Source: Intestinibaculum porci
Lineage (GTDB): Bacteria > Bacillota_I > Bacilli_A > Erysipelotrichales > Coprobacillaceae
Reading direction: 5' to 3'
Assembly (NCBI RefSeq): GCF_003925875.1
Contig: NZ_AP019309.1
Span: 3,038,001-3,102,000 of the forward strand
Length of the DNA: 64,000 nt
Positions 1-64,000 of this stretch are shown one piece after another (within the stretch, counting starts at the first letter, position 1; each line of letters starts with the position of its first letter). Both the position numbers and the translations under genes were made by a program. The notes under the pieces were generated by a model. That model had not been told where the DNA came from and did no database searches. It saw only the letters and a program-made list of their open reading frames with translations.

Positions 1-456
1 GCTGATGATGCATGTATCAACATAGCCGCTTAACCGCTCACACATTTGTTTAAAGATCCGAATATGATAATCAACGGTATATTTCTCGTTAATAAAGATC
101 GGATCATAACGCCAGGTGACAGCTTTAGGACCAAGCTTCTGACTTAATACTTTCACGCTATCCATAACTCTGTTTTTATTAGGCACATGCGGTTCAATCT
201 CCTGGCCATAAGGAGTAATCGTAACCATAAAAAACAAACGATAATCTTTTAGTTCATCAATGTATTTAAGAAAAGGGATAGGATTCTTACTGCAGAAGGC
301 AATAATATCTACAACCTGTGGATCTAATTTATAGGATGTCACTAAATCAGGATAATAAGGATTACGGCTATAGACAAAGCCGGCACGAATCCGATTCATA
401 AACCATTCCCCATAAAAAGCAGGAATATCAGTGCGGTTACCCGTATTTAAAATCAT
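1..456 (-). CDS. DUF1848 family protein, C-terminal part missing
   Basis: This is a 152-codon open frame that runs off the window edge. I read it from the minus strand; the ATG at 456 has an AGGTGA-type ribosome binding site just upstream. The N-terminus has the family signature RTDIPAFY followed by WFMNRI, then KNPIPFL, ITPYG and WRYDPI, all typical of DUF1848 proteins (usually close to 300 residues, with cysteine motifs in the missing C-terminal half). The function of the family is not established. It is the third gene of a minus-strand set behind dusB and the TSCPD protein, but a terminator-like hairpin separates it from them. Confidence 0.8.
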   Translation of the reverse strand, partial: MILNTGNRTDIPAFYGEWFMNRIRAGFVYSRNPYYPDLVTSYKLDPQVVDIIAFCSKNPIPFLKYIDELKDYRLFFMVTITPYGQEIEPHVPNKNRVMDSVKVLSQKLGPKAVTWRYDPIFINEKYTVDYHIRIFKQMCERLSGYVDTCIIS

Positions 457-474
457 GTCATCACCTCCGTATAT

Positions 475-506
475 AAAAAAAGACACTTTTAGTGTAAAGC
501 GTCTTT
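475..506 (-). terminator. Terminator-like hairpin after the TSCPD gene
   Basis: On the minus strand ACACT and AGTGT pair around a three-base loop, and an outer AAAGAC/GTCTTT pairing is possible; a run of six T follows. It overlaps the last codons of the TSCPD gene and lies before the DUF1848 start. Confidence 0.5.
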
Positions 507-734
507 AATCGCATGGGCTAACTGATCAGCGCAGGATGTCCCGCGGCCGCGGCAGTCATTGCCTTGTAATAAATGCATAATGGTTCGGGCATCCTGGCCT
601 TCTACAAGTTTACTGATGGCTTTTAAATTTCCTTCACAGCCACAGACAAACTGCACATCATGCAGTTTTCCATCATGAATTTCAAAAGAAATACCCTTAC
701 TGCAGACGCCTCTTGGCGTATATGTATATCTCAT
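489..734 (-). CDS. TSCPD domain protein (TIGR03905-like)
   Basis: An 81-residue protein made almost entirely of a TSCPD domain, the small cysteine-rich module also found at the C-terminus of some ribonucleotide reductases. Visible marks are the opening TYTPRGVCS, the FVCGCEGN loop, and the GNDCRGRGTSCADQLA segment with paired cysteines. Stand-alone proteins of this kind are common in Firmicutes; metal or nucleotide binding is presumed but the role is unknown. It begins three bases after the stop of dusB, so the two are almost certainly co-transcribed and perhaps translationally coupled. Confidence 0.8.
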   Translation of the reverse strand: MRYTYTPRGVCSKGISFEIHDGKLHDVQFVCGCEGNLKAISKLVEGQDARTIMHLLQGNDCRGRGTSCADQLAHAIKDALH

Positions 735-737
735 CGT

Positions 738-1724
738 TTACCCTCTTTCATATGATTCTATATCATGCTCATAAGCATCTAATATATCGGTCATCTCTTT
801 ATACGTTGTGACCTTGGTTAATTCATTTTTGATTTTCGCCGAGCCATGCAGCCCCTTGATATACCAAGGCGCATGTGAACGCATTTCTCGCATGGCATTG
901 CGTTCACCCATCACATTGATAAGTTTCTGGGCATGCTTCTTACATAATGCAAAGCGTTCTTCTAAACTTGGATCGCCAGGATCAACGTTGGTTTCAAGGT
1001 AGGTGATCATCCGTGAAATCAGCCAGGGATTACCTAACACCGCGCGTCCGACCATGACCGCATCACAGCCCGTTTCTTCGAGCATTCTTTTGGCATCTTC
1101 TGGCGTCCGGACATCACCATTGCCCATAACCGGGATCGAGACCGCTTCTTTGACCTGTTTAATATAAGACCAGTCGGCATGGCCTTCATAAAACTGCGAA
1201 CGGGTACGGCCATGCACGGCTAAAGCGCTCGCTCCTGCTTTTTCCATTAACTTGGCGAATGCCACGCAGTTGATATGTTTTTGATCAAAACCGATACGCA
1301 TTTTTACTGTTACCGGTAAATCGACGGCTTCAACAACCGCTTTGACAATCGCATAAGCTCTTTCGGGATCGCGTAAGAGATCACTGCCAGCATGCGCTTT
1401 GAGCACTTTATTAACGGGGCAGCCCATATTAATATCAATAATATCACAGGCACTGTGGGCTTCCACAAACTTAGCCGCCTGGGCCATCGACTCTGGATCA
1501 CCGCCAAAGATCTGGATGGCAACCGGATGTTCGTCTTCATCCACCTTTAACATATCAATTGTTTTTTGATTGCCGTAACATAACGCTTTATCACTGACCA
1601 TTTCCGAAACGACTAAGCCCGCCCCAAACTCTTTCACGAGTTTGCGGTAAGCCACATTCGTAATGCCCGCCATCGGCGCTAAGACAATCTGATGTTTAAT
1701 TTCTACATTTCCTATTTTCCACAT
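738..1724 (-). CDS. dusB: tRNA-dihydrouridine synthase (DusB type)
   Basis: A 328-residue FMN-dependent TIM-barrel enzyme that reduces uridines in the tRNA D-loop to dihydrouridine. The N-terminal APMAGITN motif contacts FMN. The catalytic cysteine is at about residue 102 in NMGCPVNKV, and later motifs MRIGF, AVHGRTR and VMGNGD are all present. Length is normal for the family. The ATG at 1724 follows a GGTGAAAG ribosome binding site. It is the first gene of a small minus-strand operon with the TSCPD protein. DusB is the usual Firmicute paralogue, but the subfamily was assigned by eye. Confidence 0.9.
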   Translation of the reverse strand: MWKIGNVEIKHQIVLAPMAGITNVAYRKLVKEFGAGLVVSEMVSDKALCYGNQKTIDMLKVDEDEHPVAIQIFGGDPESMAQAAKFVEAHSACDIIDINMGCPVNKVLKAHAGSDLLRDPERAYAIVKAVVEAVDLPVTVKMRIGFDQKHINCVAFAKLMEKAGASALAVHGRTRSQFYEGHADWSYIKQVKEAVSIPVMGNGDVRTPEDAKRMLEETGCDAVMVGRAVLGNPWLISRMITYLETNVDPGDPSLEERFALCKKHAQKLINVMGERNAMREMRSHAPWYIKGLHGSAKIKNELTKVTTYKEMTDILDAYEHDIESYERG

Positions 1725-1941
1725 ATTCTTTCACCGAAAAGCAATATACCATAAAACCAGCAAAAATCCTAGAAGCATGCCTATTTATCCCTTTTTTCAT
1801 TTTCACTATTTGGAAGAAAAAAATACTTACACGAAAGCAAAAAATATGGTAGGATGCATCTCGACGTAAAAAATCGCTCGGCCGATGTCAGATGGCCTGG
1901 CCCCTTTTTATGTCATTTTTTATTTAACGGAGGAAAACATA

Positions 1942-2418
1942 ATGCCACAATCAAAAAAACAGGATTTACTTTTTTCAACGATGATGTCTTTACTGATGGT
2001 CTATCTGATGACATTATACAATATTGCCTTAGAAAATGGACAATTAGCCTTACCTTATTTCTTACATGCCTTATTAGGTATGTGGCCAGAATTTGTCGTC
2101 ATCTGGATTGTCAACCACTTCGTTGTCTCTAAGTTAGCCATGCGTCTCGCATTCCGCTTTGTCAATCCACAGAAAGATCATCCAATGTTAGTGATTTTAT
2201 CGATTCAGGCGATGATGGTTTGCTGCATCGTCCCTTATATCACTTTATTTGCGACATTCTTTCATCATGGATTTACTGCCACTTGGTTCACCCAGTGGAT
2301 TACTTTATTAGTAGAATGTTTCCCAATGGCTTTCTGCTTACAGATTTTCTTTGTTGGACCAATCATTCGTAACGTCTTCAGAGGCATCATGAAAATACAC
2401 AATCAGGCCAAAGCTTAA
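1942..2418 (+). CDS. DUF2798 family membrane protein
   Basis: I place the start at ATG 1942, six bases after a GGAGG site, giving 158 residues; an upstream in-frame start has no ribosome binding site. The protein is strongly hydrophobic with about four membrane segments arranged as two similar halves, each of the type MSxLMVYLMTLYN / IQAMMVCCIVP followed by W-rich and FxVGPxxR elements. That internal duplication is characteristic of DUF2798 proteins, which have no established function. It stands alone on the plus strand and is followed by a terminator. The 5' leader (about 1860-1930) contains GGCC-rich inverted repeats that could fold. Confidence 0.75.
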   Translation: MPQSKKQDLLFSTMMSLLMVYLMTLYNIALENGQLALPYFLHALLGMWPEFVVIWIVNHFVVSKLAMRLAFRFVNPQKDHPMLVILSIQAMMVCCIVPYITLFATFFHHGFTATWFTQWITLLVECFPMAFCLQIFFVGPIIRNVFRGIMKIHNQAKA

Positions 2419-2436
2419 CGCTTTGACCTTTTTCTT
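2405..2436 (+). terminator. Terminator after the DUF2798 gene
   Basis: AGGCCAAAGC and GCTTTGACCT pair around a five-base loop with one mismatch, followed by a T-rich stretch. It overlaps the stop codon region of the gene. Confidence 0.75.
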
Positions 2437-2446
2437 TACTTGCCAA

Positions 2447-2476
2447 AATAAAAGAGAACTTGCGTTCCCTTTTACA
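2447..2476 (-). terminator. Terminator after the small 51-residue ORF
   Basis: On the minus strand AAAAGGGAAC pairs with GTTCTCTTTT around a four-base loop and is followed by TATTTT. It sits directly after the stop of the small ORF at 2479. Confidence 0.65.
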
Positions 2477-2478
2477 TG

Positions 2479-2634
2479 TTATTCACCATTTTTCTTTAAA
2501 TATAAGTCTGCCTGTTTATAAGACTCTTTGATTTCGTTATAACGGGCTTCATCAATTTCTTTGCCCGCATAATCTTTTTTCGCCTTATCAAACTTTTTAT
2601 CAAGCATCTCACGTACTAATTTTAAACCAGTCAT
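2479..2634 (-). CDS. Small hypothetical protein, 51 residues
   Basis: A short minus-strand frame from ATG 2634 to TAA 2479. It has an AGAGAGGG ribosome binding site about seven bases upstream and a terminator directly behind it, which is why I keep it. The translation is charged and helical, rich in Lys, Glu and Asp, starting MTGLKLVREML and ending KKNGE, with no membrane segment and no cysteine. I do not recognise a family. It lies between the plus-strand DUF2798 gene and hslO and appears to be its own transcription unit. Confidence 0.6.
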   Translation of the reverse strand: MTGLKLVREMLDKKFDKAKKDYAGKEIDEARYNEIKESYKQADLYLKKNGE

Positions 2635-2802
2635 AATGAAACCCTCTCTTTCTTTTTTTATTTCTAAGTTTATTATAACCTCTTTTTGAAATAATGGAAG
2701 GACTTATTTTCATATTTTTGAAATTTTTTGTTTTTTCTTGACAATTTGATATTAAACAGCTTTATTTATTGAATCTACTAATGGTAATGTGACTTTTAGA
2801 CA

Positions 2803-2836
2803 TCAAAAAAGATGAAGGACGCACCTTCATCTTAAG
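2803..2836 (-). terminator. Terminator of the ftsH-hslO operon
   Basis: A ten-base perfect stem (AAGATGAAGG with CCTTCATCTT) around a five-base loop, followed by a T-run on the minus strand. It overlaps the hslO stop codon. Confidence 0.9.
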
Positions 2837-3710
2837 CATGTTTATTAGCTTTGATTTCTTTTAATTCATCTTCACTAAAGTGATAAGTCTTACCACAGAA
2901 CTGACATTTGATTTCTGCCCCATGATCTTCATTGATCATGGCATCTAACTGTTCATCAGGAACAGTGGTTAAAGCGCCAGAGAATTTATCCTTTGAACAG
3001 TCACATTCAAAGAAGAGATCCTGGGTTTCTAGGAATTCGACTTCATCACCAAAGAGCATCGTCATGATCTCTTCTGGAGACTTCCCTTCATCTAATAACT
3101 GAGAAACGGCTGGGAAGTCTTTTAATTTATTTTCAATAAAGGTGATATCATCATCGGTTGCTTCTGGTAATAACTGAATAATAAAGCCGCCAGCTGATTT
3201 GACAACGTTATCTTCACCGACTAAAACACCTAATGAAACAACGGATGGTACCTGCTCTGAGGCTGAGAAATAATAAGCGAGATCATCACCAATTTCTCCG
3301 GTCTGTAAAGGAACCTGCGAAGTGATTGGTTCTTTTAAGCCCATATCACGAATCACCTGTAAATAACCATCGCGACCAACACAGACGCCAACTGCTAATT
3401 TACCTGTATCATTATAAGTATAATGAACATGAGGATCACCAACGAAGCCTTTGATTTTACCATCACAATGAGTTGTTACTAAAACCGTCCCAATGGGGCC
3501 GCCGCCATTTAATGAAACAGTTAATTTATCATTACTTTTATTCATCGCCCCCATCATCAATGTCGCGGACATTAAACGGCCTAAAGCGGCTGAAGCGCAT
3601 GGCCATAAGTCATGTTTTTCTCTGGCCACATTAACTAAGTCTTTAGTCGTACAAGCAAAGACACGACAGTTGCGTTTATTAACTAATCCTCTTACTAAAT
3701 AATCTTTCAT
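2832..3710 (-). CDS. hslO: Hsp33 redox-regulated chaperone
   Basis: Hsp33 is a cytosolic holdase switched on by oxidation of a C-terminal zinc centre. The 292-residue protein begins MKDYLVRGL, the usual N-terminus, and ends with the four-cysteine zinc site CDC ... CQFC near residues 235 and 268. I chose ATG 3710, not the in-frame ATG nine bases upstream, because the AGGAG site directly abuts the first ATG but lies nine bases from the second. The gene follows ftsH and a 29-residue membrane peptide, matching the tilS-hpt-ftsH-hslO order known in Firmicutes. Confidence 0.93.
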   Translation of the reverse strand: MKDYLVRGLVNKRNCRVFACTTKDLVNVAREKHDLWPCASAALGRLMSATLMMGAMNKSNDKLTVSLNGGGPIGTVLVTTHCDGKIKGFVGDPHVHYTYNDTGKLAVGVCVGRDGYLQVIRDMGLKEPITSQVPLQTGEIGDDLAYYFSASEQVPSVVSLGVLVGEDNVVKSAGGFIIQLLPEATDDDITFIENKLKDFPAVSQLLDEGKSPEEIMTMLFGDEVEFLETQDLFFECDCSKDKFSGALTTVPDEQLDAMINEDHGAEIKCQFCGKTYHFSEDELKEIKANKHA

Positions 3711-3722
3711 TTTATTCATCTC

Positions 3723-3812
3723 CTATCCCATAGCCATATACCCCAATAAAGGGACAATCATACTGATTACAATTAAGGCTATGAAGAATTTAATAAACCA
3801 TTGCTTATTCAT
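3723..3812 (-). CDS. 29-residue single-span membrane peptide between ftsH and hslO
   Basis: A very short frame from ATG 3812 to TAG 3723 with a good GGAG ribosome binding site five bases before the start. The translation has two lysines early (MNKQWFIKFF), then one hydrophobic span through about residue 23, ending GYMAMG. Its stop lies twelve bases before the hslO start, within the hslO ribosome binding region, so the two could be translationally coupled. I do not recognise it. The good ribosome binding site and placement inside the operon argue that it is translated; small FtsH-modulating membrane peptides exist elsewhere, but a link is only a guess. Confidence 0.5.
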   Translation of the reverse strand: MNKQWFIKFFIALIVISMIVPLLGYMAMG

Positions 3813-3832
3813 AATAGCTCCTCATATAAACA

Positions 3833-3858
3833 AAATAAAGCGCAATGCGCTTTATTTC
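3833..3858 (-). terminator. Hairpin after ftsH
   Basis: On the minus strand AAAGCGC pairs with GCGCTTT around a three-base loop, followed by ATTTTGTTT. It overlaps the ftsH stop and precedes the small membrane ORF and hslO, so it is probably a partial terminator setting a lower downstream level. Confidence 0.65.
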
Positions 3859-5822
3859 ATTTCATCTAATAAATCATCATCGGAATTCGTCTGGGACTGG
3901 CTTACGCTCGTTGAAGTTTCTGAATGAGGGACTTCAGCAGTCGCTGATGGATCTACACTGCCATCAAATGTCTCAGGCATTTTACCAGTGGTATAAAGTG
4001 ACTGGATCTGTTCAGCATTTAATGTTTCATATTCCAGTAACGCTTCCGCGATGGTTTCTAGTTTTTGTTTATTCGCAATGATAATATCCGTTGCTTTCTT
4101 ATGCGCATCATCAATAATCTTACGAACCTGCTGGTCAATTTCGAAAGCAATCTGACCAGAATGGGTATTGGATAACTGTGAATAGTCACGACCTAAGAAT
4201 ACGGCGTTCTGCCCTGAATCATATTTGATTGGACCTAAGTCTGACATCCCCAGTTCAGTAACCATCATACGCGCTAAACGAGTCGCCTGTTCGATATCGT
4301 TCGCTGCCCCTGATGAGATATCTCCAAAGAAGATTTCTTCAGCGGCACGCCCACCCATGAAACCGGCAATCGTAGCTAATAACTGATTCTTCGTTTCGAA
4401 GTATGTTTCCTGTTTAGGTGTCATTAAGTTATAACCGCCAGCCTGACCACGAGGGACGATGGTAACTTTCTGCACCTGGTTGGCATCTTCCAAAGTTAAA
4501 CCGATAATCGCATGACCAGATTCATGATAAGCAACTAAACGTCTTTCATGTTCTGTATACTTACGTGAATGTTTCGCTGGACCACCGATGACACGGTCAA
4601 TGGCTTCATCGACATCATCAAGCGTGATAACAACGTGGTTTAAACGAACAGCTAATAAAGCAGCTTCATTTAAGACGTTGGCTAACTGCGCCCCAGAGAA
4701 ACCTGGTGTACGTTTAGCGATGTTATCAAAGTTAACATCTGGTGCAAACTTCTTATTACGGGCATGAACGCGTAAAATCGCAGCACGAGCACGAACATCA
4801 GGGTTAGAAACCTGAATCTGACGGTCGAAACGACCTGGACGAAGTAAGGCTGGGTCTAAGACGTCAGCTCGGTTGGTAGCCGCTAAGACAATAACCCCTT
4901 CGTTACCTTCGAAACCATCCATTTCTACTAATAACTGGTTTAATGTCTGTTCACGTTCATCGTGACCGCCACCGATCCCAGAACCTCTCTGACGACCAAC
5001 GGCATCAATTTCATCGATGAAGATAATACATGGTGCATTGGCTTTCGCATTCTTGAACATATCACGAACACGGCCAGCCCCGACACCGACGAACATTTCA
5101 ACGAATTCAGAACCAGAGATGAAGTAGAATGGCACATTCGCTTCTCCGGCTACGGCTCTCGCTAATAATGTTTTACCTGTCCCTGGAGGACCTACTAATA
5201 AGACCCCTCTAGGAATTTTAGCCCCCATATCAACGAATTTCTTAGGGTTCTTTAAGAAGTCGACAATTTCCTGAACTTCTTCTTTTTCTTCATCCGCCCC
5301 AGCAACATCGCTGAAACGTGTTTTTTCATTCTTCTCTAACTTTGCACGAGAGTTACCGAATTCGAATGCTTTCGCATTACCACCGGCGGCTCCATTTAAG
5401 TTTCTGAAGATAAAATACATCGCCCCAATTAAGATGACATAAGGAATAACCCCGATCACGAAAGACCAGATCATGTTATCCTGTTCCGAATCTTTAACTG
5501 TGACTTTAATCTTTTTGGTATTGAATAATGCCATTAATTCCTTTGTTTCACTGTCGGTATTTGGGACAGTGGTTGTGAAATCAACTTTTTTACTCTCACC
5601 ATCAGATGTTGTTGTATATGTCCCTTTTACTTCCGTAACATAGTTACTTGGGGTTAAAGTGACATCACTTACTGGTTTATTTTTAACCGTTGAGACAAAT
5701 TCTGAATAAGAAAGTGTCTTCGATCCTCCAGAATTAGAAAGGATTGGCACTAATGAACCAAGTAAGATTAAAACAATCACCCAAGGTAAGATCGCCTTGA
5801 ATAAATTCTTGTTTTTTCCCAT
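3852..5822 (-). CDS. ftsH: ATP-dependent zinc metalloprotease FtsH
   Basis: A membrane-anchored AAA+ protease that degrades misfolded membrane proteins and regulators. The 656 residues show a first membrane span near residues 10-29, a periplasm-side domain, a second span near 120-140, then the AAA+ module with Walker A GPPGTGKT at 211-218, Walker B IIFIDEID and second region of homology [21 protein letters not shown]. The M41 protease zinc site HESGH is near residue 435. The C-terminal tail is Ser/Thr/Asp rich. It follows hpt by 14 bases, and the order tilS-hpt-ftsH is strongly conserved in Firmicutes. Confidence 0.97.
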
Positions 5823-5836
5823 CTTGTTCTCCTTAT

Positions 5837-6370
5837 TTAACTATAGACTTCTTCTTTAAGAACACCAACATAAGGCAGGTTACGATAATTTTCGTTATAA
5901 TCCATGCCATAGCCAATGACAAACGCATTTGGAATTTCAAATCCGACATATTTTGCCTGGATTGGATAAAGTCGTCTTTCCTGTTTATTTAATAGGGTTG
6001 CAATTTCAACTGAAGCAGCACCTTTTTCCAGCAGCATGGCGCGTACTGTATGTAAGGTTTTGCCAGTATCTAAGATATCTTCGACAATAATAATATCTTT
6101 TCCTGTAATATCATTAGAAATATCTTTCTTGACTAAGACGTTACCGGTTGATTCCGTTCCTTCGTAAGAACTTACCGCCATGAAATCAAACTCCACATCT
6201 AATGAGATATGCTGAGCAAGTTCCGCAAAGAAAGGGATAGACCCTTTTAATAAACCAACTAAAATAACATTTTTTCCTTTATATTCTTCACTAATCTGTG
6301 TTCCAATGTCTTCACACCGTTTTACGATCTGATCATGTGTAAACAAGATCTCTTTACAATCTTTATGCAT
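5837..6370 (-). CDS. hpt: Hypoxanthine phosphoribosyltransferase
   Basis: A purine salvage enzyme that joins hypoxanthine or guanine to PRPP to give IMP or GMP. The PRPP-binding motif IIIVEDILDTGKTL is present around residue 95-108, and the N-terminal LVGLLKGSIPFFAELA segment is typical. At 177 residues the length is normal. It lies between tilS and ftsH; in Bacillus the Hpt protein, TilS and FtsH are also encoded together. The start at 6370 is preceded by an AGGAGGCTC stretch that fits a ribosome binding site. Confidence 0.95.
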   Translation of the reverse strand: MHKDCKEILFTHDQIVKRCEDIGTQISEEYKGKNVILVGLLKGSIPFFAELAQHISLDVEFDFMAVSSYEGTESTGNVLVKKDISNDITGKDIIIVEDILDTGKTLHTVRAMLLEKGAASVEIATLLNKQERRLYPIQAKYVGFEIPNAFVIGYGMDYNENYRNLPYVGVLKEEVYS

Positions 6371-6391
6371 ACATGAGCCTCCTATAGTACG

Positions 6392-7630
6392 TCATTTTAT
6401 CACAAAAACATTCGGATTTGTAGTTGTATACTCACTTCTTTTTGCAACTTCTGGAATTAAAATGATTTCTCCCTGCGCATTACATAGTAGCGGGTAGCTT
6501 TTTCGTAAATGTGCCGGAATCTTGCGATCGATAAAGAGTCGCGACACCTTCTTTGTCCCGCCTTTCATTTTGATCCGATCACCGCTTTGAAACGTGCGAA
6601 TCGTTAACGGAAAATCTTCTTCATCCACATGGACCCCGTTATTAAGCGGACCACTTAACCGCACATGAAAATGATCACAGTCAAAGATTTCCAGATGATC
6701 AAACTGATAACTGTATCCTTCTTCCTGATGCTTTGTTTGAACATAGATATTATTATATTCTTTTATGAACAACAAATGAATTGATAAAGCGAAGGTAATG
6801 TTCGGCTTGGGCGAATGAATCTGATGAATGACTTCTTCGATCAAGGAACGTTTAATCGCTTTCGTCTGCATAGCCTCTTTCAACAAGTTATAGAGAAACG
6901 GATATAATAAGTCCTCATCAATCTCATCTAAAGAAATTTTCCCCTGTTGATGATACTTTTCTAATAATGGCCAAACCGCTTCCTGCTTTTCCTGACGTTT
7001 TTTATTGAGCGCTTTTGCTTTTAACGCTAAGGCCTGTTTCTCTTCATCACTATACGTATTTAAGATCGTATTACGGATCAGATCACGGGTAAAATCCGTC
7101 TGAAAATTCGTATAGTCATCATGATAAGCAATCTGATGATGCTCACAGTAAGATCGTAAATCACGTTTATACACATGTAATAGTGGTCTGATAATCATCA
7201 TCCCTTTAACGATGCTTTTCTCCTGAATGCCAATATAATCACTCTCTGAGCCTCTTTCTAGATACATATAGATCGTTTCCACATGATCATCAAAATGATG
7301 CCCAAGGATGACGCCTGAGGCATGATACTGCTTATAAAGTTCCTGATAAAACTGATAACGTATATTTCTGGCGATCGCCTGAAAATTCCCTTCCTGATAA
7401 TCATCATGACTGACTTCTTTATAATGGAAAGGAACCTCATGGCTTTGACAGTAATCATGCACAACCTGATAATCTAATTCGGTATCATTACGTAACTGAT
7501 AATTCACATGAGCCACAATGACATGATAATGATGCGTTACCAGTAAATCTAATAGTGCCATCGAATCACAGCCGCCAGATACCCCTACAATATAGGTCGC
7601 CTGATGATCTAACAGTCTTTCCTCCAACAT
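6392..7630 (-). CDS. tilS: tRNA(Ile)-lysidine synthetase
   Basis: TilS attaches lysine to the wobble cytidine of the AUA-decoding tRNA-Ile, an essential step. The 412-residue protein has the PP-loop ATP pyrophosphatase signature GVSGGCDS at about residues 16-23, the GHHFDDHVET metal/ATP motif near 110, and a C-terminal domain containing RTFQSGDRIKMKGGTKKVSRLFID, typical of TilS and absent from related enzymes. The start at 7630 has a GAGGTGAGA ribosome binding site. It heads the tilS-hpt-ftsH cluster on the minus strand. Confidence 0.95.
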   Translation of the reverse strand: MLEERLLDHQATYIVGVSGGCDSMALLDLLVTHHYHVIVAHVNYQLRNDTELDYQVVHDYCQSHEVPFHYKEVSHDDYQEGNFQAIARNIRYQFYQELYKQYHASGVILGHHFDDHVETIYMYLERGSESDYIGIQEKSIVKGMMIIRPLLHVYKRDLRSYCEHHQIAYHDDYTNFQTDFTRDLIRNTILNTYSDEEKQALALKAKALNKKRQEKQEAVWPLLEKYHQQGKISLDEIDEDLLYPFLYNLLKEAMQTKAIKRSLIEEVIHQIHSPKPNITFALSIHLLFIKEYNNIYVQTKHQEEGYSYQFDHLEIFDCDHFHVRLSGPLNNGVHVDEEDFPLTIRTFQSGDRIKMKGGTKKVSRLFIDRKIPAHLRKSYPLLCNAQGEIILIPEVAKRSEYTTTNPNVFVIK

Positions 7631-7637
7631 TGTCTCA

Positions 7638-7666
7638 CCTCACTTAAAAAGGGATCTTTTTATGAT
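7638..7666 (-). terminator. Terminator after the GNAT gene
   Basis: On the minus strand AGGGATC pairs with GATCCCT and is followed by five T. It separates the prfA-prmC-GNAT operon from tilS. Confidence 0.75.
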
Positions 7667-8160
7667 CCCTCTTCATCTAATCTTAGGATATATCCCTCAT
7701 CATCATAGAAAGATGACTCATCAAACTTATGAAAGCCCAAATCTAATAACAGTTTACGAGAACGATCGTTTTGTCTATAGATATAGGCAATAACTTTCCG
7801 CTGCGGAAATTCTTTTAAGGCTTCTAAAAGACCGCGCACCGCTTCACGGCCATACCCCTGACCCCAGTAAGTAGAATCTAAGGTATACCCGATGGTCACG
7901 GTATTACGGTTAAGCACTTCTAAATGTAAATCACCAATTAAAGTGCCATTCTTTAAGGTAATCGCTAATTGCGTATTATCCTTAGGCTTGCCTGTATAAG
8001 GGTGTTTCTGAACATAGCGAATGCGCCCTTTCGCTTCAAAACGGGAATAGTGATTCCACGACTGATAGCGAGCCACTTCCGGTTTATTGCGATAAGTTAC
8101 CAAACGATCTATATCTTCCTGATCTAAATATCTGATGAGTAGTCTTTCTGTTTCAATCAT
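7660..8160 (-). CDS. GNAT family N-acetyltransferase (RimJ/RimL type)
   Basis: A 166-residue acetyl-CoA-dependent acetyltransferase. It opens with IETERLLIRYLDQEDI, the usual start of RimJ/RimL-like GNATs, and has the acetyl-CoA binding segment YWGQGYGREAV near residues 118-128 followed by NDRSRKLLLDLGF. RimJ/RimL act on ribosomal protein N-termini, but many members acetylate small amines or drugs, so the substrate is open. Its start overlaps the prmC stop by four bases (ATGA type), so it is the last gene of a prfA-prmC-GNAT operon. Confidence 0.88.
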   Translation of the reverse strand: MIETERLLIRYLDQEDIDRLVTYRNKPEVARYQSWNHYSRFEAKGRIRYVQKHPYTGKPKDNTQLAITLKNGTLIGDLHLEVLNRNTVTIGYTLDSTYWGQGYGREAVRGLLEALKEFPQRKVIAYIYRQNDRSRKLLLDLGFHKFDESSFYDDEGYILRLDEEGS

Positions 8161-9017
8161 TTTTCGAGATTATGATAGATAAACAACATTCTATCCTTTC
8201 CATTCATATCCTTAATAATTTCATGTGGTTCATCCCCAAAGTATTCATGGATGGCTTCTTCCATCAGCTCTCGCTGATCAAAGCCCATTTCAAATCCTAA
8301 TAAAGCCCGATCCTTTAAAACTTTGTGGACATCCTTAAATATTTTACGATAAAAGTATAAACCATCATCGCCGCCAAATAAAGCTACATGCGGTTCATTA
8401 TCTTTGACCATTGGGTCAATCTTTTGTTCCTGTGGAATATAAGGCGGATTAGAAATAAAGACATCCACCTTGATCCCACGGTCAATCAATGGTGCTAACA
8501 TATCTCCCTGATAGAACGTGACATGCGCGCCTAAGGCATCATTATTCTTTTGCGCGACAGCTAACGCTTTCTCACTAATATCAGTGGCCACCGTATGGGT
8601 CTTTGGTTCTTCAAGATCCAAAGAGATGGCAATAGCCCCTGAACCAGTGCCCACATCACATAAATCAATTTGCTTGTAATCTTTGAAATAATCATCCATG
8701 CGATATAAGGTCTGTTCGACTAATTCTTCGGTTTCATAACGAGGAATCAGGACATCTTCATTGACAAAGAATTCTCTTGAGAAGAAATATTCCTTGCCTT
8801 TGATGTACTGCACCGGCTCACCATTTAAGTAACGCTCTAAATCTTCGTTGTATTCTTTTAAAACAGCCGGATCCACTTCTTCATCCATCTTTAAATATAA
8901 TTCGGCACTGCCCATCTTGGAAACATGGTAGAAAAGCACCTTAGGGACATTACAGTCCTTGTTGAGGGCATCAAGCTTTTCTTCAGAAGAAGCGATCAGT
9001 TCACGAATTGTTGGCAC
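8157..9017 (-). CDS. prmC: Release factor glutamine methyltransferase
   Basis: PrmC methylates the glutamine of the GGQ motif of peptide release factors using S-adenosylmethionine. The 286-residue protein has the SAM-binding motif DVGTGSGAIAISL near residues 122-134 and the catalytic NPPY motif in FISNPPYIP. The RYETEELVE segment is also typical. It overlaps the end of prfA by one base, exactly the arrangement expected for an enzyme and its substrate. Confidence 0.95.
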   Translation of the reverse strand: MPTIRELIASSEEKLDALNKDCNVPKVLFYHVSKMGSAELYLKMDEEVDPAVLKEYNEDLERYLNGEPVQYIKGKEYFFSREFFVNEDVLIPRYETEELVEQTLYRMDDYFKDYKQIDLCDVGTGSGAIAISLDLEEPKTHTVATDISEKALAVAQKNNDALGAHVTFYQGDMLAPLIDRGIKVDVFISNPPYIPQEQKIDPMVKDNEPHVALFGGDDGLYFYRKIFKDVHKVLKDRALLGFEMGFDQRELMEEAIHEYFGDEPHEIIKDMNGKDRMLFIYHNLEK

Positions 9018-10090
9018 TATTGTTCTCCTTCAAGCTTACGTTTCTGATCTTCGTTGATTAACGCTTCGATGATCGGATCAAGCTTGCCTTCCATAATTTT
9101 ATCTAACTGCTGAATCGTTAAACCAATACGGTGATCAGTGACACGGTTTTGTGGATAGTTGTATGTTCTGATCTTTTCTGCACGATCCCCAGAACCAATC
9201 TTAGAACGTCTTTCTGCCCCTTGTTTAGACTCTTCAATTTCTAAGAAATGTTCATAGACACGGGTTCTTAATGACTGCATCGCTTTATCACGGTTATCAT
9301 GCTGGGAACGGCCATCCTGACTGGTCGCTACAATCCCGGTTGGGATATGAGTGATACGGACAGCGGAATCCGTTTTATTGATATGCTGCCCACCGGCACC
9401 AGAAGAACGATATGTATCAATACGTAAATCCTTAGGATCGATCTGAACATCGACTTCTTCCGCTTCAGGCATAACTAATACCGTCGCGGTAGAAGTCTGC
9501 ACACGGCCCTGAGATTCAGTCTTCGGTACTCGCTGCACACGGTGTGAACCTGATTCATATTTTAATTTACTGTAAACATTATCCCCTTTGATCATAAAAG
9601 AAATGAGCGCATAACCGCCCGCTTCACCAGGCTGTGCTTCTTCAACTTCAATTTTCCAGCCCTGACTTTCAGCGTATTTTGAATACATGCGGTATAAATC
9701 GCCAGCAAAGATATTGCCTTCATCACCGCCGGCTGCGCCACGGATTTCCATGATGATGTTCTTACCATCATTAGGATCCTTAGGAATTAATTCTAACTGA
9801 ATTTCTCTTTCTAATTCCGGCTTACGCGCCTGTAATTCTTCCAGCTCCATTTTCGCCATTTCTTTGATATCAGGATCACTATCTCCTAAAAGAGATTTGG
9901 ATTCTTCAATGCCATCTAAAAGTGACTTATATTCTTTATACATACCATATGCTTTTTCTAAAGAACCCTGTTCCTTAGAGGCATCGGTCATCTTTTTCAC
10001 ATCATTAGCGATACTTGGATCCATCAGAATCTGATTTAATTCTTCATATCTTTTTGCGACAGTTTCTAATCTATCTAATAGTGTGTTCAT
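9017..10090 (-). CDS. prfA: Peptide chain release factor 1
   Basis: RF1 ends translation at UAA and UAG. The 357-residue protein contains the catalytic GGQ in [11 protein letters not shown]. The start is ATG 10090, five bases after a GGAGG site; a longer reading beginning at an upstream TTG runs through that site and is not credible. It is followed by prmC with a one-base overlap. The operon is minus-strand and divergent from the treR-like gene. Confidence 0.96.
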
Positions 10091-10196
10091 AGTTACCTCC
10101 AAAATTCTAACCCATTATAATATATAAAAGAGCATTACGCAAAAATTATTGTGCATATTTCGCAGTTTTCTCATACATTTCTAAGAAGATGTAACG

Positions 10197-10224
10197 TTGT
10201 TTTTCAGTCATCTCATGTTATAAT
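10197..10224 (+). promoter_or_regulatory. Promoter of the treR-like gene
   Basis: TTGTTT at 10197-10202 and TATAAT at 10219-10224 are separated by 16 bases, about 20 bases before the start codon. The short leader carries a GAGGTGA ribosome binding site. Confidence 0.6.
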
Positions 10225-10244
10225 TTCCGTTGAGGTGAATCCTA

Positions 10245-10964
10245 ATGAAGAAATATGAAGCCATCTGCCATGAAATCATCGGTCAAATTGAAAGTGGAAA
10301 ACTGCCGCCTGATAGTCTTTTACCAAGTGAACACGAACTGATGCAGACCTTTCAGGCGTCCCGAGATACCATTCGTAAAGCCTTAAATTTACTTATCGAA
10401 AATGGGTATATTCAAAAATCCCAGGGCCGACGCAGTGTCGTCCTGGACATGAAACGCTTTAAATTACCGATTTCCAATATTGAAAGTATGAAAGAAGTTG
10501 GCAAGAGTCTAGGCGAAGACATCACCACGAAAGTGCTCTTTCTCCAAAAGATCCACCCGGATCGTTCCGTCGCCAAAAAGCTTCAGTTAACGTTTGATGA
10601 CTACGTCTGGATGATTGTCCGTGTCCGTTATTTCTCAGGTGAAGCGGTCATTTTAGATACCGACTTTGTCAATGCGGCGTTAGTTCCTGATCTCACCAAA
10701 GAAATCTGCGAAGATTCGCTTTATGAATACATTGAAGGACCGCTTGGCAAACGCATTTCATATGCCGATAAAATCATCACCTGCCAGCATGTCAATAACT
10801 TTGATAAGCAGTATTTAGATCTCAAAGATTATGATATGGTCGTTGACGTCGAAAGTTATACTTACTTAGAACCATCAATTATTTTCCAGTATACCGCTTC
10901 CCGTCATCGTCCTGATAAATTCCGCTTTGAAGATCGCGCGCGCCGTCTTCATAGCCCTAAGTAG
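10245..10964 (+). CDS. GntR/HutC family repressor resembling TreR
   Basis: A 239-residue transcription factor with an N-terminal winged helix-turn-helix (LPSEHELMQTFQASRDTIRKAL, quoted in part; about residues 26-47) and a C-terminal UTRA effector domain. The sequence KYEAICHEIIGQIESG at the start and the linker SNIESMKEVGKSLG resemble TreR, the trehalose-6-phosphate-responsive repressor of treP/treA operons. The start follows a GAGGTGAATCCT site. The expected target genes are not intact: downstream lie an unrelated secreted protein and then the 3' relic of a family 13 glycosidase near 12372-12509, so this looks like an orphaned repressor. Confidence 0.8.
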   Translation: MKKYEAICHEIIGQIESGKLPPDSLLPSEHELMQTFQASRDTIRKALNLLIENGYIQKSQGRRSVVLDMKRFKLPISNIESMKEVGKSLGEDITTKVLFLQKIHPDRSVAKKLQLTFDDYVWMIVRVRYFSGEAVILDTDFVNAALVPDLTKEICEDSLYEYIEGPLGKRISYADKIITCQHVNNFDKQYLDLKDYDMVVDVESYTYLEPSIIFQYTASRHRPDKFRFEDRARRLHSPK

Positions 10965-10988
10965 AGCATGAAATAATGCTCTTTTTTC
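10963..10988 (+). terminator. Terminator after the treR-like gene
   Basis: AGAGCAT and ATGCTCT pair around a six-base loop and are followed by a T-run. Confidence 0.85.
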
Positions 10989-11053
10989 ATCCTTTTGAGT
11001 GATGTGAGTGTTATCATTTTTACTTATAATAAGGTAAAGAAGACAATGAAAGG

Positions 11054-12298
11054 ATGATATTTATGAAATTAGGTACAATGCTGCTGACCGCTTTTTTAGT
11101 CGGGATGTCCTTATCACCCCTTCAGGCTAAAAAAGCCGCGATCACCATCAAACCCCAAAAGCTGACCCTTTATGTCAAACAAAGCAAAACTCTAAAATTG
11201 TATAAAGGCAAAAAGAGCGTTAAGGCAAAATGGAAAACCGGCAATAAGAAGATTGCGAAAGTCTCTGCCAAAGGTAAAGTCACCGCTTTAAAAGCCGGGA
11301 AGACCAAAATCATCGCCACCTATGCAAAGAAAAAGTACTATGCTTCATTAACCGTGAAAAAGAAAAAAAAGAAAGTGCAGAAAGCGACCAGTACAGCCGC
11401 CCCAGCAAAGACACCAGCAACACCAGCTGTAACGACAACCCCAACTACGACAACGACGCCAGCCGTTACGCCAACACCAACACCTTCGACCAATACAACG
11501 CCTACGCCAAGTGCAGAAAAGCCGGCGGAAAAACCAAGTGAGGAAAAACCTGCAGAAACCCCATCAGTCAGTCCGGAAAAGCCAAGTGAGGAAAAACCTG
11601 CAGAGCAGCCGGCGGAGACGCCATCGGAAACCAAACAGTAAATGCCAACTATCGAAATAGGCTCACAGGCAATGACCATGATGGTAGACAAAGACGGAAA
11701 CCCAAGCACCAGCCCAGATGCCACACCGGTCGAAGTAGAGCGAAAAACAGCCCAAATGACCTGGACCACTTTACCAACAAATATTAATGAGTTAAAACAA
11801 TATGAAGAACTCTTAAAAGATAAAGAAAAAGGAAAATTTGTGATCTATACATTATTAGCCGCTACACTCAAGACTTATGATGATTCATTGCCTAGAGAAA
11901 AGAATCAGACAATGTATGATATGATGTCTTATCTTTGCGACAGCCCTTGGGCACTCCAGCAGAAGATGCCGTTTAATACAGCACCTAGTCGCCAGTTTAT
12001 TGATAACTGTTTCTATTATAATAAAGGAAAAGCCGCCTGGTTTGGCAATGCCTTCTTTGAAAATTCCTATTGGAAAGAGGGCTATAAGTTATCATCCCCT
12101 TATATCATGCATCTTCATGAACATGTTTATTTAACCCAGGCTGCCACCACGACAACACCAGAATATGAAAGAATTGCGAATAATGGTTCTCATTATAATC
12201 CTGATGACAGCATGGCTGGTAACTTCTCGTCACCAAAAATCTTAGATGTGACCTGGAGTGAATCAGCTGGTCGCTGGTATATTTACTCTACTGACTAG
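11054..12298 (+). pseudogene. Secreted Ig-like (Big2) protein split by an in-frame stop
   Basis: Two consecutive open stretches share one reading frame, divided only by TAA at 11639-11641. The first (195 residues from 11054) has a signal peptide ending near FQA-type residues 20-25, a Big2 Ig-like domain (KLTLYVKQSK to AGKTKIIATY, about 35-95), a lysine run and a long Thr/Pro/Glu linker. The second (218 residues from ATG 11642) starts immediately after the stop, has no ribosome binding site, and looks like a globular secreted domain rich in Tyr and Trp (INELKQYEELL ... SAGRWYIYSTD), perhaps DUF6935-like. I infer one gene with a nonsense mutation; a sequencing error or stop readthrough is possible. 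Confidence 0.6.
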
Positions 12299-12326
12299 AA
12301 ACACATAATGAATGACGGTTCGGTGA

Positions 12327-12509
12327 AAGCTCCCGATGCCAGCATCAGCTGGTAAAAGCAAACGACTGAGTTGGAAGGAAACTTCATTTTCCTTACCATT
12401 ATCTGATGACTATGACATCTTGATTTCCAACTATAAGGATACTACAATTTCTAGTGAAGGACATTTACGTCCCTACGAATCTTATGTTTTATACCGTAGA
12501 AAGGATTAA
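12327..12509 (+). pseudogene. 3' relic of a family 13 glycoside hydrolase (treA-like)
   Basis: No intact gene covers this stretch, but frame 12372-12509 reads SWKETSFSLPL, then DDYDILISNYKDTT and HLRPYESYVLYRR before a stop. That is the typical C-terminal beta-domain ending of GH13 alpha-glucosidases and phosphotrehalases (ILISNY, LRPYE). The catalytic barrel is absent. With a TreR-like repressor 1.4 kb upstream in the same orientation, the simplest reading is a former treR-treA locus whose middle was replaced by the secreted Ig-like gene. Confidence 0.65.
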
Positions 12510-12514
12510 TCACG

Positions 12515-13429
12515 ATGAAATTAAACTTTGATCAGCATCAGCTCTCAGAAATTGTCTTAGGGACGATGCGTATCAATCACAAAAGCACCGAAGAAGTGTA
12601 TCAGTTATTACAAACAGCTAAAGATCATGAAATTAATGTCATTGACACAGCTGATATTTATGGCCACGGAGACTGTGAAAGACTGTTGGGAGAAGTCTTT
12701 CATACGCATCCTCACTTAAGAGAATCATTCTTCCTCCAAAGTAAATGCGGCATTCATATCACTGATGATATGACTTACTATGACTTTGATGAAGACTACA
12801 TTATTGATTGTGTCAACGCTTCATTAGATCGTTTACAGACTGATCATTTAGAAAGCTTGCTCCTTCATCGTCCTGATGTCTTGATGGATGTAGAAGCTGT
12901 CGGTCGTGCTTTTGAAAAACTCTATAATGCCGGGAAAGTCAGATACTTTGGTGTCTCTAACATGAATAGTGCCCAATTATCTTATTTACAGTCAGCTGTG
13001 CATGTCCCATTACGTATCAACCAGTTACAGTTATCCGCCGCTTATTCCCCTCTCATTGATGCTACTTTCAATGTAAATATGGAAAATAGTGAAGCTTATA
13101 GCGATGGCACCTTACTGCCAATGATGCAGAAACAAGATATGCTTATTCAAGCCTGGTCTTCCTTACAGTATGGTTTCTTTGAAGGCTCATTCCTCAATAG
13201 CCCTAAATATCCTTACTTAAATGCATTATTAGATCAGTTTGCTCAGGATCTGCATGTCTCACCTAGTGCCATTGCCTTATCATGGATCTTACGTATTCCT
13301 GGTAAAATGCAGGCAGTTATTGGTACGACATCACCAGAACATTTAGCTGAAGCGGCGCAAGCTTCCAGCAAACTCTTAACTCGTCAACAGTGGTATCAGA
13401 TCTATTTAACGCAGCATCCACTGCCATAG
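12515..13429 (+). CDS. Aldo/keto reductase family oxidoreductase
   Basis: A 304-residue (beta/alpha)8-barrel NAD(P)H-dependent oxidoreductase. The catalytic tetrad is visible: Asp and Tyr in DTADIYGHG, Lys in LQSKCGI and His in LLLHRPD. The C-terminal cofactor loop IIGTTSPEHLAEA is also present. The sequence resembles the YdhF type, whose physiological substrate is unclear. The ATG at 12515 has an AAAGGA site upstream. A strong terminator follows. It stands alone between decayed regions on both sides. Confidence 0.9.
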   Translation: MKLNFDQHQLSEIVLGTMRINHKSTEEVYQLLQTAKDHEINVIDTADIYGHGDCERLLGEVFHTHPHLRESFFLQSKCGIHITDDMTYYDFDEDYIIDCVNASLDRLQTDHLESLLLHRPDVLMDVEAVGRAFEKLYNAGKVRYFGVSNMNSAQLSYLQSAVHVPLRINQLQLSAAYSPLIDATFNVNMENSEAYSDGTLLPMMQKQDMLIQAWSSLQYGFFEGSFLNSPKYPYLNALLDQFAQDLHVSPSAIALSWILRIPGKMQAVIGTTSPEHLAEAAQASSKLLTRQQWYQIYLTQHPLP

Positions 13430-13431
13430 TG

Positions 13432-13466
13432 AAAAGCACCAGCTTCATGTCTGGTGCTTTTGATTT
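13432..13466 (+). terminator. Terminator after the aldo/keto reductase
   Basis: AAAAGCACCAG pairs perfectly with CTGGTGCTTTT. Its position between convergent genes suggests it also serves the minus-strand pseudogene. Confidence 0.88.
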
Positions 13467-13901
13467 AGAAGACAAGATTAATGAGATCTAAATTATTCAA
13501 TAATACTGTTTGTTGCTTTTTAACAGCATTAACATCTTGAACTCGCATTTTCTTATAAGTCATTTTATAACGGTTTGTATACTCACCATCATAAACACCT
13601 TTTACAACACGTGATGTCAGCAATGATCCTTTGTATGTATTCTTTGCCGAAAAGACATCTGGACCTACAGCTGTGGCTAAATCAAATTCAACGCCTTTAG
13701 TAACATTCCCATGAGCATCATAGCTATAATATGAATTGTATAGCCAGAAAAAGAAACCATAAGCTGTCCCTTCCGGTTATAAAGATACTGTGCATCACCG
13801 GTGAAAGGCTCATCCTGTCCAAATGAATAAAGGGTCCCTTTCGCGGATTTTCTGTATTTATTATCCTTATCCGTATAGTGAATACTCTTATTGTATGCAC
13901 A

Positions 13902-13909
13902 TTTCACTT
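13902..13909. repeat. 8-bp target site duplication, left copy (IS copy 1)
   Basis: TTTCACTT here is repeated exactly at 15145-15152 on the other side of the IS. Eight bases is the usual duplication length for IS1595 elements. Confidence 0.9.
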
Positions 13910-15144
13910 CGTGTTGTTAACAATTTAGTGACTTGGTATGATTTTTAGTTGATAGCGCACAATTTAATATCTCTCTACGAGTCATAAATTCCATTAACTT
14001 TATTTTTACAGATCAAATATACTATTGCTAAACTTAAATATACTTTCTTTACTGAGTTGGCGAATGTAGAAATATTGCTGATGCTGTCTCAGCATCCCTA
14101 AAAGCTTTGTAACTTTCTCGCTGATATTGAGTTTTCTGAAATTATATTGGATCATAAATAACGAGTTATATCTATTTATATACTTTGTAGATATATTTCT
14201 ATAATAGATGATTTCTGATTCAATAAATGAATGAAGTCCATTTACAGTATTCAAATGATCAGTTTTTGTATACTCATCGAGTTTTAGATGCTTTACGCCG
14301 CAATTTCGTTTTTTCAGACTCCAGTCATAAATATTGATACCATCTATAAAGCAGTAGCTTTCTTTATCAATATGCTGACAAAATTCATAGCCATTCACGT
14401 CAGTAGGTCGACCGGTATTATAGGTGTGAATAAATGTATTTCCGCCTCGGGAAACTACGGTCATAATACATACTAGAATATCAGTTATGCCTGGTTTCGG
14501 TGCTATTGATCCATGTTTTCGAGGATCAACGCCTTCCAGCTTGGTCCCTTTATGACTCGCCAGGATGTACTTCTCATCTATTTCAGCTACATCACCTACA
14601 GAATCATTAGCTAGGATCATTTCAATGAAATGAAGTAGCTTATGACGCATTCTAAATACAGTTACATAATGCACACCGATTTTGAATGCAGTTTCGCGTA
14701 AAGCTAAACCGTTGAGTGTATCTTTAAGAACAATTTTCCACTTTGAAAGGCTCTGATGTGAATAGAAAGTTAATTGACCGGTATCCGCTACAAAGCGTTT
14801 ATTACAGCTTTTACATCTATACATTTGCTTGCCACTTTTTGTGTGTCCTGCTTTGATCATTTTAGGATGTTTTTCAGGACATTTTGGGCAATGCTCTATG
14901 ATAGGTGTAGACGCAGTTTCATTAGCTTCAATATACTCCTCAACCATATCAAGAATCTGTTCAATTTGAAATTGATCTAGTTTAATATTAGATAAGTTAG
15001 CAGCAATGTTTTGAATTTCCATATTAATACCTCCAGGTACTATATATTTTAGCAAATATACATATATCCTGATGTTCAATACATCGCTTGAAAGGGATAA
15101 ATACGGAGCTTATATGTGAAAGTCACTTATTTGTTAACAACACG
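13910..15144 (-). mobile_element. IS1595-family insertion sequence, copy 1
   Basis: A complete 1235-bp element. The ends are inverted repeats: CGTGTTGTTAACA at 13910 and its complement ending at 15144, extending inward with AGTGACTT/AAGTCACT after a four-base gap. It carries one transposase gene and is bounded by an 8-bp target duplication. It sits inside a secreted-protein gene. As far as I can see by eye it is identical to the copy at 29021-30255, implying recent movement. Confidence 0.93.
14006..15022 (-). CDS. IS1595-family transposase, copy 1
   Basis: A 338-residue transposase. After a short N-terminal helix region comes a zinc ribbon (CPKCPEKHP ... YRCKSCNKRF, about residues 45-75), then a helix-turn-helix region, then the ISXO2-like DDE catalytic domain with GDVAEIDEKYI, ILVCIMTVVSRGGN and the TDHLNTVNGLHSFI segment. 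I start it at ATG 15022, which has a GGAGG site seven bases upstream; a longer frame back to 15079 reads through that site. The gene looks intact. Confidence 0.9.
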   Translation of the reverse strand: MEIQNIAANLSNIKLDQFQIEQILDMVEEYIEANETASTPIIEHCPKCPEKHPKMIKAGHTKSGKQMYRCKSCNKRFVADTGQLTFYSHQSLSKWKIVLKDTLNGLALRETAFKIGVHYVTVFRMRHKLLHFIEMILANDSVGDVAEIDEKYILASHKGTKLEGVDPRKHGSIAPKPGITDILVCIMTVVSRGGNTFIHTYNTGRPTDVNGYEFCQHIDKESYCFIDGINIYDWSLKKRNCGVKHLKLDEYTKTDHLNTVNGLHSFIESEIIYYRNISTKYINRYNSLFMIQYNFRKLNISEKVTKLLGMLRQHQQYFYIRQLSKESIFKFSNSIFDL

Positions 15145-15152
15145 TTTCACTT
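15145..15152. repeat. 8-bp target site duplication, right copy (IS copy 1)
   Basis: TTTCACTT, identical to the copy at 13902-13909. Confidence 0.9.
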
Positions 15153-15477
15153 TTTTCTTATTAATGGTGCGCACACGCCCACCAGTATAGGTCATTTTAT
15201 AATTTGGGCCATGATTGAGAGCGGTAATAGCAGTGAGTTTCCCTTTATGATATACAAACCTGTTTCCATCATATTTTGATACTAAACCATCTTTATTATA
15301 AGTGACCGTATTCTTTCCAATCTTGGTGACAACATTCACCATCTTTCCTTTGGCTTGCACACTTGTAGGAGCAAGCATCATTAACGTTAACGTAGTAACT
15401 AATAACTTTTTCATAAACGTCCTCCATTCATCATCGTTTTACATGCAATAAGTAAATTAAACCCTAGTCCTTTTGAT

Positions 15478-16179
15478 TTAGAAAATGTATGCAAGAGAAT
15501 CTCCATTATTCAGCAATAATAAACGCTGCTGTTTTTTAACAGTATTGACATCTTTGACACGTATTTTCTTATAAGTGATTTTATCATGGTTAGTGTATTC
15601 ACTATCATAAACCCCTTTGACAACACGAGAAACTAAAACCGAGCCTTTATAAGTATTCTTCGATGTAAAAACATTTGGACCAACACCAGTTGTTAAATCA
15701 AGTTCAGATCCCTTAACCATATACCCTTTAGCGTCATAACGATAATAAGAATCGGTAAAGGCAAGACGAGAAACCAAGAGCTGTCCCTTCTTATTAAAGA
15801 GGTAAGCAGCGTCCTGTCCAAACGTTTTACTTTGACCAAAAGTGTAAAGTGTCCCTTTAGGTGACGTTCTGCTCTTCATATTCTCATCATAGTATTTCAT
15901 ACTCTTATAAGCGACTTTCACCTTATGTTTATTGACAGTATCCACACGGCCATTGCGATAAGTAATATGGAAAGTCCCTTCAATGTTTGTTAGACTTGAA
16001 ATTTTACCATTCTTATATTTGATATCAATATTTCCATTTCCGGTAAGTAAGCCATCTTTATTATAAGTGACAGTATTCTTTCCAATCTTGGTGACAACAT
16101 TCACCATTTTTCCTTGAGCTTGCACACTCGTTGGGGCAAGCATCATGAATGTTAATGTAGCGGCTAATAACTTTTTCAT
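15478..16179 (-). CDS. Secreted protein of unknown function (intact paralogue)
   Basis: A 233-residue protein with a clear signal peptide (MKKLLAATLTFMMLAPTSVQA, quoted here as positions 1-21 in part) and no membrane anchor. The mature part contains short repeated beta-strand motifs of the type ITYRNGR, YNKDG, YDAKG and VTYNKDG, like proteins that parse text-like YD repeats, and a basic C-terminus. I do not recognise a family. The start is ATG 16179, eight bases after GGAGG; an upstream in-frame ATG lies inside the ribosome binding site. The neighbour at 13465-15414 is a broken paralogue, so this is a tandem duplication. Confidence 0.75.
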   Translation of the reverse strand: MKKLLAATLTFMMLAPTSVQAQGKMVNVVTKIGKNTVTYNKDGLLTGNGNIDIKYKNGKISSLTNIEGTFHITYRNGRVDTVNKHKVKVAYKSMKYYDENMKSRTSPKGTLYTFGQSKTFGQDAAYLFNKKGQLLVSRLAFTDSYYRYDAKGYMVKGSELDLTTGVGPNVFTSKNTYKGSVLVSRVVKGVYDSEYTNHDKITYKKIRVKDVNTVKKQQRLLLLNNGDSLAYIF

Positions 16180-16247
16180 AACTTTATCCTCCATACTTCT
16201 TATTGTACGCTTACCTGTAATAAGAACAAAGGAAATTCAAAGAAGCG

Positions 16248-16281
16248 TTAAAAAACGTATTGCCTGATGACAATACGTTAA
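16248..16281 (-). terminator. Terminator after brnQ
   Basis: AACGTATTG pairs with CAATACGTT around an eight-base loop on the minus strand, followed by a T-run. Confidence 0.85.
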
Positions 16282-17561
16282 GCTGTTTCTTTAACAGGTT
16301 GTGGTTTTAATTTAGTAATGACTAAGCCCAGCAAACCGCCAATAAAAGCAAAGAGGATCCAGCCAAAGCCGTAGTTATAAAGCGGGAATTCTTTGACAAT
16401 TGGTAATAGTTTAAAGCTATCCTGTAACATTACTAAAAAGCCGCCCACAAGGGCACCTAAGGCTGCACCTTGATAGATAAGCTGTGCTTTGACAAACTTC
16501 GAAGCTAATAACAGTAATAAGATGACAATGATCGGTGGTACGATCACGGTTAAGATTGGTGATGCAAACTTAATAATACGCGTTAAACCTAAGTTACAGA
16601 TGATAAAGTTAATAACCGTAATCAGAATAATGGCTTTACTGTATTTGATTTTACCATGAGATAACTCATCGATATAAGAAGCGGTTGCGCCAAATAAACC
16701 AACACAAGTGGTTAAGCAGGCACAAGCGGTAATTAAGCCAAGCAATCGCACCCCAAAACTGCCAAGTAACTGACTGGTAATAGCTACTAATAAAGCGGCC
16801 TGAGAAACATCTTTTAAACCAGGTACCCCTAAGGCAGCACCGATATAAGCAAGACCGGCATAGATCGCCGCTAAAATCAGACCGGCGATGAAACAGGTCC
16901 CAGCCGCTGCTTTTAAACGTTCTTTTCTCGTATGTAACCCCATATTAGCAAAGTTCTGCCCAAGGATTAAAGAGAAACCAGCAGCGGTGATAATATCCAT
17001 TGCCTGATAACCAGTTTGGATACTTAAAGGCATAATCTGACTAGTAAGAGGCTGATGTATCTTTCCATCTGGACTCATGATTCCAATAACAATCAACACA
17101 AGAATACTAATGGTGAGAATTGGTGTTAAGAAACGTCCAATGACATCAACCAAGCTTGTTTGTCTTCTCGTTAAGAGATAAACCACTGCAAAGAAGACAA
17201 TGGAGAAGGCCCATAATGGAATATGGGAATTGATCGGTTTCACTAACATTTCATAAGTTGTGGCAGCGGTACGTGGCGCCGCAATAAAGATCCCGGTTAA
17301 GAAGATTGCAGCACTGTTTAAAAGCATTCCAGCTTTCTTTCCTACTGCATTGGAGATAGCTTCTGGACCATCACCAGCATAAAATAATGCATAAATACCA
17401 AGACAGCTCATCACAACTTCAATACTGATAAAGCCAAGTAAGGCTAAAGGCCATAAACGGCCACTCATTAAGCCTAAATAAGGCGGAAAAATCAGGTTCC
17501 CAGCGCCAAAGAACATAGCGAATAAAGCTAGACCTGAAACTAATAAATCTTTCTTTTTCAT
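16278..17561 (-). CDS. brnQ: Branched-chain amino acid transporter (BrnQ family)
   Basis: A 427-residue sodium-coupled symporter for leucine, isoleucine and valine in the cytoplasmic membrane. It opens with the family hallmark LVSGLALFAMFFGAGNLIFPP and has about twelve hydrophobic spans. The motif AGFSLILGQNFANMG in the middle is typical. The gene has its own promoter and terminator. No T-box or leucine leader peptide is visible in the 5' region. Confidence 0.93.
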   Translation of the reverse strand: MKKKDLLVSGLALFAMFFGAGNLIFPPYLGLMSGRLWPLALLGFISIEVVMSCLGIYALFYAGDGPEAISNAVGKKAGMLLNSAAIFLTGIFIAAPRTAATTYEMLVKPINSHIPLWAFSIVFFAVVYLLTRRQTSLVDVIGRFLTPILTISILVLIVIGIMSPDGKIHQPLTSQIMPLSIQTGYQAMDIITAAGFSLILGQNFANMGLHTRKERLKAAAGTCFIAGLILAAIYAGLAYIGAALGVPGLKDVSQAALLVAITSQLLGSFGVRLLGLITACACLTTCVGLFGATASYIDELSHGKIKYSKAIILITVINFIICNLGLTRIIKFASPILTVIVPPIIVILLLLLASKFVKAQLIYQGAALGALVGGFLVMLQDSFKLLPIVKEFPLYNYGFGWILFAFIGGLLGLVITKLKPQPVKETA

Positions 17562-17592
17562 ATAAACATTCCTATCTTAAAAACTAGGCTCT

Positions 17593-17621
17593 ATTATGGC
17601 AATAATAGATGATAAATGCAA
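17593..17621 (-). promoter_or_regulatory. Promoter of brnQ
   Basis: On the minus strand TTGCAT (17616-17621) and CATAAT (17593-17598) are 17 bases apart. The rest of the 17562-17886 gap is AT-rich and shows no other clear feature. Confidence 0.6.
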
Positions 17622-17886
17622 TATAAAAGCGCAATAAAACAATTCTTTCTAAGGTTAATAAATTACTTGTACGCATTAATGACAATGTTTTTACATTATC
17701 ACTCTTTTTTAAATGTCATCTAATTTCATTGAAATGAAATTTTGAGATAACTATAATAAACTTATAATTCTCAAATGATATTAAAACAAATTTAATACAT
17801 AATAATGAACTTACACTTTTCATAGTCTTCATCTCACCACTTATATTAAGTTTACATTCATGATTCGTTGAGAAAGGAGTCCTCTC

Positions 17887-18834
17887 ATGCAATATAGCGA
17901 TAAACCTATGCTTGATACCTACAGTCAAATAGAACATTTAAAAAGTAATGGCATCACCTTTAATGTCTGCTCTGAAGAGCGGGCTTATCATTATCTCAGG
18001 TATAATAGTAATTATTTTAAAGTGACGGCATTCAGAAAGAATTACAATAAGTATCGAGGCGGCATTAACGATGGCAAATATATTGATCTTGATTTTGCCT
18101 ATTTATGTGATCTTGCCAGTATTGATATGCATTTGCGTTACTTATCAATTCAACTTACCTTGGATATTGAACATTATGCCAAGCTTAAGATTTTACGTCT
18201 TATGGAAGATCATAATGAAGATGGTTATCAAATCTATATTGATTTTATGAATTCATTAAATGAAGTACAAAAGAAACGATTAGAAAATGAAATCACCAGG
18301 TCCAAAAACTCTCATTATTCTCAAAATCTTTTTGAAAAGTATTATCCTGATTTCCCTATTTGGGTACTTCTTGAACTGATTCCTTTTGGTCGACTTATTT
18401 CCTTATACCAATTTTGTGCCAAGCGATATAATGATAAAAATATGATGCAAGAATCCTATATGTTAATGACATGTAAAGCTTTAAGAAATGCCTCCGCCCA
18501 TAGCAGCTGTATCCTCAATGATTTACACTCACACACAATAATTCATCAAAAAGGTAAACCGAATCAAAAAGTTATGCATGAAATTTCTAAAGCAAATAAT
18601 ATTTCTAGGGCTGCTAAAAACAAACGTATGTCTAATGAAAGAATAAGTCAATTCGTAACATTACTCTATACTTTTAACAAAATCGTAACAAGTGAAGGTG
18701 CAAAACAAAAAGCTAAAGAACTATTACTGCAGTTTGATAAACGAATGATGAAAAATATTACGTATTACAACACCAATGAACTTATTAAAGCAAATTTTGA
18801 GTTTTTACATCAAATCATTCTCTATTATTTGTAG
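17887..18834 (+). CDS. Abi family (Abi_2) abortive-infection-like protein
   Basis: A 315-residue protein resembling lactococcal AbiD/AbiF phage-resistance proteins. Marks of the family are the N-terminal SQIEHLKSNGITF and AYHYLRYNSNYFKVTAFRKNY, the DLASIDMHLRYLSIQLTLDIEH helix (abbreviated), and the central FPIWVLLELIPFG. Near residue 204 is RNASAH, which fits the HEPN ribonuclease motif R-x4-H, so it may act as an RNase when a phage infects; that is known for some relatives, inferred here. The ATG at 17887 follows AAGGAG by seven bases. No partner antitoxin or methylase is adjacent. Confidence 0.85.
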   Translation: MQYSDKPMLDTYSQIEHLKSNGITFNVCSEERAYHYLRYNSNYFKVTAFRKNYNKYRGGINDGKYIDLDFAYLCDLASIDMHLRYLSIQLTLDIEHYAKLKILRLMEDHNEDGYQIYIDFMNSLNEVQKKRLENEITRSKNSHYSQNLFEKYYPDFPIWVLLELIPFGRLISLYQFCAKRYNDKNMMQESYMLMTCKALRNASAHSSCILNDLHSHTIIHQKGKPNQKVMHEISKANNISRAAKNKRMSNERISQFVTLLYTFNKIVTSEGAKQKAKELLLQFDKRMMKNITYYNTNELIKANFEFLHQIILYYL

Positions 18835-18942
18835 AGCACTAAATAGCGTTTCGTGTGATTATTGAGTAAATACTATTTTAAATTCAAATTAAAATAGTGG
18901 CGAATAAAAAAATGAGGAAAATGAGAAATTTTAAATATTACA

Positions 18943-18971
18943 TTGACAAGCGTCTTTAATATAGTTATTAT
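18943..18971 (+). promoter_or_regulatory. Strong promoter before the HAD gene leader
   Basis: A perfect TTGACA at 18943-18948 and TATTAT at 18966-18971 with a 17-base spacer. Transcription would start near 18978, about 155 bases before the first HAD gene. Confidence 0.8.
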
Positions 18972-18977
18972 ATGGTT

Positions 18978-19072
18978 GTCGTTCAAAACGAGTAATCGTT
19001 TTATAAGGGCCGGACTAATACCCTGGCTCTAATTTTTTATAAGCAGGAAGATTTTCTTTCTGCTTTTTTAGT
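18978..19072 (+). ncRNA. Structured leader or small RNA upstream of the HAD genes
   Basis: Directly downstream of the promoter lie three hairpins. AAAACGA/TCGTTTT (18985-19002) has a GTAA loop. AGGGCC/GGCTCT (19006-19030) is followed by six T at 19033-19038. AAGCAG/CTGCTT (19041-19064) is followed by a second T-run. Two terminator-like structures in tandem ahead of a coding region suggest premature termination control, such as a riboswitch or attenuator, or a stand-alone small RNA. I could not match it to a known riboswitch class by eye. Confidence 0.5.
19041..19069 (+). terminator. Terminator closing the HAD leader
   Basis: AAGCAG and CTGCTT pair with an inner AAG/CTT extension and are followed by six T, about 60 bases before the first HAD start codon. 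Confidence 0.7.
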
Positions 19073-19131
19073 TTGTGAAAATAGAGAACATCTATATCGT
19101 ATTTTTGTTAGGATGGAAATGAGGTGAGAAT

Positions 19132-19776
19132 ATGAAAGCTGTAATCTTTGATATGGATGGATTAATGATTGATAGTGAGCGTGTCACTTTTGAAAGCTAT
19201 CAGGAAGTGATGGCACCAATGGGTTATACCATGGATGAAACATTTTATAAAACGTTATTAGGGAAACCTGTCCCTAATGTTAAGAAATGTTTCTATGATC
19301 AATATGGACAGGATTTCCCTTTTGATGAGGTATTAAAGAAAACCCATGAAACAATCAATAATAAATTTGAAAAGAAAGGTGTGCCACTTAAACCAGGATT
19401 AATAGAATTATTAGAGTATTTAAAGGCGCATCATTATTCAACGATCGTTGCGACATCTAGTGATCGTCAACGTGTTGATCACATTTTTGACTTAGCCCAT
19501 TTACATCAGTATTTTGATGATTCTATTTGTGGTGATGAAGTCACGCATGGTAAACCAGATCCTGAGATCTTTTTAAAGGCCTGTGAGAAATTACATGTAG
19601 CGCCTAGCGATGCTTTTGTTTTAGAAGATAGTGAAGCGGGTTTACAGGCTGCTCACAGCGGTCATATTCACGTTATCTGTGTACCAGATATGAAATATCC
19701 AGAAGAAAAATATGCATCAATGGCGACAGCTATTGTTCCAAGTTTAAAAGAAGTGATTGAGGTTTTAGAAAAATGA
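19132..19776 (+). CDS. HAD family phosphatase, beta-phosphoglucomutase-like, copy A
   Basis: A 214-residue haloacid dehalogenase-type hydrolase. Motif I is FDMDGLMIDSE at the N-terminus (nucleophilic Asp in DMDG), motif II is ATSSD, the Lys of motif III lies in GKPDPEIF, and motif IV is LEDSEAGLQAA. The alpha-helical cap inserted after motif I is the small type seen in beta-phosphoglucomutase and sugar-phosphate phosphatases. The substrate cannot be told. The ATG at 19132 follows GAGGTGAG. It overlaps copy B by four bases. Confidence 0.9.
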   Translation: MKAVIFDMDGLMIDSERVTFESYQEVMAPMGYTMDETFYKTLLGKPVPNVKKCFYDQYGQDFPFDEVLKKTHETINNKFEKKGVPLKPGLIELLEYLKAHHYSTIVATSSDRQRVDHIFDLAHLHQYFDDSICGDEVTHGKPDPEIFLKACEKLHVAPSDAFVLEDSEAGLQAAHSGHIHVICVPDMKYPEEKYASMATAIVPSLKEVIEVLEK

Positions 19777-20423
19777 AAGCTGTCATTTTCGATATGGATG
19801 GGTTAATGATTGATAGTGAACGATTAGCCTTAAAGTGTTACCAGAAAGTCTTAGGGACAATGGGTTTAACAATGAGTGAAGACTTTTACAAAGGGGTTCT
19901 GGGTTTACCTGATCGTGATGTCAAAACAGTATTTCTTAAAGAATATGGTGATGACTTTCCTTTTGATGATGTCTTAGAAAAGATATTTGCGAAGATGAGA
20001 GAAGAAATCGATACACATGGTGTTCCTCTTAAAAAAGGTTTAATCCCCTTACTTACATACTTACAGGACCATCATTATAAAACCATAGTAGCAACCTCTT
20101 CACCAAGAGCCTGGATGCAGCATCTTCTTGAAAAAGATGTCCTCCCTTATATGACTGATAGCATTTGTGTTGAAGAAGTGACCAAAGGAAAACCTGACCC
20201 TGAAATGTTTTTAAAAGCCTGTGAAAAGTTAAATGTACATCCAGCAGACGCCTTGGTCTTAGAAGATAGTGAAGCAGGGATTTGCGCCGCCTATAATGCC
20301 CATATTCCCGTAATTGGCATTCCTGATTTAAAAGTCCCTGGCAAACGTTATCAAGCGATGACTGCTTATATGGTGTCATCGTTAAACGATGTCATCGCCC
20401 TTATAGAATCAAAAAAAGTGTGA
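19773..20423 (+). CDS. HAD family phosphatase, beta-phosphoglucomutase-like, copy B
   Basis: A 216-residue paralogue of the preceding gene, sharing the first 17 residues exactly, and the same motif order: DMDG, ATSSP, KGKPDPEMF, LEDSEAGICAA. The start overlaps the stop of copy A (ATGA), so the two are translated as a coupled pair. Divergence in the cap region suggests the copies handle different substrates after a tandem duplication. A bidirectional terminator shared with tdk follows. Confidence 0.9.
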   Translation: MKAVIFDMDGLMIDSERLALKCYQKVLGTMGLTMSEDFYKGVLGLPDRDVKTVFLKEYGDDFPFDDVLEKIFAKMREEIDTHGVPLKKGLIPLLTYLQDHHYKTIVATSSPRAWMQHLLEKDVLPYMTDSICVEEVTKGKPDPEMFLKACEKLNVHPADALVLEDSEAGICAAYNAHIPVIGIPDLKVPGKRYQAMTAYMVSSLNDVIALIESKKV

Positions 20424-20445
20424 TTTTTTAAGTCACACTTTTTAT
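20411..20445. terminator. Bidirectional terminator between HAD copy B and tdk
   Basis: AAAAAGTGTGA pairs with TCACACTTTTT around a nine-base loop, giving T-runs on both strands. It serves both converging genes. Confidence 0.88.
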
Positions 20446-21050
20446 CGTTTTAAACGTTTTTCAAATTTAAATGGTTTATTAACCACTTCATGACAATGAC
20501 GGCATCTTGGTTCATAAGCTTCCTTAGCGCCAACTAAGACAACAGGATCATCAAAAGAAGCTGGTTTGCCATTAATAATTCTTTGTGTGCGCGTAGCTGG
20601 TGCACCGCATTTTGCACAAACAGCTGTCAGTTTTGTCACAAATTCAGCTCTTGTTAATAAATCTGGTAAAACCCCAAAAGGTTCGCCACGGAAGTCTTTA
20701 TCTAACCCCGCACACATCACACGTAAGCCGCTATCAGCTAAGTATTCTGCAATATCGATGACATCTTCATCGAAGAACTGGACTTCATCAATCGCTACAA
20801 CATCGGTATCTTCTTTAATATAGTCTAAGATTTTCTTTGAACTATCAACCACAATACAAGGCACATGTGCCCCGGCATGAGAAACGATTTCGGTTTCTGA
20901 ATAACGATTATCAATCTTTGGCTTAAAGACTAAGATATTCTTCTTAGCGAATGTTAAAACGTTAATACGACGAATGAGTTCTTCTGTTTTTCCGGCAAAC
21001 ATACAGCCACAAATGACTTCTAGCCATCCTTCACGATATTGATTGTACAT
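20442..21050 (-). CDS. tdk: Thymidine kinase
   Basis: A type II thymidine kinase of 202 residues that phosphorylates thymidine to dTMP in the salvage pathway. The P-loop [14 protein letters not shown] is at residues 11-24, the Walker-B-like [10 protein letters not shown] is near 85, and the lid zinc site is formed by [13 protein letters not shown] and PRCRHC. It is a single gene converging on the HAD pair. The order differs from the common tdk-prfA arrangement of Firmicutes. Confidence 0.95.
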
Positions 21051-21105
21051 TGTATTTATTACCCCTTTTCAACCTTAGTTATTATACAGGAGTTTAAAGA
21101 CTTGC

Positions 21106-23037
21106 TCAACCTAAATCAAAGACAAAGGCGCGATCATAAGCACTATGTAAAGCTTCACGAATTTGTCCTGGATGATCTGTATCACCTAAAAGAATAACCT
21201 GATCAAAGACTTTTTCAAAGTCTTCTAAAGCCTCTCTCTTTGGTTTGACACCCATCGCTAAAACAACAGTATCCGCTTCAAAAGCGACATCTTCATCACC
21301 ATGCTTTGTATAAACCTGATGATCTTCAATATGGGTTAAACGATGTTCTGTTTTAATAGTAATCCCCATATCATGCATTTCTTTAAGTAAGACACCACGA
21401 TAAGATGCATATAATGTGGTACCTACCTGATTGGCCATTTCAATAACCGTTACCTGATTATCTTTAGCTAAAGTTTCCGCGGTTTCTAAGCCGGTGACAC
21501 CACCGCCAATAATAACAATCTTCTGATCATGTAAATCATGTTCACCCTTTAAAACAGATTCAGCCGTAATAGCCTGATCAATACCTGGTAAGTTTGGAAC
21601 AATTGGCTGTCCGCCAATCGCCATAAAGATTGCTTCAAAGCCGGCTTCTTTTAAATCTTCAGGGGTTGCCTTTGTGTTATAAACAACCTGGACACCCGCT
21701 TCTTCGACCTGAGCCGCCATCGTTTCCACAAATTCTCCTAATAATTCCTTATGTGGCGGAATGGCCGCTAAATTCATCGTCCCGCCCAGTTTATCTGTCG
21801 CTTCAAATAAAGTGACATCAAACTGTCTCTTCGCTAAAACAATGGCGGCTTCCATCCCTGCTGGGCCGCCGCCTAAAACAGCCACTTTTCGATGCTGACC
21901 GGTTTTATGTAAATGATCCCAATGGTATTCTCTTCCTAATAATGGATTTAAAGTACATTCTACTGGTCTTAAGGTATTTAAGATACGGAAACACTCCAGG
22001 CAGCCAATACATTTACGGATATATAAGTCTTGTCCTTTCTGCGCTTTTGTGCCCCATTCTGCATCCGCTAAAAAGCCACGGCCAATGCCGACAAAGTCAC
22101 AGACATCTTCTTCTAATAAGCTTTCCGCAAATGCGGGATGCTTAATTGTATTCACGGCAATAACTGGAATCGATACATTGGCTTTAATCTGTCTGGCTAA
22201 ATCTGCTTTCCAGCCTTCCTTTAACATCGCTGGTTCGACAATCGTATAGCCTGATTCATAGGTCCCGCAGCTGACATTTAAAGCCTGAATGCCTAAAGAC
22301 TCTAAGTATTTGGCAATCTTAATGCCTTCTGCCTGATCAATACCATCAGAAATATATTCAGCCCCATCCATACGTACACTAATAGGATAAGTAGGACCAC
22401 AGGTAGCTTGAATGCCTTTGATGATTTCTGTAATCATACGCATTCGTCCTAAGAAATCCCCGCCATAGCGATCAGTACGTTTATTGGTATGGGGAGACAT
22501 GAACTGATCTAATAAATAGCCATGGGCGGCATGTAATTCCACGCCATCAATACCAGCTGCTTTGGCCACATATGCACCAAAGACAAACTTCTTCACTAAT
22601 CCTTCTACTTCTTCGGTTGTTAAGGCACGTGGCTTTTCTCCAATCACTGAACACGTTACATCGCTTGCAGAGACAATCTGTTTGCCATGTAATAAACGTG
22701 ATGGCGTCTGATTCCCTGGATGATGTAACTGTACAAAGATCTTTGTATTATACGCATGAACAGCTTCTGCTAAACGTGTTAACTGAGGGATATGCTTCAA
22801 ATCCGTTACTGATAACTGATTTGGTGTACCAATCCCCGTTTCATCGTCAATACGGGTAATCTCCGTAATAATGAGACCAGCCCCTCCTTTCGCCCTTTTC
22901 GCATAATAAGTGATCATTTCCTGAGATGCTTCACCGGTTGATGAGGCTAATGAACATCCCATGGCCGGCATGACAATACGATTCTTTAATTCCAATCGTC
23001 CAATCTTGCCCTTTTCAAACAATTTTGTATAACTCAT
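21106..23037 (-). CDS. Old yellow enzyme-type NADH:flavin oxidoreductase with FAD/NAD domain
   Basis: A 643-residue iron-sulfur flavoenzyme related to 2,4-dienoyl-CoA reductase and to the BaiCD/BaiH bile-acid enzymes. The N-terminal FMN barrel starts LFEKGKIGRLELKNRIVMPAMG. A 4Fe-4S site follows (CIGCLEC with a fourth Cys in VECTLNP). The C-terminal half has an FAD fold (VAVLGGGPAGMEAA) and an NAD fold (KIVIIGGGVTGLETA). I start at ATG 23037, which has an AGGAGG site; an upstream frame start has none. The substrate is probably an enoyl compound but cannot be named. Confidence 0.88.
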   Translation of the reverse strand: MSYTKLFEKGKIGRLELKNRIVMPAMGCSLASSTGEASQEMITYYAKRAKGGAGLIITEITRIDDETGIGTPNQLSVTDLKHIPQLTRLAEAVHAYNTKIFVQLHHPGNQTPSRLLHGKQIVSASDVTCSVIGEKPRALTTEEVEGLVKKFVFGAYVAKAAGIDGVELHAAHGYLLDQFMSPHTNKRTDRYGGDFLGRMRMITEIIKGIQATCGPTYPISVRMDGAEYISDGIDQAEGIKIAKYLESLGIQALNVSCGTYESGYTIVEPAMLKEGWKADLARQIKANVSIPVIAVNTIKHPAFAESLLEEDVCDFVGIGRGFLADAEWGTKAQKGQDLYIRKCIGCLECFRILNTLRPVECTLNPLLGREYHWDHLHKTGQHRKVAVLGGGPAGMEAAIVLAKRQFDVTLFEATDKLGGTMNLAAIPPHKELLGEFVETMAAQVEEAGVQVVYNTKATPEDLKEAGFEAIFMAIGGQPIVPNLPGIDQAITAESVLKGEHDLHDQKIVIIGGGVTGLETAETLAKDNQVTVIEMANQVGTTLYASYRGVLLKEMHDMGITIKTEHRLTHIEDHQVYTKHGDEDVAFEADTVVLAMGVKPKREALEDFEKVFDQVILLGDTDHPGQIREALHSAYDRAFVFDLG

Positions 23038-23087
23038 AATGATAGTCCTCCTAAAATGATTATAACCGCTTACATTAAAAGAAGCAA

Positions 23088-23119
23088 AGAAAAACACTAA
23101 GGACTAGCCTTAGTGCTTC
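23088..23119 (-). terminator. Terminator of the pilus operon
   Basis: CACTAAGG pairs with CCTTAGTG around a five-base loop on the minus strand and is followed by TTTTTC. It overlaps the end of the last pilus gene. Confidence 0.85.
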
Positions 23120-23958
23120 TGATGCAGCGATCTCACAAATAAGAAGACCAGCACTGCGAAGGAACAAACCACCGCAATAACATAAGGAATAATAACTGTT
23201 GGATCGGATGTTTTCACACCTTTTGTTCCCGTATTATTATGACCATTTTTACTTGCTGATGTGGTCTTATCTCCATTACTTCCCGTTTTGGAGCCATTGA
23301 CATCATCACTTGATCCTTCAGTACTACGATCATTGTCGTTGCCGTTTTTATGGTCTTTTGAACCATCAGCGCCGTTTTCTGATGTAGAACTCTTTTGATT
23401 CTTGTTTTTGCCGTTGTTATTGGTCTTCTTATTCGTCTTTTTCTTTTCTGTTGTCGTTTTCTTGTTATTAACAGGTGTTTCTTTCTTTGGTGTTTCCTCT
23501 TTATTTGAAGGAGGGGTAACAGGAGTTTCCTGATTTTCTTTTTTGGTATTCGCAAACACCACTTCCGCATCTTTATCTGCCGATCCATCTTTAAACAATG
23601 TGACAATAGAATAGAGACCACCATCTTTATAACCAATAAATACAGTCAAATGATAAAGCGTCGTATCATACGTTGTATCTTGATCACTGCCAGCAGTCTG
23701 TTTAATGGTATATTTCCATGTACCCGTCTTCGTATAGGATAATACAACATTATCTTTACCTTGAATGGTCACAGGATTCTCATTGGGCATAGGAGCCGAA
23801 GAATCTTCAGATGACAATGTAACCTGACCTGTGGTCTGTGATCCATTTGTTGTTATTTGTATAGGAATCCCAATCTTCGTTTCATTTTGGGCATGAACAC
23901 TTGGGGATAACAATAACATGAAGACGAGAAACAAACTGAAATAAATACGTTTTTTCAT
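23110..23958 (-). CDS. Minor pilin / small anchored protein of the pilus operon
   Basis: A 282-residue surface protein. Signal peptide at 1-24 (ending VHAQ), one compact beta domain with a threonine-rich YTKTGTWKYTIKQTAG segment like streptococcal pilin Spy0128-type domains, then a long linker of Lys, Asn, Thr and Ser. The C-terminus has a possible sorting signal GVKTSDPTVII, a hydrophobic span and a basic tail. It overlaps the sortase gene by four bases. By position and architecture it corresponds to a basal or minor pilin such as FctB; this is inference. Confidence 0.7.
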   Translation of the reverse strand: MKKRIYFSLFLVFMLLLSPSVHAQNETKIGIPIQITTNGSQTTGQVTLSSEDSSAPMPNENPVTIQGKDNVVLSYTKTGTWKYTIKQTAGSDQDTTYDTTLYHLTVFIGYKDGGLYSIVTLFKDGSADKDAEVVFANTKKENQETPVTPPSNKEETPKKETPVNNKKTTTEKKKTNKKTNNNGKNKNQKSSTSENGADGSKDHKNGNDNDRSTEGSSDDVNGSKTGSNGDKTTSASKNGHNNTGTKGVKTSDPTVIIPYVIAVVCSFAVLVFLFVRSLHQKH

Positions 23959-24677
23959 TTCTTTTCCTCCATATGTCCAAATAATATAACACGATCTTCC
24001 GTATCCGGATACTTACATGTACTTAAAGCAATAAGCTTACCATCAGGATGACTTGGTTTCATATAGATCTTAGCTTTAGAAGCAATATAATTCTCTAATG
24101 AAGAAACATTCGTTGTTGTAGGTGAGAAGATCGCCATGTTAGTGGCAGAATCTTCTAATAACGCATAGAACTGAATCTTGTATTTCTTATTAGACTTTGT
24201 AATAATTGTGCCCTGACGGTGCTTCATGAAGTAATCTTTTTTCAGGTAGGAATCTAATGCACCAAACATGGCCCCTTCCTCCATATGATGCCCATACACT
24301 AAGGAATAGCGATCAGTGAAGTTCGGGTTATTACGATAATCTAAGAAAATACTCCCTGATAATGAATATTCTCCATAAGGGTCCATATTCAGATATTCTG
24401 AGTTATCTTTCCCTTGCATAATCGGATAATCAATCTTTGTATCCTTAACAGAAAGCCAGGCAACACAGTCTTTCGACAGTTTCCCCAGTTTATTGCTGTC
24501 ATCATCCCAGTCAGGACGGAATGCTAAAAGAGAACGATCATTCGCATGATAATACACATGAATGGTATCTATTAAAGCATACGTACAAATCAGAAAACAG
24601 ATCACACAAATAATAATAACAACTTTATCAAAGATCTTTTCTACACGTTTACAGCCATTATATAACTTGATATCCAT
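23955..24677 (-). CDS. Pilus-associated class B sortase
   Basis: A 240-residue membrane-bound transpeptidase. One span lies near residues 19-40. The catalytic His is in SLVYGHHMEEG, the Cys in LIALSTCKYPD, and the Arg in DRVILFGH. The spacing and the DYPIMQGKDNSEYLN motif are those of class B sortases, not of the class C enzymes that build most pili. In Streptococcus pyogenes FCT-3 pili are polymerised by a class B enzyme, and this operon is arranged likewise. It overlaps sipA-like by one base. Confidence 0.9.
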   Translation of the reverse strand: MDIKLYNGCKRVEKIFDKVVIIICVICFLICTYALIDTIHVYYHANDRSLLAFRPDWDDDSNKLGKLSKDCVAWLSVKDTKIDYPIMQGKDNSEYLNMDPYGEYSLSGSIFLDYRNNPNFTDRYSLVYGHHMEEGAMFGALDSYLKKDYFMKHRQGTIITKSNKKYKIQFYALLEDSATNMAIFSPTTTNVSSLENYIASKAKIYMKPSHPDGKLIALSTCKYPDTEDRVILFGHMEEKK

Positions 24678-25183
24678 TAGAAACCACGTCTCCGAATAGT
24701 TAACAATACCGGTCCATGGACATCGCTTTTAGCGATCGCTCCATAAGTACGGCTATCATTCATATCACTACGATAATCATTAAGAATAAAGAAATGACCG
24801 CTAGGAACTGTATAAGGATATTTGATTTTAGAATCTGCTTTTGATGTCTTATAGAAGATTTCTTCCGCTGGCTGTACTCCATTAATTAACAGTTTCCCAT
24901 TTCCATTAATAGAAACAACCTGTCCTTCTGTAGCAATAATTCTGCCTACCTTCTTTGATCCATCATGTTTATAAATAACAGGTGTTTCCACATCACTATG
25001 TGCTAATCTGTTAGTAATAACCAATTCTCCATCTCTAATCGCTGGATACATGTTATTCCCATACTGAATCTTAATATCCAAAACAAACGTAAATAACAGA
25101 ATCACCGCTAAAATATACATTCCAATCTTAATAGCAAGATCTCTTAAAGCTTTCTTACCATTAACATTCTTTTCTTCGGTCAT
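24677..25183 (-). CDS. SipA-like pseudo signal peptidase (pilus assembly factor)
   Basis: A 168-residue membrane protein of the type I signal peptidase family. The span near residues 15-37 is followed by the box that normally reads G-x-S-M-x-P, but here is GNNMYPAI, so the nucleophilic Ser is Asn. The box that normally carries the catalytic Lys reads KKVGRIIA, with Gly in place of Lys. The later boxes (FFILNDYRSDMNDSRTYG) are kept. Loss of both catalytic residues is also reported for SipA of S. pyogenes FCT-3 pili, which is needed for assembly, so I infer a chaperone role. Confidence 0.85.
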   Translation of the reverse strand: MTEEKNVNGKKALRDLAIKIGMYILAVILLFTFVLDIKIQYGNNMYPAIRDGELVITNRLAHSDVETPVIYKHDGSKKVGRIIATEGQVVSINGNGKLLINGVQPAEEIFYKTSKADSKIKYPYTVPSGHFFILNDYRSDMNDSRTYGAIAKSDVHGPVLLTIRRRGF

Positions 25184-25203
25184 ATCAATACTCCTATCAT
25201 AAG

Positions 25204-25232
25204 CATTAGGAATGCCTAAAGCATTCCTAATG
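25204..25232 (-). promoter_or_regulatory. Intercistronic hairpin between major pilin and sipA-like gene
   Basis: CATTAGGAATGC at 25204-25215 is perfectly complementary to GCATTCCTAATG at 25221-25232 (12 bp, loop of five). There is no T-run, so it more likely protects or processes the pilin mRNA 3' end than terminates fully, giving more pilin than sortase. Confidence 0.65.
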
Positions 25233-25239
25233 TATTGTA

Positions 25240-26354
25240 CTACTGTTTAACAGCTTTACGTACTTTCAAGATTACAAATGCAGCAATTGCGACTGCACCA
25301 ATAGCGAATGGAGCTACTGCAAAGATAACACCAGTAGGAACAGTACCTTTCTTTGTATTAACAATTACAGAAGTTGTATTCTGTTCAACACTATCATCCG
25401 TAATTGTAAAATTAGTAGCAGTTGGTGTTGTAGCCGGGTCACCCACTGATTTCACTGTATTACTAGTATCAGGAGCAGGATAAGATGGTGTATATCCTTT
25501 TGAATCTGTTTCAGTAAATGTATATTTAACGCCTTTTGGTAACCCTTTAAGTATAATTTGGTCTCCAGCACCTAATTGTAAACCTTCTCTAGAATGCGTT
25601 CCATATTTTGAAGTAAAAGTTGTTGTCGTTCCAGCGACTGTTATACTATACGTTGCATTTTTTCAAGATTTTCCAAACTTAATGTGAAAAGGAACTTATC
25701 ATCTTTATCCATCTGGTTACCAGAGATTCTCTTTTCAAAAGTCAAATCAACAGAATTATAAGAATCAAAATAACCTAAACTTTTATTTTCTACCTCATTC
25801 TTATCGTTTACAGGGTCAGACTCATTTTCATGAAAAACCGTTCCAGCAACAGAATAAGTATATTCTCCGTTTGACTCAGAAGCATCAACATACACGTCCA
25901 AATATCTTACTGTACTTGGATCGTTGTTAAACTTTCCATCTAATTTTTGTTCTGTAATCTTATATTTATAAACACCAGCTTTATCAAATTTTTTATCAGA
26001 CCAATTTACAGAAACATTAGTACTAGCATAATAATCTCGTTTTAAATCACTTAGTTTCGCCTTTAACTTCTCTGTATCACTTAGATCACTTACCTTTTTA
26101 GGGCTATCAGTTGATGAAAACGTCGCAGTTAAATCTCCTAAATCTGGTGCTGTTGCACCAGCTGGTGCACTTACTTTTTCAGTTGTATAATTAATTGTCT
26201 TATTAGGAACTGGTGCACCTTCTTCTAAACCTAAATAAACTGTAAAAACATTAGTTGTTCCTTCAGCTGCAAATGTAGGTACAGCTCCCGAGAAAATCAT
26301 TGCTGCAGAAACGATTGCCGCTGCAAGCTTCGGCATGAATCTAAATCTTTTCAT
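25240..26354 (-). pseudogene. Major pilin, VPTG-anchored, broken by a one-base frameshift
   Basis: The gene starts at 26354 with a signal peptide ending TFA. Two Spy0128-like domains follow: the first with DKAGVYKYKITEQ, the second opening DLTFEKRISGNQMDKDDKFLFTLSL, both typical of isopeptide-stabilised pilins. The frame is lost at an A-tract of six (25658-25663 on the plus strand as T6). Adding one base restores it through YTFTETDSKGYTPSYP, to the sorting signal GTVPTGVI, a hydrophobic span and KVRKAVKQ. Repaired length is 371 residues. The EVPTG-like motif is that used by class B pilus sortases. Phase variation or a sequencing error is possible. Confidence 0.85.
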
Positions 26355-26409
26355 AAGTTTCTCCCTCCTAGATTCGTAGTCTCAATTTCTTACTTGTTAG
26401 TTGACACTG

Positions 26410-26435
26410 GTGTTTAATATTCATTAATTAAACAC
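26410..26435 (-). promoter_or_regulatory. Intercistronic hairpin between tip adhesin and major pilin
   Basis: GTGTTTAA and TTAAACAC form an eight-base stem around a ten-base loop in the 170-base gap. No T-run follows. It may be an mRNA stability or processing element; the gap otherwise shows no clear promoter. Confidence 0.45.
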
Positions 26436-29012
26436 TTTATTACCCCTAAAGAACCGTGTCCCTTACATTAGGATGTTATTGTAGTTATTCATCACTCCCA
26501 TCACTATTCTTTATATCTATCAGCATCACATTCTATTTGTCATTAATTTCTTTTTTCTCTTTTTGATATAAATAACAACTAATGCACCTAATGCAATAGT
26601 GATCCAGAATGGTGATCGTGTGAATGTATCAGCACTCGTTGGTACAACATTTTGAATTTCATTCTTAAATACTACAGTTGAAGTACTTGTTATATTTCCC
26701 CCCGTTGAATTCGTTTGAGTATAACTACCATCGCCATTTTTAACATAAGTTGTATAGCCATCATAGCTTGACTCTGATACTTGATATGTATATTTACCGT
26801 CTTCTTTTGAAGGTAGACCACTTATATACAGGTATTGTCCATTTTTGAGTGAAAAATTCATCAAATATGTTGTAATACCATCACTTGTTCCCGTCGGAAT
26901 AAAACGACCACTATAATCTTCCGAACCATCTTCAGAAACAATTTTCATAGTAATTGGATATTTTGCTAATGATTCATTAAAGTTTGTCATTGGAAGTAAT
27001 AAACTCAATTTAAATTTAAACGTATCATCTGAAAGAGGTAGCCCAGTAACTATTTTACGAATTATAAGTTTACCATCGTGAGGTATATCTGAATTATCAA
27101 TCACAGTTCTTTGTATATATTTCAAGTTATCATCATCTTTAACGGTGACATCTTCAATGTTAGGATTAACTTCATATCCATCAGGAGCTTTAGTTTCCAC
27201 AATGTGATACTTATGCCCAATTTGTAATGAGAGCTTACCAGTTCTTGCAATACCATCCTGACCAGTCACAATAGTAATTGTTTTATCTTTTAGAGAATCA
27301 TCAACACCTTCTGTTACATCAGTGATCGTGAACTCAGCACCTTGGAGCAAATGATTATTAGAATCTTTTTTTACTATTTCTAATCCTGCGCCTTTATCTC
27401 TTATCTTTGTGTTTCTAATAACAACTTTTGACGTTCCATCGCTAGAAGTTACTTTATCTCCCACATCGATTATCTTTTGATCATCATTAGGTCCTACTTC
27501 AAATTTATAAAACTTATCTATATTTTCTGTTTCAATAGAATAACCATTTGGAGCCGAAATTTCTTTTACAGCATAACTACCTTCAGTTAATCCTGTAGTC
27601 TTATCCATTGAGAATATACCACCGTACCCTAATTCACTTGTTGTAAATGTAGTTTTTTGTTCATCTTCAGAAAAATTACCATCATTATTTTTATCTTCAT
27701 AAAGACCGAATTTAGCACCAATAACAGGATTTCCAAATTGGTCTTCTTTCTTTACTCTTACTCCCGCTCTTACATCAGGATGAATGCCCTCTATTGATAA
27801 TAAGTTTTGCACATTTTCTGTATTGCTCGAAGATGGAGAATAAATATATAATTTAACTTTATCATGATCAGGTATATTATCATAATTGTACGTTTTTAAA
27901 TCCCAAGTATATTTTAGTTTTGTTCTATTTCCTCCTGAGTCAATAGAATAAAACTTGAATATTTTATTAGTATGATCAAATTCGATTGTCTGTGTTTCAT
28001 TTGTATAATCTTTATTCGCAATTAAATCATACTGATCAGTATATAACCAAATCAAATCCTGAGCTTCAGTTTGGTTTAGCTGTCCTTTAGATATGAAGTC
28101 ATCAGACCAATATATTAATGCAATTAATGCTCTATTCATTGTTGGACTTGCGCCACCAATTGTTTCACACCCACTATTTGAACTAATATAGTCTCCAATA
28201 TAATTAGAATGTCCATTTTCATCCGAGTTCGTTTTTTTATTTATATTATCATCTAATTTAACTTTATCATAATAGCCGTCTGGATAATGCTTCTTTATAT
28301 TTAAGCAGTATCCATGAAATGCATGAGCAGGATCATGAATTTCCCAAATATTATTACCATAAAGACTACCATTAGCTTCATATTGAGGATCAGATCCAGC
28401 CACATTTACTCTCTTATAGGTACCTGCCATTGTACTTCCATCAAAAGAACTATCTAGTTCATCACTCGTATATATGTTTGAAGTTGAAGTGTATTTCCAA
28501 TACCCAGAAACACCTAATTTTAAATAAGTTTTAGAATCAGCATGATGCCAATTTGATCCAAAAGTAATTTCTTCTAGATTATTACAACCTGTAAACGGAT
28601 AAAAGGAAGATGGTAGACCAGGCGTAGAAGCATATTCAGTTGAAACTGCTCCATTAAAACTAGATAAATTGATCTCTTTTAAGCCACTACAATTAGCAAA
28701 CATAGAATACATATCCGTAAGTGATGATACATCAAAGCCGGACAAATCTAATTTTGTTATTCCGCTACCATAAAACATATAAGACATATTTGTGACTTTA
28801 CTAGTTGTAAAATACGATTTATCTCCGTTATTAAATTTAATGTAACTTGTTTTACCATCATTTGTAAGACTAGTACATCCGCTAAAGAAAGACACCATAT
28901 TAGTTACATTTGAAGTATTTAAACCACTTAAATCAACTTTATTTAATGAAGTACAGCCATAAAAGAACGACATTAAAGAAGTATCAGCAGTAGCAATACT
29001 TTTAGAAGATGA

Positions 29013-29020
29013 ACCAATAA
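29013..29020. repeat. 8-bp target site duplication, left copy (IS copy 2)
   Basis: ACCAATAA, repeated exactly at 30256-30263. Confidence 0.9.
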
Positions 29021-30255
29021 CGTGTTGTTAACAATTTAGTGACTTGGTATGATTTTTAGTTGATAGCGCACAATTTAATATCTCTCTACGAGTCATAAAT
29101 TCCATTAACTTTATTTTTACAGATCAAATATACTATTGCTAAACTTAAATATACTTTCTTTACTGAGTTGGCGAATGTAGAAATATTGCTGATGCTGTCT
29201 CAGCATCCCTAAAAGCTTTGTAACTTTCTCGCTGATATTGAGTTTTCTGAAATTATATTGGATCATAAATAACGAGTTATATCTATTTATATACTTTGTA
29301 GATATATTTCTATAATAGATGATTTCTGATTCAATAAATGAATGAAGTCCATTTACAGTATTCAAATGATCAGTTTTTGTATACTCATCGAGTTTTAGAT
29401 GCTTTACGCCGCAATTTCGTTTTTTCAGACTCCAGTCATAAATATTGATACCATCTATAAAGCAGTAGCTTTCTTTATCAATATGCTGACAAAATTCATA
29501 GCCATTCACGTCAGTAGGTCGACCGGTATTATAGGTGTGAATAAATGTATTTCCGCCTCGGGAAACTACGGTCATAATACATACTAGAATATCAGTTATG
29601 CCTGGTTTCGGTGCTATTGATCCATGTTTTCGAGGATCAACGCCTTCCAGCTTGGTCCCTTTATGACTCGCCAGGATGTACTTCTCATCTATTTCAGCTA
29701 CATCACCTACAGAATCATTAGCTAGGATCATTTCAATGAAATGAAGTAGCTTATGACGCATTCTAAATACAGTTACATAATGCACACCGATTTTGAATGC
29801 AGTTTCGCGTAAAGCTAAACCGTTGAGTGTATCTTTAAGAACAATTTTCCACTTTGAAAGGCTCTGATGTGAATAGAAAGTTAATTGACCGGTATCCGCT
29901 ACAAAGCGTTTATTACAGCTTTTACATCTATACATTTGCTTGCCACTTTTTGTGTGTCCTGCTTTGATCATTTTAGGATGTTTTTCAGGACATTTTGGGC
30001 AATGCTCTATGATAGGTGTAGACGCAGTTTCATTAGCTTCAATATACTCCTCAACCATATCAAGAATCTGTTCAATTTGAAATTGATCTAGTTTAATATT
30101 AGATAAGTTAGCAGCAATGTTTTGAATTTCCATATTAATACCTCCAGGTACTATATATTTTAGCAAATATACATATATCCTGATGTTCAATACATCGCTT
30201 GAAAGGGATAAATACGGAGCTTATATGTGAAAGTCACTTATTTGTTAACAACACG
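29021..30255 (-). mobile_element. IS1595-family insertion sequence, copy 2
   Basis: 1235 bp with the same ends as copy 1 (CGTGTTGTTAACA and complement), the same orientation and, by translation, an identical transposase. It interrupts the tip adhesin gene and is bounded by ACCAATAA duplications. Confidence 0.93.
29117..30133 (-). CDS. IS1595-family transposase, copy 2
   Basis: 338 residues, the same sequence as copy 1 at 14006-15022: zinc ribbon CPKCPEKHP ... CKSCNKRF and ISXO2-like DDE domain. The ATG at 30133 has the same GGAGG site. The gene appears intact and could still move the element. Confidence 0.9.
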   Translation of the reverse strand: MEIQNIAANLSNIKLDQFQIEQILDMVEEYIEANETASTPIIEHCPKCPEKHPKMIKAGHTKSGKQMYRCKSCNKRFVADTGQLTFYSHQSLSKWKIVLKDTLNGLALRETAFKIGVHYVTVFRMRHKLLHFIEMILANDSVGDVAEIDEKYILASHKGTKLEGVDPRKHGSIAPKPGITDILVCIMTVVSRGGNTFIHTYNTGRPTDVNGYEFCQHIDKESYCFIDGINIYDWSLKKRNCGVKHLKLDEYTKTDHLNTVNGLHSFIESEIIYYRNISTKYINRYNSLFMIQYNFRKLNISEKVTKLLGMLRQHQQYFYIRQLSKESIFKFSNSIFDL

Positions 30256-30263
30256 ACCAATAA
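30256..30263. repeat. 8-bp target site duplication, right copy (IS copy 2)
   Basis: ACCAATAA, identical to 29013-29020. Confidence 0.9.
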
Positions 30264-31424
30264 AATTAATTTCCTCTAGATTTTTTGCATTTGGTGAATT
30301 ACTTACTGCAAATAAACTTGATTTTACTTTTACATTATTATATTCTGTACCTTTTATTGTGACCGTTGGATAAATAGAAATAGATTTTACAGTCCCTATA
30401 AATTTCGTTAAAGTTACTGTTTGTCCTGACGGCGTATAATTGAAATTGTTTATCCATGAATCAGTTTTACCTGTTGTATCTTTAGTTTTAGTATATTTCA
30501 CATTGATTGTATAATCATTACCATCGTATGTGATCGTAACATCTGCTCCAGCACTTACATCTGATTTTGTATTAGGATCAGCAGAAATAGTCCATTTATT
30601 ATCTGCTTTACTTGCAGTAATATAACTTTTAGTTGAAGTTACATTTGTGATTTTGGATTCATCAATAGTTGTACCATCGGTAAGTAATTGAGCTAATAGC
30701 TTAGAAGCTAAGACACTTGAATCACCATAAAGATAGTAGATCTTGCTATTATCATAGTTAAAATCAATGACATAAGTTGAGAAGCTTTTTGTTTCTCCTG
30801 TGATGGTATCTTTTACCTGATCAAGCTTTAATGTTTCAGCTTTTTTATCATCTACAATATGGTAGACATCAGTACTTAACATCTTCACATAATCATTTGT
30901 GAACGTTACTTTTACTTTACCTTTGGAAGTATCTGGTTCAATTTCTTCACCATCTTTGTTCTTCATAGTAATATCAAAAGAATACTGCTTGATTGTGCTC
31001 TTATTATCATCTTGTTTTTCACTAATTAATTTCTTTTCCTGTGATGTTAAAGTCACTTTTTTGACTTCCATTGTTGTTCCCTCTGGGAACACATTAGCAT
31101 CTGCAGACACCTTGACTTTCACACCATCAATTGTTTTCTCTGCATCAAATGCTGGAGAAGATGTTATTAGCTGATCAGCCGTATCCTTTTTGGTAAGTTC
31201 ATCTGCTGTATCCTGCGCTGTTAACTGCTCTGCTGTATCTTGATGAGTTGTTTCTTGTGTAGCAGAAGATGTCATTGAATCTTCTGCACTTGCTACTGTT
31301 GGAAAGACAACAGAGACAACCATCATTAAAGAAATGATGAATGTTAGCAAAGCTGTATATCTATATTTCTTCATTGCCTGACACCTCCCGCTATGCAATA
31401 AATCATATATATTATTCCTATTTA

Positions 31425-31446
31425 TTGAGGATACCCGTTTCCTCAA
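31425..31446 (-). promoter_or_regulatory. Inverted repeat in the pilus operon leader
   Basis: TTGAGGA and TCCTCAA pair around an eight-base loop, between the likely start of transcription and the tip adhesin start codon. It could be a 5' mRNA stabiliser or an operator. Confidence 0.4.
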
Positions 31447-31456
31447 GTAACGCTAG

Positions 31457-31520
31457 ATTATCATGGGTTGGTCACAAAGATGTCACATATCCCGTATATT
31501 AATATGTTTTATTATGTGAC
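31457..31520 (-). promoter_or_regulatory. Pilus operon promoter with TGTGAC repeats
   Basis: On the minus strand GTGACA (31481-31486) and GATAAT (31457-31462) form a weak promoter with an 18-base spacer. TGTGAC occurs twice on the minus strand, exactly 11 bp apart (31471-31476 and 31482-31487), and once in the opposite orientation at 31515-31520. Repeats on one helix face overlapping the -35 suggest a regulator site. The remainder of the gap to 31700 is AT-rich with nothing else evident. Confidence 0.5.
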
Positions 31521-31703
31521 AATTTATTTTATTTCATTACAAATTTACATGTTTTCATGCAATATATTTTAATTTATATCACTTTTGAAATAAATAGTAA
31601 TGATTATCACTAACTTTCAAGGATATCTTAGACCTCTTTCAATAGAAATTCAAGAAAATCAAACTATTCTAAAAATATATATTTGAAGTCATTTTCAAAA
31701 TAA

Positions 31704-31737
31704 TAAAAAAGAGATGTTATTGTGGTCTAACATCTCT
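31704..31737 (-). terminator. Terminator of the yybS-gdpP-rplI-dnaB operon
   Basis: AGAGATGTTA pairs with TAACATCTCT around an eight-base loop on the minus strand and is followed by six T. It overlaps the dnaB stop codon. Confidence 0.88.
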
Positions 31738-33090
31738 GATTCCTGCGCCTTCCGGCATTTCTTCAGTTGTATAATTAGAGAAACAAGAATATTCTCTTTC
31801 GAACACTAATTTAATATCGGCAGTAGCCCCGTTACGGTGCTTCGCCACAATAATTTCCGTGATCCCATTCACTTCCTGCTCTTTTTCTTTATTCTGATAA
31901 TCTTCTCGATGTAAGAAGGCAACGATATCGGCATCCTGTTCAATAGCCCCGGATTCACGTAAATCTGATAACATTGGTTTACCTTTACGCTGTTCAACTG
32001 CTCGGGAGAGCTGTGATAAGGCAATAACCGGACATTCTAATTCACGGGCCATAGCTTTTAGCTGACGAGAAATATCAGAGACTTCCTGCTGACGGGATTC
32101 TCTGGAATTGGTTGGTCCCTGGATTAACTGTAAGTAGTCAATGATGACCATCTTTAAGCCTTTTTCCTGATTAAGGCGACGGCATTTCGCAGCGATTTCC
32201 CCAATTTTGATCCCGGCGGTATCATCGATATAAAGGTTACACTGACCGACACGTTCAGCAGCAGCGTAGTACTTGCTGGCATTCTCTTTTAAGATAGAAC
32301 CATTCTTTAGGGAATCGTTATTCACTCTCCCTGCGCAGCAAATCAAACGGTTAACTAACTGCGTTGCTGGCATTTCTAGTGAGAAAATAGCAACCGCCTC
32401 TTCACTGTTATGAGAAGAGTTAAAACCGATATTTAAGGCAAATGCGGTTTTCCCAACGGATGGACGGGCGGCTATAATGACCAAATCACCAGGCTGAAAA
32501 CCAGAGGTTAACTTATCGAGTTCTCTAAAGCCGGTTTTGACCCCTGAGACAACTCCGCCTGATTGCTGGAGTTTGTATAAACGCTGGGTCACTTCATCAA
32601 TGACATCATGAATATCTTTAAACTCCCCGGCATTACGATCGCGCGTAACATCTAAGAAGTCTTTTTCCACGCCGTTGATATAATCATTCATATCCCCGAC
32701 ATCTCCGTCATAAGCAGAAGAAATAATATCCGTGCATTCTTTGATCAGTCTTCTCAGCAATGAACGGTTATTAAGGATATTCAAATAATACTGGGTATGA
32801 GCTGTGGTTGGTACGGATTCTGATAACTGTAAGAGGTATTCAACACCGCCTACTTTATCAAGAACGCCTTTATCCATTAAATAGGATGTCACGGTTGTGA
32901 CATCCACGGGTGCACCACCATCATGAAGGTATTTCATTCCTTCATAAATGAGTTTATGGTGATCATAATAGAAATCTTCTGGAGTCGCTAAGTTGATGAC
33001 TTCATCACAGGCTCCTTTATCAATGAGCATCGCCCCTAATAAGGCGCGTTCTGCTTCTAAGTCATGCGGTAATTCTCTTGCACTTTCCAT
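31717..33090 (-). CDS. dnaB: Replicative DNA helicase DnaB
   Basis: The hexameric helicase that drives the replication fork. The 457-residue protein has the N-terminal helical domain (HDLEAERALLGAMLID), then the RecA-like domain with Walker A ARPSVGKTAFALN near residues 205-217, Walker B KMVIIDYLQL, and the QLSRAVEQR and LRESGAIEQDAD segments. Length is normal and no intein is present. It follows rplI by eight bases in the conserved Firmicute order. (This protein is called DnaC in Bacillus subtilis.). Confidence 0.97.
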   Translation of the reverse strand: MESARELPHDLEAERALLGAMLIDKGACDEVINLATPEDFYYDHHKLIYEGMKYLHDGGAPVDVTTVTSYLMDKGVLDKVGGVEYLLQLSESVPTTAHTQYYLNILNNRSLLRRLIKECTDIISSAYDGDVGDMNDYINGVEKDFLDVTRDRNAGEFKDIHDVIDEVTQRLYKLQQSGGVVSGVKTGFRELDKLTSGFQPGDLVIIAARPSVGKTAFALNIGFNSSHNSEEAVAIFSLEMPATQLVNRLICCAGRVNNDSLKNGSILKENASKYYAAAERVGQCNLYIDDTAGIKIGEIAAKCRRLNQEKGLKMVIIDYLQLIQGPTNSRESRQQEVSDISRQLKAMARELECPVIALSQLSRAVEQRKGKPMLSDLRESGAIEQDADIVAFLHREDYQNKEKEQEVNGITEIIVAKHRNGATADIKLVFEREYSCFSNYTTEEMPEGAGIRDVRPQ

Positions 33091-33098
33091 AGATCATC

Positions 33099-33545
33099 CT
33101 ACTTTTCTGATAAATGTACGTTAATTGTTCCAATAACACCTTTGAATAATTCAATCTTTAATTTCGTTGTCCCTAAGTTACCAATTGGATAAGCATTAAT
33201 GAACTTTCTCTTATCCACTTTGATATCATACTGTTCTCTTAAAGCTTTGACGATCTGTTTAGTAGAGATATGTTCAAAAGTACGACCTTCTTTACCAGTA
33301 GCTACTTTAAATTCAACAGTAATGTCTTCTAAACGTTTTGCTAAAGCTTCGGCTTCTTCTTTCTTTAATGCTTCCTGAGCCGCTTCTTCAGCTTTTTCTG
33401 CAGCTAAGTTTTTACGTTCATGCTGCGTCGCCATAACTGCTAATTTGTTTTTAATAAGGTAGTTCTGGCCATAGCCATCAGCGACTTTAACGATATCGCC
33501 TTTCTTCCCTACTTTTCTGACATCTTCTAATAAAATAACTTGCAT
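33099..33545 (-). CDS. rplI: Ribosomal protein L9
   Basis: 148 residues with the L9 N-terminal signature VILLEDVRKVGKKGDIVKVADGYG (abbreviated, residues 3-26), then YLIKNKLAV, a long central helix rich in Lys, Glu and Ala, and a C-terminal RNA-binding domain. It belongs to the large ribosomal subunit. It lies between gdpP and dnaB, the usual place. Confidence 0.97.
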   Translation of the reverse strand: MQVILLEDVRKVGKKGDIVKVADGYGQNYLIKNKLAVMATQHERKNLAAEKAEEAAQEALKKEEAEALAKRLEDITVEFKVATGKEGRTFEHISTKQIVKALREQYDIKVDKRKFINAYPIGNLGTTKLKIELFKGVIGTINVHLSEK

Positions 33546-33547
33546 AA

Positions 33548-35515
33548 TTATTCTCCTCTCTCATCTAAATACTGATTAATTGCATTTTCTAACTGCTGTG
33601 TTGCCTGATCAACACTCACATCTTCTAACTGGCAGGCAGCCATCGTGAAATGACCTCCGCCGCCCATTAATTCCATAATCATCTGGACATTGATATCACG
33701 CGATGAACGAGCGGAAATCGCCACTTTGTTCTTGGCAACACGGCCAACTGTGAACGCCGCCTTGACATTTGAGACATTTAATAAGCGGTTGCTGGCTTTC
33801 GCTAACGTTACCTGAGCATGTTCTTCATTGTCATTACTGTGGGCAATGAGAATATCATTTTTAAACTGATAAGCACTTTCCGTAATCTTAATAATTTCAA
33901 CGGTCTTCGCAAAGGAATCCTCTAAGAATTCATAAGCGCGAATGACATCGGCAGACATTTCTTTTAAGCGGGCAGCCGACTGGAAAGTACGGACGCCAAC
34001 ACGCTGTCTGAACTGATTAGTATCGACTAAAATACCTGAGTACATAATCGTCGCATCAAAATCATTGAAATGAATATCGTTGGTTTCATAAGAACATAAT
34101 TCAATGATCAACTCAACAGTTGAGGAAGCACTTGGTTCCAGATATGTAAGAATTGGTGAATCAATGAATTCTTCACCACGTCGATGGTGATCAATAACCA
34201 CTTTATTTTTCACTTTCTCTAACATGACATTAGAGATCGATAATGATGGTTTATGATGATCTACTAAGATTAATAAAGAATCTTTATCAATGTATTCTAA
34301 CACTTCGGAATAGCTGACTAATAAGCCTTTATAACGTTCATCTTTTTTAACGAGTTCAGCGACCCCTGCCGTTTTATCTTCTAGTGATTCGGGATCATAG
34401 ATAATATTGACTTTCTTATCATAAGCCTGCACAATACGGGCCATTCCAATAGAAGCCCCAAAGGAATCTAAGTCTGAGAACTTATGACCCATAACATAAA
34501 CATTAGAAGAACGACGGATAATGCCGGCTAACGTCTGAGCGATAACACGAGCACGTACTTTAGAGGATTTCTCCATTGTATCGCTGCGGCCGCCAAAGAA
34601 ACGAACACGATCTTTACCAGATTTAATAGCGACCTGATCGCCGCCTCGGGAATAAGTTAAACGTAAAGCCTGCGAAGCGAGCTGATCTAATTCACCTAAA
34701 ACTCTCGTTCCTCTCCCAATCCCAATGGATAAGGTAATAACTTCATCTAATTCCAGACAGGCCTTCTTGAAGGTATCTAAGATATCAAACTTGTTTTCAA
34801 CGAGTTTCTTATAAATACGTTCATTAAAGAATAACATATAAGAGCCAGTTTTATAACGACGGATGATCATCCCATTATTATAAGCCCAGTCGACAATAAC
34901 CTGTCGACAGATTCCCTGGATCTGCGCCGCTTTTGGTTCATCGACATTCTGCAGGGTTTCTTCATAGTTATCGATCGTTAAATAGCCTAAACACATCTGC
35001 TGATCCGTATAGTCCTGCTCTAAGCCGACATACTGAGTGACATCTTTTAAATAGATGAGATGAGAACCTGCCGCATTATAGGCTTCAAACTTCTTGCCTT
35101 TGACATCGATTAAACGGATATCTTCATCTTCGAATAGGCCCGCTAAAGTTGGCTGCCATTCTAAGAGCTTTACCCCAACGATATTGATATTCATGGCTAA
35201 TAACAGGTCTGAGACCCAGGTGATATTACGGTTATCATCATACATGATTAAACCGACCCCGCCAAAGATCAATGCATTAGAAGCATCAGAGCTTAAAGCT
35301 TCACTGACACTTAAGGCATTGCGATCTAAAACATAACCGGTATACATCATACAGCCAAAGACAATAATATTTTTGACCATAATATAGAGTACTAAAATAA
35401 AGAGTGGTTTACTTGGAAGAACCACATAGATCCCACATAACAATACAATTTCGACAATAAGACAGACGGTAAAGAGGTTTCTTAACTGACTGATTTTCTT
35501 TGTCACAGGTCTCAT
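33548..35515 (-). CDS. gdpP: Cyclic-di-AMP phosphodiesterase GdpP
   Basis: A 655-residue membrane protein that hydrolyses cyclic-di-AMP, so controlling potassium, turgor and wall homeostasis. Two spans at residues about 15-60 precede a PAS-like domain, a degenerate GGDEF domain (the active motif is lost), and DHH/DHHA1 catalytic domains with VMGHKFSDLDSFGA and LILVDHHKPS, then VVIDHHRRG and a C-terminal GGGGHFTMAA. The order with rplI and dnaB is conserved. The start at 35515 overlaps yybS by four bases. Confidence 0.94.
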   Translation of the reverse strand: MRPVTKKISQLRNLFTVCLIVEIVLLCGIYVVLPSKPLFILVLYIMVKNIIVFGCMMYTGYVLDRNALSVSEALSSDASNALIFGGVGLIMYDDNRNITWVSDLLLAMNINIVGVKLLEWQPTLAGLFEDEDIRLIDVKGKKFEAYNAAGSHLIYLKDVTQYVGLEQDYTDQQMCLGYLTIDNYEETLQNVDEPKAAQIQGICRQVIVDWAYNNGMIIRRYKTGSYMLFFNERIYKKLVENKFDILDTFKKACLELDEVITLSIGIGRGTRVLGELDQLASQALRLTYSRGGDQVAIKSGKDRVRFFGGRSDTMEKSSKVRARVIAQTLAGIIRRSSNVYVMGHKFSDLDSFGASIGMARIVQAYDKKVNIIYDPESLEDKTAGVAELVKKDERYKGLLVSYSEVLEYIDKDSLLILVDHHKPSLSISNVMLEKVKNKVVIDHHRRGEEFIDSPILTYLEPSASSTVELIIELCSYETNDIHFNDFDATIMYSGILVDTNQFRQRVGVRTFQSAARLKEMSADVIRAYEFLEDSFAKTVEIIKITESAYQFKNDILIAHSNDNEEHAQVTLAKASNRLLNVSNVKAAFTVGRVAKNKVAISARSSRDINVQMIMELMGGGGHFTMAACQLEDVSVDQATQQLENAINQYLDERGE

Positions 35516-36423
35516 CCCCCTTTCGTGATATTATTATATAATCTTTGTCTTGCTCCTGTAAACACATCAAATGCGCCAATCAATGCATAAAGCTGTGCTA
35601 CCATTGGAATAAAGAATAAAATAAATAATAAGGCTGGCATCTTAGGATGATTATAACATAACATCATGAATGCTAAAAAGGACATGCCCTGCACGGCAAA
35701 GAGCAGAAATGAACCATAATATAAATAATTGGCAACCTGATTCTTTAACTGATATTTTTGTAAATAGAACATACTGATGCCAAAGACAATCGCCGCCATA
35801 ATGGCAAAAGGTTTCCCCATATTGAAGGTCGCAATATGGAAGTTTGCAGGAAATGGCACTTTCAGTCTTAACATCACAATTTGGGTAATCCCTAACATGA
35901 CATAACATTCCATTACGGACAATAACAGAATCATCATCGGAATCAGATTAAGGAACTGTGATAAACTGATCGTCTTTTTCATTTGTGGCATATAATTGAT
36001 AATTGAATTGTAAGCCGACGTCATATCTCTGGTCATATTAATATCGACAATCTTTGCTAAGATAGTCACTTCTAATAAATTGACGACAAAGGAAATGATC
36101 AGACCACCCAGTAACATCGTCGCTTTACTCGCTTGGCGATGTAAACATTCTCCAACAAAGGTGCCAAAAGCCGCTGCATAGCAGGCAATAATCAGAAATG
36201 TTGGTAAGCCGGTGAATAAGACAATGATAATACTGGCAAAAGCCACTAGTAAATTATCTTTCAAAGAATAGGTATAGCCATACCAGGCAAAAGGAATGAC
36301 CATAAAATAACCAATCAGGGTATCAAAGGTCCCTGCGGTATAAGAGTTAAGCAATGAAATGACGCCTACTAAGGCCGCAATCATTGCCCCATAAACTAAT
36401 TTTCTTGTTTTCATTTTTTTCAC
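35512..36423 (-). CDS. YybS/DUF2232 family membrane protein
   Basis: A 303-residue, very hydrophobic protein with about eight spans, opening KTRKLVYGAMIAALVGVISLLN. The DUF2232 family resembles ECF-type substrate-binding S components and usually sits just upstream of gdpP and rplI, as here. Its ligand is unknown. It is the first gene of the minus-strand operon; its stop overlaps the gdpP start. The 550-base gap before it contains three small-RNA-like units on the plus strand. Confidence 0.8.
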   Translation of the reverse strand: MKKMKTRKLVYGAMIAALVGVISLLNSYTAGTFDTLIGYFMVIPFAWYGYTYSLKDNLLVAFASIIIVLFTGLPTFLIIACYAAAFGTFVGECLHRQASKATMLLGGLIISFVVNLLEVTILAKIVDINMTRDMTSAYNSIINYMPQMKKTISLSQFLNLIPMMILLLSVMECYVMLGITQIVMLRLKVPFPANFHIATFNMGKPFAIMAAIVFGISMFYLQKYQLKNQVANYLYYGSFLLFAVQGMSFLAFMMLCYNHPKMPALLFILFFIPMVAQLYALIGAFDVFTGARQRLYNNITKGG

Positions 36424-36523
36424 ATCCTGGCGTTATTCTACCATATATAGCTTTTATTTCCTATACTAGCTTCTTTCACATTTTCTTCCATTTTCCCCTG
36501 AAGATCTTCCCATATGTCTTTGT

Positions 36524-36624
36524 TAGGATATAGGTGTACTCAGAGATGAGTACTTCTTCATAAATTTCCCTTCATAATTAAAAATCCCAATTGGAGAACC
36601 GGACGTCCCATCCGGTTCTCTTTT
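36524..36624 (+). ncRNA. Small RNA candidate, unit 1 of a four-member family
   Basis: A -10 box TAGGAT (36524-36529) precedes a 5' hairpin GTACTC/GAGTAC (36536-36553). Next come an unpaired stretch holding TTTCCCTTC and AATCCCAA, and a nine-base terminator stem GAGAACCGG/CCGGTTCTC (36594-36620) with loop ACGTCCCAT and a T-run. RNA length is about 90. No plus-strand gene follows. Units 2, 3 and 4 share the order and sequence. Confidence 0.65.
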
Positions 36625-36683
36625 CATTTATTCACTCACACAATCTTCTGTTTTTCTTTGAACAATCAGCCATAACTGTTTGT

Positions 36684-36784
36684 TAGGATATACGTGTACT
36701 TAGAAGTAAGTACTTCTTCATAAATTTCCCTTCATAATTAAAAATCCCAAATAGAGAGCCGGACGTCCCATCCGGTTCTCTTTT
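36684..36784 (+). ncRNA. Small RNA candidate, unit 2
   Basis: TAGGAT box at 36684-36689. The 5' hairpin is GTACTT/AAGTAC (36696-36713): compared with unit 1 a C-G pair has become T-A, a compensatory change that preserves pairing. The terminator stem is GAGAGCCGG/CCGGTTCTC, where one A-T pair is now G-T. The unpaired C-rich stretch is unchanged. Spacing from unit 1 is 160 bases. Confidence 0.65.
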
Positions 36785-36843
36785 CACGTTTCCTTTCACA
36801 TATTCTTCCATCACTTCTTGAATAATCAGCCATATCTTCTTGG

Positions 36844-36941
36844 TATGATATACGTGTACTCAGAGATGAGTATTCTTCATAAATTTCCCTTCATAAAAAT
36901 CCCAATTGTGAGAACCGGACGTCCCATCCGGTTCTCTTTTT
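36844..36941 (+). ncRNA. Small RNA candidate, unit 3
   Basis: TATGAT box at 36844-36849, hairpin GTACTC/GAGTA(T) at 36856-36872 lacking two bases next to the stem, then TTTCCCTTC and AATCCCAA, and the terminator GAGAACCGG/CCGGTTCTC at 36910-36936. Upstream, AATCAGCCATA is shared with unit 2. Spacing from unit 2 is again 160 bases. Confidence 0.65.
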
Positions 36942-36950
36942 GCCTTCAAA

Positions 36951-36980
36951 CCAAAAAAGCGATGAATCTCACCGCTTTTA
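36951..36980 (-). terminator. Terminator of the EamA transporter gene
   Basis: On the minus strand AAAGCG pairs with CGCTTT, with a further TGA/TCA pairing inside, followed by a T-run. It overlaps the end of the gene. Confidence 0.7.
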
Positions 36981-37853
36981 CGCATAAGCTTTTTGACGCA
37001 GGGGCACAAGACTGAGTAATACACCAACAATAATCAAAATACTTCCAGTTATAAAAGATAAAGTACAGGCTTCATGTAATAAGAGAATACCTAATACAGA
37101 GGATGTTAAGGTTTGAATCGGATAGAAGCTGGCACAAATATGGGCGGGAATCACACCAAGGGAACGATTCCAGAGGAAGTTCGCTAAAGCTGTACAAATC
37201 AAACCAATATATAAAACAGATAAGATAACCGAACCATCCACCTGAACCACTGGATGGGTGAGGGCAATCTCTCCGATGGCGACAGGGAAGTTAAAAATAC
37301 ATGCCATCCCCATAGCAAACTTCGTAATCGTGATAGAAGAATACTTTGCTCCGATCTTACGGGTATTTACACTGGTCAGTGACCATAATAAGACGGATAT
37401 AAAGGATAAGACCATTCCCGCAATGGCTACTTTAGACCCTACACCAATAATGACAAAGACACCGGCGACTGATAATAGTAAACCAAAGATGGCCCCCGGC
37501 GTCATCCGCTCTTTAAGAAATAAGGCTGCCATAACAGAAATCATAATCGGATTAGTAGAGTTAATAAGTGAGGCCATGGATGAACCAGCAATCTTTGTTC
37601 CTAGTAACTGGGCATCAACACTGATAAAATAGCCAACAATACCAATCAGTAAAAAGTATGGAACATCAGCTTTATCAATCTTTTCTCTTTTCCCTAACGA
37701 GAATAGAGAAAGGACAATAAAACCAATGAAATACCGTAAAAAAGCAACGGTAAAGGTCGGCAGTTTGCCTAATACAAAACTTGATACGACATAAAGTGTT
37801 CCCCAAATCACAAAAGTAGAGATAAGCAACACATAAGATGTAATCTTTGACAT
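36978..37853 (-). CDS. EamA/DMT family permease
   Basis: A 291-residue drug/metabolite transporter-type membrane protein with about ten spans in two similar halves (each an EamA domain). Start region SYVLLISTFVIWGTLYVVSSF and second half AGMVLSFISVLLWSLTSV are typical. Substrates of such carriers range from amino acids to nucleotides and cannot be predicted. A single gene with its own terminator. No regulator is adjacent. Confidence 0.88.
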   Translation of the reverse strand: MSKITSYVLLISTFVIWGTLYVVSSFVLGKLPTFTVAFLRYFIGFIVLSLFSLGKREKIDKADVPYFLLIGIVGYFISVDAQLLGTKIAGSSMASLINSTNPIMISVMAALFLKERMTPGAIFGLLLSVAGVFVIIGVGSKVAIAGMVLSFISVLLWSLTSVNTRKIGAKYSSITITKFAMGMACIFNFPVAIGEIALTHPVVQVDGSVILSVLYIGLICTALANFLWNRSLGVIPAHICASFYPIQTLTSSVLGILLLHEACTLSFITGSILIIVGVLLSLVPLRQKAYA

Positions 37854-37899
37854 ATTTTCCCCCTTAAACCATCCCTATTATAGTCCTCTTCACATAAAA

Positions 37900-37928
37900 T
37901 AAAAACCCCGGATTAACCGAGGTTTGCA
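37900..37928 (-). terminator. Terminator of the rpsF-ssb-rpsR operon
   Basis: AACCTCGG pairs with CCGGGGTT around a five-base loop with one G-T pair, followed by a T-rich run on the minus strand. Confidence 0.85.
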
Positions 37929-37933
37929 TGTGA

Positions 37934-38164
37934 TTATTCAACTACGTATGGTAATAAAGCCATCTGTCTAGCACGTTTGATAGCTCTTGCTAACTGTCTC
38001 TGGTATTTAGCTGAAGTACCAGTTACACGTCTAGGGATGATTTTACCGTTTGCAGAGATGAATCTCTTTAATAATTCAACATCTTTATAGTCAATATATT
38101 CGATATGGTTTTTAGTGAAGTAACATACTTTTCTTCTGCCCATTCTCTGTTTTCTGTAAGCCAT
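37934..38164 (-). CDS. rpsR: Ribosomal protein S18
   Basis: 76 residues, with the S18 core [33 protein letters not shown] (abbreviated, residues 24-56). I start at ATG 38164, seven bases after AGGAGG; an in-frame upstream start at 38197 lies in the ssb 3' end and is not credible. S18 pairs with S6 in the small subunit, and the two genes flank ssb here as in most bacteria. Confidence 0.96.
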
Positions 38165-38177
38165 TTTTCTTCCTCCT

Positions 38178-38795
38178 CTAGAATTGAATATCGTCATCCA
38201 TGATATCGTAGCTGTTCACCGCTTCATCGAAGTCTTTATCAACATCTACTGTTTTCATATCATAGAAGTCATTATTTTGGTTTGGGTTCTGTGGTTTTGT
38301 ATTCTGGTTGAAGTTATTTGTATTAGCCGCATTGTTATAGCTATTGCTCTGCTGAGAATAATTGTTATTCTGCGATTGATAACTGTTAGCCTGCTGGTTA
38401 TTACCATAACTATTGCCATTGTAGAAGTTATCATTTGAGACACGACTTTGAGCATTTGCCTGATATCTTTCACGTGCAGCTCTTGTTTCTAAGAACTGTA
38501 CGCTGTCTGCCTGTACTTCTACGACGTAGACACGCTGTCCCTGCTTATTGTCATAAGAACGAGAACGCAGTCTTCCATCAACTCCAACAAGTGATCCTTT
38601 GCCACAATACTGAGCAACGTTTTCTGCTTGTTTATTCCAAACCACAACTGGAATAAAGTCAGCCTGCTGTCCGTCACCAGACTTGAAATTTCTATCAAGT
38701 GCTAAAGTAAAGTGACATACAGAATTACCACCGCTTGTCCGGTTTAATTCAGGATCTCTTGTCATACGTCCAACGATCACAACACGGTTCATCAT
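38178..38795 (-). CDS. ssb: Single-stranded DNA-binding protein
   Basis: A 205-residue SSB. The N-terminal OB-fold begins [19 protein letters not shown] and includes [10 protein letters not shown]. The linker (about residues 115-180) is very rich in Asn, Gln, Ser and Tyr. The acidic tip is DDDIQF where DDDIPF is usual: Gln replaces the Pro, while the final Phe, which contacts partner proteins, is kept. It is the middle gene of rpsF-ssb-rpsR. Confidence 0.95.
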
Positions 38796-38808
38796 TGGCG
38801 ATCACCTC

Positions 38809-39096
38809 TTAGTCGCGACGTAATGTTAAATGACGTAATACGTTTGCGTTGATACGTGATAAACGTTCAAATTCAGCGATGTTAGCTGGAGTAGTATGAG
38901 TATCAATTACTACATAGAAACCTTTAGTGTAGTCTTTGATTTCATAAGCTAATTCACGTAAGCCCATTTCTTCGCTGACGTTATCAACAACACCTTCACC
39001 ATTTGTTAAGATACCCTTGAAGTTTTCTACAAGAGAAGCTCTAGCTTCATCTTCAAGATCAGGTTTGAAGATCATCATAATTTCATACTTGTTCAT
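38809..39096 (-). CDS. rpsF: Ribosomal protein S6
   Basis: 95 residues with the usual N-terminus MNKYEIMMIFKPDL and the core YEIKDYTKGFYVVIDTHTTPANI (abbreviated). It belongs to the small ribosomal subunit with S18. First gene of the operon, with a strong promoter and a folded leader upstream. Confidence 0.96.
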   Translation of the reverse strand: MNKYEIMMIFKPDLEDEARASLVENFKGILTNGEGVVDNVSEEMGLRELAYEIKDYTKGFYVVIDTHTTPANIAEFERLSRINANVLRHLTLRRD

Positions 39097-39109
39097 TTGT
39101 TTTTACCTC

Positions 39110-39170
39110 CTTTGGTCTATACGGTCTGCTTAAAGCAGACAGGCAGTAAATTTTCTTTACATGCTCGTCC
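39110..39170 (-). promoter_or_regulatory. Leader of rpsF with hairpin, candidate S6:S18 regulatory RNA
   Basis: In the transcript before rpsF, GTCTGC pairs with GCAGAC around a five-base loop and is followed by CCG. Autoregulatory leaders bound by the S6:S18 complex are widespread in this position and have a conserved CCG beside a stem, so this is a fair candidate; I could not check it against the consensus. Confidence 0.45.
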
Positions 39171-39199
39171 ATTATAACGTTAACAAATCCCTTTTGCAA
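39171..39199 (-). promoter_or_regulatory. Promoter of rpsF-ssb-rpsR
   Basis: On the minus strand TTGCAA (39194-39199) and a perfect TATAAT (39171-39176) with a 17-base spacer. Confidence 0.82.
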
Positions 39200-39227
39200 T
39201 GATTATTTCATTATTTTTCAGTATAAA

Positions 39228-39665
39228 AAAAGATACTCTCTTAACGCTATTCATGACTTCGATACTTGTGATCGGTATTCAGGCTAGCTATTGTTTGCCC
39301 TTTTGTTTTGACTTTAACTTGCTCGAGGTTCCATTCCCGGCGACTTTATGTCCGTTTCTTTCACCCAATCAAAACTCAACCACGTGCTCGGATTTTAAGA
39401 TTCCAATCCATTACCAGACTCATAATCTGATTCAACTTCATGTTCACTTCGCACTACTTCTGGCTTTTCCGTATCTTCAACCTCTTTATGGATCTCTGAT
39501 CACTTTGTTATGCCATGCTCATGAATATATGTTATTTGAGTATCCTTTGATCGAAGGATCTTTTCTCCTTCTTTCTAATTACAATATAGTCTCTTTTGTG
39601 ATCGCTTTCAAGTATTTTTTATTGATTTCATCAAGTATATTTGAATACAAGGATGCATAAAAACA
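39228..39665 (-). repeat. 438-bp direct repeat, copy 1, with minus-strand promoter (RNA candidate)
   Basis: This stretch recurs at 40367-40804 with only about three or four single-base differences. On the minus strand it carries TTGAAA (39606-39611) and TATATT (39583-39588) with a 17-base spacer, so transcription would start near 39576 and cross the repeat towards 39228, where a seven-base T-run lies. The minus strand has no long open frame. The plus-strand frame has no ribosome binding site. I therefore think it may encode a structured RNA of roughly 350 bases. No known family recognised. Confidence 0.6.
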
Positions 39666-39722
39666 ATAACTCAAATTTTTAGTATACTTGATAACTATCC
39701 TACTTATTCTCTTCTAATACAG

Positions 39723-40055
39723 TTAACTTTCTAATATCGCCAATTTACTGTTTTGATTATTTAATGCTTCTATCTTCTTTTGAAGATCAACAATAAGCAT
39801 ATGCTGATCCATATTTTCCTTTTTGACTCTAGCTAATTCCGCCAATAATCTCTCCTCAGCAGTTGAAGATCCATTTTCTTTTTTCTTTTGTGGTCCTTTT
39901 TTACCATTAGGAATCATCTTCCCCGTTTCCGGATCAATCTTACCAATCAAATTTCGTTTAGAACGTGCCTGTTCCTTTTCTGAATCCCAGTAACTCTTTG
40001 ATTCATAAACATAGATAATACCAATAGTCTTAGTCGTTCTTTTAATAATTGCCAT
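39723..40055 (-). CDS. Transposon-associated small protein (remnant context)
   Basis: 110 residues. The N-terminus (MAIIKRTTKTIGIIYVYES, then SYWDSEKEQARSKRNLIGKIDPETGK) is the type found at the start of some DDE transposases or as a separate short first gene in insertion sequences. The C-terminal part is a predicted coiled coil (EERLLAELARVKKEN). No catalytic domain follows in this frame; 60 bases on, the 438-bp repeat begins. An AGGTGC site precedes ATG 40055. I read this as what is left of a mobile element. Confidence 0.5.
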   Translation of the reverse strand: MAIIKRTTKTIGIIYVYESKSYWDSEKEQARSKRNLIGKIDPETGKMIPNGKKGPQKKKENGSSTAEERLLAELARVKKENMDQHMLIVDLQKKIEALNNQNSKLAILES

Positions 40056-40100
40056 TATTGCACCTTCCTATTTTTCATGCCACAAGAGCATAATCAATTA

Positions 40101-40217
40101 CGCTAACTTCCAACCCTTTTCGCCGATTGTTTTCGCCGTTTTTCAGGTCTTTCCGCCGATCCTTTTCGCCGATTTCCATATCTTTCCGCCGATCAATTAC
40201 GCCAATCAATCGCGACA
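40101..40217 (-). repeat. Periodic CGCC array, probable transposon end
   Basis: CGCC or CGCT cores start at 40101, 40121, 40134, 40154, 40167, 40187 and 40200. The spacings are 20, 13, 20, 13, 20, 13, so the array has a strict 33-bp period over three units. On the minus strand it begins TGTCGCG at 40217, like the TG-starting ends of transposons that use arrays of transposase binding sites. It lies just upstream of the short transposon gene. No other features are seen in 40218-40366. Confidence 0.6.
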
Positions 40218-40366
40218 ATGAAAATATTATGTAGTAATGTTATAGGCTGCTAACAGCAATGAAATAAATAATAGTATATGTGGGAAAGTTGATCACTCAG
40301 ATAGGATATGATTAATTTGCTGAATGATCGAGAATAGGACGCTTTTGGTGGCGTTCAAGGCAAACT

Positions 40367-40804
40367 AAAAGATACTCTCTTAACGCTATTCATGACTTCG
40401 ATACTTGTGATCGGTATTCAGGCTAGCTATTGTTTGCCTTTTTGTTTTGACTTTAACTTGCTCGAGGTTCCATTCCCGGCGACTTTATGTCCGTTTCTTT
40501 CACCCAATCAAAACTCAACCACGTGCTCGGATTTTAAGATTCCAATCCATTACCAGACTCATAATCTGATTCAACTTCATGTTCACTTCGCACTACTTCT
40601 GGCTTTTCCGTATCTTCAACCTCTTTATGGATCTCTGATCACTTTGTTATGCCATGCTCATGAATATATGTTATTTGAGTATCCCTTGATCGAAGGATCT
40701 TTTCTCCTTCTTTCTAATTACAATATAGTCTCTTTTGTGATCGCTTTCAAGTATTTTTTGTTGATTTCATCAAGTATATTTGAATACAAGGATGCATAAA
40801 AACA
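40367..40804 (-). repeat. 438-bp direct repeat, copy 2, with minus-strand promoter (RNA candidate)
   Basis: Same sequence as 39228-39665. Promoter elements recur at 40722-40727 and 40745-40750. One difference lies in a small hairpin (ATCCTT with AAGGAT): in the minus-strand RNA the change gives a permitted G-U pair, whereas in plus-strand RNA it gives a C-A mismatch. That weakly favours the minus strand as the functional one. Confidence 0.6.
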
Positions 40805-40828
40805 TAGTCACTTAAAAAGTGACTATGA
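40799..40828 (-). terminator. Terminator after the 391-residue gene
   Basis: CATAGTCACTT pairs with AAGTGACTATG on the minus strand, followed by five T. It marks the boundary between the ispD operon and repeat copy 2. Confidence 0.88.
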
Positions 40829-41998
40829 GACAAATCCATCAGTGTCATCACGATCTTTAAGGACGACTTCGTTATAATCATTAATATCAAATCCCATGTC
40901 GTGAAGCTCATCCAGATGACTTTTTAATTCACCAAGCAGGTGTTCGTCATCTGGTAAGGGAATAGAACCACCGCTTTTTAATAAGTTCATCATATCTTCA
41001 TCAGGGATATGACCATTGCTTTTAAAGTGTCTAGATGTGTTGAAACATTCCATAATGATTGGGACAAACATTTCCAGCATATCATCATCAATAATGTAAT
41101 CATCATAGTAAGTTAAAAGATCCTGGAAAGGCACTTCAAAGCTGACGGCTTTGAATAATTCATGGACATCATGAATAGGCTGAGTCAGATCGTCCATACT
41201 ATTGATGATTAAAAAGAATAATAAATGAAGATAGGCTTGATTACTGTAAGGAAAGCCATAATAGAGATAATCATCTAATTCTTCTTTGGAAGGTAAGGAG
41301 ATGATATTTTGCTGGTGTAACTTAACGACATCATCATAAACATTTTCTCTTGTCACAAAATCAGAAAGAAAATCTTTCTTCTCTTCATCATAAGTCATAG
41401 CCGGATCAGGTAACTGATGATAAAGATCAAGAACTTCCTGAGCCGTTGCTTTAGGGAACTTATACTGATAAAGCAGCTGTACATAATTCAGGTTAATAAC
41501 ACCATAGACAATATCACAGTACGAGATAATCGCATTTAAGTAAGAAAGCTTTGGTCGTAAAGCCTGATAATCTTTATTTTTAAAGATCTTTTTGACCATC
41601 TTAGTTGCTTCTTTACTGATCACAAAGGTCTCTGAGTCTGCAATAAAGAAGAAACCTTTCGTTTCTAAGCGATCAAGCATTAAAAGATCAATCAAATTGA
41701 GTAAATGTCCGGTGACATCATCATGTACAATATCATCTAAAAGCTCATAAGCGCGATCATTGATTGTGATTAATCCTTTCGTAAGGGTTTCTTCATTCAT
41801 GAACTGCTTCATGAAAAGATCGACGACTTCGGCTTTCTTATACTTTGTCTTAATCGGTTTACCAAGCTGACGAGAAAGCGCAATTAACTCTGTTTTGTTA
41901 TAAGAGCGATAAAAATATTCGGTAGAATCGATGATTTCATAATCTCCCATCTCGATGAAAGCTTTGAGTCTTTCTTCAATATCAAATTTCTGATCCAT
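40823..41998 (-). CDS. Hypothetical protein, 391 residues
   Basis: I do not recognise this protein. I start at ATG 41998, which has AAGGAGG seven bases upstream; an in-frame upstream ATG precedes that site. The sequence is acidic and mainly helical, without membrane spans or cysteine clusters. Near residues 40-65 a SAP-like or Rho-N-like helical segment is possible (TELIALSRQLGKPIKTKYKK). The C-terminus is rich in Asp, Leu and His. It begins about 20 bases after ispD, so they are probably co-transcribed. Confidence 0.75.
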   Translation of the reverse strand: MDQKFDIEERLKAFIEMGDYEIIDSTEYFYRSYNKTELIALSRQLGKPIKTKYKKAEVVDLFMKQFMNEETLTKGLITINDRAYELLDDIVHDDVTGHLLNLIDLLMLDRLETKGFFFIADSETFVISKEATKMVKKIFKNKDYQALRPKLSYLNAIISYCDIVYGVINLNYVQLLYQYKFPKATAQEVLDLYHQLPDPAMTYDEEKKDFLSDFVTRENVYDDVVKLHQQNIISLPSKEELDDYLYYGFPYSNQAYLHLLFFLIINSMDDLTQPIHDVHELFKAVSFEVPFQDLLTYYDDYIIDDDMLEMFVPIIMECFNTSRHFKSNGHIPDEDMMNLLKSGGSIPLPDDEHLLGELKSHLDELHDMGFDINDYNEVVLKDRDDTDGFVS

Positions 41999-42018
41999 AA
42001 AAAATCCTCCTTTCCGCA

Positions 42019-42654
42019 TTATAAGTCTTCCTTAGTGGTAACTTTAATATTATCATAGTCTCCTTCGACAACGTATACATCATGATGTAATAGCTCAACG
42101 ACACTCGCATCATCAGTTACCTGCTGATGTGTACGAATGGCTTCATCATAAGCTTGATAAATAAGTGATGTTCTAAAAGACTGTGGCGTTTGCGCCTGAT
42201 AGAGTTCTTCTCTTTTGAGCGTTTCGATCACTTTCCCATCAATCACTCTTTTAATAGTATCTTTACATTTGACCATTGGTAAGCAGGCATCATGAGTTTC
42301 CAGACACACTAAGATGCGATCAATAAGATCTTTCTTTAAATATGGTCTGGCCCCATCATGAATGAGAACATAATCTTCTGTTACTTTCTTTAAGCCTTCA
42401 AAAACAGAATCCTGGCGTTCTTTTCCCCCTTGGGTAAAGGTAATACGCGGATCTTGGATTAATGAGGCAAAGTCATCTCTTTCTTCATCTTTACAGACAA
42501 CAACCACCTGCTTACAGCGTTCATCATTTAAAAAGACAGACATGGTCATTTCATAGATTGTTTTATGATCTATTTTATAAAACATTTTATTATATTGTAA
42601 TCCTGTCCGGCTGCCTCGACCGGCACATAATACAATGGCACTATAATGATTCAT
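42019..42654 (-). CDS. ispD: 2-C-methyl-D-erythritol 4-phosphate cytidylyltransferase
   Basis: The third enzyme of the MEP isoprenoid pathway, joining CTP and methylerythritol phosphate. The 211-residue protein has the nucleotide-binding opening IVLCAGRGSRTG, then GGKERQDSVFEGL, the LIHDGARPYL motif and AQTPQSFR near the end. I choose ATG 42654, preceded by GGTGAAAG; the upstream ATG at 42666 is too close to its own GG box. No other MEP genes are nearby. IspD-like tarI enzymes (for ribitol phosphate) are close relatives, so that activity cannot be excluded. Confidence 0.82.
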   Translation of the reverse strand: MNHYSAIVLCAGRGSRTGLQYNKMFYKIDHKTIYEMTMSVFLNDERCKQVVVVCKDEERDDFASLIQDPRITFTQGGKERQDSVFEGLKKVTEDYVLIHDGARPYLKKDLIDRILVCLETHDACLPMVKCKDTIKRVIDGKVIETLKREELYQAQTPQSFRTSLIYQAYDEAIRTHQQVTDDASVVELLHHDVYVVEGDYDNIKVTTKEDL

Positions 42655-42720
42655 TTCTTTCACCATCCTATTCTTATTGTAACGGTTCTTAACCTATTAC
42701 GCAATTTCATTAGTGAACAT

Positions 42721-42752
42721 GAAAAAAGAACCTGATCGAACAGGCTCTTATT
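42721..42752 (-). terminator. Terminator of the oligo-1,6-glucosidase gene
   Basis: AAGAGCCTG pairs with CAGGTTCTT around a six-base loop on the minus strand, followed by a T-run. Confidence 0.85.
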
Positions 42753-44388
42753 TCTTATAGTAGGCAACTGCCTGATAAGGTTTTAAAGTATGAGGTGTTA
42801 CATCTTCATCATTAGTAATGAGTAAATCACCTTCAGGTGTTAAATCATAAGTGACTTCATGATCACTCCAGTTTGCTAAAACAGTAATCTTTTCATCATT
42901 GTAACTGCGGGTATAGGCAAATAAATCATGGGCGTCTTCATATAAGAGATCCATTTCTCCATAAACAATAATGTCATGGGCATGACGTAAAGCAATTAAC
43001 TGTTTATAGAAATTATAAATACTATTAGGATCATTGACCTGGGCAGCCGCATTAATAGTTTTATAGTTTGGATTGACATTGATCCAAGGTGTGCCAGTGG
43101 TAAAGCCGGCATTTTGTGAATCATCCCACTGCATCGGTGTACGGGCATTGTCACGGCCTTTAGAAGAAATATTTTCCAGCATCTCCTGATCACTATAAAT
43201 ATGACGATCCGTTACTAAGTCTTTATAAGCATTGATTTCTTCAATATCCCGACATTCCTCTAATGAAGTAAAGTGATAATTGGTCATACCCAATTCTTCA
43301 CCCTGATAAACATAAGGAGTGCCTCTCATGAGATGCAATGTTAAAGCTAAACATTTCGCGCTCATTTCGCGATACTCACCATCATCACCAAAACGAGATA
43401 CCGCTCTAGGCTGATCATGGTTATCTAAATATATAGAGTTCCAGCCGCCATTTTCACAGCCTTTAACCCATTTCATAATAGCTTTCTTAAGCTCTACTAA
43501 GTCTGTTCTCTTCTGCGACCATTTACCATAGTCACCGCCATCTAAAGAGACATGATCAAAAGTAAAGACCATTTCTAATTCATGACGATCTTCCTGAACG
43601 TATTTCAAAGCTCGTTCAACGCTTAAACCAGGGGTTTCCCCGACAGTGAATAAATCATATTTCGATAAGACTTCACGATTCATTTCCTGCAAGAATTCAT
43701 GAATACGTGGCCCATCGACAGTATAAGGGGTGGGATCACCATAAATAGCCCCTTCAGGAACAGGTGCATCAGGATATCTCTGATCTTTAGAGATCATCGA
43801 AATAACATCCATTCTAAAGCCATCGATACCTTTATCACACCAGTAGCGCATCATCTTATACAAATCGTCTCGGACAGCTTTATTTTCCCAGTTCAAATCT
43901 GGCTGTTTAATGGCAAAGTTATGTAAGTAGTACTGATTTAAGTTTTCATCATACTGCCAGGCACTGCCGCCAAAGACAGAACCCCAGTTATTTGGCTGAT
44001 CACGCCAGATATAATAATCATGATAAGGATTATCTTTTGATTTACGGGAATCAATAAACCACTGATGTTCATCACTGGTATGATTAGCCACTAAGTCCAT
44101 GACGATTTTCAAGTGATGTTCATGGGCCTTTTGTAATAACTCATCAAAATCTTTCATTGTCCCAAAGTCGGACATAATGGCATAGTAATCACTGATATCA
44201 TATCCGTTATCTTCATTCGGTGAGGCATAAACAGGAGATAACCAAATGACATCAACGCCTAAATTTTCTAAGTAATCTAAACGTGAGATAATCCCCTGCA
44301 GATCACCAATACCATCGCCATTGCTATCATTGAATGATCGTGGATAAATCTGATAAACAACGGCTTCTTTCCACCAAGCTTTATTCAT
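42748..44388 (-). CDS. malL: Oligo-1,6-glucosidase (GH13)
   Basis: A 546-residue family 13 alpha-glucosidase acting on isomalto-oligosaccharides in the cytoplasm. The barrel starts WWKEAVVYQIYPRSFNDSNGDG. The nucleophile is Asp in GFRMDVI, the acid/base is Glu in TVGETPG, and the third acid is in YLDNHDQPR. The residue after the nucleophile is Val, which in this subfamily goes with alpha-1,6 preference; alpha-1,4 enzymes have Ala or Thr. The start is ATG 44388 after AGGAGG. No transporter is adjacent. Confidence 0.85.
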   Translation of the reverse strand: MNKAWWKEAVVYQIYPRSFNDSNGDGIGDLQGIISRLDYLENLGVDVIWLSPVYASPNEDNGYDISDYYAIMSDFGTMKDFDELLQKAHEHHLKIVMDLVANHTSDEHQWFIDSRKSKDNPYHDYYIWRDQPNNWGSVFGGSAWQYDENLNQYYLHNFAIKQPDLNWENKAVRDDLYKMMRYWCDKGIDGFRMDVISMISKDQRYPDAPVPEGAIYGDPTPYTVDGPRIHEFLQEMNREVLSKYDLFTVGETPGLSVERALKYVQEDRHELEMVFTFDHVSLDGGDYGKWSQKRTDLVELKKAIMKWVKGCENGGWNSIYLDNHDQPRAVSRFGDDGEYREMSAKCLALTLHLMRGTPYVYQGEELGMTNYHFTSLEECRDIEEINAYKDLVTDRHIYSDQEMLENISSKGRDNARTPMQWDDSQNAGFTTGTPWINVNPNYKTINAAAQVNDPNSIYNFYKQLIALRHAHDIIVYGEMDLLYEDAHDLFAYTRSYNDEKITVLANWSDHEVTYDLTPEGDLLITNDEDVTPHTLKPYQAVAYYKK

Positions 44389-44530
44389 ATAATACAAACC
44401 TCCTGCCCTTATTCTATCAAATATAAATCAAAAGATCTTTAAACCTAAGAATCTTGAAAAATTTCTTATCAAAACAACATCATCACATAATCTTACGTAA
44501 AGATACGACAGTGCATCGACATCTGCTTGA

Positions 44531-44618
44531 TATGATATACCTGTACTTAGAAATAAGTACTTCTTCATAAATTTCCCTTCATAAAATCCCAATTAGAAAG
44601 CCGGTACGCCGGCTTTTT
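44531..44618 (+). ncRNA. Small RNA candidate, unit 4
   Basis: A diverged relative of the three units at 36524-36941. TATGAT box at 44531-44536, hairpin GTACTT/AAGTAC (44543-44560), the same TTCTTCATAAATTTCCCTTC stretch and AATCCCAATT, then a terminator with a different stem (AAAGCCGG/CCGGCTTT, loop TACG) and a T-run. It runs on the plus strand against the flanking minus-strand genes. Upstream of the box, similarity to the other units fades. Confidence 0.65.
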
Positions 44619-44625
44619 ACGTGTA

Positions 44626-46110
<1,485 letters not shown>

Positions 46111-46299
46111 TTATAAGAATTCCCATGCATTGCAAAGGGATATTTTCTTAATGAGAAAGATTTTCAGGATTTGCATTCTTTTCATACATTACAAAAGACC
46201 GATGAAATCATCTTTTTCATTAGTTATATGAATATTTGATCATAAAAAAACGAGCTTTTGCAACCATTTAGACATTTGAGGACATATGCACATAAATTC

Positions 46300-46326
46300 A
46301 AAAACAGAGAAGACATGCTTCTCTGC
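46300..46326 (-). terminator. Terminator after the GDPD gene
   Basis: CAGAGAAG pairs with CTTCTCTG around a five-base loop on the minus strand, followed by five T. Confidence 0.85.
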
Positions 46327-46330
46327 TTCT

Positions 46331-47077
46331 TTAGCTTTGCGTTGTAATGGTATGGACATGATAGAAAAGCAGCTTAAGGCAGTCATAAGGGTTACGAGCA
46401 ACCCATACAGCAAAAGGGATATGATGCTTTTTCGCATATTGCACTTGATTATAGGTTAAATAACGAATTTGTGCATCTATCCCGCAATGATATTTCCTGA
46501 CAAAGTAAAAATCACTATGTGTAGCGGGACGATCATAGGTAATGTAGTAAATAGGGATAGTTTTATTAAAATAACGGACAATCATAATTTGGATGCGACT
46601 GCTCGAAAGAATGACAGCCTGTTTTTCCATGTGCATTTGTGCGACCGTTTGTAAAACGCGATCAACTCTTTGATCTCTGATCTGTTTAAGTTCAATAAAA
46701 GCTATTTTATGATACTTCTTACAAACTTCCAGATACTGTTTTAACGTCGGTAATTTATTTCCCTGGCGATAACGAATATGTTCAATATAATGATAACTAT
46801 GATCATTTAACATCCCTTTGCCATCAGTCTTTTTATTCATAGTAGGATCATGAAAGATCATAATTTGACCATCTTTGGTATCCTGTACATCGGTTTCAAT
46901 CCCGGTAAAGCGTGGATTTTGCCCAGCCGCGGTAAATGAGGAAATGGTATTTTCACAATGTAAACGACTGACTAAACCGCGATGAGCGATCAGCTTTTGA
47001 TGATCATTGGCATAATAGGCAAAGACAAAGAATACTGTTAGATAAAGCGTAAATAATATAAGAATCCTTCTTCTCAT
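46331..47077 (-). CDS. Glycerophosphodiester phosphodiesterase family protein
   Basis: 248 residues. One membrane span at residues 5-25 is followed by a GDPD barrel: LIAHRGLVSRLHCENT (His-Arg of the active site, then the Glu), ETDVQDTKDGQIMIFHDPTM (abbreviated, metal-binding Glu-Asp and His) and IAFIELK. The family hydrolyses glycerophosphodiesters from phospholipids or teichoic acid. I start at ATG 47077 after a GGGGG site; the longer frame extends into the neighbouring terminator. It lies just behind the sortase, suggesting a wall or membrane role. Confidence 0.85.
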   Translation of the reverse strand: MRRRILILFTLYLTVFFVFAYYANDHQKLIAHRGLVSRLHCENTISSFTAAGQNPRFTGIETDVQDTKDGQIMIFHDPTMNKKTDGKGMLNDHSYHYIEHIRYRQGNKLPTLKQYLEVCKKYHKIAFIELKQIRDQRVDRVLQTVAQMHMEKQAVILSSSRIQIMIVRYFNKTIPIYYITYDRPATHSDFYFVRKYHCGIDAQIRYLTYNQVQYAKKHHIPFAVWVARNPYDCLKLLFYHVHTITTQS

Positions 47078-47121
47078 AGAAATCAATCCCCCTTGGCATC
47101 CTATTGTACACCAATGGATAT

Positions 47122-47153
47122 AAAAAAACAGGTTTACGAGAAACCTGTTAATG
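47122..47153 (-). terminator. Terminator after the second sortase gene
   Basis: AACAGGTTT pairs with AAACCTGTT on the minus strand, followed by seven T. It overlaps the sortase stop. Confidence 0.88.
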
Positions 47154-47912
47154 AATATTTTGATCAAAGCGGCCATAGACGACATTACGGCGTACACTAT
47201 GGGCAGCTGAACATGTTGATAACATCAGTAAGTTCGCCTTATTTTTAGTATCGACATCTTCTCTTGCTAGAGACGTTGATAAAATCTTAGCCATATACTG
47301 CTGATAGTCATTGCCTTTAGAATACATCTTAGAATCAGCCTGATAAATATTGGTACTAAAGATATCATAGATACTTAATGAACCATCAGGGAGATAGACG
47401 TAAATATAAGGGTGACTATCCATATAAGACTGCGTTGCATACTGTTTTAATCCCGCAAACATGGAACCGTTTTTCATATTATGTCCATAGAGAATCGTAT
47501 TATCATCACTAAAGTCTTTCTTATTAATGGTATCCATAAAGATACAGCCAGCAAAAGAATACTGTCGATAGTAATTATGATGCAGGTATGTATCATTATT
47601 AGCCCCTTTTAAGATGGCATAATCAATAGCGGTATGCGGGATATAAATCCAGCCGATAATATCGTTGTTAATGCTTTTCAGCTTTTTGAAATCGATGGAA
47701 CGCTTTAAAGCGTTAGCATCATAGCCGACTTTGCCTTTTTTCTTGACTTGTCTTTGTTTGTGGGTGATCTTGACGACTTTTTCGCGTAACTCTTTATTGT
47801 CCTTATTGACCTTATAATACTTATAATAGGTATAACCTAAGTTAAAACCGCTATATAAGAAGACACATAAAGCGACGATAAAGATAATCCGCGCAATCCA
47901 CTTTTTAGCCAT
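47148..47912 (-). CDS. Class B sortase, non-pilus
   Basis: A 254-residue membrane sortase. Span near residues 8-28, coil, then the catalytic domain: AIDYAILKGANNDTYLHH, catalytic His in ILYGHNMKNG, Cys in LMLSTCSAA and Arg in VRRNVVYG. No substrate gene lies nearby, unlike the pilus sortase at 23955, so this may be the housekeeping or a general anchoring enzyme. Its start overlaps the ychF stop by one base. Confidence 0.88.
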   Translation of the reverse strand: MAKKWIARIIFIVALCVFLYSGFNLGYTYYKYYKVNKDNKELREKVVKITHKQRQVKKKGKVGYDANALKRSIDFKKLKSINNDIIGWIYIPHTAIDYAILKGANNDTYLHHNYYRQYSFAGCIFMDTINKKDFSDDNTILYGHNMKNGSMFAGLKQYATQSYMDSHPYIYVYLPDGSLSIYDIFSTNIYQADSKMYSKGNDYQQYMAKILSTSLAREDVDTKNKANLLMLSTCSAAHSVRRNVVYGRFDQNIH

Positions 47913-49012
47913 TAGACATTAAACTTGAAGAACATGACGTCACCGTCTACGCCCTTATAAGTTTTTCCTTCCTGACGAATCTTGCCAGCTTCTTTTAAAG
48001 CTGTTTCACTGCCATACTTCATCAGATCATCATAGCTGTATGTTTCGGCACGGATGAAACCACGCTGGAAATCGGTATGGATAATACCAGCCATTTCTGG
48101 TGCAGTCATGCCATCAGTAAAAGTCCAGGCACGACATTCATCAGGCCCAACTGTAAAGAAGGTCTTTAAATTCAGTAAGGCATATGTTTCTTTGATCAGT
48201 TTATCAAGACCACTTTCTTTAATACCTAAGTCATCCATGAAGACTTGTTTGTCTTCATCATCAAGAGCCGCTAATTCTTCTTCAATCTGCGCACAGATTG
48301 GCACGACATCAGCGCCTTCTTTTTTCGTATATTCGACTAACTGATTATAGAATGGGTTCGTCGTTGGATCTTCAATATCTTCTTCACCCATATTCGCCAC
48401 ATAAATAATTGGTTTCGCGGTTAAGAAGTTATACTGACGTACCCATACCATTTCTTCTTTAGAAAAGTCTAAGCTGCGGACAGGTTTATTATCTTCTAAG
48501 ACATCTTTGATGCGTTTTAATACATCTAATTCTTCCTTAGCTTCTTTATCCCCAGACTGCGCTTTCTTTTCAATCTTGCCGATACGTTTTTCAACAGTTT
48601 CTAAATCCGCAAAGATTAATTCTAAGTTAATCGTTTCGACATCACGAACGGGATCTACGCTGCCATCCACGTGGGTAATATCTTTATCTCTAAAGCAACG
48701 CACCACTTCCACAATGGCATTGGTTTCACGAATGTTGGCTAAGAACTTATTCCCTAAACCTTCACCACGAGAAGCCCCTTTGACTAATCCGGCGATATCC
48801 GTAAATTCAAATGTTGTATAAATTGTTTTCTTTGGGTTAAATAATTTTGCAAGATCATCTAAACGGTGATCAGGAACTTCCACAACGCCGACATTAGGAT
48901 CAATAGTGGCGAAAGGATAGTTGGCTGCTTCGACCTGTGCATTGGTGATCGCATTAAATAAAGTAGACTTACCAACGTTTGGTAACCCTACGATTCCAGC
49001 TGTTAAAGCCAT
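47912..49012 (-). CDS. ychF: Ribosome-binding ATPase YchF
   Basis: A 366-residue P-loop protein of the Obg family that prefers ATP over GTP. The P-loop is GLPNVGKSTLFNA at residues 8-20; the Switch II DIAGLVKGASRGEGLGN follows. The middle coiled coil and a C-terminal TGS domain (KTFFTVGPDECRAWT and MFFKFNV) are present. Length is normal. The gene overlaps the sortase start and reads on the minus strand. Confidence 0.95.
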   Translation of the reverse strand: MALTAGIVGLPNVGKSTLFNAITNAQVEAANYPFATIDPNVGVVEVPDHRLDDLAKLFNPKKTIYTTFEFTDIAGLVKGASRGEGLGNKFLANIRETNAIVEVVRCFRDKDITHVDGSVDPVRDVETINLELIFADLETVEKRIGKIEKKAQSGDKEAKEELDVLKRIKDVLEDNKPVRSLDFSKEEMVWVRQYNFLTAKPIIYVANMGEEDIEDPTTNPFYNQLVEYTKKEGADVVPICAQIEEELAALDDEDKQVFMDDLGIKESGLDKLIKETYALLNLKTFFTVGPDECRAWTFTDGMTAPEMAGIIHTDFQRGFIRAETYSYDDLMKYGSETALKEAGKIRQEGKTYKGVDGDVMFFKFNV

Positions 49013-49094
49013 GTTTTTATCACTCCTTCATTTTCACGCTCTCATTTTAATATAGTTACCTTTAAAAAGCAATTAAACATGCTATACTTAAGAC

Positions 49095-49568
49095 ATGAAA
49101 ACATTTTACTTATCAATAAATCAATATTTACAAAAACATCCTGCCTATCGGCATTTCATCGCCTTGGTGACCAAGTTCTCGGTCTACCCTTTTTATGGGC
49201 TTTACCCGGCAATTTTAGTCTATCTTTATATGACCAATAATGACCTGCTCATCGAGGTCACATTGAAACCTTTCTTTATGTTTCTCTTTGTGACCCTCTT
49301 TCGCAAAATGATCAATCGTCCAAGACCTTATGATCAGCTGCCGATCACCCCGATCGAAGAACATAAACAAGGAGAATCCTTTCCTTCCCGTCATAGCGCC
49401 AGTGCTTTTATTATTGCCTTAATGATCATAAAAGTATCACTTCCATTAGGTATCTTCGCATTATTATGCGCCATTATTGTGGCCTTATCGCGCTTACTTG
49501 GCGGTTTACATTACTTATCAGATATTGTGGCAGCCATTTTATTATCCGTATTGCTCTATTTTATCTGA
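49095..49568 (+). CDS. PAP2 family phosphatase
   Basis: A 157-residue membrane phosphatase with about five spans. The three PAP2 motifs are present: KMINRPRP (K-x6-RP), SFPSRHSASA (PSGH-like, here PSRH) and SRLLGGLHYLSD (SR-x5-H-x3-D). Members dephosphorylate undecaprenyl pyrophosphate or phosphatidylglycerol phosphate. It reads towards the Crp/Fnr gene, and their 3' ends overlap by eight bases. Confidence 0.88.
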   Translation: MKTFYLSINQYLQKHPAYRHFIALVTKFSVYPFYGLYPAILVYLYMTNNDLLIEVTLKPFFMFLFVTLFRKMINRPRPYDQLPITPIEEHKQGESFPSRHSASAFIIALMIIKVSLPLGIFALLCAIIVALSRLLGGLHYLSDIVAAILLSVLLYFI

Positions 49569-50220
49569 AACAGTAAGCATCCTGTCCCAGCTCTTCTAGA
49601 GCCTGGGGCTTTTTAATCATGTAGACACCTCGTTTGACCTTTTCAATATAGCCTTCATCGACAAAGCTTTTAATCACTCTTTGAATTTGTCTGTAAGAAC
49701 AGCCAATCATCTGGGCGACGCGGACAAAGTTATCTTCTACTCGATCATCCTCCGCCACGCTGATGAGATACGAAGCCAAGCGATTTTCCACTGGGAAATG
49801 TAAGGAGATCGCAGCATTGTTCCCGCTATAATAAGTAATCAAAGCTAAGTGTCTGGCAATATAGGTCATAAACATCAGATCATGCATGAAGATGTCTCGC
49901 GTCGTTTTCACATTGATACAAAGGGCGATGCATTTACTCATGGCAATCGCATCATGACTAACAGGCAGGCCATTCATAAATTCTACCATCCCAATCACTT
50001 CACCGACCTGGGAAATTCCATTCAGCAAAGTCGCACCATTGGAATTGGTATGAAGAGTCTGCACCTTCCCTTCGACAATGATGTAGGCATAATGGAGGTC
50101 TTCTCCCTGATCTAACAGGTAATCGCCTTTTTTAAATATTCTCTTTTCTAAATACCGATAATTCTCTGGAGAAACGATAGAACGTTCTTCAAGAATTTTC
50201 AAAAACTTGTCATTTTTCAT
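49561..50220 (-). CDS. Crp/Fnr family transcription regulator
   Basis: 219 residues: an N-terminal cyclic-nucleotide-like beta-roll (IFKKGDYLLDQGEDLHYAYIIVEGKVQTL, abbreviated, residues 28-55, and ISQVGEVIGMVEF) and a C-terminal winged helix (VRVAQMIGCSYRQIQRVIKSF). There is no iron-sulfur cysteine set, so it is not Fnr; the ligand is unknown. It is divergent from the YdcZ-type transporter pair, with a perfect palindrome between, so it probably regulates those genes. Confidence 0.88.
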   Translation of the reverse strand: MKNDKFLKILEERSIVSPENYRYLEKRIFKKGDYLLDQGEDLHYAYIIVEGKVQTLHTNSNGATLLNGISQVGEVIGMVEFMNGLPVSHDAIAMSKCIALCINVKTTRDIFMHDLMFMTYIARHLALITYYSGNNAAISLHFPVENRLASYLISVAEDDRVEDNFVRVAQMIGCSYRQIQRVIKSFVDEGYIEKVKRGVYMIKKPQALEELGQDAYCFR

Positions 50221-50240
50221 AAAATCACCACCTTTAATAT

Positions 50241-50250
50241 GACATATGTC
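50241..50250 (+). promoter_or_regulatory. Crp-type operator at -41.5 of the transporter promoter
   Basis: GACATATGTC is a perfect ten-base palindrome. The -10 box TATAAT lies at 50275-50280 and there is no good -35, so the start is near 50287 and the palindrome is centred near -41.5, the class II activator position used by Crp-family proteins. Confidence 0.6.
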
Positions 50251-50298
50251 GTGTTTTTTTGCAATAAAAGCACCTATAATGTCACACGGGGTGAGAAG

Positions 50299-50715
50299 AT
50301 GGAATTATTACTAGCAGCAATCTGTGGAATGACAGTTTCTTATATGAATATACTAAACGGTCAATTATCAGCGGTAACCGGTAGTTTTCTATCTCTGGTT
50401 GTGATTCATCTGACAGGATTAATAGCGGTAATCCTGATGTTAGCAGTCAGAAAAGAGAAACTCACATTCAAAGCAGGAATCCCCCTCTTTGCCTACAGCG
50501 GTGGCATCGTTGGTGTACTAACAACCCTCTTTAGCGTAGTCGCAGTCTCAAAAGTTGGTGCAGCATCTCTAACAGCCTTATCATTAGGCGGCCAAATGGC
50601 AATTTCATTTCTGCTTGAACAAAACGGATGGCTCGGTGCTAGAAAACAGGCTATGACCCTTCCTAAGTTTGCTGGGTTATGTGTCGTAATTCTCGGGATT
50701 GGAGTGATGTTCTCA
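50299..50715 (+). CDS. YdcZ-type (DUF606) small permease subunit A
   Basis: A five-span, about 139-residue membrane protein, MELLLAAICGMTVSYMNILNGQ at the start, of the DMT_YdcZ family, small half-size drug/metabolite carriers. The ATG at 50299 follows GGGGTGAGAA. The stop TGA at 50716-50718 overlaps the start of subunit B, so the coding end here is the last sense codon before it. Paired short carriers like this often act as a heterodimer. Substrate unknown. Confidence 0.75.
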
Positions 50716-51185
50716 TGATCGCCGTACTCTGTTCAATCTTTAGTGGTGTAACGATTGTATTATCGCGTCAAATCAATGGTTACTTCACTAAAAATACCAG
50801 TGCCAGCACAAGCACTTTTATGAATTACTTTACAGGGCTCGTCAGTTCAATCATAATATTTATCTTTTATGGGATCTCACTTACGCCACATATGAGAATA
50901 GAAACGTTCACAACAAATCCAATGATTCTCTTCGGCGGTGCAATCAGCGTCATCAATGTCTTTATACTCAATATCCTAGTATTAAGAGTACCGCCTGTGG
51001 CTTTGACCCTTACGACCTTTATTACTCAGATCCTTAGTGGGATGCTCTTCGATTATCTCTTTTATGGTCTCTTCTCCCCTCGTAAATTATTAGGTATATG
51101 CATCGTGATCGCTGGGTTAATCATCTCGCAGATGCCCGCGAAAAAACCGATGTACAGTACAATGACCCCTAAGAAGTCCAAATAA
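50715..51185 (+). CDS. YdcZ-type (DUF606) small permease subunit B
   Basis: 156 residues with about five spans, MIAVLCSIFSGVTIVLSRQINGYF at the start, a diverged partner of the preceding protein. The ATG at 50715 overlaps the upstream stop (ATGA), as expected for a translationally coupled heterodimer. A terminator follows. Both are probably controlled by the divergent Crp/Fnr regulator. Confidence 0.75.
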   Translation: MIAVLCSIFSGVTIVLSRQINGYFTKNTSASTSTFMNYFTGLVSSIIIFIFYGISLTPHMRIETFTTNPMILFGGAISVINVFILNILVLRVPPVALTLTTFITQILSGMLFDYLFYGLFSPRKLLGICIVIAGLIISQMPAKKPMYSTMTPKKSK

Positions 51186-51202
51186 TAGGACTTCTTTTTT
51201 TG
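51172..51202 (+). terminator. Terminator after the permease pair
   Basis: AGAAGTCC pairs with GGACTTCT around an eight-base loop, followed by eight T. Confidence 0.88.
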
Positions 51203-51253
51203 TGTCTTGACTAAGGATCTCTGTTATTTACTTTCCAGCTGGATCCTTCGCAA

Positions 51254-51285
51254 TTAAAAATGGTGAAGGAGCATCCTTCACCATC
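51254..51285 (-). terminator. Terminator of galT-galK
   Basis: ATGGTGAAGG pairs with CCTTCACCAT around a five-base loop on the minus strand, followed by T-rich sequence. Confidence 0.88.
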
Positions 51286-51287
51286 AA

Positions 51288-52562
51288 TTATAATACTTTT
51301 TTACCACCGTATTTACGGACTTTTAAGACATGACAGCTGCCTTCACCAAAGTATTTTTCAATGCCTTTCTTATAGGTGTCGACATAATCATTGGCAACGA
51401 AGGCCTGAATAGTTCCCGCAAAACCGCCACCATGGACACGGCAGACACCATGATCACCTAAGAGATCTTCTGACAAGGTTAACGCTAAAGAAACACTCTG
51501 ATGCTGTGGATCGGATGAAGCGTAGACATTCTGTAAAACTTTGTAGCTAGAGTTACCAGAGGCTTTCACTAAGTTTAAGAAAGCTGGGAAGTCTTTGTTT
51601 TCTAAAGCCGCTACTTCCTGTGGAACACGGTCATTTTCTTTAAAGAAATGATAAGCACGTAAAGCCGCACGATCTCCGCATTTTTCTCGTACTTCATCCA
51701 TATGGTCTAAGAAATCCTGCAAGTTAACTTCTCTTAAAACATCTTTACCAAAGAACTGTGCGACAGCTTTCATTTCTGCTGGGACAGCTGCATATTCATC
51801 GGTTAAATTAGCATGGGAACCTTTGGCATCGACAATACATAAGCTGTAGCCAAATTCTCCAAAGTCTACATCAACATGTTTAACATCAGGATTTTCAGGA
51901 TCCTTAAAATCAATCGTAATTAAGCCGCCGACCGCACAGGCACACTGATCCATTAAACCGCATGGTTTACCAAAGTATACATTTTCTGCGTACTGACCGA
52001 CTTTCGCAATCGTAACCATATCAATGGCCATATCGTTGTATAAACCATCAATAATCGTGCCAATGATATCTTCAAAAGCAGCCGATGATGATAAACCAGC
52101 CCCAATCAGGACATCACTAGTAATATAAGCATCGAAACCGCCAATCTTATAGCCTAAATCTTTTAATTTCGCTACAACCCCTTTAATTAAAGCGACGGAA
52201 GTTCCTTCTTCAGAGTCTACTTTTTCTAAGTGATTCAAATCAATTTCAGGGATATCATAATCATCAGATAAGACTTTGATGATATTGTCACGTTTACGGA
52301 CAATCCCAATGGCATCTAAGTTAATCGCCGCCGCTAAAACACGACCATGCTGATGATCGGTATGGTTACCGCCGACTTCACTGCGTCCAGCCGCAGTATA
52401 AATTTCAAAATCACCTTCGCCATATAATGATTCAAACTTATCAATGGCGCTTTCATAACGCTGATACTGATAGTCTAATAAGCTTTCATCTTCATATAAG
52501 TCTAATAAGACACCATCTAACTGACGGTATGATAATTTTTCTTTGAATTCCTGTGTGTTCAT
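51288..52562 (-). CDS. galK: Galactokinase
   Basis: A 424-residue GHMP kinase that phosphorylates galactose at C1. The substrate motif reads GRSEVGGNHTDHQHG where many galactokinases have a GRVNLIGEHTDY-type motif, and the ATP loop is GAGLSSSAAFED. The C-terminal VHGGGFAGTIQAF motif is present. Last gene of the galT-galK operon; the start lies three bases after the galT stop. Confidence 0.92.
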   Translation of the reverse strand: MNTQEFKEKLSYRQLDGVLLDLYEDESLLDYQYQRYESAIDKFESLYGEGDFEIYTAAGRSEVGGNHTDHQHGRVLAAAINLDAIGIVRKRDNIIKVLSDDYDIPEIDLNHLEKVDSEEGTSVALIKGVVAKLKDLGYKIGGFDAYITSDVLIGAGLSSSAAFEDIIGTIIDGLYNDMAIDMVTIAKVGQYAENVYFGKPCGLMDQCACAVGGLITIDFKDPENPDVKHVDVDFGEFGYSLCIVDAKGSHANLTDEYAAVPAEMKAVAQFFGKDVLREVNLQDFLDHMDEVREKCGDRAALRAYHFFKENDRVPQEVAALENKDFPAFLNLVKASGNSSYKVLQNVYASSDPQHQSVSLALTLSEDLLGDHGVCRVHGGGFAGTIQAFVANDYVDTYKKGIEKYFGEGSCHVLKVRKYGGKKVL

Positions 52563-52565
52563 TGT

Positions 52566-54044
52566 TTACTCTCCTTCTAATGCGTATGATACAAATTTCT
52601 TAAAGCCAGCCATGCCATCATCATTCATCTTATAGACACCGGCATTTTCTAATACATTGGTAAAGACATCCGTTAACCCCTGTCGAAGCACGTCGTCGAC
52701 ATTTTCTTCTGTGATATGCTGCGCTGAAAGTTCCTGATACCAGTCTTTGTGTTTTTCCAGACATTCGTAGTCATCAATATTTTTCTGACCTAACAGGCAG
52801 TCTTTAAGCAAGTTCATTTCATCTTTTAAACGAGCTGGCAAGATCGCTAAGCCCATGACTTCAATCAGACCGATATTTTCTTTCTTAATATGATGGTTTT
52901 CGGCATGAGGATGGAAGATGCCTAATGGATATTCCTCAGTGGTACGGTTATTACGTAAAACCAGATCCAAGACATAATCATCACCGCGACGACGGGCAAT
53001 CGGAGTAATGGTATTATGTCTCGTCTCTCCAGTATGAGAGAGAATATCATGGTCTGCATCATCGTAATCAATCCACTTTGCAAGAATCTTATCCGCTAAA
53101 GCAATCAGCCGCTCCTTTGAGGCAGAGGTTAAACGAATCGTTGTCAATGGCCAGTAGAGCAATTCTGCTTTACAGTCCTTTAATTGATAGACTTCCATCA
53201 CTTTGGCATCTTCAATTGGGAAATGATAGGCCCCGCCCTGATAATGATCATGAGTTAAAATAGAACCCCCAACAATTGGTAAATCGGCATTAGAGCCTAA
53301 CATGTAATGCGGGAACTGAGTAATAAAATCCAATAAGTGGACAAATGTCTGGTGATCCACTTTCATTGGAACATGCTTTTCATTAAAAACGATACAGTGT
53401 TCATTGTAGTAAACATAAGGTGAATACTGCATATAATAACGATCTCCCGCTAAGGATAACGGAATAATACGATGATTTTCTCGCGCTGGACGACGTAAGT
53501 CGCCAGCAAAACCAACATTTTCCTTACAAAGCAGACATTGTGGATAGCTGCTGTTTTTCATTAGGCGGGCCGCCGCAATGGCTTTTGGATCCTTTTCTGG
53601 TTTAGAAAGATTGATCGTAATTTCAATGGGGCCATACTTCGTACCTTTTTTAAAACGAATATTCTTTTCAATGCGCGGCATCCGAATATAGTTAGAGGCA
53701 ATTGATAAATCATAGTAGTATGATGTCGCCGCCTGCGGTGAAATGGCATACTGTTTTTGGAAGTTTTCAATCACTTCGTGAGGTCGCGGCATTAATAAGC
53801 CCATAATCCGCGTATCAAACAAATCACGACTGACTGTGCCATCTTCACATAAGCCATGGTTTACGGCATAGTCTAACATCGCTGATAAAATCTCTTCTAA
53901 AGGGGCATCCTCTGTATCTATTTTAGTAAAATCTTCTAAATGGAACAAGTCTAATAGGCTGTTGACCGTAAAATCAACATCATCTTCCGTAATCAGATGA
54001 TGACCTAAAGCATACTTAATAAGCTGACAAATCTCTTTATTCAT
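52566..54044 (-). CDS. galT: Galactose-1-phosphate uridylyltransferase, Firmicute type
   Basis: A 492-residue enzyme swapping galactose-1-phosphate with UDP-glucose. It is the long class II form found in lactobacilli and other Firmicutes. Visible parts include MGLLMPRPHEV, TKYGPIEITINLSKP, CLLCKENVGFAG, ENHRIIPLSLAGDRYYMQYSPY (abbreviated) and the His-rich THDHYQGGAYHF. First gene of the operon, with promoter and operators in the divergent gap to galR. Confidence 0.92.
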   Translation of the reverse strand: MNKEICQLIKYALGHHLITEDDVDFTVNSLLDLFHLEDFTKIDTEDAPLEEILSAMLDYAVNHGLCEDGTVSRDLFDTRIMGLLMPRPHEVIENFQKQYAISPQAATSYYYDLSIASNYIRMPRIEKNIRFKKGTKYGPIEITINLSKPEKDPKAIAAARLMKNSSYPQCLLCKENVGFAGDLRRPARENHRIIPLSLAGDRYYMQYSPYVYYNEHCIVFNEKHVPMKVDHQTFVHLLDFITQFPHYMLGSNADLPIVGGSILTHDHYQGGAYHFPIEDAKVMEVYQLKDCKAELLYWPLTTIRLTSASKERLIALADKILAKWIDYDDADHDILSHTGETRHNTITPIARRRGDDYVLDLVLRNNRTTEEYPLGIFHPHAENHHIKKENIGLIEVMGLAILPARLKDEMNLLKDCLLGQKNIDDYECLEKHKDWYQELSAQHITEENVDDVLRQGLTDVFTNVLENAGVYKMNDDGMAGFKKFVSYALEGE

Positions 54045-54070
54045 GACAATTCCTCTCTTTCGACAGCTTC

Positions 54071-54099
54071 ATTATAACTACCCAGTAAATATAAAGCAA
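54071..54099 (-). promoter_or_regulatory. Promoter of galT-galK
   Basis: On the minus strand TTGCTT (54094-54099) and a perfect TATAAT (54071-54076) with a 17-base spacer. A GalR-type half-site CAGTAAA (54083-54089) lies in the spacer. Confidence 0.75.
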
Positions 54100-54104
54100 T
54101 ACTT

Positions 54105-54124
54105 TTTAGTAATATTTTACTAAA
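54105..54124. promoter_or_regulatory. GalR operator O1
   Basis: TTTAGTAATATTTTACTAAA, a 20-base inverted repeat with one mismatch, next to the galT -35 box. Same half-site TAGTAAA as O2. Confidence 0.7.
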
Positions 54125-54150
54125 TTATAAGCAAAGAGGATAAATTCATT

Positions 54151-55193
<1,043 letters not shown>

Positions 55194-55195
<2 letters not shown>

Positions 55196-55228
55196 AAGAG
55201 CCGAACATTGCGTTCGACTCTTTTCATT
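55194..55228. terminator. Bidirectional terminator between galR and galE
   Basis: AAAAGAGCCGAAC pairs with GTTCGACTCTTTT with one mismatch, giving T-runs in both directions. Confidence 0.8.
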
Positions 55229-55259
55229 AAGAATTTATGACGTGATCCTTACTACGCGA

Positions 55260-56276
55260 TTACTTCTTATAACCCTGAGGATTCTTCTTCTGGAAGTTCC
55301 ATGAATCACGGCACATGTCTGCTAAATCACGTTTTGCTTCCCAGCCTAAAACATCTTTCGCTTTCTGGGCACTTGAATAAAGTTCAGGTAAGTCACCAGC
55401 ACGTCTTGGACCAATTTCATAGTTTAATTTCATATTGTTCACTTCTTCAAATGTATGAACAATATCTAAAACGGAATATGGATGACCAGTACCTAAGTTA
55501 ATAATATCTGTCCCTTTACGAGAAGCTGCATATTCCACTGCTTTGACATGACCATCAGCTAAGTCCATGACATGGATATAGTCTCTTAAGCATGTGCCAT
55601 CAGGGGTTGGATAATCACCGCCGAAAACAGTTAATTTTTCACGACGGCCAACCGCTACCTGAGTAACATAAGGCATTAAGTTATTTGGGATCCCCTGTGG
55701 ATCTTCCCCAATTAAACCGCTTGGATGTGCACCAATTGGGTTGAAGTATCTTAATAAGATAACTGATAAATCCTGATCAGGAACTGTTGCATCGGTTAAG
55801 ATCTGTTCCATCATCCATTTGGTCCAGCCATAAGGGTTAGTACATGTTCCCTTCTTGCAGTCTTCCGTTAATGGTGATTTGTTTTCTGAACCATAAACTG
55901 TCGCACTTGAAGAGAAGACGATGTTCTTCACGTTATGTGATCTCATCACTTCTAATAACGCTAATGTGGTATCAATATTATTACGATAGTATTCAATTGG
56001 TTTCTGTACTGATTCACCAACAGCTTTTAAACCTGCAAAGTGAATGACACAGTCAATTTTATTTTCATCAAAGATTTTATTTAAAGCATCGACATCTTTC
56101 ACGTCCGCTTCATAGTGTGTCACTTCCGTATTGGTTAACTGTCCAACTCTTCTGACAGCCTCTTCACTGGAATTTGAATAGTTATCAACGATGACAACAT
56201 CATGGCCGGCTTCAATTAAAGCCACGGCTGTATGGGAACCGATGAAACCAGCTCCTCCTGCTAATAATACTCTCAT
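55260..56276 (-). CDS. galE: UDP-glucose 4-epimerase
   Basis: A 338-residue NAD-dependent short-chain dehydrogenase/reductase that interconverts UDP-galactose and UDP-glucose. The Rossmann motif is GGAGFIGSHTA at residues 7-17; the Ser/Tyr/Lys active site is FSSSATVYG and NPYGWTKWMMEQ. HFAGLKAVGES is typical. It converges on galR and is transcribed separately from galT-galK, perhaps to provide UDP-galactose for the envelope as well. Confidence 0.95.
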   Translation of the reverse strand: MRVLLAGGAGFIGSHTAVALIEAGHDVVIVDNYSNSSEEAVRRVGQLTNTEVTHYEADVKDVDALNKIFDENKIDCVIHFAGLKAVGESVQKPIEYYRNNIDTTLALLEVMRSHNVKNIVFSSSATVYGSENKSPLTEDCKKGTCTNPYGWTKWMMEQILTDATVPDQDLSVILLRYFNPIGAHPSGLIGEDPQGIPNNLMPYVTQVAVGRREKLTVFGGDYPTPDGTCLRDYIHVMDLADGHVKAVEYAASRKGTDIINLGTGHPYSVLDIVHTFEEVNNMKLNYEIGPRRAGDLPELYSSAQKAKDVLGWEAKRDLADMCRDSWNFQKKNPQGYKK

Positions 56277-56390
56277 AGTAATCCTCCTTTAAATTCCCCT
56301 TTATTTTAACATCTCATTATATGTCTTAAAATACCTCTATAAAGCTTACTTTATACCATAATGCGACATTTTTACTAAAAATGTACTTAT

Positions 56391-56579
56391 TTACTCGTGA
56401 TGTGTAATCACTTTCTTTAAACGCTTCTCAAAATCACGACGGGAAAACATAACAATCGCCCCGCAGCCCATGCATTTGATTTTGATATCTGCGCCCATGC
56501 GAATAATCTCCCACTGCGTAGATTTCTTGCAGGGATGAGGTTTCTTCATTTCAATAATATCGTGTAATCCGTACTCCAT
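56391..56579 (-). CDS. DUF951 family small protein
   Basis: 62 residues with DIIEMKKPHPC, WEIIRMGADIKIKCMGCG and SRRDFEKRLKKV, the complete DUF951 pattern. Cysteines suggest zinc binding; the role is unknown. It starts two bases after the folD stop, so it belongs to that operon. Many Firmicutes keep this gene near ychF or rpsF instead. Confidence 0.88.
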   Translation of the reverse strand: MEYGLHDIIEMKKPHPCKKSTQWEIIRMGADIKIKCMGCGAIVMFSRRDFEKRLKKVITHHE

Positions 56580-56581
56580 GG

Positions 56582-57427
56582 CTATCCTCTCATCTTATAA
56601 GCTTTCATTGTATTCTTTAATAATAAGGCAATCGTCATCGGCCCAACCCCACCAGGAACCGGCGTAATGGCATGACATTTGTCTTTAACATCTTCAAAGT
56701 CTACATCACCGCATAACTTATTGTTTTCATCGCGGTCCATACCGACATCTAAGACAACAGCCCCTTCTTTAATATATTCTTTCGTAAAGAACTTAGGCTG
56801 ACCAATCGCCGCAATCAGGACATCCGCACGAGAAGTCACTTTTGGTAAATCTTTGGTATGAGAATGAGCGATCGTCACCGTCGCATTACGGGCTAAAGCA
56901 AGTAATGAAACAGGCTTGCCGACAATATTGGAACGACCGACAACACAGACTTCCTTACCATCTAAATCATAACCAATGGCATCTAACATCGCCATCATGC
57001 CCGCTGGCGTACAAGGTACTAAACCCTCTTCATTTAAAAACAGCTTGGCAATATTGCGCGGATGGAAACCATCCACATCCTTCGTCGGATCAATCGCTTC
57101 AATAATCGCCTGTTCATCAATCTGTTTTGGTAATGGCAGCTGGACTAAGATCCCATCAACATGATCATCATGATTAAGATCATCAATAATCTTCAATAAT
57201 TCTTCCTGCGTGCAGTTATTATCACGACGGATGATTTCTGAAAGCATGCCCGTATACTGGCAGCCTCTTTCTTTATTACGTACATAAACCTGAGAAGCCT
57301 GGTTATCACCGACTAAGACAACAACTAACTTAGGCAGACGTTTACCCGCTGCTTTAAGTGCTTCGACTTCAGCTTTGATTTCATCTTTGATGCTTTTTGA
57401 TATTTCTTTACCATTTATCAATTTCAT
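56582..57427 (-). CDS. folD: Bifunctional methylenetetrahydrofolate dehydrogenase/cyclohydrolase
   Basis: A 281-residue cytosolic enzyme of one-carbon metabolism. The substrate part has VGDNQASQVYVRNKERGC (Tyr and Lys of the active site) and GILVQLPLPKQID; the NADP part has VVGRSNIVGKPVSLL and the C-terminus has TPVPGGVGPMTIALL. Normal length. First gene before DUF951. Confidence 0.96.
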   Translation of the reverse strand: MKLINGKEISKSIKDEIKAEVEALKAAGKRLPKLVVVLVGDNQASQVYVRNKERGCQYTGMLSEIIRRDNNCTQEELLKIIDDLNHDDHVDGILVQLPLPKQIDEQAIIEAIDPTKDVDGFHPRNIAKLFLNEEGLVPCTPAGMMAMLDAIGYDLDGKEVCVVGRSNIVGKPVSLLALARNATVTIAHSHTKDLPKVTSRADVLIAAIGQPKFFTKEYIKEGAVVLDVGMDRDENNKLCGDVDFEDVKDKCHAITPVPGGVGPMTIALLLKNTMKAYKMRG

Positions 57428-57506
57428 AAAGGAACCCCCTGTTTTGCATCATTATAATAAAAGAGAGTCATGATTTCAATGTATCTTTCATATTAAAGCA
57501 TTTGAT

Positions 57507-57535
57507 TTGACACAATTAATTAACAATGATAGGAT
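57507..57535 (+). promoter_or_regulatory. Promoter and OhrR-like operator
   Basis: TTGACA (57507-57512) and TAGGAT (57530-57535) have a 17-base spacer, which holds ACACAATTAATTAACA. A second ACAATTAAT lies at 57558-57566. OhrR proteins bind AT-rich sites built on AATT half-sites, so both are candidate operators. Confidence 0.6.
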
Positions 57536-57581
57536 AAAGGCGCATAAAGTATTGTGTACAATTAATCAAGAAGGTGATGCC

Positions 57582-58016
57582 ATGAAATATGAATGTTTAA
57601 ACATTAAAAATCAATTATGCTTTCCGCTCTACGCGGTTTCACATAAAGTCACAAAACGTTATAAACCTTATCTGGATGAACTTGATTTAACGTATACCCA
57701 GTATATTACCATGATGGTCTTATGGGATCAGGAAAAAATCAGTGTCAAAGATTTAGGAAAACAGCTGCATCTAGATTCTGGAACCTTAACACCTTTATTA
57801 AAACGGTTAGAGAAAAAAGGTTTAATCACCAGACAGCGTTATAAAGATGATGAACGTGTGCTGCTCGTCTCAATTACCAAAGAAGGAATGGACTTACAGG
57901 AAAAAGCCCATACGATTCCTGAACGCATCGGCGCCTGTCTGCCTTTAAACAAAGAGGAAAGTCTGCAGCTTTACCACTTATTATACAAAATATTAGATGA
58001 TATGGAGGAAGAATAA
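57582..58016 (+). CDS. MarR/OhrR family peroxide-sensing repressor
   Basis: 144 residues. The sequence IKNQLCFPLYAVSHKVTKRYKPYLDEL (abbreviated) matches OhrR, with the redox-sensing Cys in NQLCF at residue 12. The winged helix reads ISVKDLGKQLHLDSGTLTPLLKRLE and DERVLLVSIT. I start at ATG 57582, after AAGGTGATGCC. No second cysteine is seen near the C-terminus except in RIGACLP, so it could be either a 1-Cys or 2-Cys sensor. It is followed immediately by a thioredoxin reductase-like gene. Confidence 0.88.
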   Translation: MKYECLNIKNQLCFPLYAVSHKVTKRYKPYLDELDLTYTQYITMMVLWDQEKISVKDLGKQLHLDSGTLTPLLKRLEKKGLITRQRYKDDERVLLVSITKEGMDLQEKAHTIPERIGACLPLNKEESLQLYHLLYKILDDMEEE

Positions 58017-58017
58017 C

Positions 58018-58923
58018 ATGTTAGATTTAGCAATCATTGGAGCTGGCCCAGCCGGCTTAACAGCCGCATTATACGCTTCTCGTGCCGGCGCGAGCGTCAC
58101 TGTTATCGAAGCCGGAGCACCCGGCGGAAAATTAAACTTAACAGCTGATATTGAAAACTACCCAGGCATTAAATCTATGCAAGGGCCACAGTTAGCTTAT
58201 CAGATGTATGAACACGGTTTATCCTTTGGCGCCAGCTTAGAAATGCGTGAAGTCACAGGCTTAGAAGATCATGGTGATTATAAAGTCGTGAAAACTTCAA
58301 CTGGTGACATTGAAGCGAAAAATGTCATTATTGCCAGCGGGACGAAAGAAAGAAAAATGAATGTCCCTGGCGAAGAGGAATTAACCGGCCATGGCGTTTC
58401 TTACTGCGCCGTTTGCGATGGACCTTTCTTTAAAGGGAAGGAAGTCGCGGTTGTCGGCGGCGGGAATTCAGCGATTGAAGAAGCTGTTTATTTATCAACG
58501 ATCGCTTCTACCGTTCATGTCGTAATGCGCCGTGATGTCTTCAGAGCTGATAAGATCATCAGTGATAAAGCTTTAGCTGCCGATAATATTGTCTTCCACT
58601 TTAAAAAGAAACCACATGCCGTATTAAGTGAAGATGGCAAAGTTTCTGGTTTAGAAGTTTCCGATAGTGATGATGGCAGCTTATCTGTCATCAATGTCTC
58701 AGCCGTCTTCCCATTTGTCGGTAATGATCCCGTCACTGGTTTTGCGAAAGACTTAGGGATCTTAGATGAACGTGGCTATGTCCTCACTGATGAACATATG
58801 GAAACAAAAGTCAAAGGTATCTTTGCGATTGGTGATGTCCGTCAGAAAGATTTACGTCAGGTCGTTACAGCGACGAATGATGGTGCCATCGCTGGTCAGT
58901 ATATCGCTAATAGCTTACGTTAA
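58018..58923 (+). CDS. trxB: Thioredoxin-disulfide reductase-like flavoprotein
   Basis: 301 residues. FAD motif AIIGAGPAGLTAALYASRAG at residues 5-24 region (quoted in part), redox centre YCAVCDGPFF with the CxxC pair, NADPH motif VAVVGGGNSAIEEAVYL, and C-terminal GIFAIGDVRQKDLRQVVTA. It starts two bases after the OhrR-like stop, so the two form an operon: a peroxide sensor with a disulfide reductase. The gene symbol is the family name; it could reduce another thiol carrier. Confidence 0.9.
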   Translation: MLDLAIIGAGPAGLTAALYASRAGASVTVIEAGAPGGKLNLTADIENYPGIKSMQGPQLAYQMYEHGLSFGASLEMREVTGLEDHGDYKVVKTSTGDIEAKNVIIASGTKERKMNVPGEEELTGHGVSYCAVCDGPFFKGKEVAVVGGGNSAIEEAVYLSTIASTVHVVMRRDVFRADKIISDKALAADNIVFHFKKKPHAVLSEDGKVSGLEVSDSDDGSLSVINVSAVFPFVGNDPVTGFAKDLGILDERGYVLTDEHMETKVKGIFAIGDVRQKDLRQVVTATNDGAIAGQYIANSLR

Positions 58924-58955
58924 AAGGTCAGGAATCCCTGACCTTTTATTTATGG
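58923..58955. terminator. Bidirectional terminator after trxB
   Basis: AAAAGGTCAGG pairs with CCCTGACCTTTT with a short loop, T-runs on both strands. It also serves the small membrane gene at 58946. Confidence 0.85.
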
Positions 58956-59128
58956 GCTTTATTCCATTCTTTAATTGCGGTGATGACGACAAAGATTAAA
59001 CCGATAATTCCAAGTCCCCAGACAATCCAGAAATAGATTGAATGAAAGAATCCAAGATCCGGTAAAGCAATCGCCACTAACATCAGAATGCCAATACCCA
59101 TTAAGATAATATTAGAGAGTGTTTTCAT
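58946..59128 (-). CDS. Small two-span membrane protein
   Basis: 60 residues with two hydrophobic spans (about 5-23 and 31-52) and a basic end, KEWNKAHK. A GGAGG site lies before ATG 59128. It starts about a dozen bases after the DUF819 gene stop, so it is probably the last gene of that operon. No family recognised. Confidence 0.7.
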   Translation of the reverse strand: MKTLSNIILMGIGILMLVAIALPDLGFFHSIYFWIVWGLGIIGLIFVVITAIKEWNKAHK

Positions 59129-59139
59129 GAAACGTCCTC

Positions 59140-60312
59140 CTATTTCAAGCCAATCAATAAACCAGAGAAAATGCCTAAGTAATTACCAATGATATAACCT
59201 AGTGTACCCATCAGCAGACTCGGGACAATGAGCGCTTTCCAGCCGCGCGCATTCGCCATCGCGCAAGCGGTAGTGGGTCCTCCAACATTCGCATTAGAAG
59301 CAATGAGAATTTCTTCGATACTAAAGTGCAATAGTTTTCCTGCAGCTAAGGTAAAAAGCAGATTAGTAAAACAGATGATCAAAGTAAAGATGACGAGCAG
59401 CGGGGCCCTTTTTAACATCATTGCAATGGAAGCGGGCACACCGATGACTGCAAAGAAGATATACATCATATAAGTGCCTAAGGTATTAGCAATCTCCATC
59501 TTGCGGAAGGTCTTGCCAAAAAGGGTCGCTAAAACCATTGTGAGTGTGGTCATTAATAAATACTTACTTGATAAAATGCCATGCAGAAAAGCCAATGCAA
59601 AGTTATTTGTGGGAATGAGCTTATCAAATGTCTCTCCTAATAATGTGGAGATAGCCACTATTGCCAGGGAAATACTCAGACAGAAGGCTAATTCCTCTAA
59701 GGAGACATCATGATGATGCTTTTCCACGGAGATTTCCTGTAAATCATGGTCAATATAAGGATGCTTAAAATGTTTGAGAATCCAAGACTGACTTGGTAAG
59801 ACAATTAAGACAAAGAAATAAAGAACCATTGTCAGGTTATCCGCCACAATCGAAGCCGATACGACATTTTGCGAGACATGGAAGGCATCCGCCATGGCGA
59901 TTAAGTTCATGCTGCCGCCAGTATATGTCCCGATTAACATCGGTAAGACTTTCATCGTTAAGATGTGTCGTAACAGAAGATAACCAAGCAAGCCGCCTAA
60001 TAAGGTGCCAACACTGCTTAACAGATAAATAATGAGCATCCGGCCGCTTTCCTGATAGATTGTTTTCAGATTCGCCTGAAACAACAGTAAAGGAATGGAT
60101 AACGGGACAATCTGATCCCAGACAAAGTCATAAGCTTTAGAAGTCGTGGGAATAATATGTAAATTGGATAAGGCCATGCCAAGCAATAAGGCAATGACAC
60201 AGCCCGTAATATTCCTCCCCCACTGATAGCGTTCCAGATAAATGGATAGTGAGGCAATCAGGCAGAGGATTGCAAACAGCAGCAGCGTCTGATGGCTGTT
60301 AATGAGACTCAT
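59140..60312 (-). CDS. DUF819 family membrane protein
   Basis: A 390-residue protein with about ten or eleven spans, opening INSHQTLLLFAILCLIASLSIYLE (abbreviated). GTYTGGSMNLIAMADAF and ANVGGPTTACAMANARGW are typical of DUF819 proteins, which resemble sodium-coupled carriers; no substrate is established. Its start overlaps the end of the upstream FAD oxidoreductase by 14 bases. Confidence 0.86.
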   Translation of the reverse strand: MSLINSHQTLLLFAILCLIASLSIYLERYQWGRNITGCVIALLLGMALSNLHIIPTTSKAYDFVWDQIVPLSIPLLLFQANLKTIYQESGRMLIIYLLSSVGTLLGGLLGYLLLRHILTMKVLPMLIGTYTGGSMNLIAMADAFHVSQNVVSASIVADNLTMVLYFFVLIVLPSQSWILKHFKHPYIDHDLQEISVEKHHHDVSLEELAFCLSISLAIVAISTLLGETFDKLIPTNNFALAFLHGILSSKYLLMTTLTMVLATLFGKTFRKMEIANTLGTYMMYIFFAVIGVPASIAMMLKRAPLLVIFTLIICFTNLLFTLAAGKLLHFSIEEILIASNANVGGPTTACAMANARGWKALIVPSLLMGTLGYIIGNYLGIFSGLLIGLK

Positions 60313-61729
60313 TCGTTAAAGAAGCTCCGATCGCTCGCGCAACTAAGATGCCGTTCGCCCCAGCCTGGGCCAAGCCACGGGTTAAACCAGCACCATCACC
60401 TGCTACATAAAGATGATCAATCATTGTCTCAAAGCCGTCACGGACCTTTGGACGAGCGGAGTAGAACTTCGCTTCCACGCCATATAAAAGGGTATGATCG
60501 TTCGCAATCCCCGGCGTAACATGATCGAGGGCTTCAATCATTTCAATAATTGATTTCATTGTATTATAAGGTAAAACTAAACCTAAATCCCCAGGGACAG
60601 CTTCCGGTAATGTTGGAATCGTATAGCCTTCTTTAATACGTTTGTAAGTCGAACGACGACCTTTTTTAATATCGCCATATCTTTGGACAATAACGGAACC
60701 ATTAGATAACTTATTAGCCAAACGGGCAATCGAATGGGCAAATTCATTAGGCTGATTGAAAGGTTCACTAAAGACGTGAGAGACTAATAAGGCAAAGTTC
60801 GTATTATCAGAACCTAACTTAGGATCATGATAGGAATGACCGTTTGCCATCATTGTCCCTTCATGATTCTCGACAACGACGTGACCGCTCGGATTTGAAC
60901 AGAAGGTACGTACGCGGGTGCCAACGGAAGTATTATAAATAAACTTGCCTTCATACAGGTTTTTATTGATTTCATCCATGACAACATTATTCGTTTCTAC
61001 GCGGACGCCAATATCCACCTGGTTATTGTAAAGCTTTAAGCCATGGCGTGATAAGACTTCATCTAACCAGGTTGCGCCATCACGCCCCGGGGCTAATAAA
61101 ACTCTTGAAGCGTAAATCGTCTGACCTTTTTCTAAAATCACGCCTTTAATGGCATTGTCTTCCACAATCACATCTTTTACTGCTGTTTCAAAAGCCATAT
61201 CGATATGTTTCGCTAATTCATCAGACATTTCGGACATAATACGTAAGTTTTCTTCGGTCCCTAAATGACGGACTTTCGCACGTAATAACTTTAAGCCCAC
61301 GGCATAGCCGCGTCTTTCAATGTCACGAATTTTATCTGTATTTGGATTGGTGATCTCTTTGGTGGCACCATGTTTCAAATACAGCTGATCGACATATTTA
61401 ATGACGTCAACGACTTCATCATCAGGCAGATAATCCGTTAACCAGCCGCCAAATTCGCTGGTGATATTGAATTTACCATCAGAATAAGCTCCAGCGCCAC
61501 CGAAACCGCAGGTAATCGAACAAGCTGGCAGACAGCCTGGTTCATCTTCTTTGATCTCCGGACAGCGTTTGATCTTTTTATCTTTGATCGGACAGTGGCG
61601 TCTGGTGACATTATGTCCTTTATCAATCATTAACACGCTTAGGGAAGGGTATTTTAATGTCAGTTCATAACCGGCCATGATCCCGGCAGGACCAGCTCCA
61701 ACGACAATCACATCATAGTTTTCTTTCAT
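60299..61729 (-). CDS. FAD-dependent oxidoreductase (COG2509-like)
   Basis: 476 residues. The N-terminal FAD motif is VIVVGAGPAGIMAGYEL; a cysteine-rich segment (RRHCPIKDKKIKRCP, then CLPACSITCGFGGAGAYSDGK in part) follows, then LAPGRDGATWLDE and the C-terminal YVAGDGAGLTRGLAQAGANG. This is the pattern of a widely conserved uncharacterised dehydrogenase family. I start at ATG 61729 with a GAGAGG site. It overlaps the DUF819 gene downstream. Confidence 0.86.
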   Translation of the reverse strand: MKENYDVIVVGAGPAGIMAGYELTLKYPSLSVLMIDKGHNVTRRHCPIKDKKIKRCPEIKEDEPGCLPACSITCGFGGAGAYSDGKFNITSEFGGWLTDYLPDDEVVDVIKYVDQLYLKHGATKEITNPNTDKIRDIERRGYAVGLKLLRAKVRHLGTEENLRIMSEMSDELAKHIDMAFETAVKDVIVEDNAIKGVILEKGQTIYASRVLLAPGRDGATWLDEVLSRHGLKLYNNQVDIGVRVETNNVVMDEINKNLYEGKFIYNTSVGTRVRTFCSNPSGHVVVENHEGTMMANGHSYHDPKLGSDNTNFALLVSHVFSEPFNQPNEFAHSIARLANKLSNGSVIVQRYGDIKKGRRSTYKRIKEGYTIPTLPEAVPGDLGLVLPYNTMKSIIEMIEALDHVTPGIANDHTLLYGVEAKFYSARPKVRDGFETMIDHLYVAGDGAGLTRGLAQAGANGILVARAIGASLTNESH

Positions 61730-61788
61730 ACTTATGACCTCTCTTTCCAATCCATTATTCTATCATGAATAGCGAGAGAAGGGAATGC

Positions 61789-62715
61789 TTAGGCAAGAAA
61801 TAACCCCACGAGGACCGGAATTGATGCAATGGAGACCAATGTCGTAATAAAAACATTTTTGGCGGCTAATTCACTATTTCCGCCATTTCGGTTCGTTAAC
61901 AAGACTGCCATGGTGCCCACGGGCATGGCAATACAGATGACACTGACGCCTAAGGTTAAGGCATCATGAACAAAAAGATGTAAAAGATGATAGGCTAAAA
62001 CTGGTAAAACAATTTGTTTAAGAAGGGTATAAGGATAGATTTTCACTTCACTAAAGACGTCTTTTAGACTGACATTGGCTAAGGTGACCCCGATAATAAT
62101 CATCGCTAATGGCGAGGTCATACTGCCAAGAGTGCCAATGGTTTTAGTAATGACTTCGGGCAAATGAAAATGGGCTAAATAAATGATAAAAGCCACAATA
62201 CAGGAAATCGTCGCGGGGGAAAAGATATCTTTGAGATGAATGTCTGCTTTTTGCCCTGTTCCAATGTTTATGAGAACATAACCTAAAGTATAGACAAGGG
62301 TATTGTACACCAGGTTAAAGATGGTGGTATAAAAGACTGATTCATTGCCAAAGATGGACATCATGACGGGAAAACCGATAAAGCCAATATTAGAGAATGT
62401 GGTCATAAAGATATATAATCCTAAATCCTGCTTTGGAACCCGGCAGATCTTCGCAATGAGAAAACCCGCAATCGGCAAAGTCAAAAATATGAATAAAGCA
62501 ATGAGTAAAATGGCCAAAACACGATGGATCGGCTGATATTTCGTAATGGTCAAAGCACTATTAAGAATCATGCACGGAATCGCCACGCATAAAACAAACT
62601 GGTTCAGCTTGCCATTGAAGACATTATCAATAATGTGAATCTTGTATAAAAAATAACCCACACCTAAAAGTAGAAAGAGCTCAATCATCTGATTGAGAAC
62701 AACCTGCATATTCAT
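61789..62715 (-). CDS. AEC family transporter
   Basis: 308 residues, about ten spans, of the auxin efflux carrier family, which in bacteria exports or imports organic acids such as malate or lactate. Openings QMIELFLLLGVGYFLYKIHI and FVLCVAIPCMILNSALT are typical, as is TTFSNIGFIGFPVM. The start at 62715 follows GGGGGG by six bases. Single gene, divergent to the YtrA-type regulator. Confidence 0.87.
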   Translation of the reverse strand: MNMQVVLNQMIELFLLLGVGYFLYKIHIIDNVFNGKLNQFVLCVAIPCMILNSALTITKYQPIHRVLAILLIALFIFLTLPIAGFLIAKICRVPKQDLGLYIFMTTFSNIGFIGFPVMMSIFGNESVFYTTIFNLVYNTLVYTLGYVLINIGTGQKADIHLKDIFSPATISCIVAFIIYLAHFHLPEVITKTIGTLGSMTSPLAMIIIGVTLANVSLKDVFSEVKIYPYTLLKQIVLPVLAYHLLHLFVHDALTLGVSVICIAMPVGTMAVLLTNRNGGNSELAAKNVFITTLVSIASIPVLVGLFLA

Positions 62716-62784
62716 ATTCTTCCCCCCTGATAGGCTTATTATACCATCTAATAATTTTTTATCTAGATGATAAATACTATCTTA

Positions 62785-62824
62785 TTGACAATCTATTTCT
62801 AGTGTACTATTATACTAGTGCACT
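62785..62824 (+). promoter_or_regulatory. Promoter with YtrA-type operator
   Basis: Perfect TTGACA (62785-62790), 17-base spacer, TATTAT (62808-62813). AGTGTACTA (62801-62809) and TAGTGCACT (62816-62824) form an inverted repeat with one mismatch overlapping the -10 and start, suiting autorepression by the GntR protein that follows. Confidence 0.75.
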
Positions 62825-62840
62825 AGAAAGGAGTGAAACA

Positions 62841-63197
62841 ATGAAGTTTAATACCGCTGCCCCCATCTATCAGCAGGTAGTGGCAGATTTAAAAAAGAAA
62901 ATCGTCAATGGGACCATTCATCCTGGTGATAAACTGCCTTCCGGCCGTGATTTAGCTGTGGAATACAAAATTAATCCCAATACCTCTTCGCGCGTTTATG
63001 CGCAGTTAGAAGATGAAGGGATTACTTATACCAAACGTGGTATTGGCACATTTGTCAGTGATGATGAAAACATTGTCAATCACTTAAAAATTGAAATGGC
63101 GACGGCCTTATTAACGTATTTTAAAACCAATATGCATGAACTCGGATATTCTGATGAGGATATCATTGATTTGATCAGGAGGGAAAAATCATGTTAG
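62841..63197 (+). CDS. GntR family regulator, YtrA subfamily
   Basis: 118 residues: a winged helix (PIYQQVVADLKKKIVNGTIHPGDKLPSGRDLAVEYKINPNTSSRVYAQLE, quoted by parts; about residues 8-57) and a short C-terminal dimerisation tail without an effector domain, as in YtrA. I start at ATG 62841 after AAAGGAG. It overlaps the ABC ATPase gene by seven bases. Members usually repress the ABC operon they head and respond to envelope stress. Confidence 0.9.
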   Translation: MKFNTAAPIYQQVVADLKKKIVNGTIHPGDKLPSGRDLAVEYKINPNTSSRVYAQLEDEGITYTKRGIGTFVSDDENIVNHLKIEMATALLTYFKTNMHELGYSDEDIIDLIRREKSC

Positions 63198-63886
63198 AAA
63201 CAAAAAATGTCTCAAAAAGCTTTCTCACCAAAAAAGCTTTAGAAGATGTCAGCTTTACCTTAGAACCAGGCGTGATCTATGCCTTATTAGGGCCAAATGG
63301 TTCCGGGAAATCTACCTGGATGAAAATGGCCGCAGCACTCTCTCATCCTAGCAGCGGAGAAATTCTCTTAGATGGTGAACCAGTCAATATTAAAAGTCGT
63401 GAAAAGATTGTTTTTCTGCCAACCGACAACTTTTATTACAGTACGATGACGATTCGTGATGTCGGAAAGTATTACGCAGACTTCTTTGACGATTTCGATC
63501 AAGATCGTTTTGCCTCATTGCTGTCTAAAATGGAATTAGAAGACAACTTAAAGATTAAAACACTCTCTTCCGGAATGCTCGCCAAAGTCAAGATTGCGGC
63601 AGCGATGTCACGCATAGCCCCTTATTACTTACTTGATGAACCGCTAAACGGTATTGACTTAATTGCCCGTGATGAAGTGATGGAAACGATCATTCGCTCG
63701 TTAAGTGACGAAGCCACAATTATTATTTCCAGCCATTTAGTCGAAGAATTAGAACCTTATGTTAATAAAGCATTATTCTTTAAACAAGGCCACTTAATCG
63801 AAGCATGTGATGTGGAAGAATTACGTTCAACTAAAGGCATTTCTTTAGCGGATCACTACCGTGAATTAATGAAGGGGGAAGCCTAA
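63191..63886 (+). CDS. ABC transporter ATP-binding protein
   Basis: 231 residues. Walker A GPNGSGKSTW is near residues 36-45, the signature loop reads TLSSGMLAKVKIA, Walker B is YYLLDEPLNGID, and SSHLVEELE carries the switch His. Length and the GntR partner match the YtrB-like subfamily of exporters. The membrane gene follows directly. Confidence 0.92.
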   Translation: MLETKNVSKSFLTKKALEDVSFTLEPGVIYALLGPNGSGKSTWMKMAAALSHPSSGEILLDGEPVNIKSREKIVFLPTDNFYYSTMTIRDVGKYYADFFDDFDQDRFASLLSKMELEDNLKIKTLSSGMLAKVKIAAAMSRIAPYYLLDEPLNGIDLIARDEVMETIIRSLSDEATIIISSHLVEELEPYVNKALFFKQGHLIEACDVEELRSTKGISLADHYRELMKGEA

Positions 63887-63887
63887 T

Positions 63888-64000
63888 ATGAAGACTTTAC
63901 TTAAATATGAATTCAAGAAAACAATGATTTCTAAAATCATTATTCTCATTGCCCTAGCGATTGCCCAGATGCTGATTATGATTGGTCATTTCACCCATAA
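63888..64000 (+). CDS. ABC transporter permease, N-terminus only
   Basis: The window ends after 37 codons. The translation begins MKTLLKYEFKKTMISK and enters a hydrophobic span (IIILIALAIAQMLIM). Placement right after the ATPase gene makes it the permease of the same transporter. Confidence 0.7.
   Translation, partial: MKTLLKYEFKKTMISKIIILIALAIAQMLIMIGHFTH

Follow-up and report, generated by a model that had tools for sequence, protein, structure and literature searches.

What do the repeated units in this DNA encode? Three of them stand in tandem, at 160 bp per unit, and a fourth lies further along the window (the whole stretch of 64,000 nucleotides that was analysed). A first-pass annotation had described them as a multi-copy small-RNA family. 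Our analyses indicate that each unit is probably an independent gene for a trans-acting sRNA of 80 to 120 nt, which would block ribosome loading without Hfq in the style of the Listeria LhrC RNAs and the streptococcal csRNAs. Gene structure, stem conservation, copy number, shared upstream boxes, the lack of a detected Hfq and complementarity to start regions were all read from sequence; we infer expression, repression, the regulator and a bias toward exported proteins in vivo.

Predicted small RNA genes in the window

The coordinates by which units u1, u2, u3 and u4 had been placed (36524, 36684, 36844 and 44531) are those of the -10 hexamers themselves (TAGGAT, TAGGAT, TATGAT and TATGAT), each of which is preceded by TGN and so forms an extended -10. 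Every unit continues with a 5' hairpin, an unpaired anti-RBS stretch, in which UCCC occurs twice, and a terminator (Table 1); the terminator loop also contains UCCC in u1 to u3, and in u4 it reads UACG, without UCCC. A 21-nt core, TTCATAAATTTCCCTTCATAA, is the same in all four units, while shuffled sequences averaged 0.01 matches, and four were not reached in any of 100 shuffles. When folded separately, each unit produced the 5' hairpin, the open linker and the terminator with z from -4.0 to -5.4, and terminators exceeded the chance expectation (5 against 0.3). The shared layout described in the first-pass annotation therefore agrees with coordinates, core and folding alike, its terminators are present, and the change from C-G to U-A that it had pointed out in the 5' stem is real. 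No sigma-70 -35/-10 pair was found over u1 to u3, where the -35 consensus is absent. Scans of the window returned no Rfam member at family thresholds and no tRNA.

Table 1. Coordinates of the predicted elements of the four units within the window
Feature	Position	Strand	Remarks
u1 class I upstream box (TTCACATTTTC TTCCATTTTCC CCTGAAGATCT), putative response-regulator site	36475..36507	+	starts about 60 nt before the hairpin, likewise in other copies and genera
u1 extended -10 TGT-TAGGAT, without -35 consensus	36524..36529	+	
u1 sRNA, about 90 nt (predicted)	36536..36624	+	folding; covariance model E 3e-19 (rough)
u1 5' hairpin GTACTCA-GAGA-TGAGTAC	36536..36553	+	folding, compensatory changes
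u1 anti-SD/anti-AUG core TTCATAAATTTCCCTTCATAA	36557..36577	+	
u1 second unpaired UCCC	36585..36588	+	
u1 terminator hairpin, loop with UCCC	36593..36621	+	
u2 class I upstream box	36635..36667	+	
u2 extended -10 TGT-TAGGAT	36684..36689	+	
u2 sRNA (predicted)	36696..36784	+	hairpin 36696-36713, core 36717-36737, UCCC 36745-36748, terminator loop with UCCC
u3 class I upstream box	36795..36827	+	
u3 extended -10 TGG-TATGAT	36844..36849	+	
u3 sRNA (predicted)	36856..36940	+	hairpin 36856-36873, core 36876-36896, UCCC 36900-36903, terminator 36910-36936
u4 class I upstream box, degenerate past first repeat	44482..44514	+	
u4 extended -10 TGA-TATGAT	44531..44536	+	
u4 sRNA (predicted)	44543..44621	+	hairpin 44543-44560, core 44564-44584, UCCC 44587-44590, terminator about 44594-44619

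The neighbouring genes bear on whether the units could be leader or attenuator elements acting in cis on adjacent genes. Upstream of u1 to u3 lies a divergent DUF2232 gene and downstream a convergent EamA gene; u4 has an alpha-amylase gene on one side and a GH1 gene on the other. All these genes occupy the opposite strand, and u4 runs into the 3' end of a gene on that strand. Neighbours also vary from copy to copy, and each unit has promoter-like and terminator elements of its own. A cis-acting role is thus very unlikely, even though a hairpin with a terminator is an attenuator form too and several type D copies of the family lie upstream of paralogous genes.

The other strand offers a further reading, small antisense ORFs preceded by a strong ribosome binding site (AAGGGAAATTTATGAAGAAG...), the plus-strand structure then being incidental, since the reverse strand of u1, u2 and u4 reads as SD plus ATG AAG AAG. 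This reading was rejected because a 1-nt deletion shifts the frame in u3; relatives lose the ATG or the frame, the changes in the stems compensate each other at the RNA level, and we regard such ORFs as extremely improbable.

Elsewhere in the window, an exact 300-nt direct repeat (39228-39527 and 40367-40666, 1139 bp apart) encloses a 110-aa ORF (39723-40055) without a Pfam match. The repeat pair with its ORF is possibly a mobile-element remnant.

Stem conservation and distribution of the family

Covariance model R1, whose seed was five identical-core copies and one relative from another genus, matched divergent copies at 2671 and 3177 kb in this genome and at least 10 copies in the congener (G001). 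It also had matches in G009, G011 and G014, with a tandem array of three in G014. The refined model R2 found members in many other genera of this bacterial family. Covariance-model E-values, all of them rough, went down to 1e-9 in other genera. The R2 search of 395 genomes of the class gave almost nothing convincing beyond the bacterial family, and matches in G266, G459 and G503, without box and hairpin, were not accepted as members. A search of other genomes with the exact core returned only four unrelated chance matches.

With a clear hairpin, a UCCC linker, a terminator and a box all required, the count for this genome is about 21 copies (nine of promoter class I and about twelve of class II). 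In the congener at least 15 were found. The first-pass annotation was right that the family is multi-copy but overlooked everything beyond the four units, namely two further identical-core copies at 304 and 306 kb, which flank a MATE gene, three divergent copies of the promoter class of u1 to u4 (class I), and about 12 copies of class II.

The two stems speak for selection on structure, which had been proposed from differences among the four units. Compensatory changes were found at 17 of the 17 base pairs of both stems among the 30 sequences of the R2 alignment, with pairing in 95.6% of cells and a covariation of 0.875 against at most 0.154 when partners were slid; the alignment was fitted to the model, and single sequences give the same folds without it. 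Relatives that drop the 5' stem and retain only the terminator had been named as an observation that would count against the family; instead, both stems are kept by compensatory change. The 5' hairpin loop is mostly GNRA-like, and most copies have an extra UCCC in the terminator loop. A sub-type in G006, G007, G040 and G042 has UUUUCCCUUC within the 5' hairpin loop, a layout nearer still to LhrC.

Loops, cores and box spacing also persist between genera, and the flanks of dispersed copies are unrelated. Together with the compensatory stem changes, this argues against a repeat element of little or no function spread by duplication or mobile genes, an explanation to which we give a very small chance despite the 160-bp tandem units, the location of d1 to d6 next to copies of one gene family, and the duplication of one copy's promoter beside an IS-like insertion.

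Several copies have unusual surroundings. Near-identical class II sRNAs at G000:C1:1084160-1086953, 1603022-1604496 and 2218436-2220058 adjoin copies of one gene family (about 350 aa, no clear Pfam match), and sRNA and neighbour gene seem to have been amplified together. At G000:C1:2668446 and 2671169, a duplication covers one sRNA copy's class I promoter along with the 5' portion of a DinB-like polymerase gene, and in one copy of the pair a transposase-like gene (617 aa) replaces the sRNA just past the -10.

Upstream boxes and the candidate regulator

A conserved box about 60 nt upstream, absent from the first-pass annotation, accompanies the sRNA genes. The boxes are direct repeats with a period of about 11 bp at a fixed distance upstream, and they fall into two classes. 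The class I box, [AT]TCACATATT..., runs in three 11-nt steps and starts 60 to 62 nt before the hairpin in all genera. The class II box, GTTCAYATNNNNTTCAYA, is followed after about 9 nt by TATAWT and has the repeat form TTCAYA-N5-TTCAYA.

A matrix built from class II boxes, just two of them from this genome, was used alone, and its best new matches were four sRNA genes with hairpin, UCCC and terminator, three of which the covariance model also found. Since the scan for class II repeats recovers further copies, promoter and RNA evidence confirm each other. The class II pattern was counted 23 times in this genome and its reversed form once; type D sRNA genes follow about 10 of the 23, and a few others stand before protein genes, which have no common theme. 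Places with no sRNA downstream (2556400, 1682837, 2425221, 1184865 and others) were put down to chance or other promoters, and the place at 421846 was left out of the sRNA count as doubtful.

The geometry of the boxes is that of OmpR/PhoB-family sites, and the missing -35 consensus likewise suggests that these promoters may be controlled by an OmpR/PhoB-type response regulator. A link to the Pho regulon was considered, given the pst operon near the copies at 304-306 kb, but rejected, as the pst promoter (pstS) has no box. A class II-like box also stands ahead of a short conserved ORF ending in LQRWHVEA in both species (G000:C1:1498095 and G001:C205:6004), which may encode a protein of the same regulon.

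Predicted pairing with start regions

The core, UUCUUCAUAAAUUUCCC, has as its complement an ideal Shine-Dalgarno sequence plus an AUG-AAG-AA start. Taken backwards it gives AUGAAGGGAAAUUUAUGAAGAAG, in which an SD and a spacer precede the start codon and two lysine codons; the type D counterpart reads GGGAAGGGAAAUUUAUAUG. Within the linkers, UUUCCC and AAUCCC are the anti-SD elements and CUUCAU and CAUAUAAA the anti-start elements. The proposal that UCCC pairs with GGGA-bearing leaders accordingly stands as regards complementarity, but the match is not to GGGA alone and reaches the start codon and codons 2-3.

Target statistics were computed on 917 genes, about 39% of the genome, with simple gene calling and a crude signal-peptide heuristic. 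The duplex energy of the u1 linker was -13.3 kcal/mol at the 917 start regions compared with -9.3 inside genes. Over shuffled cores the mean duplex energy had an advantage of only about 1.6 sd, so the preference for start regions is partly one of composition. Signal-peptide-like proteins made up 22 of the 46 top targets (top 5%), while 30 shuffled cores averaged 11.3 and reached 17 at most; the enrichment held within genes starting with MK or MN (p 0.0016), and for a congener sub-type the count was 25 of 46. Among the top predicted targets are lipoproteins, an OppA-like binding protein, further secreted proteins and MATE exporters. An OppA-like lipoprotein gene at 2729822 and secreted-protein genes at 85625 and 1141015 belong to the predicted targets. 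A search for near-perfect targets returned exact 14-mer matches at the sRNA genes themselves only, matches with two mismatches showed a small excess (100 against 75 for the reversed pattern), and pairing of the terminator loop by itself showed no preference for start regions.

The lack of a close mRNA match, along with a short motif repeated in loops and linker and the many copies, would also fit RNAs that capture an RNA-binding protein through UCCC and the GNRA-capped hairpin, as a CsrB-like sponge whose mRNA pairing is incidental. We consider this unlikely, since the core orders anti-start and anti-SD elements at the spacing of a start region, exported genes are enriched above shuffled cores, and the motif is not the GGA that CsrA needs. 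Pairing with mRNA, the reading that we prefer, would proceed without Hfq: none was found in six genomes by a search that was positive in five named control genomes.

Comparison with known sRNA systems

The first-pass annotation had likened the units to RsaE/RoxS of Staphylococcus and Bacillus, of which essentially one gene per genome is known. Pairing of UCCC with SD sequences is known for RsaE (PMC4132741) and predicted here; there is no Rfam model match here. LhrC and the csRNAs are closer analogues because they have in common multiple copies, response-regulator promoters and two stems with a UCCC or anti-AUG stretch between them.

The LhrC family of Listeria monocytogenes (LhrC1-5, Rli22, Rli33-1) is multi-copy and partly tandem, with RNAs of 105-121 nt that bind the SD region through three UCCC sites in loops and linker; LisRK, a two-component system, is required, the promoters need elements at about -55 to -75, and the targets are surface proteins and OppA (PMC4132741, PMC8079631). 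Here too, paralogous copies, some in tandem, each have a promoter and terminator, the upstream element is at about -60, and the predicted targets likewise include OppA-like and exported proteins. In contrast to LhrC, there are about 21 copies rather than 7, the core adds anti-AUG sequence, the boxes form two classes, and Hfq was not found in this lineage. The UCCC sites are in the linker and usually the terminator loop, with a 5' loop site in sub-type E of other genera only. The Rfam LhrC model gave no match even at E up to 10, nor at E up to 1 in another search.

In the csRNAs (RF02379), anti-SD and anti-AUG elements lie in an unpaired stretch between two stem-loops, and the genes have a CiaR box TTTAAG-N5-TTTAAG followed after about 10 nt by the -10 (PMC3091779). 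Our family shares this arrangement and, in class II, the box geometry; its boxes are TTCAYA-N5-TTCAYA (class II) or of the TCACATATT type (class I), not TTTAAG, and its copies are far more numerous. RF02379 scored 18.8 bits (E 7.9), where its gathering cut-off is 57, and scores for RNAIII and AaHKsRNA41 were weak, far under the gathering scores. FopS of Bacteroides comprises 12-15 paralogous sRNAs per genome that act near the start codons of surface-transporter mRNAs (PMC11697453). It resembles our family in being large and paralogous, a likeness of architecture; phylum, sequence and associated protein (RbpB) differ. Judged by sequence, the family would work like LhrC and the csRNAs and be a member of neither, given the lack of a covariance-model match, the different box and core, and no detectable sequence kinship.

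Proposed mechanism and significance

An OmpR/PhoB-type response regulator would bind the direct repeats of about 11 bp and turn on a promoter in which an extended -10 stands without a -35. In the resulting RNA, the 5' hairpin and terminator would frame the single-stranded anti-SD/anti-start stretch, which would pair with several mRNAs across SD and start codon and block ribosome loading without Hfq. The sub-family in the window would prefer AUG-AAG-AA, common in signal-peptide proteins and lipoproteins, and the many copies may supply dosage and varied seeds, as in LhrC and the csRNAs. A more tentative idea, which we hold to be possible rather than probable, is that of an envelope-stress circuit independent of Hfq, in which one or two response regulators control some 20 paralogous sRNAs and these reduce exported-protein synthesis class-wide by pairing with SD-AUG-AAG-AA, the start typical of signal-peptide genes. 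It would be a Firmicute counterpart of the control of outer-membrane proteins by RybB and MicA.

The design is known from Listeria and streptococci, and this family appears to be undescribed and unusually large; in the open-access literature we found neither a description of it in this lineage nor any sRNA family described for the gut Erysipelotrichales-type lineage. If our reading is correct, the paralogous sRNA set of these gut bacteria ranks among the largest known (about 21; LhrC 7, FopS 12-15). Such a set would offer a test of RBS-blocking sRNA action without Hfq and of why bacteria multiply such genes, and also of whether a seed matching codons 2-3 selects exported proteins as a class.

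The copies at G000:C1:404672 and 3177173-3177427 adjoin GAPDH and pyruvate formate-lyase genes, hinting at a link to central metabolism.
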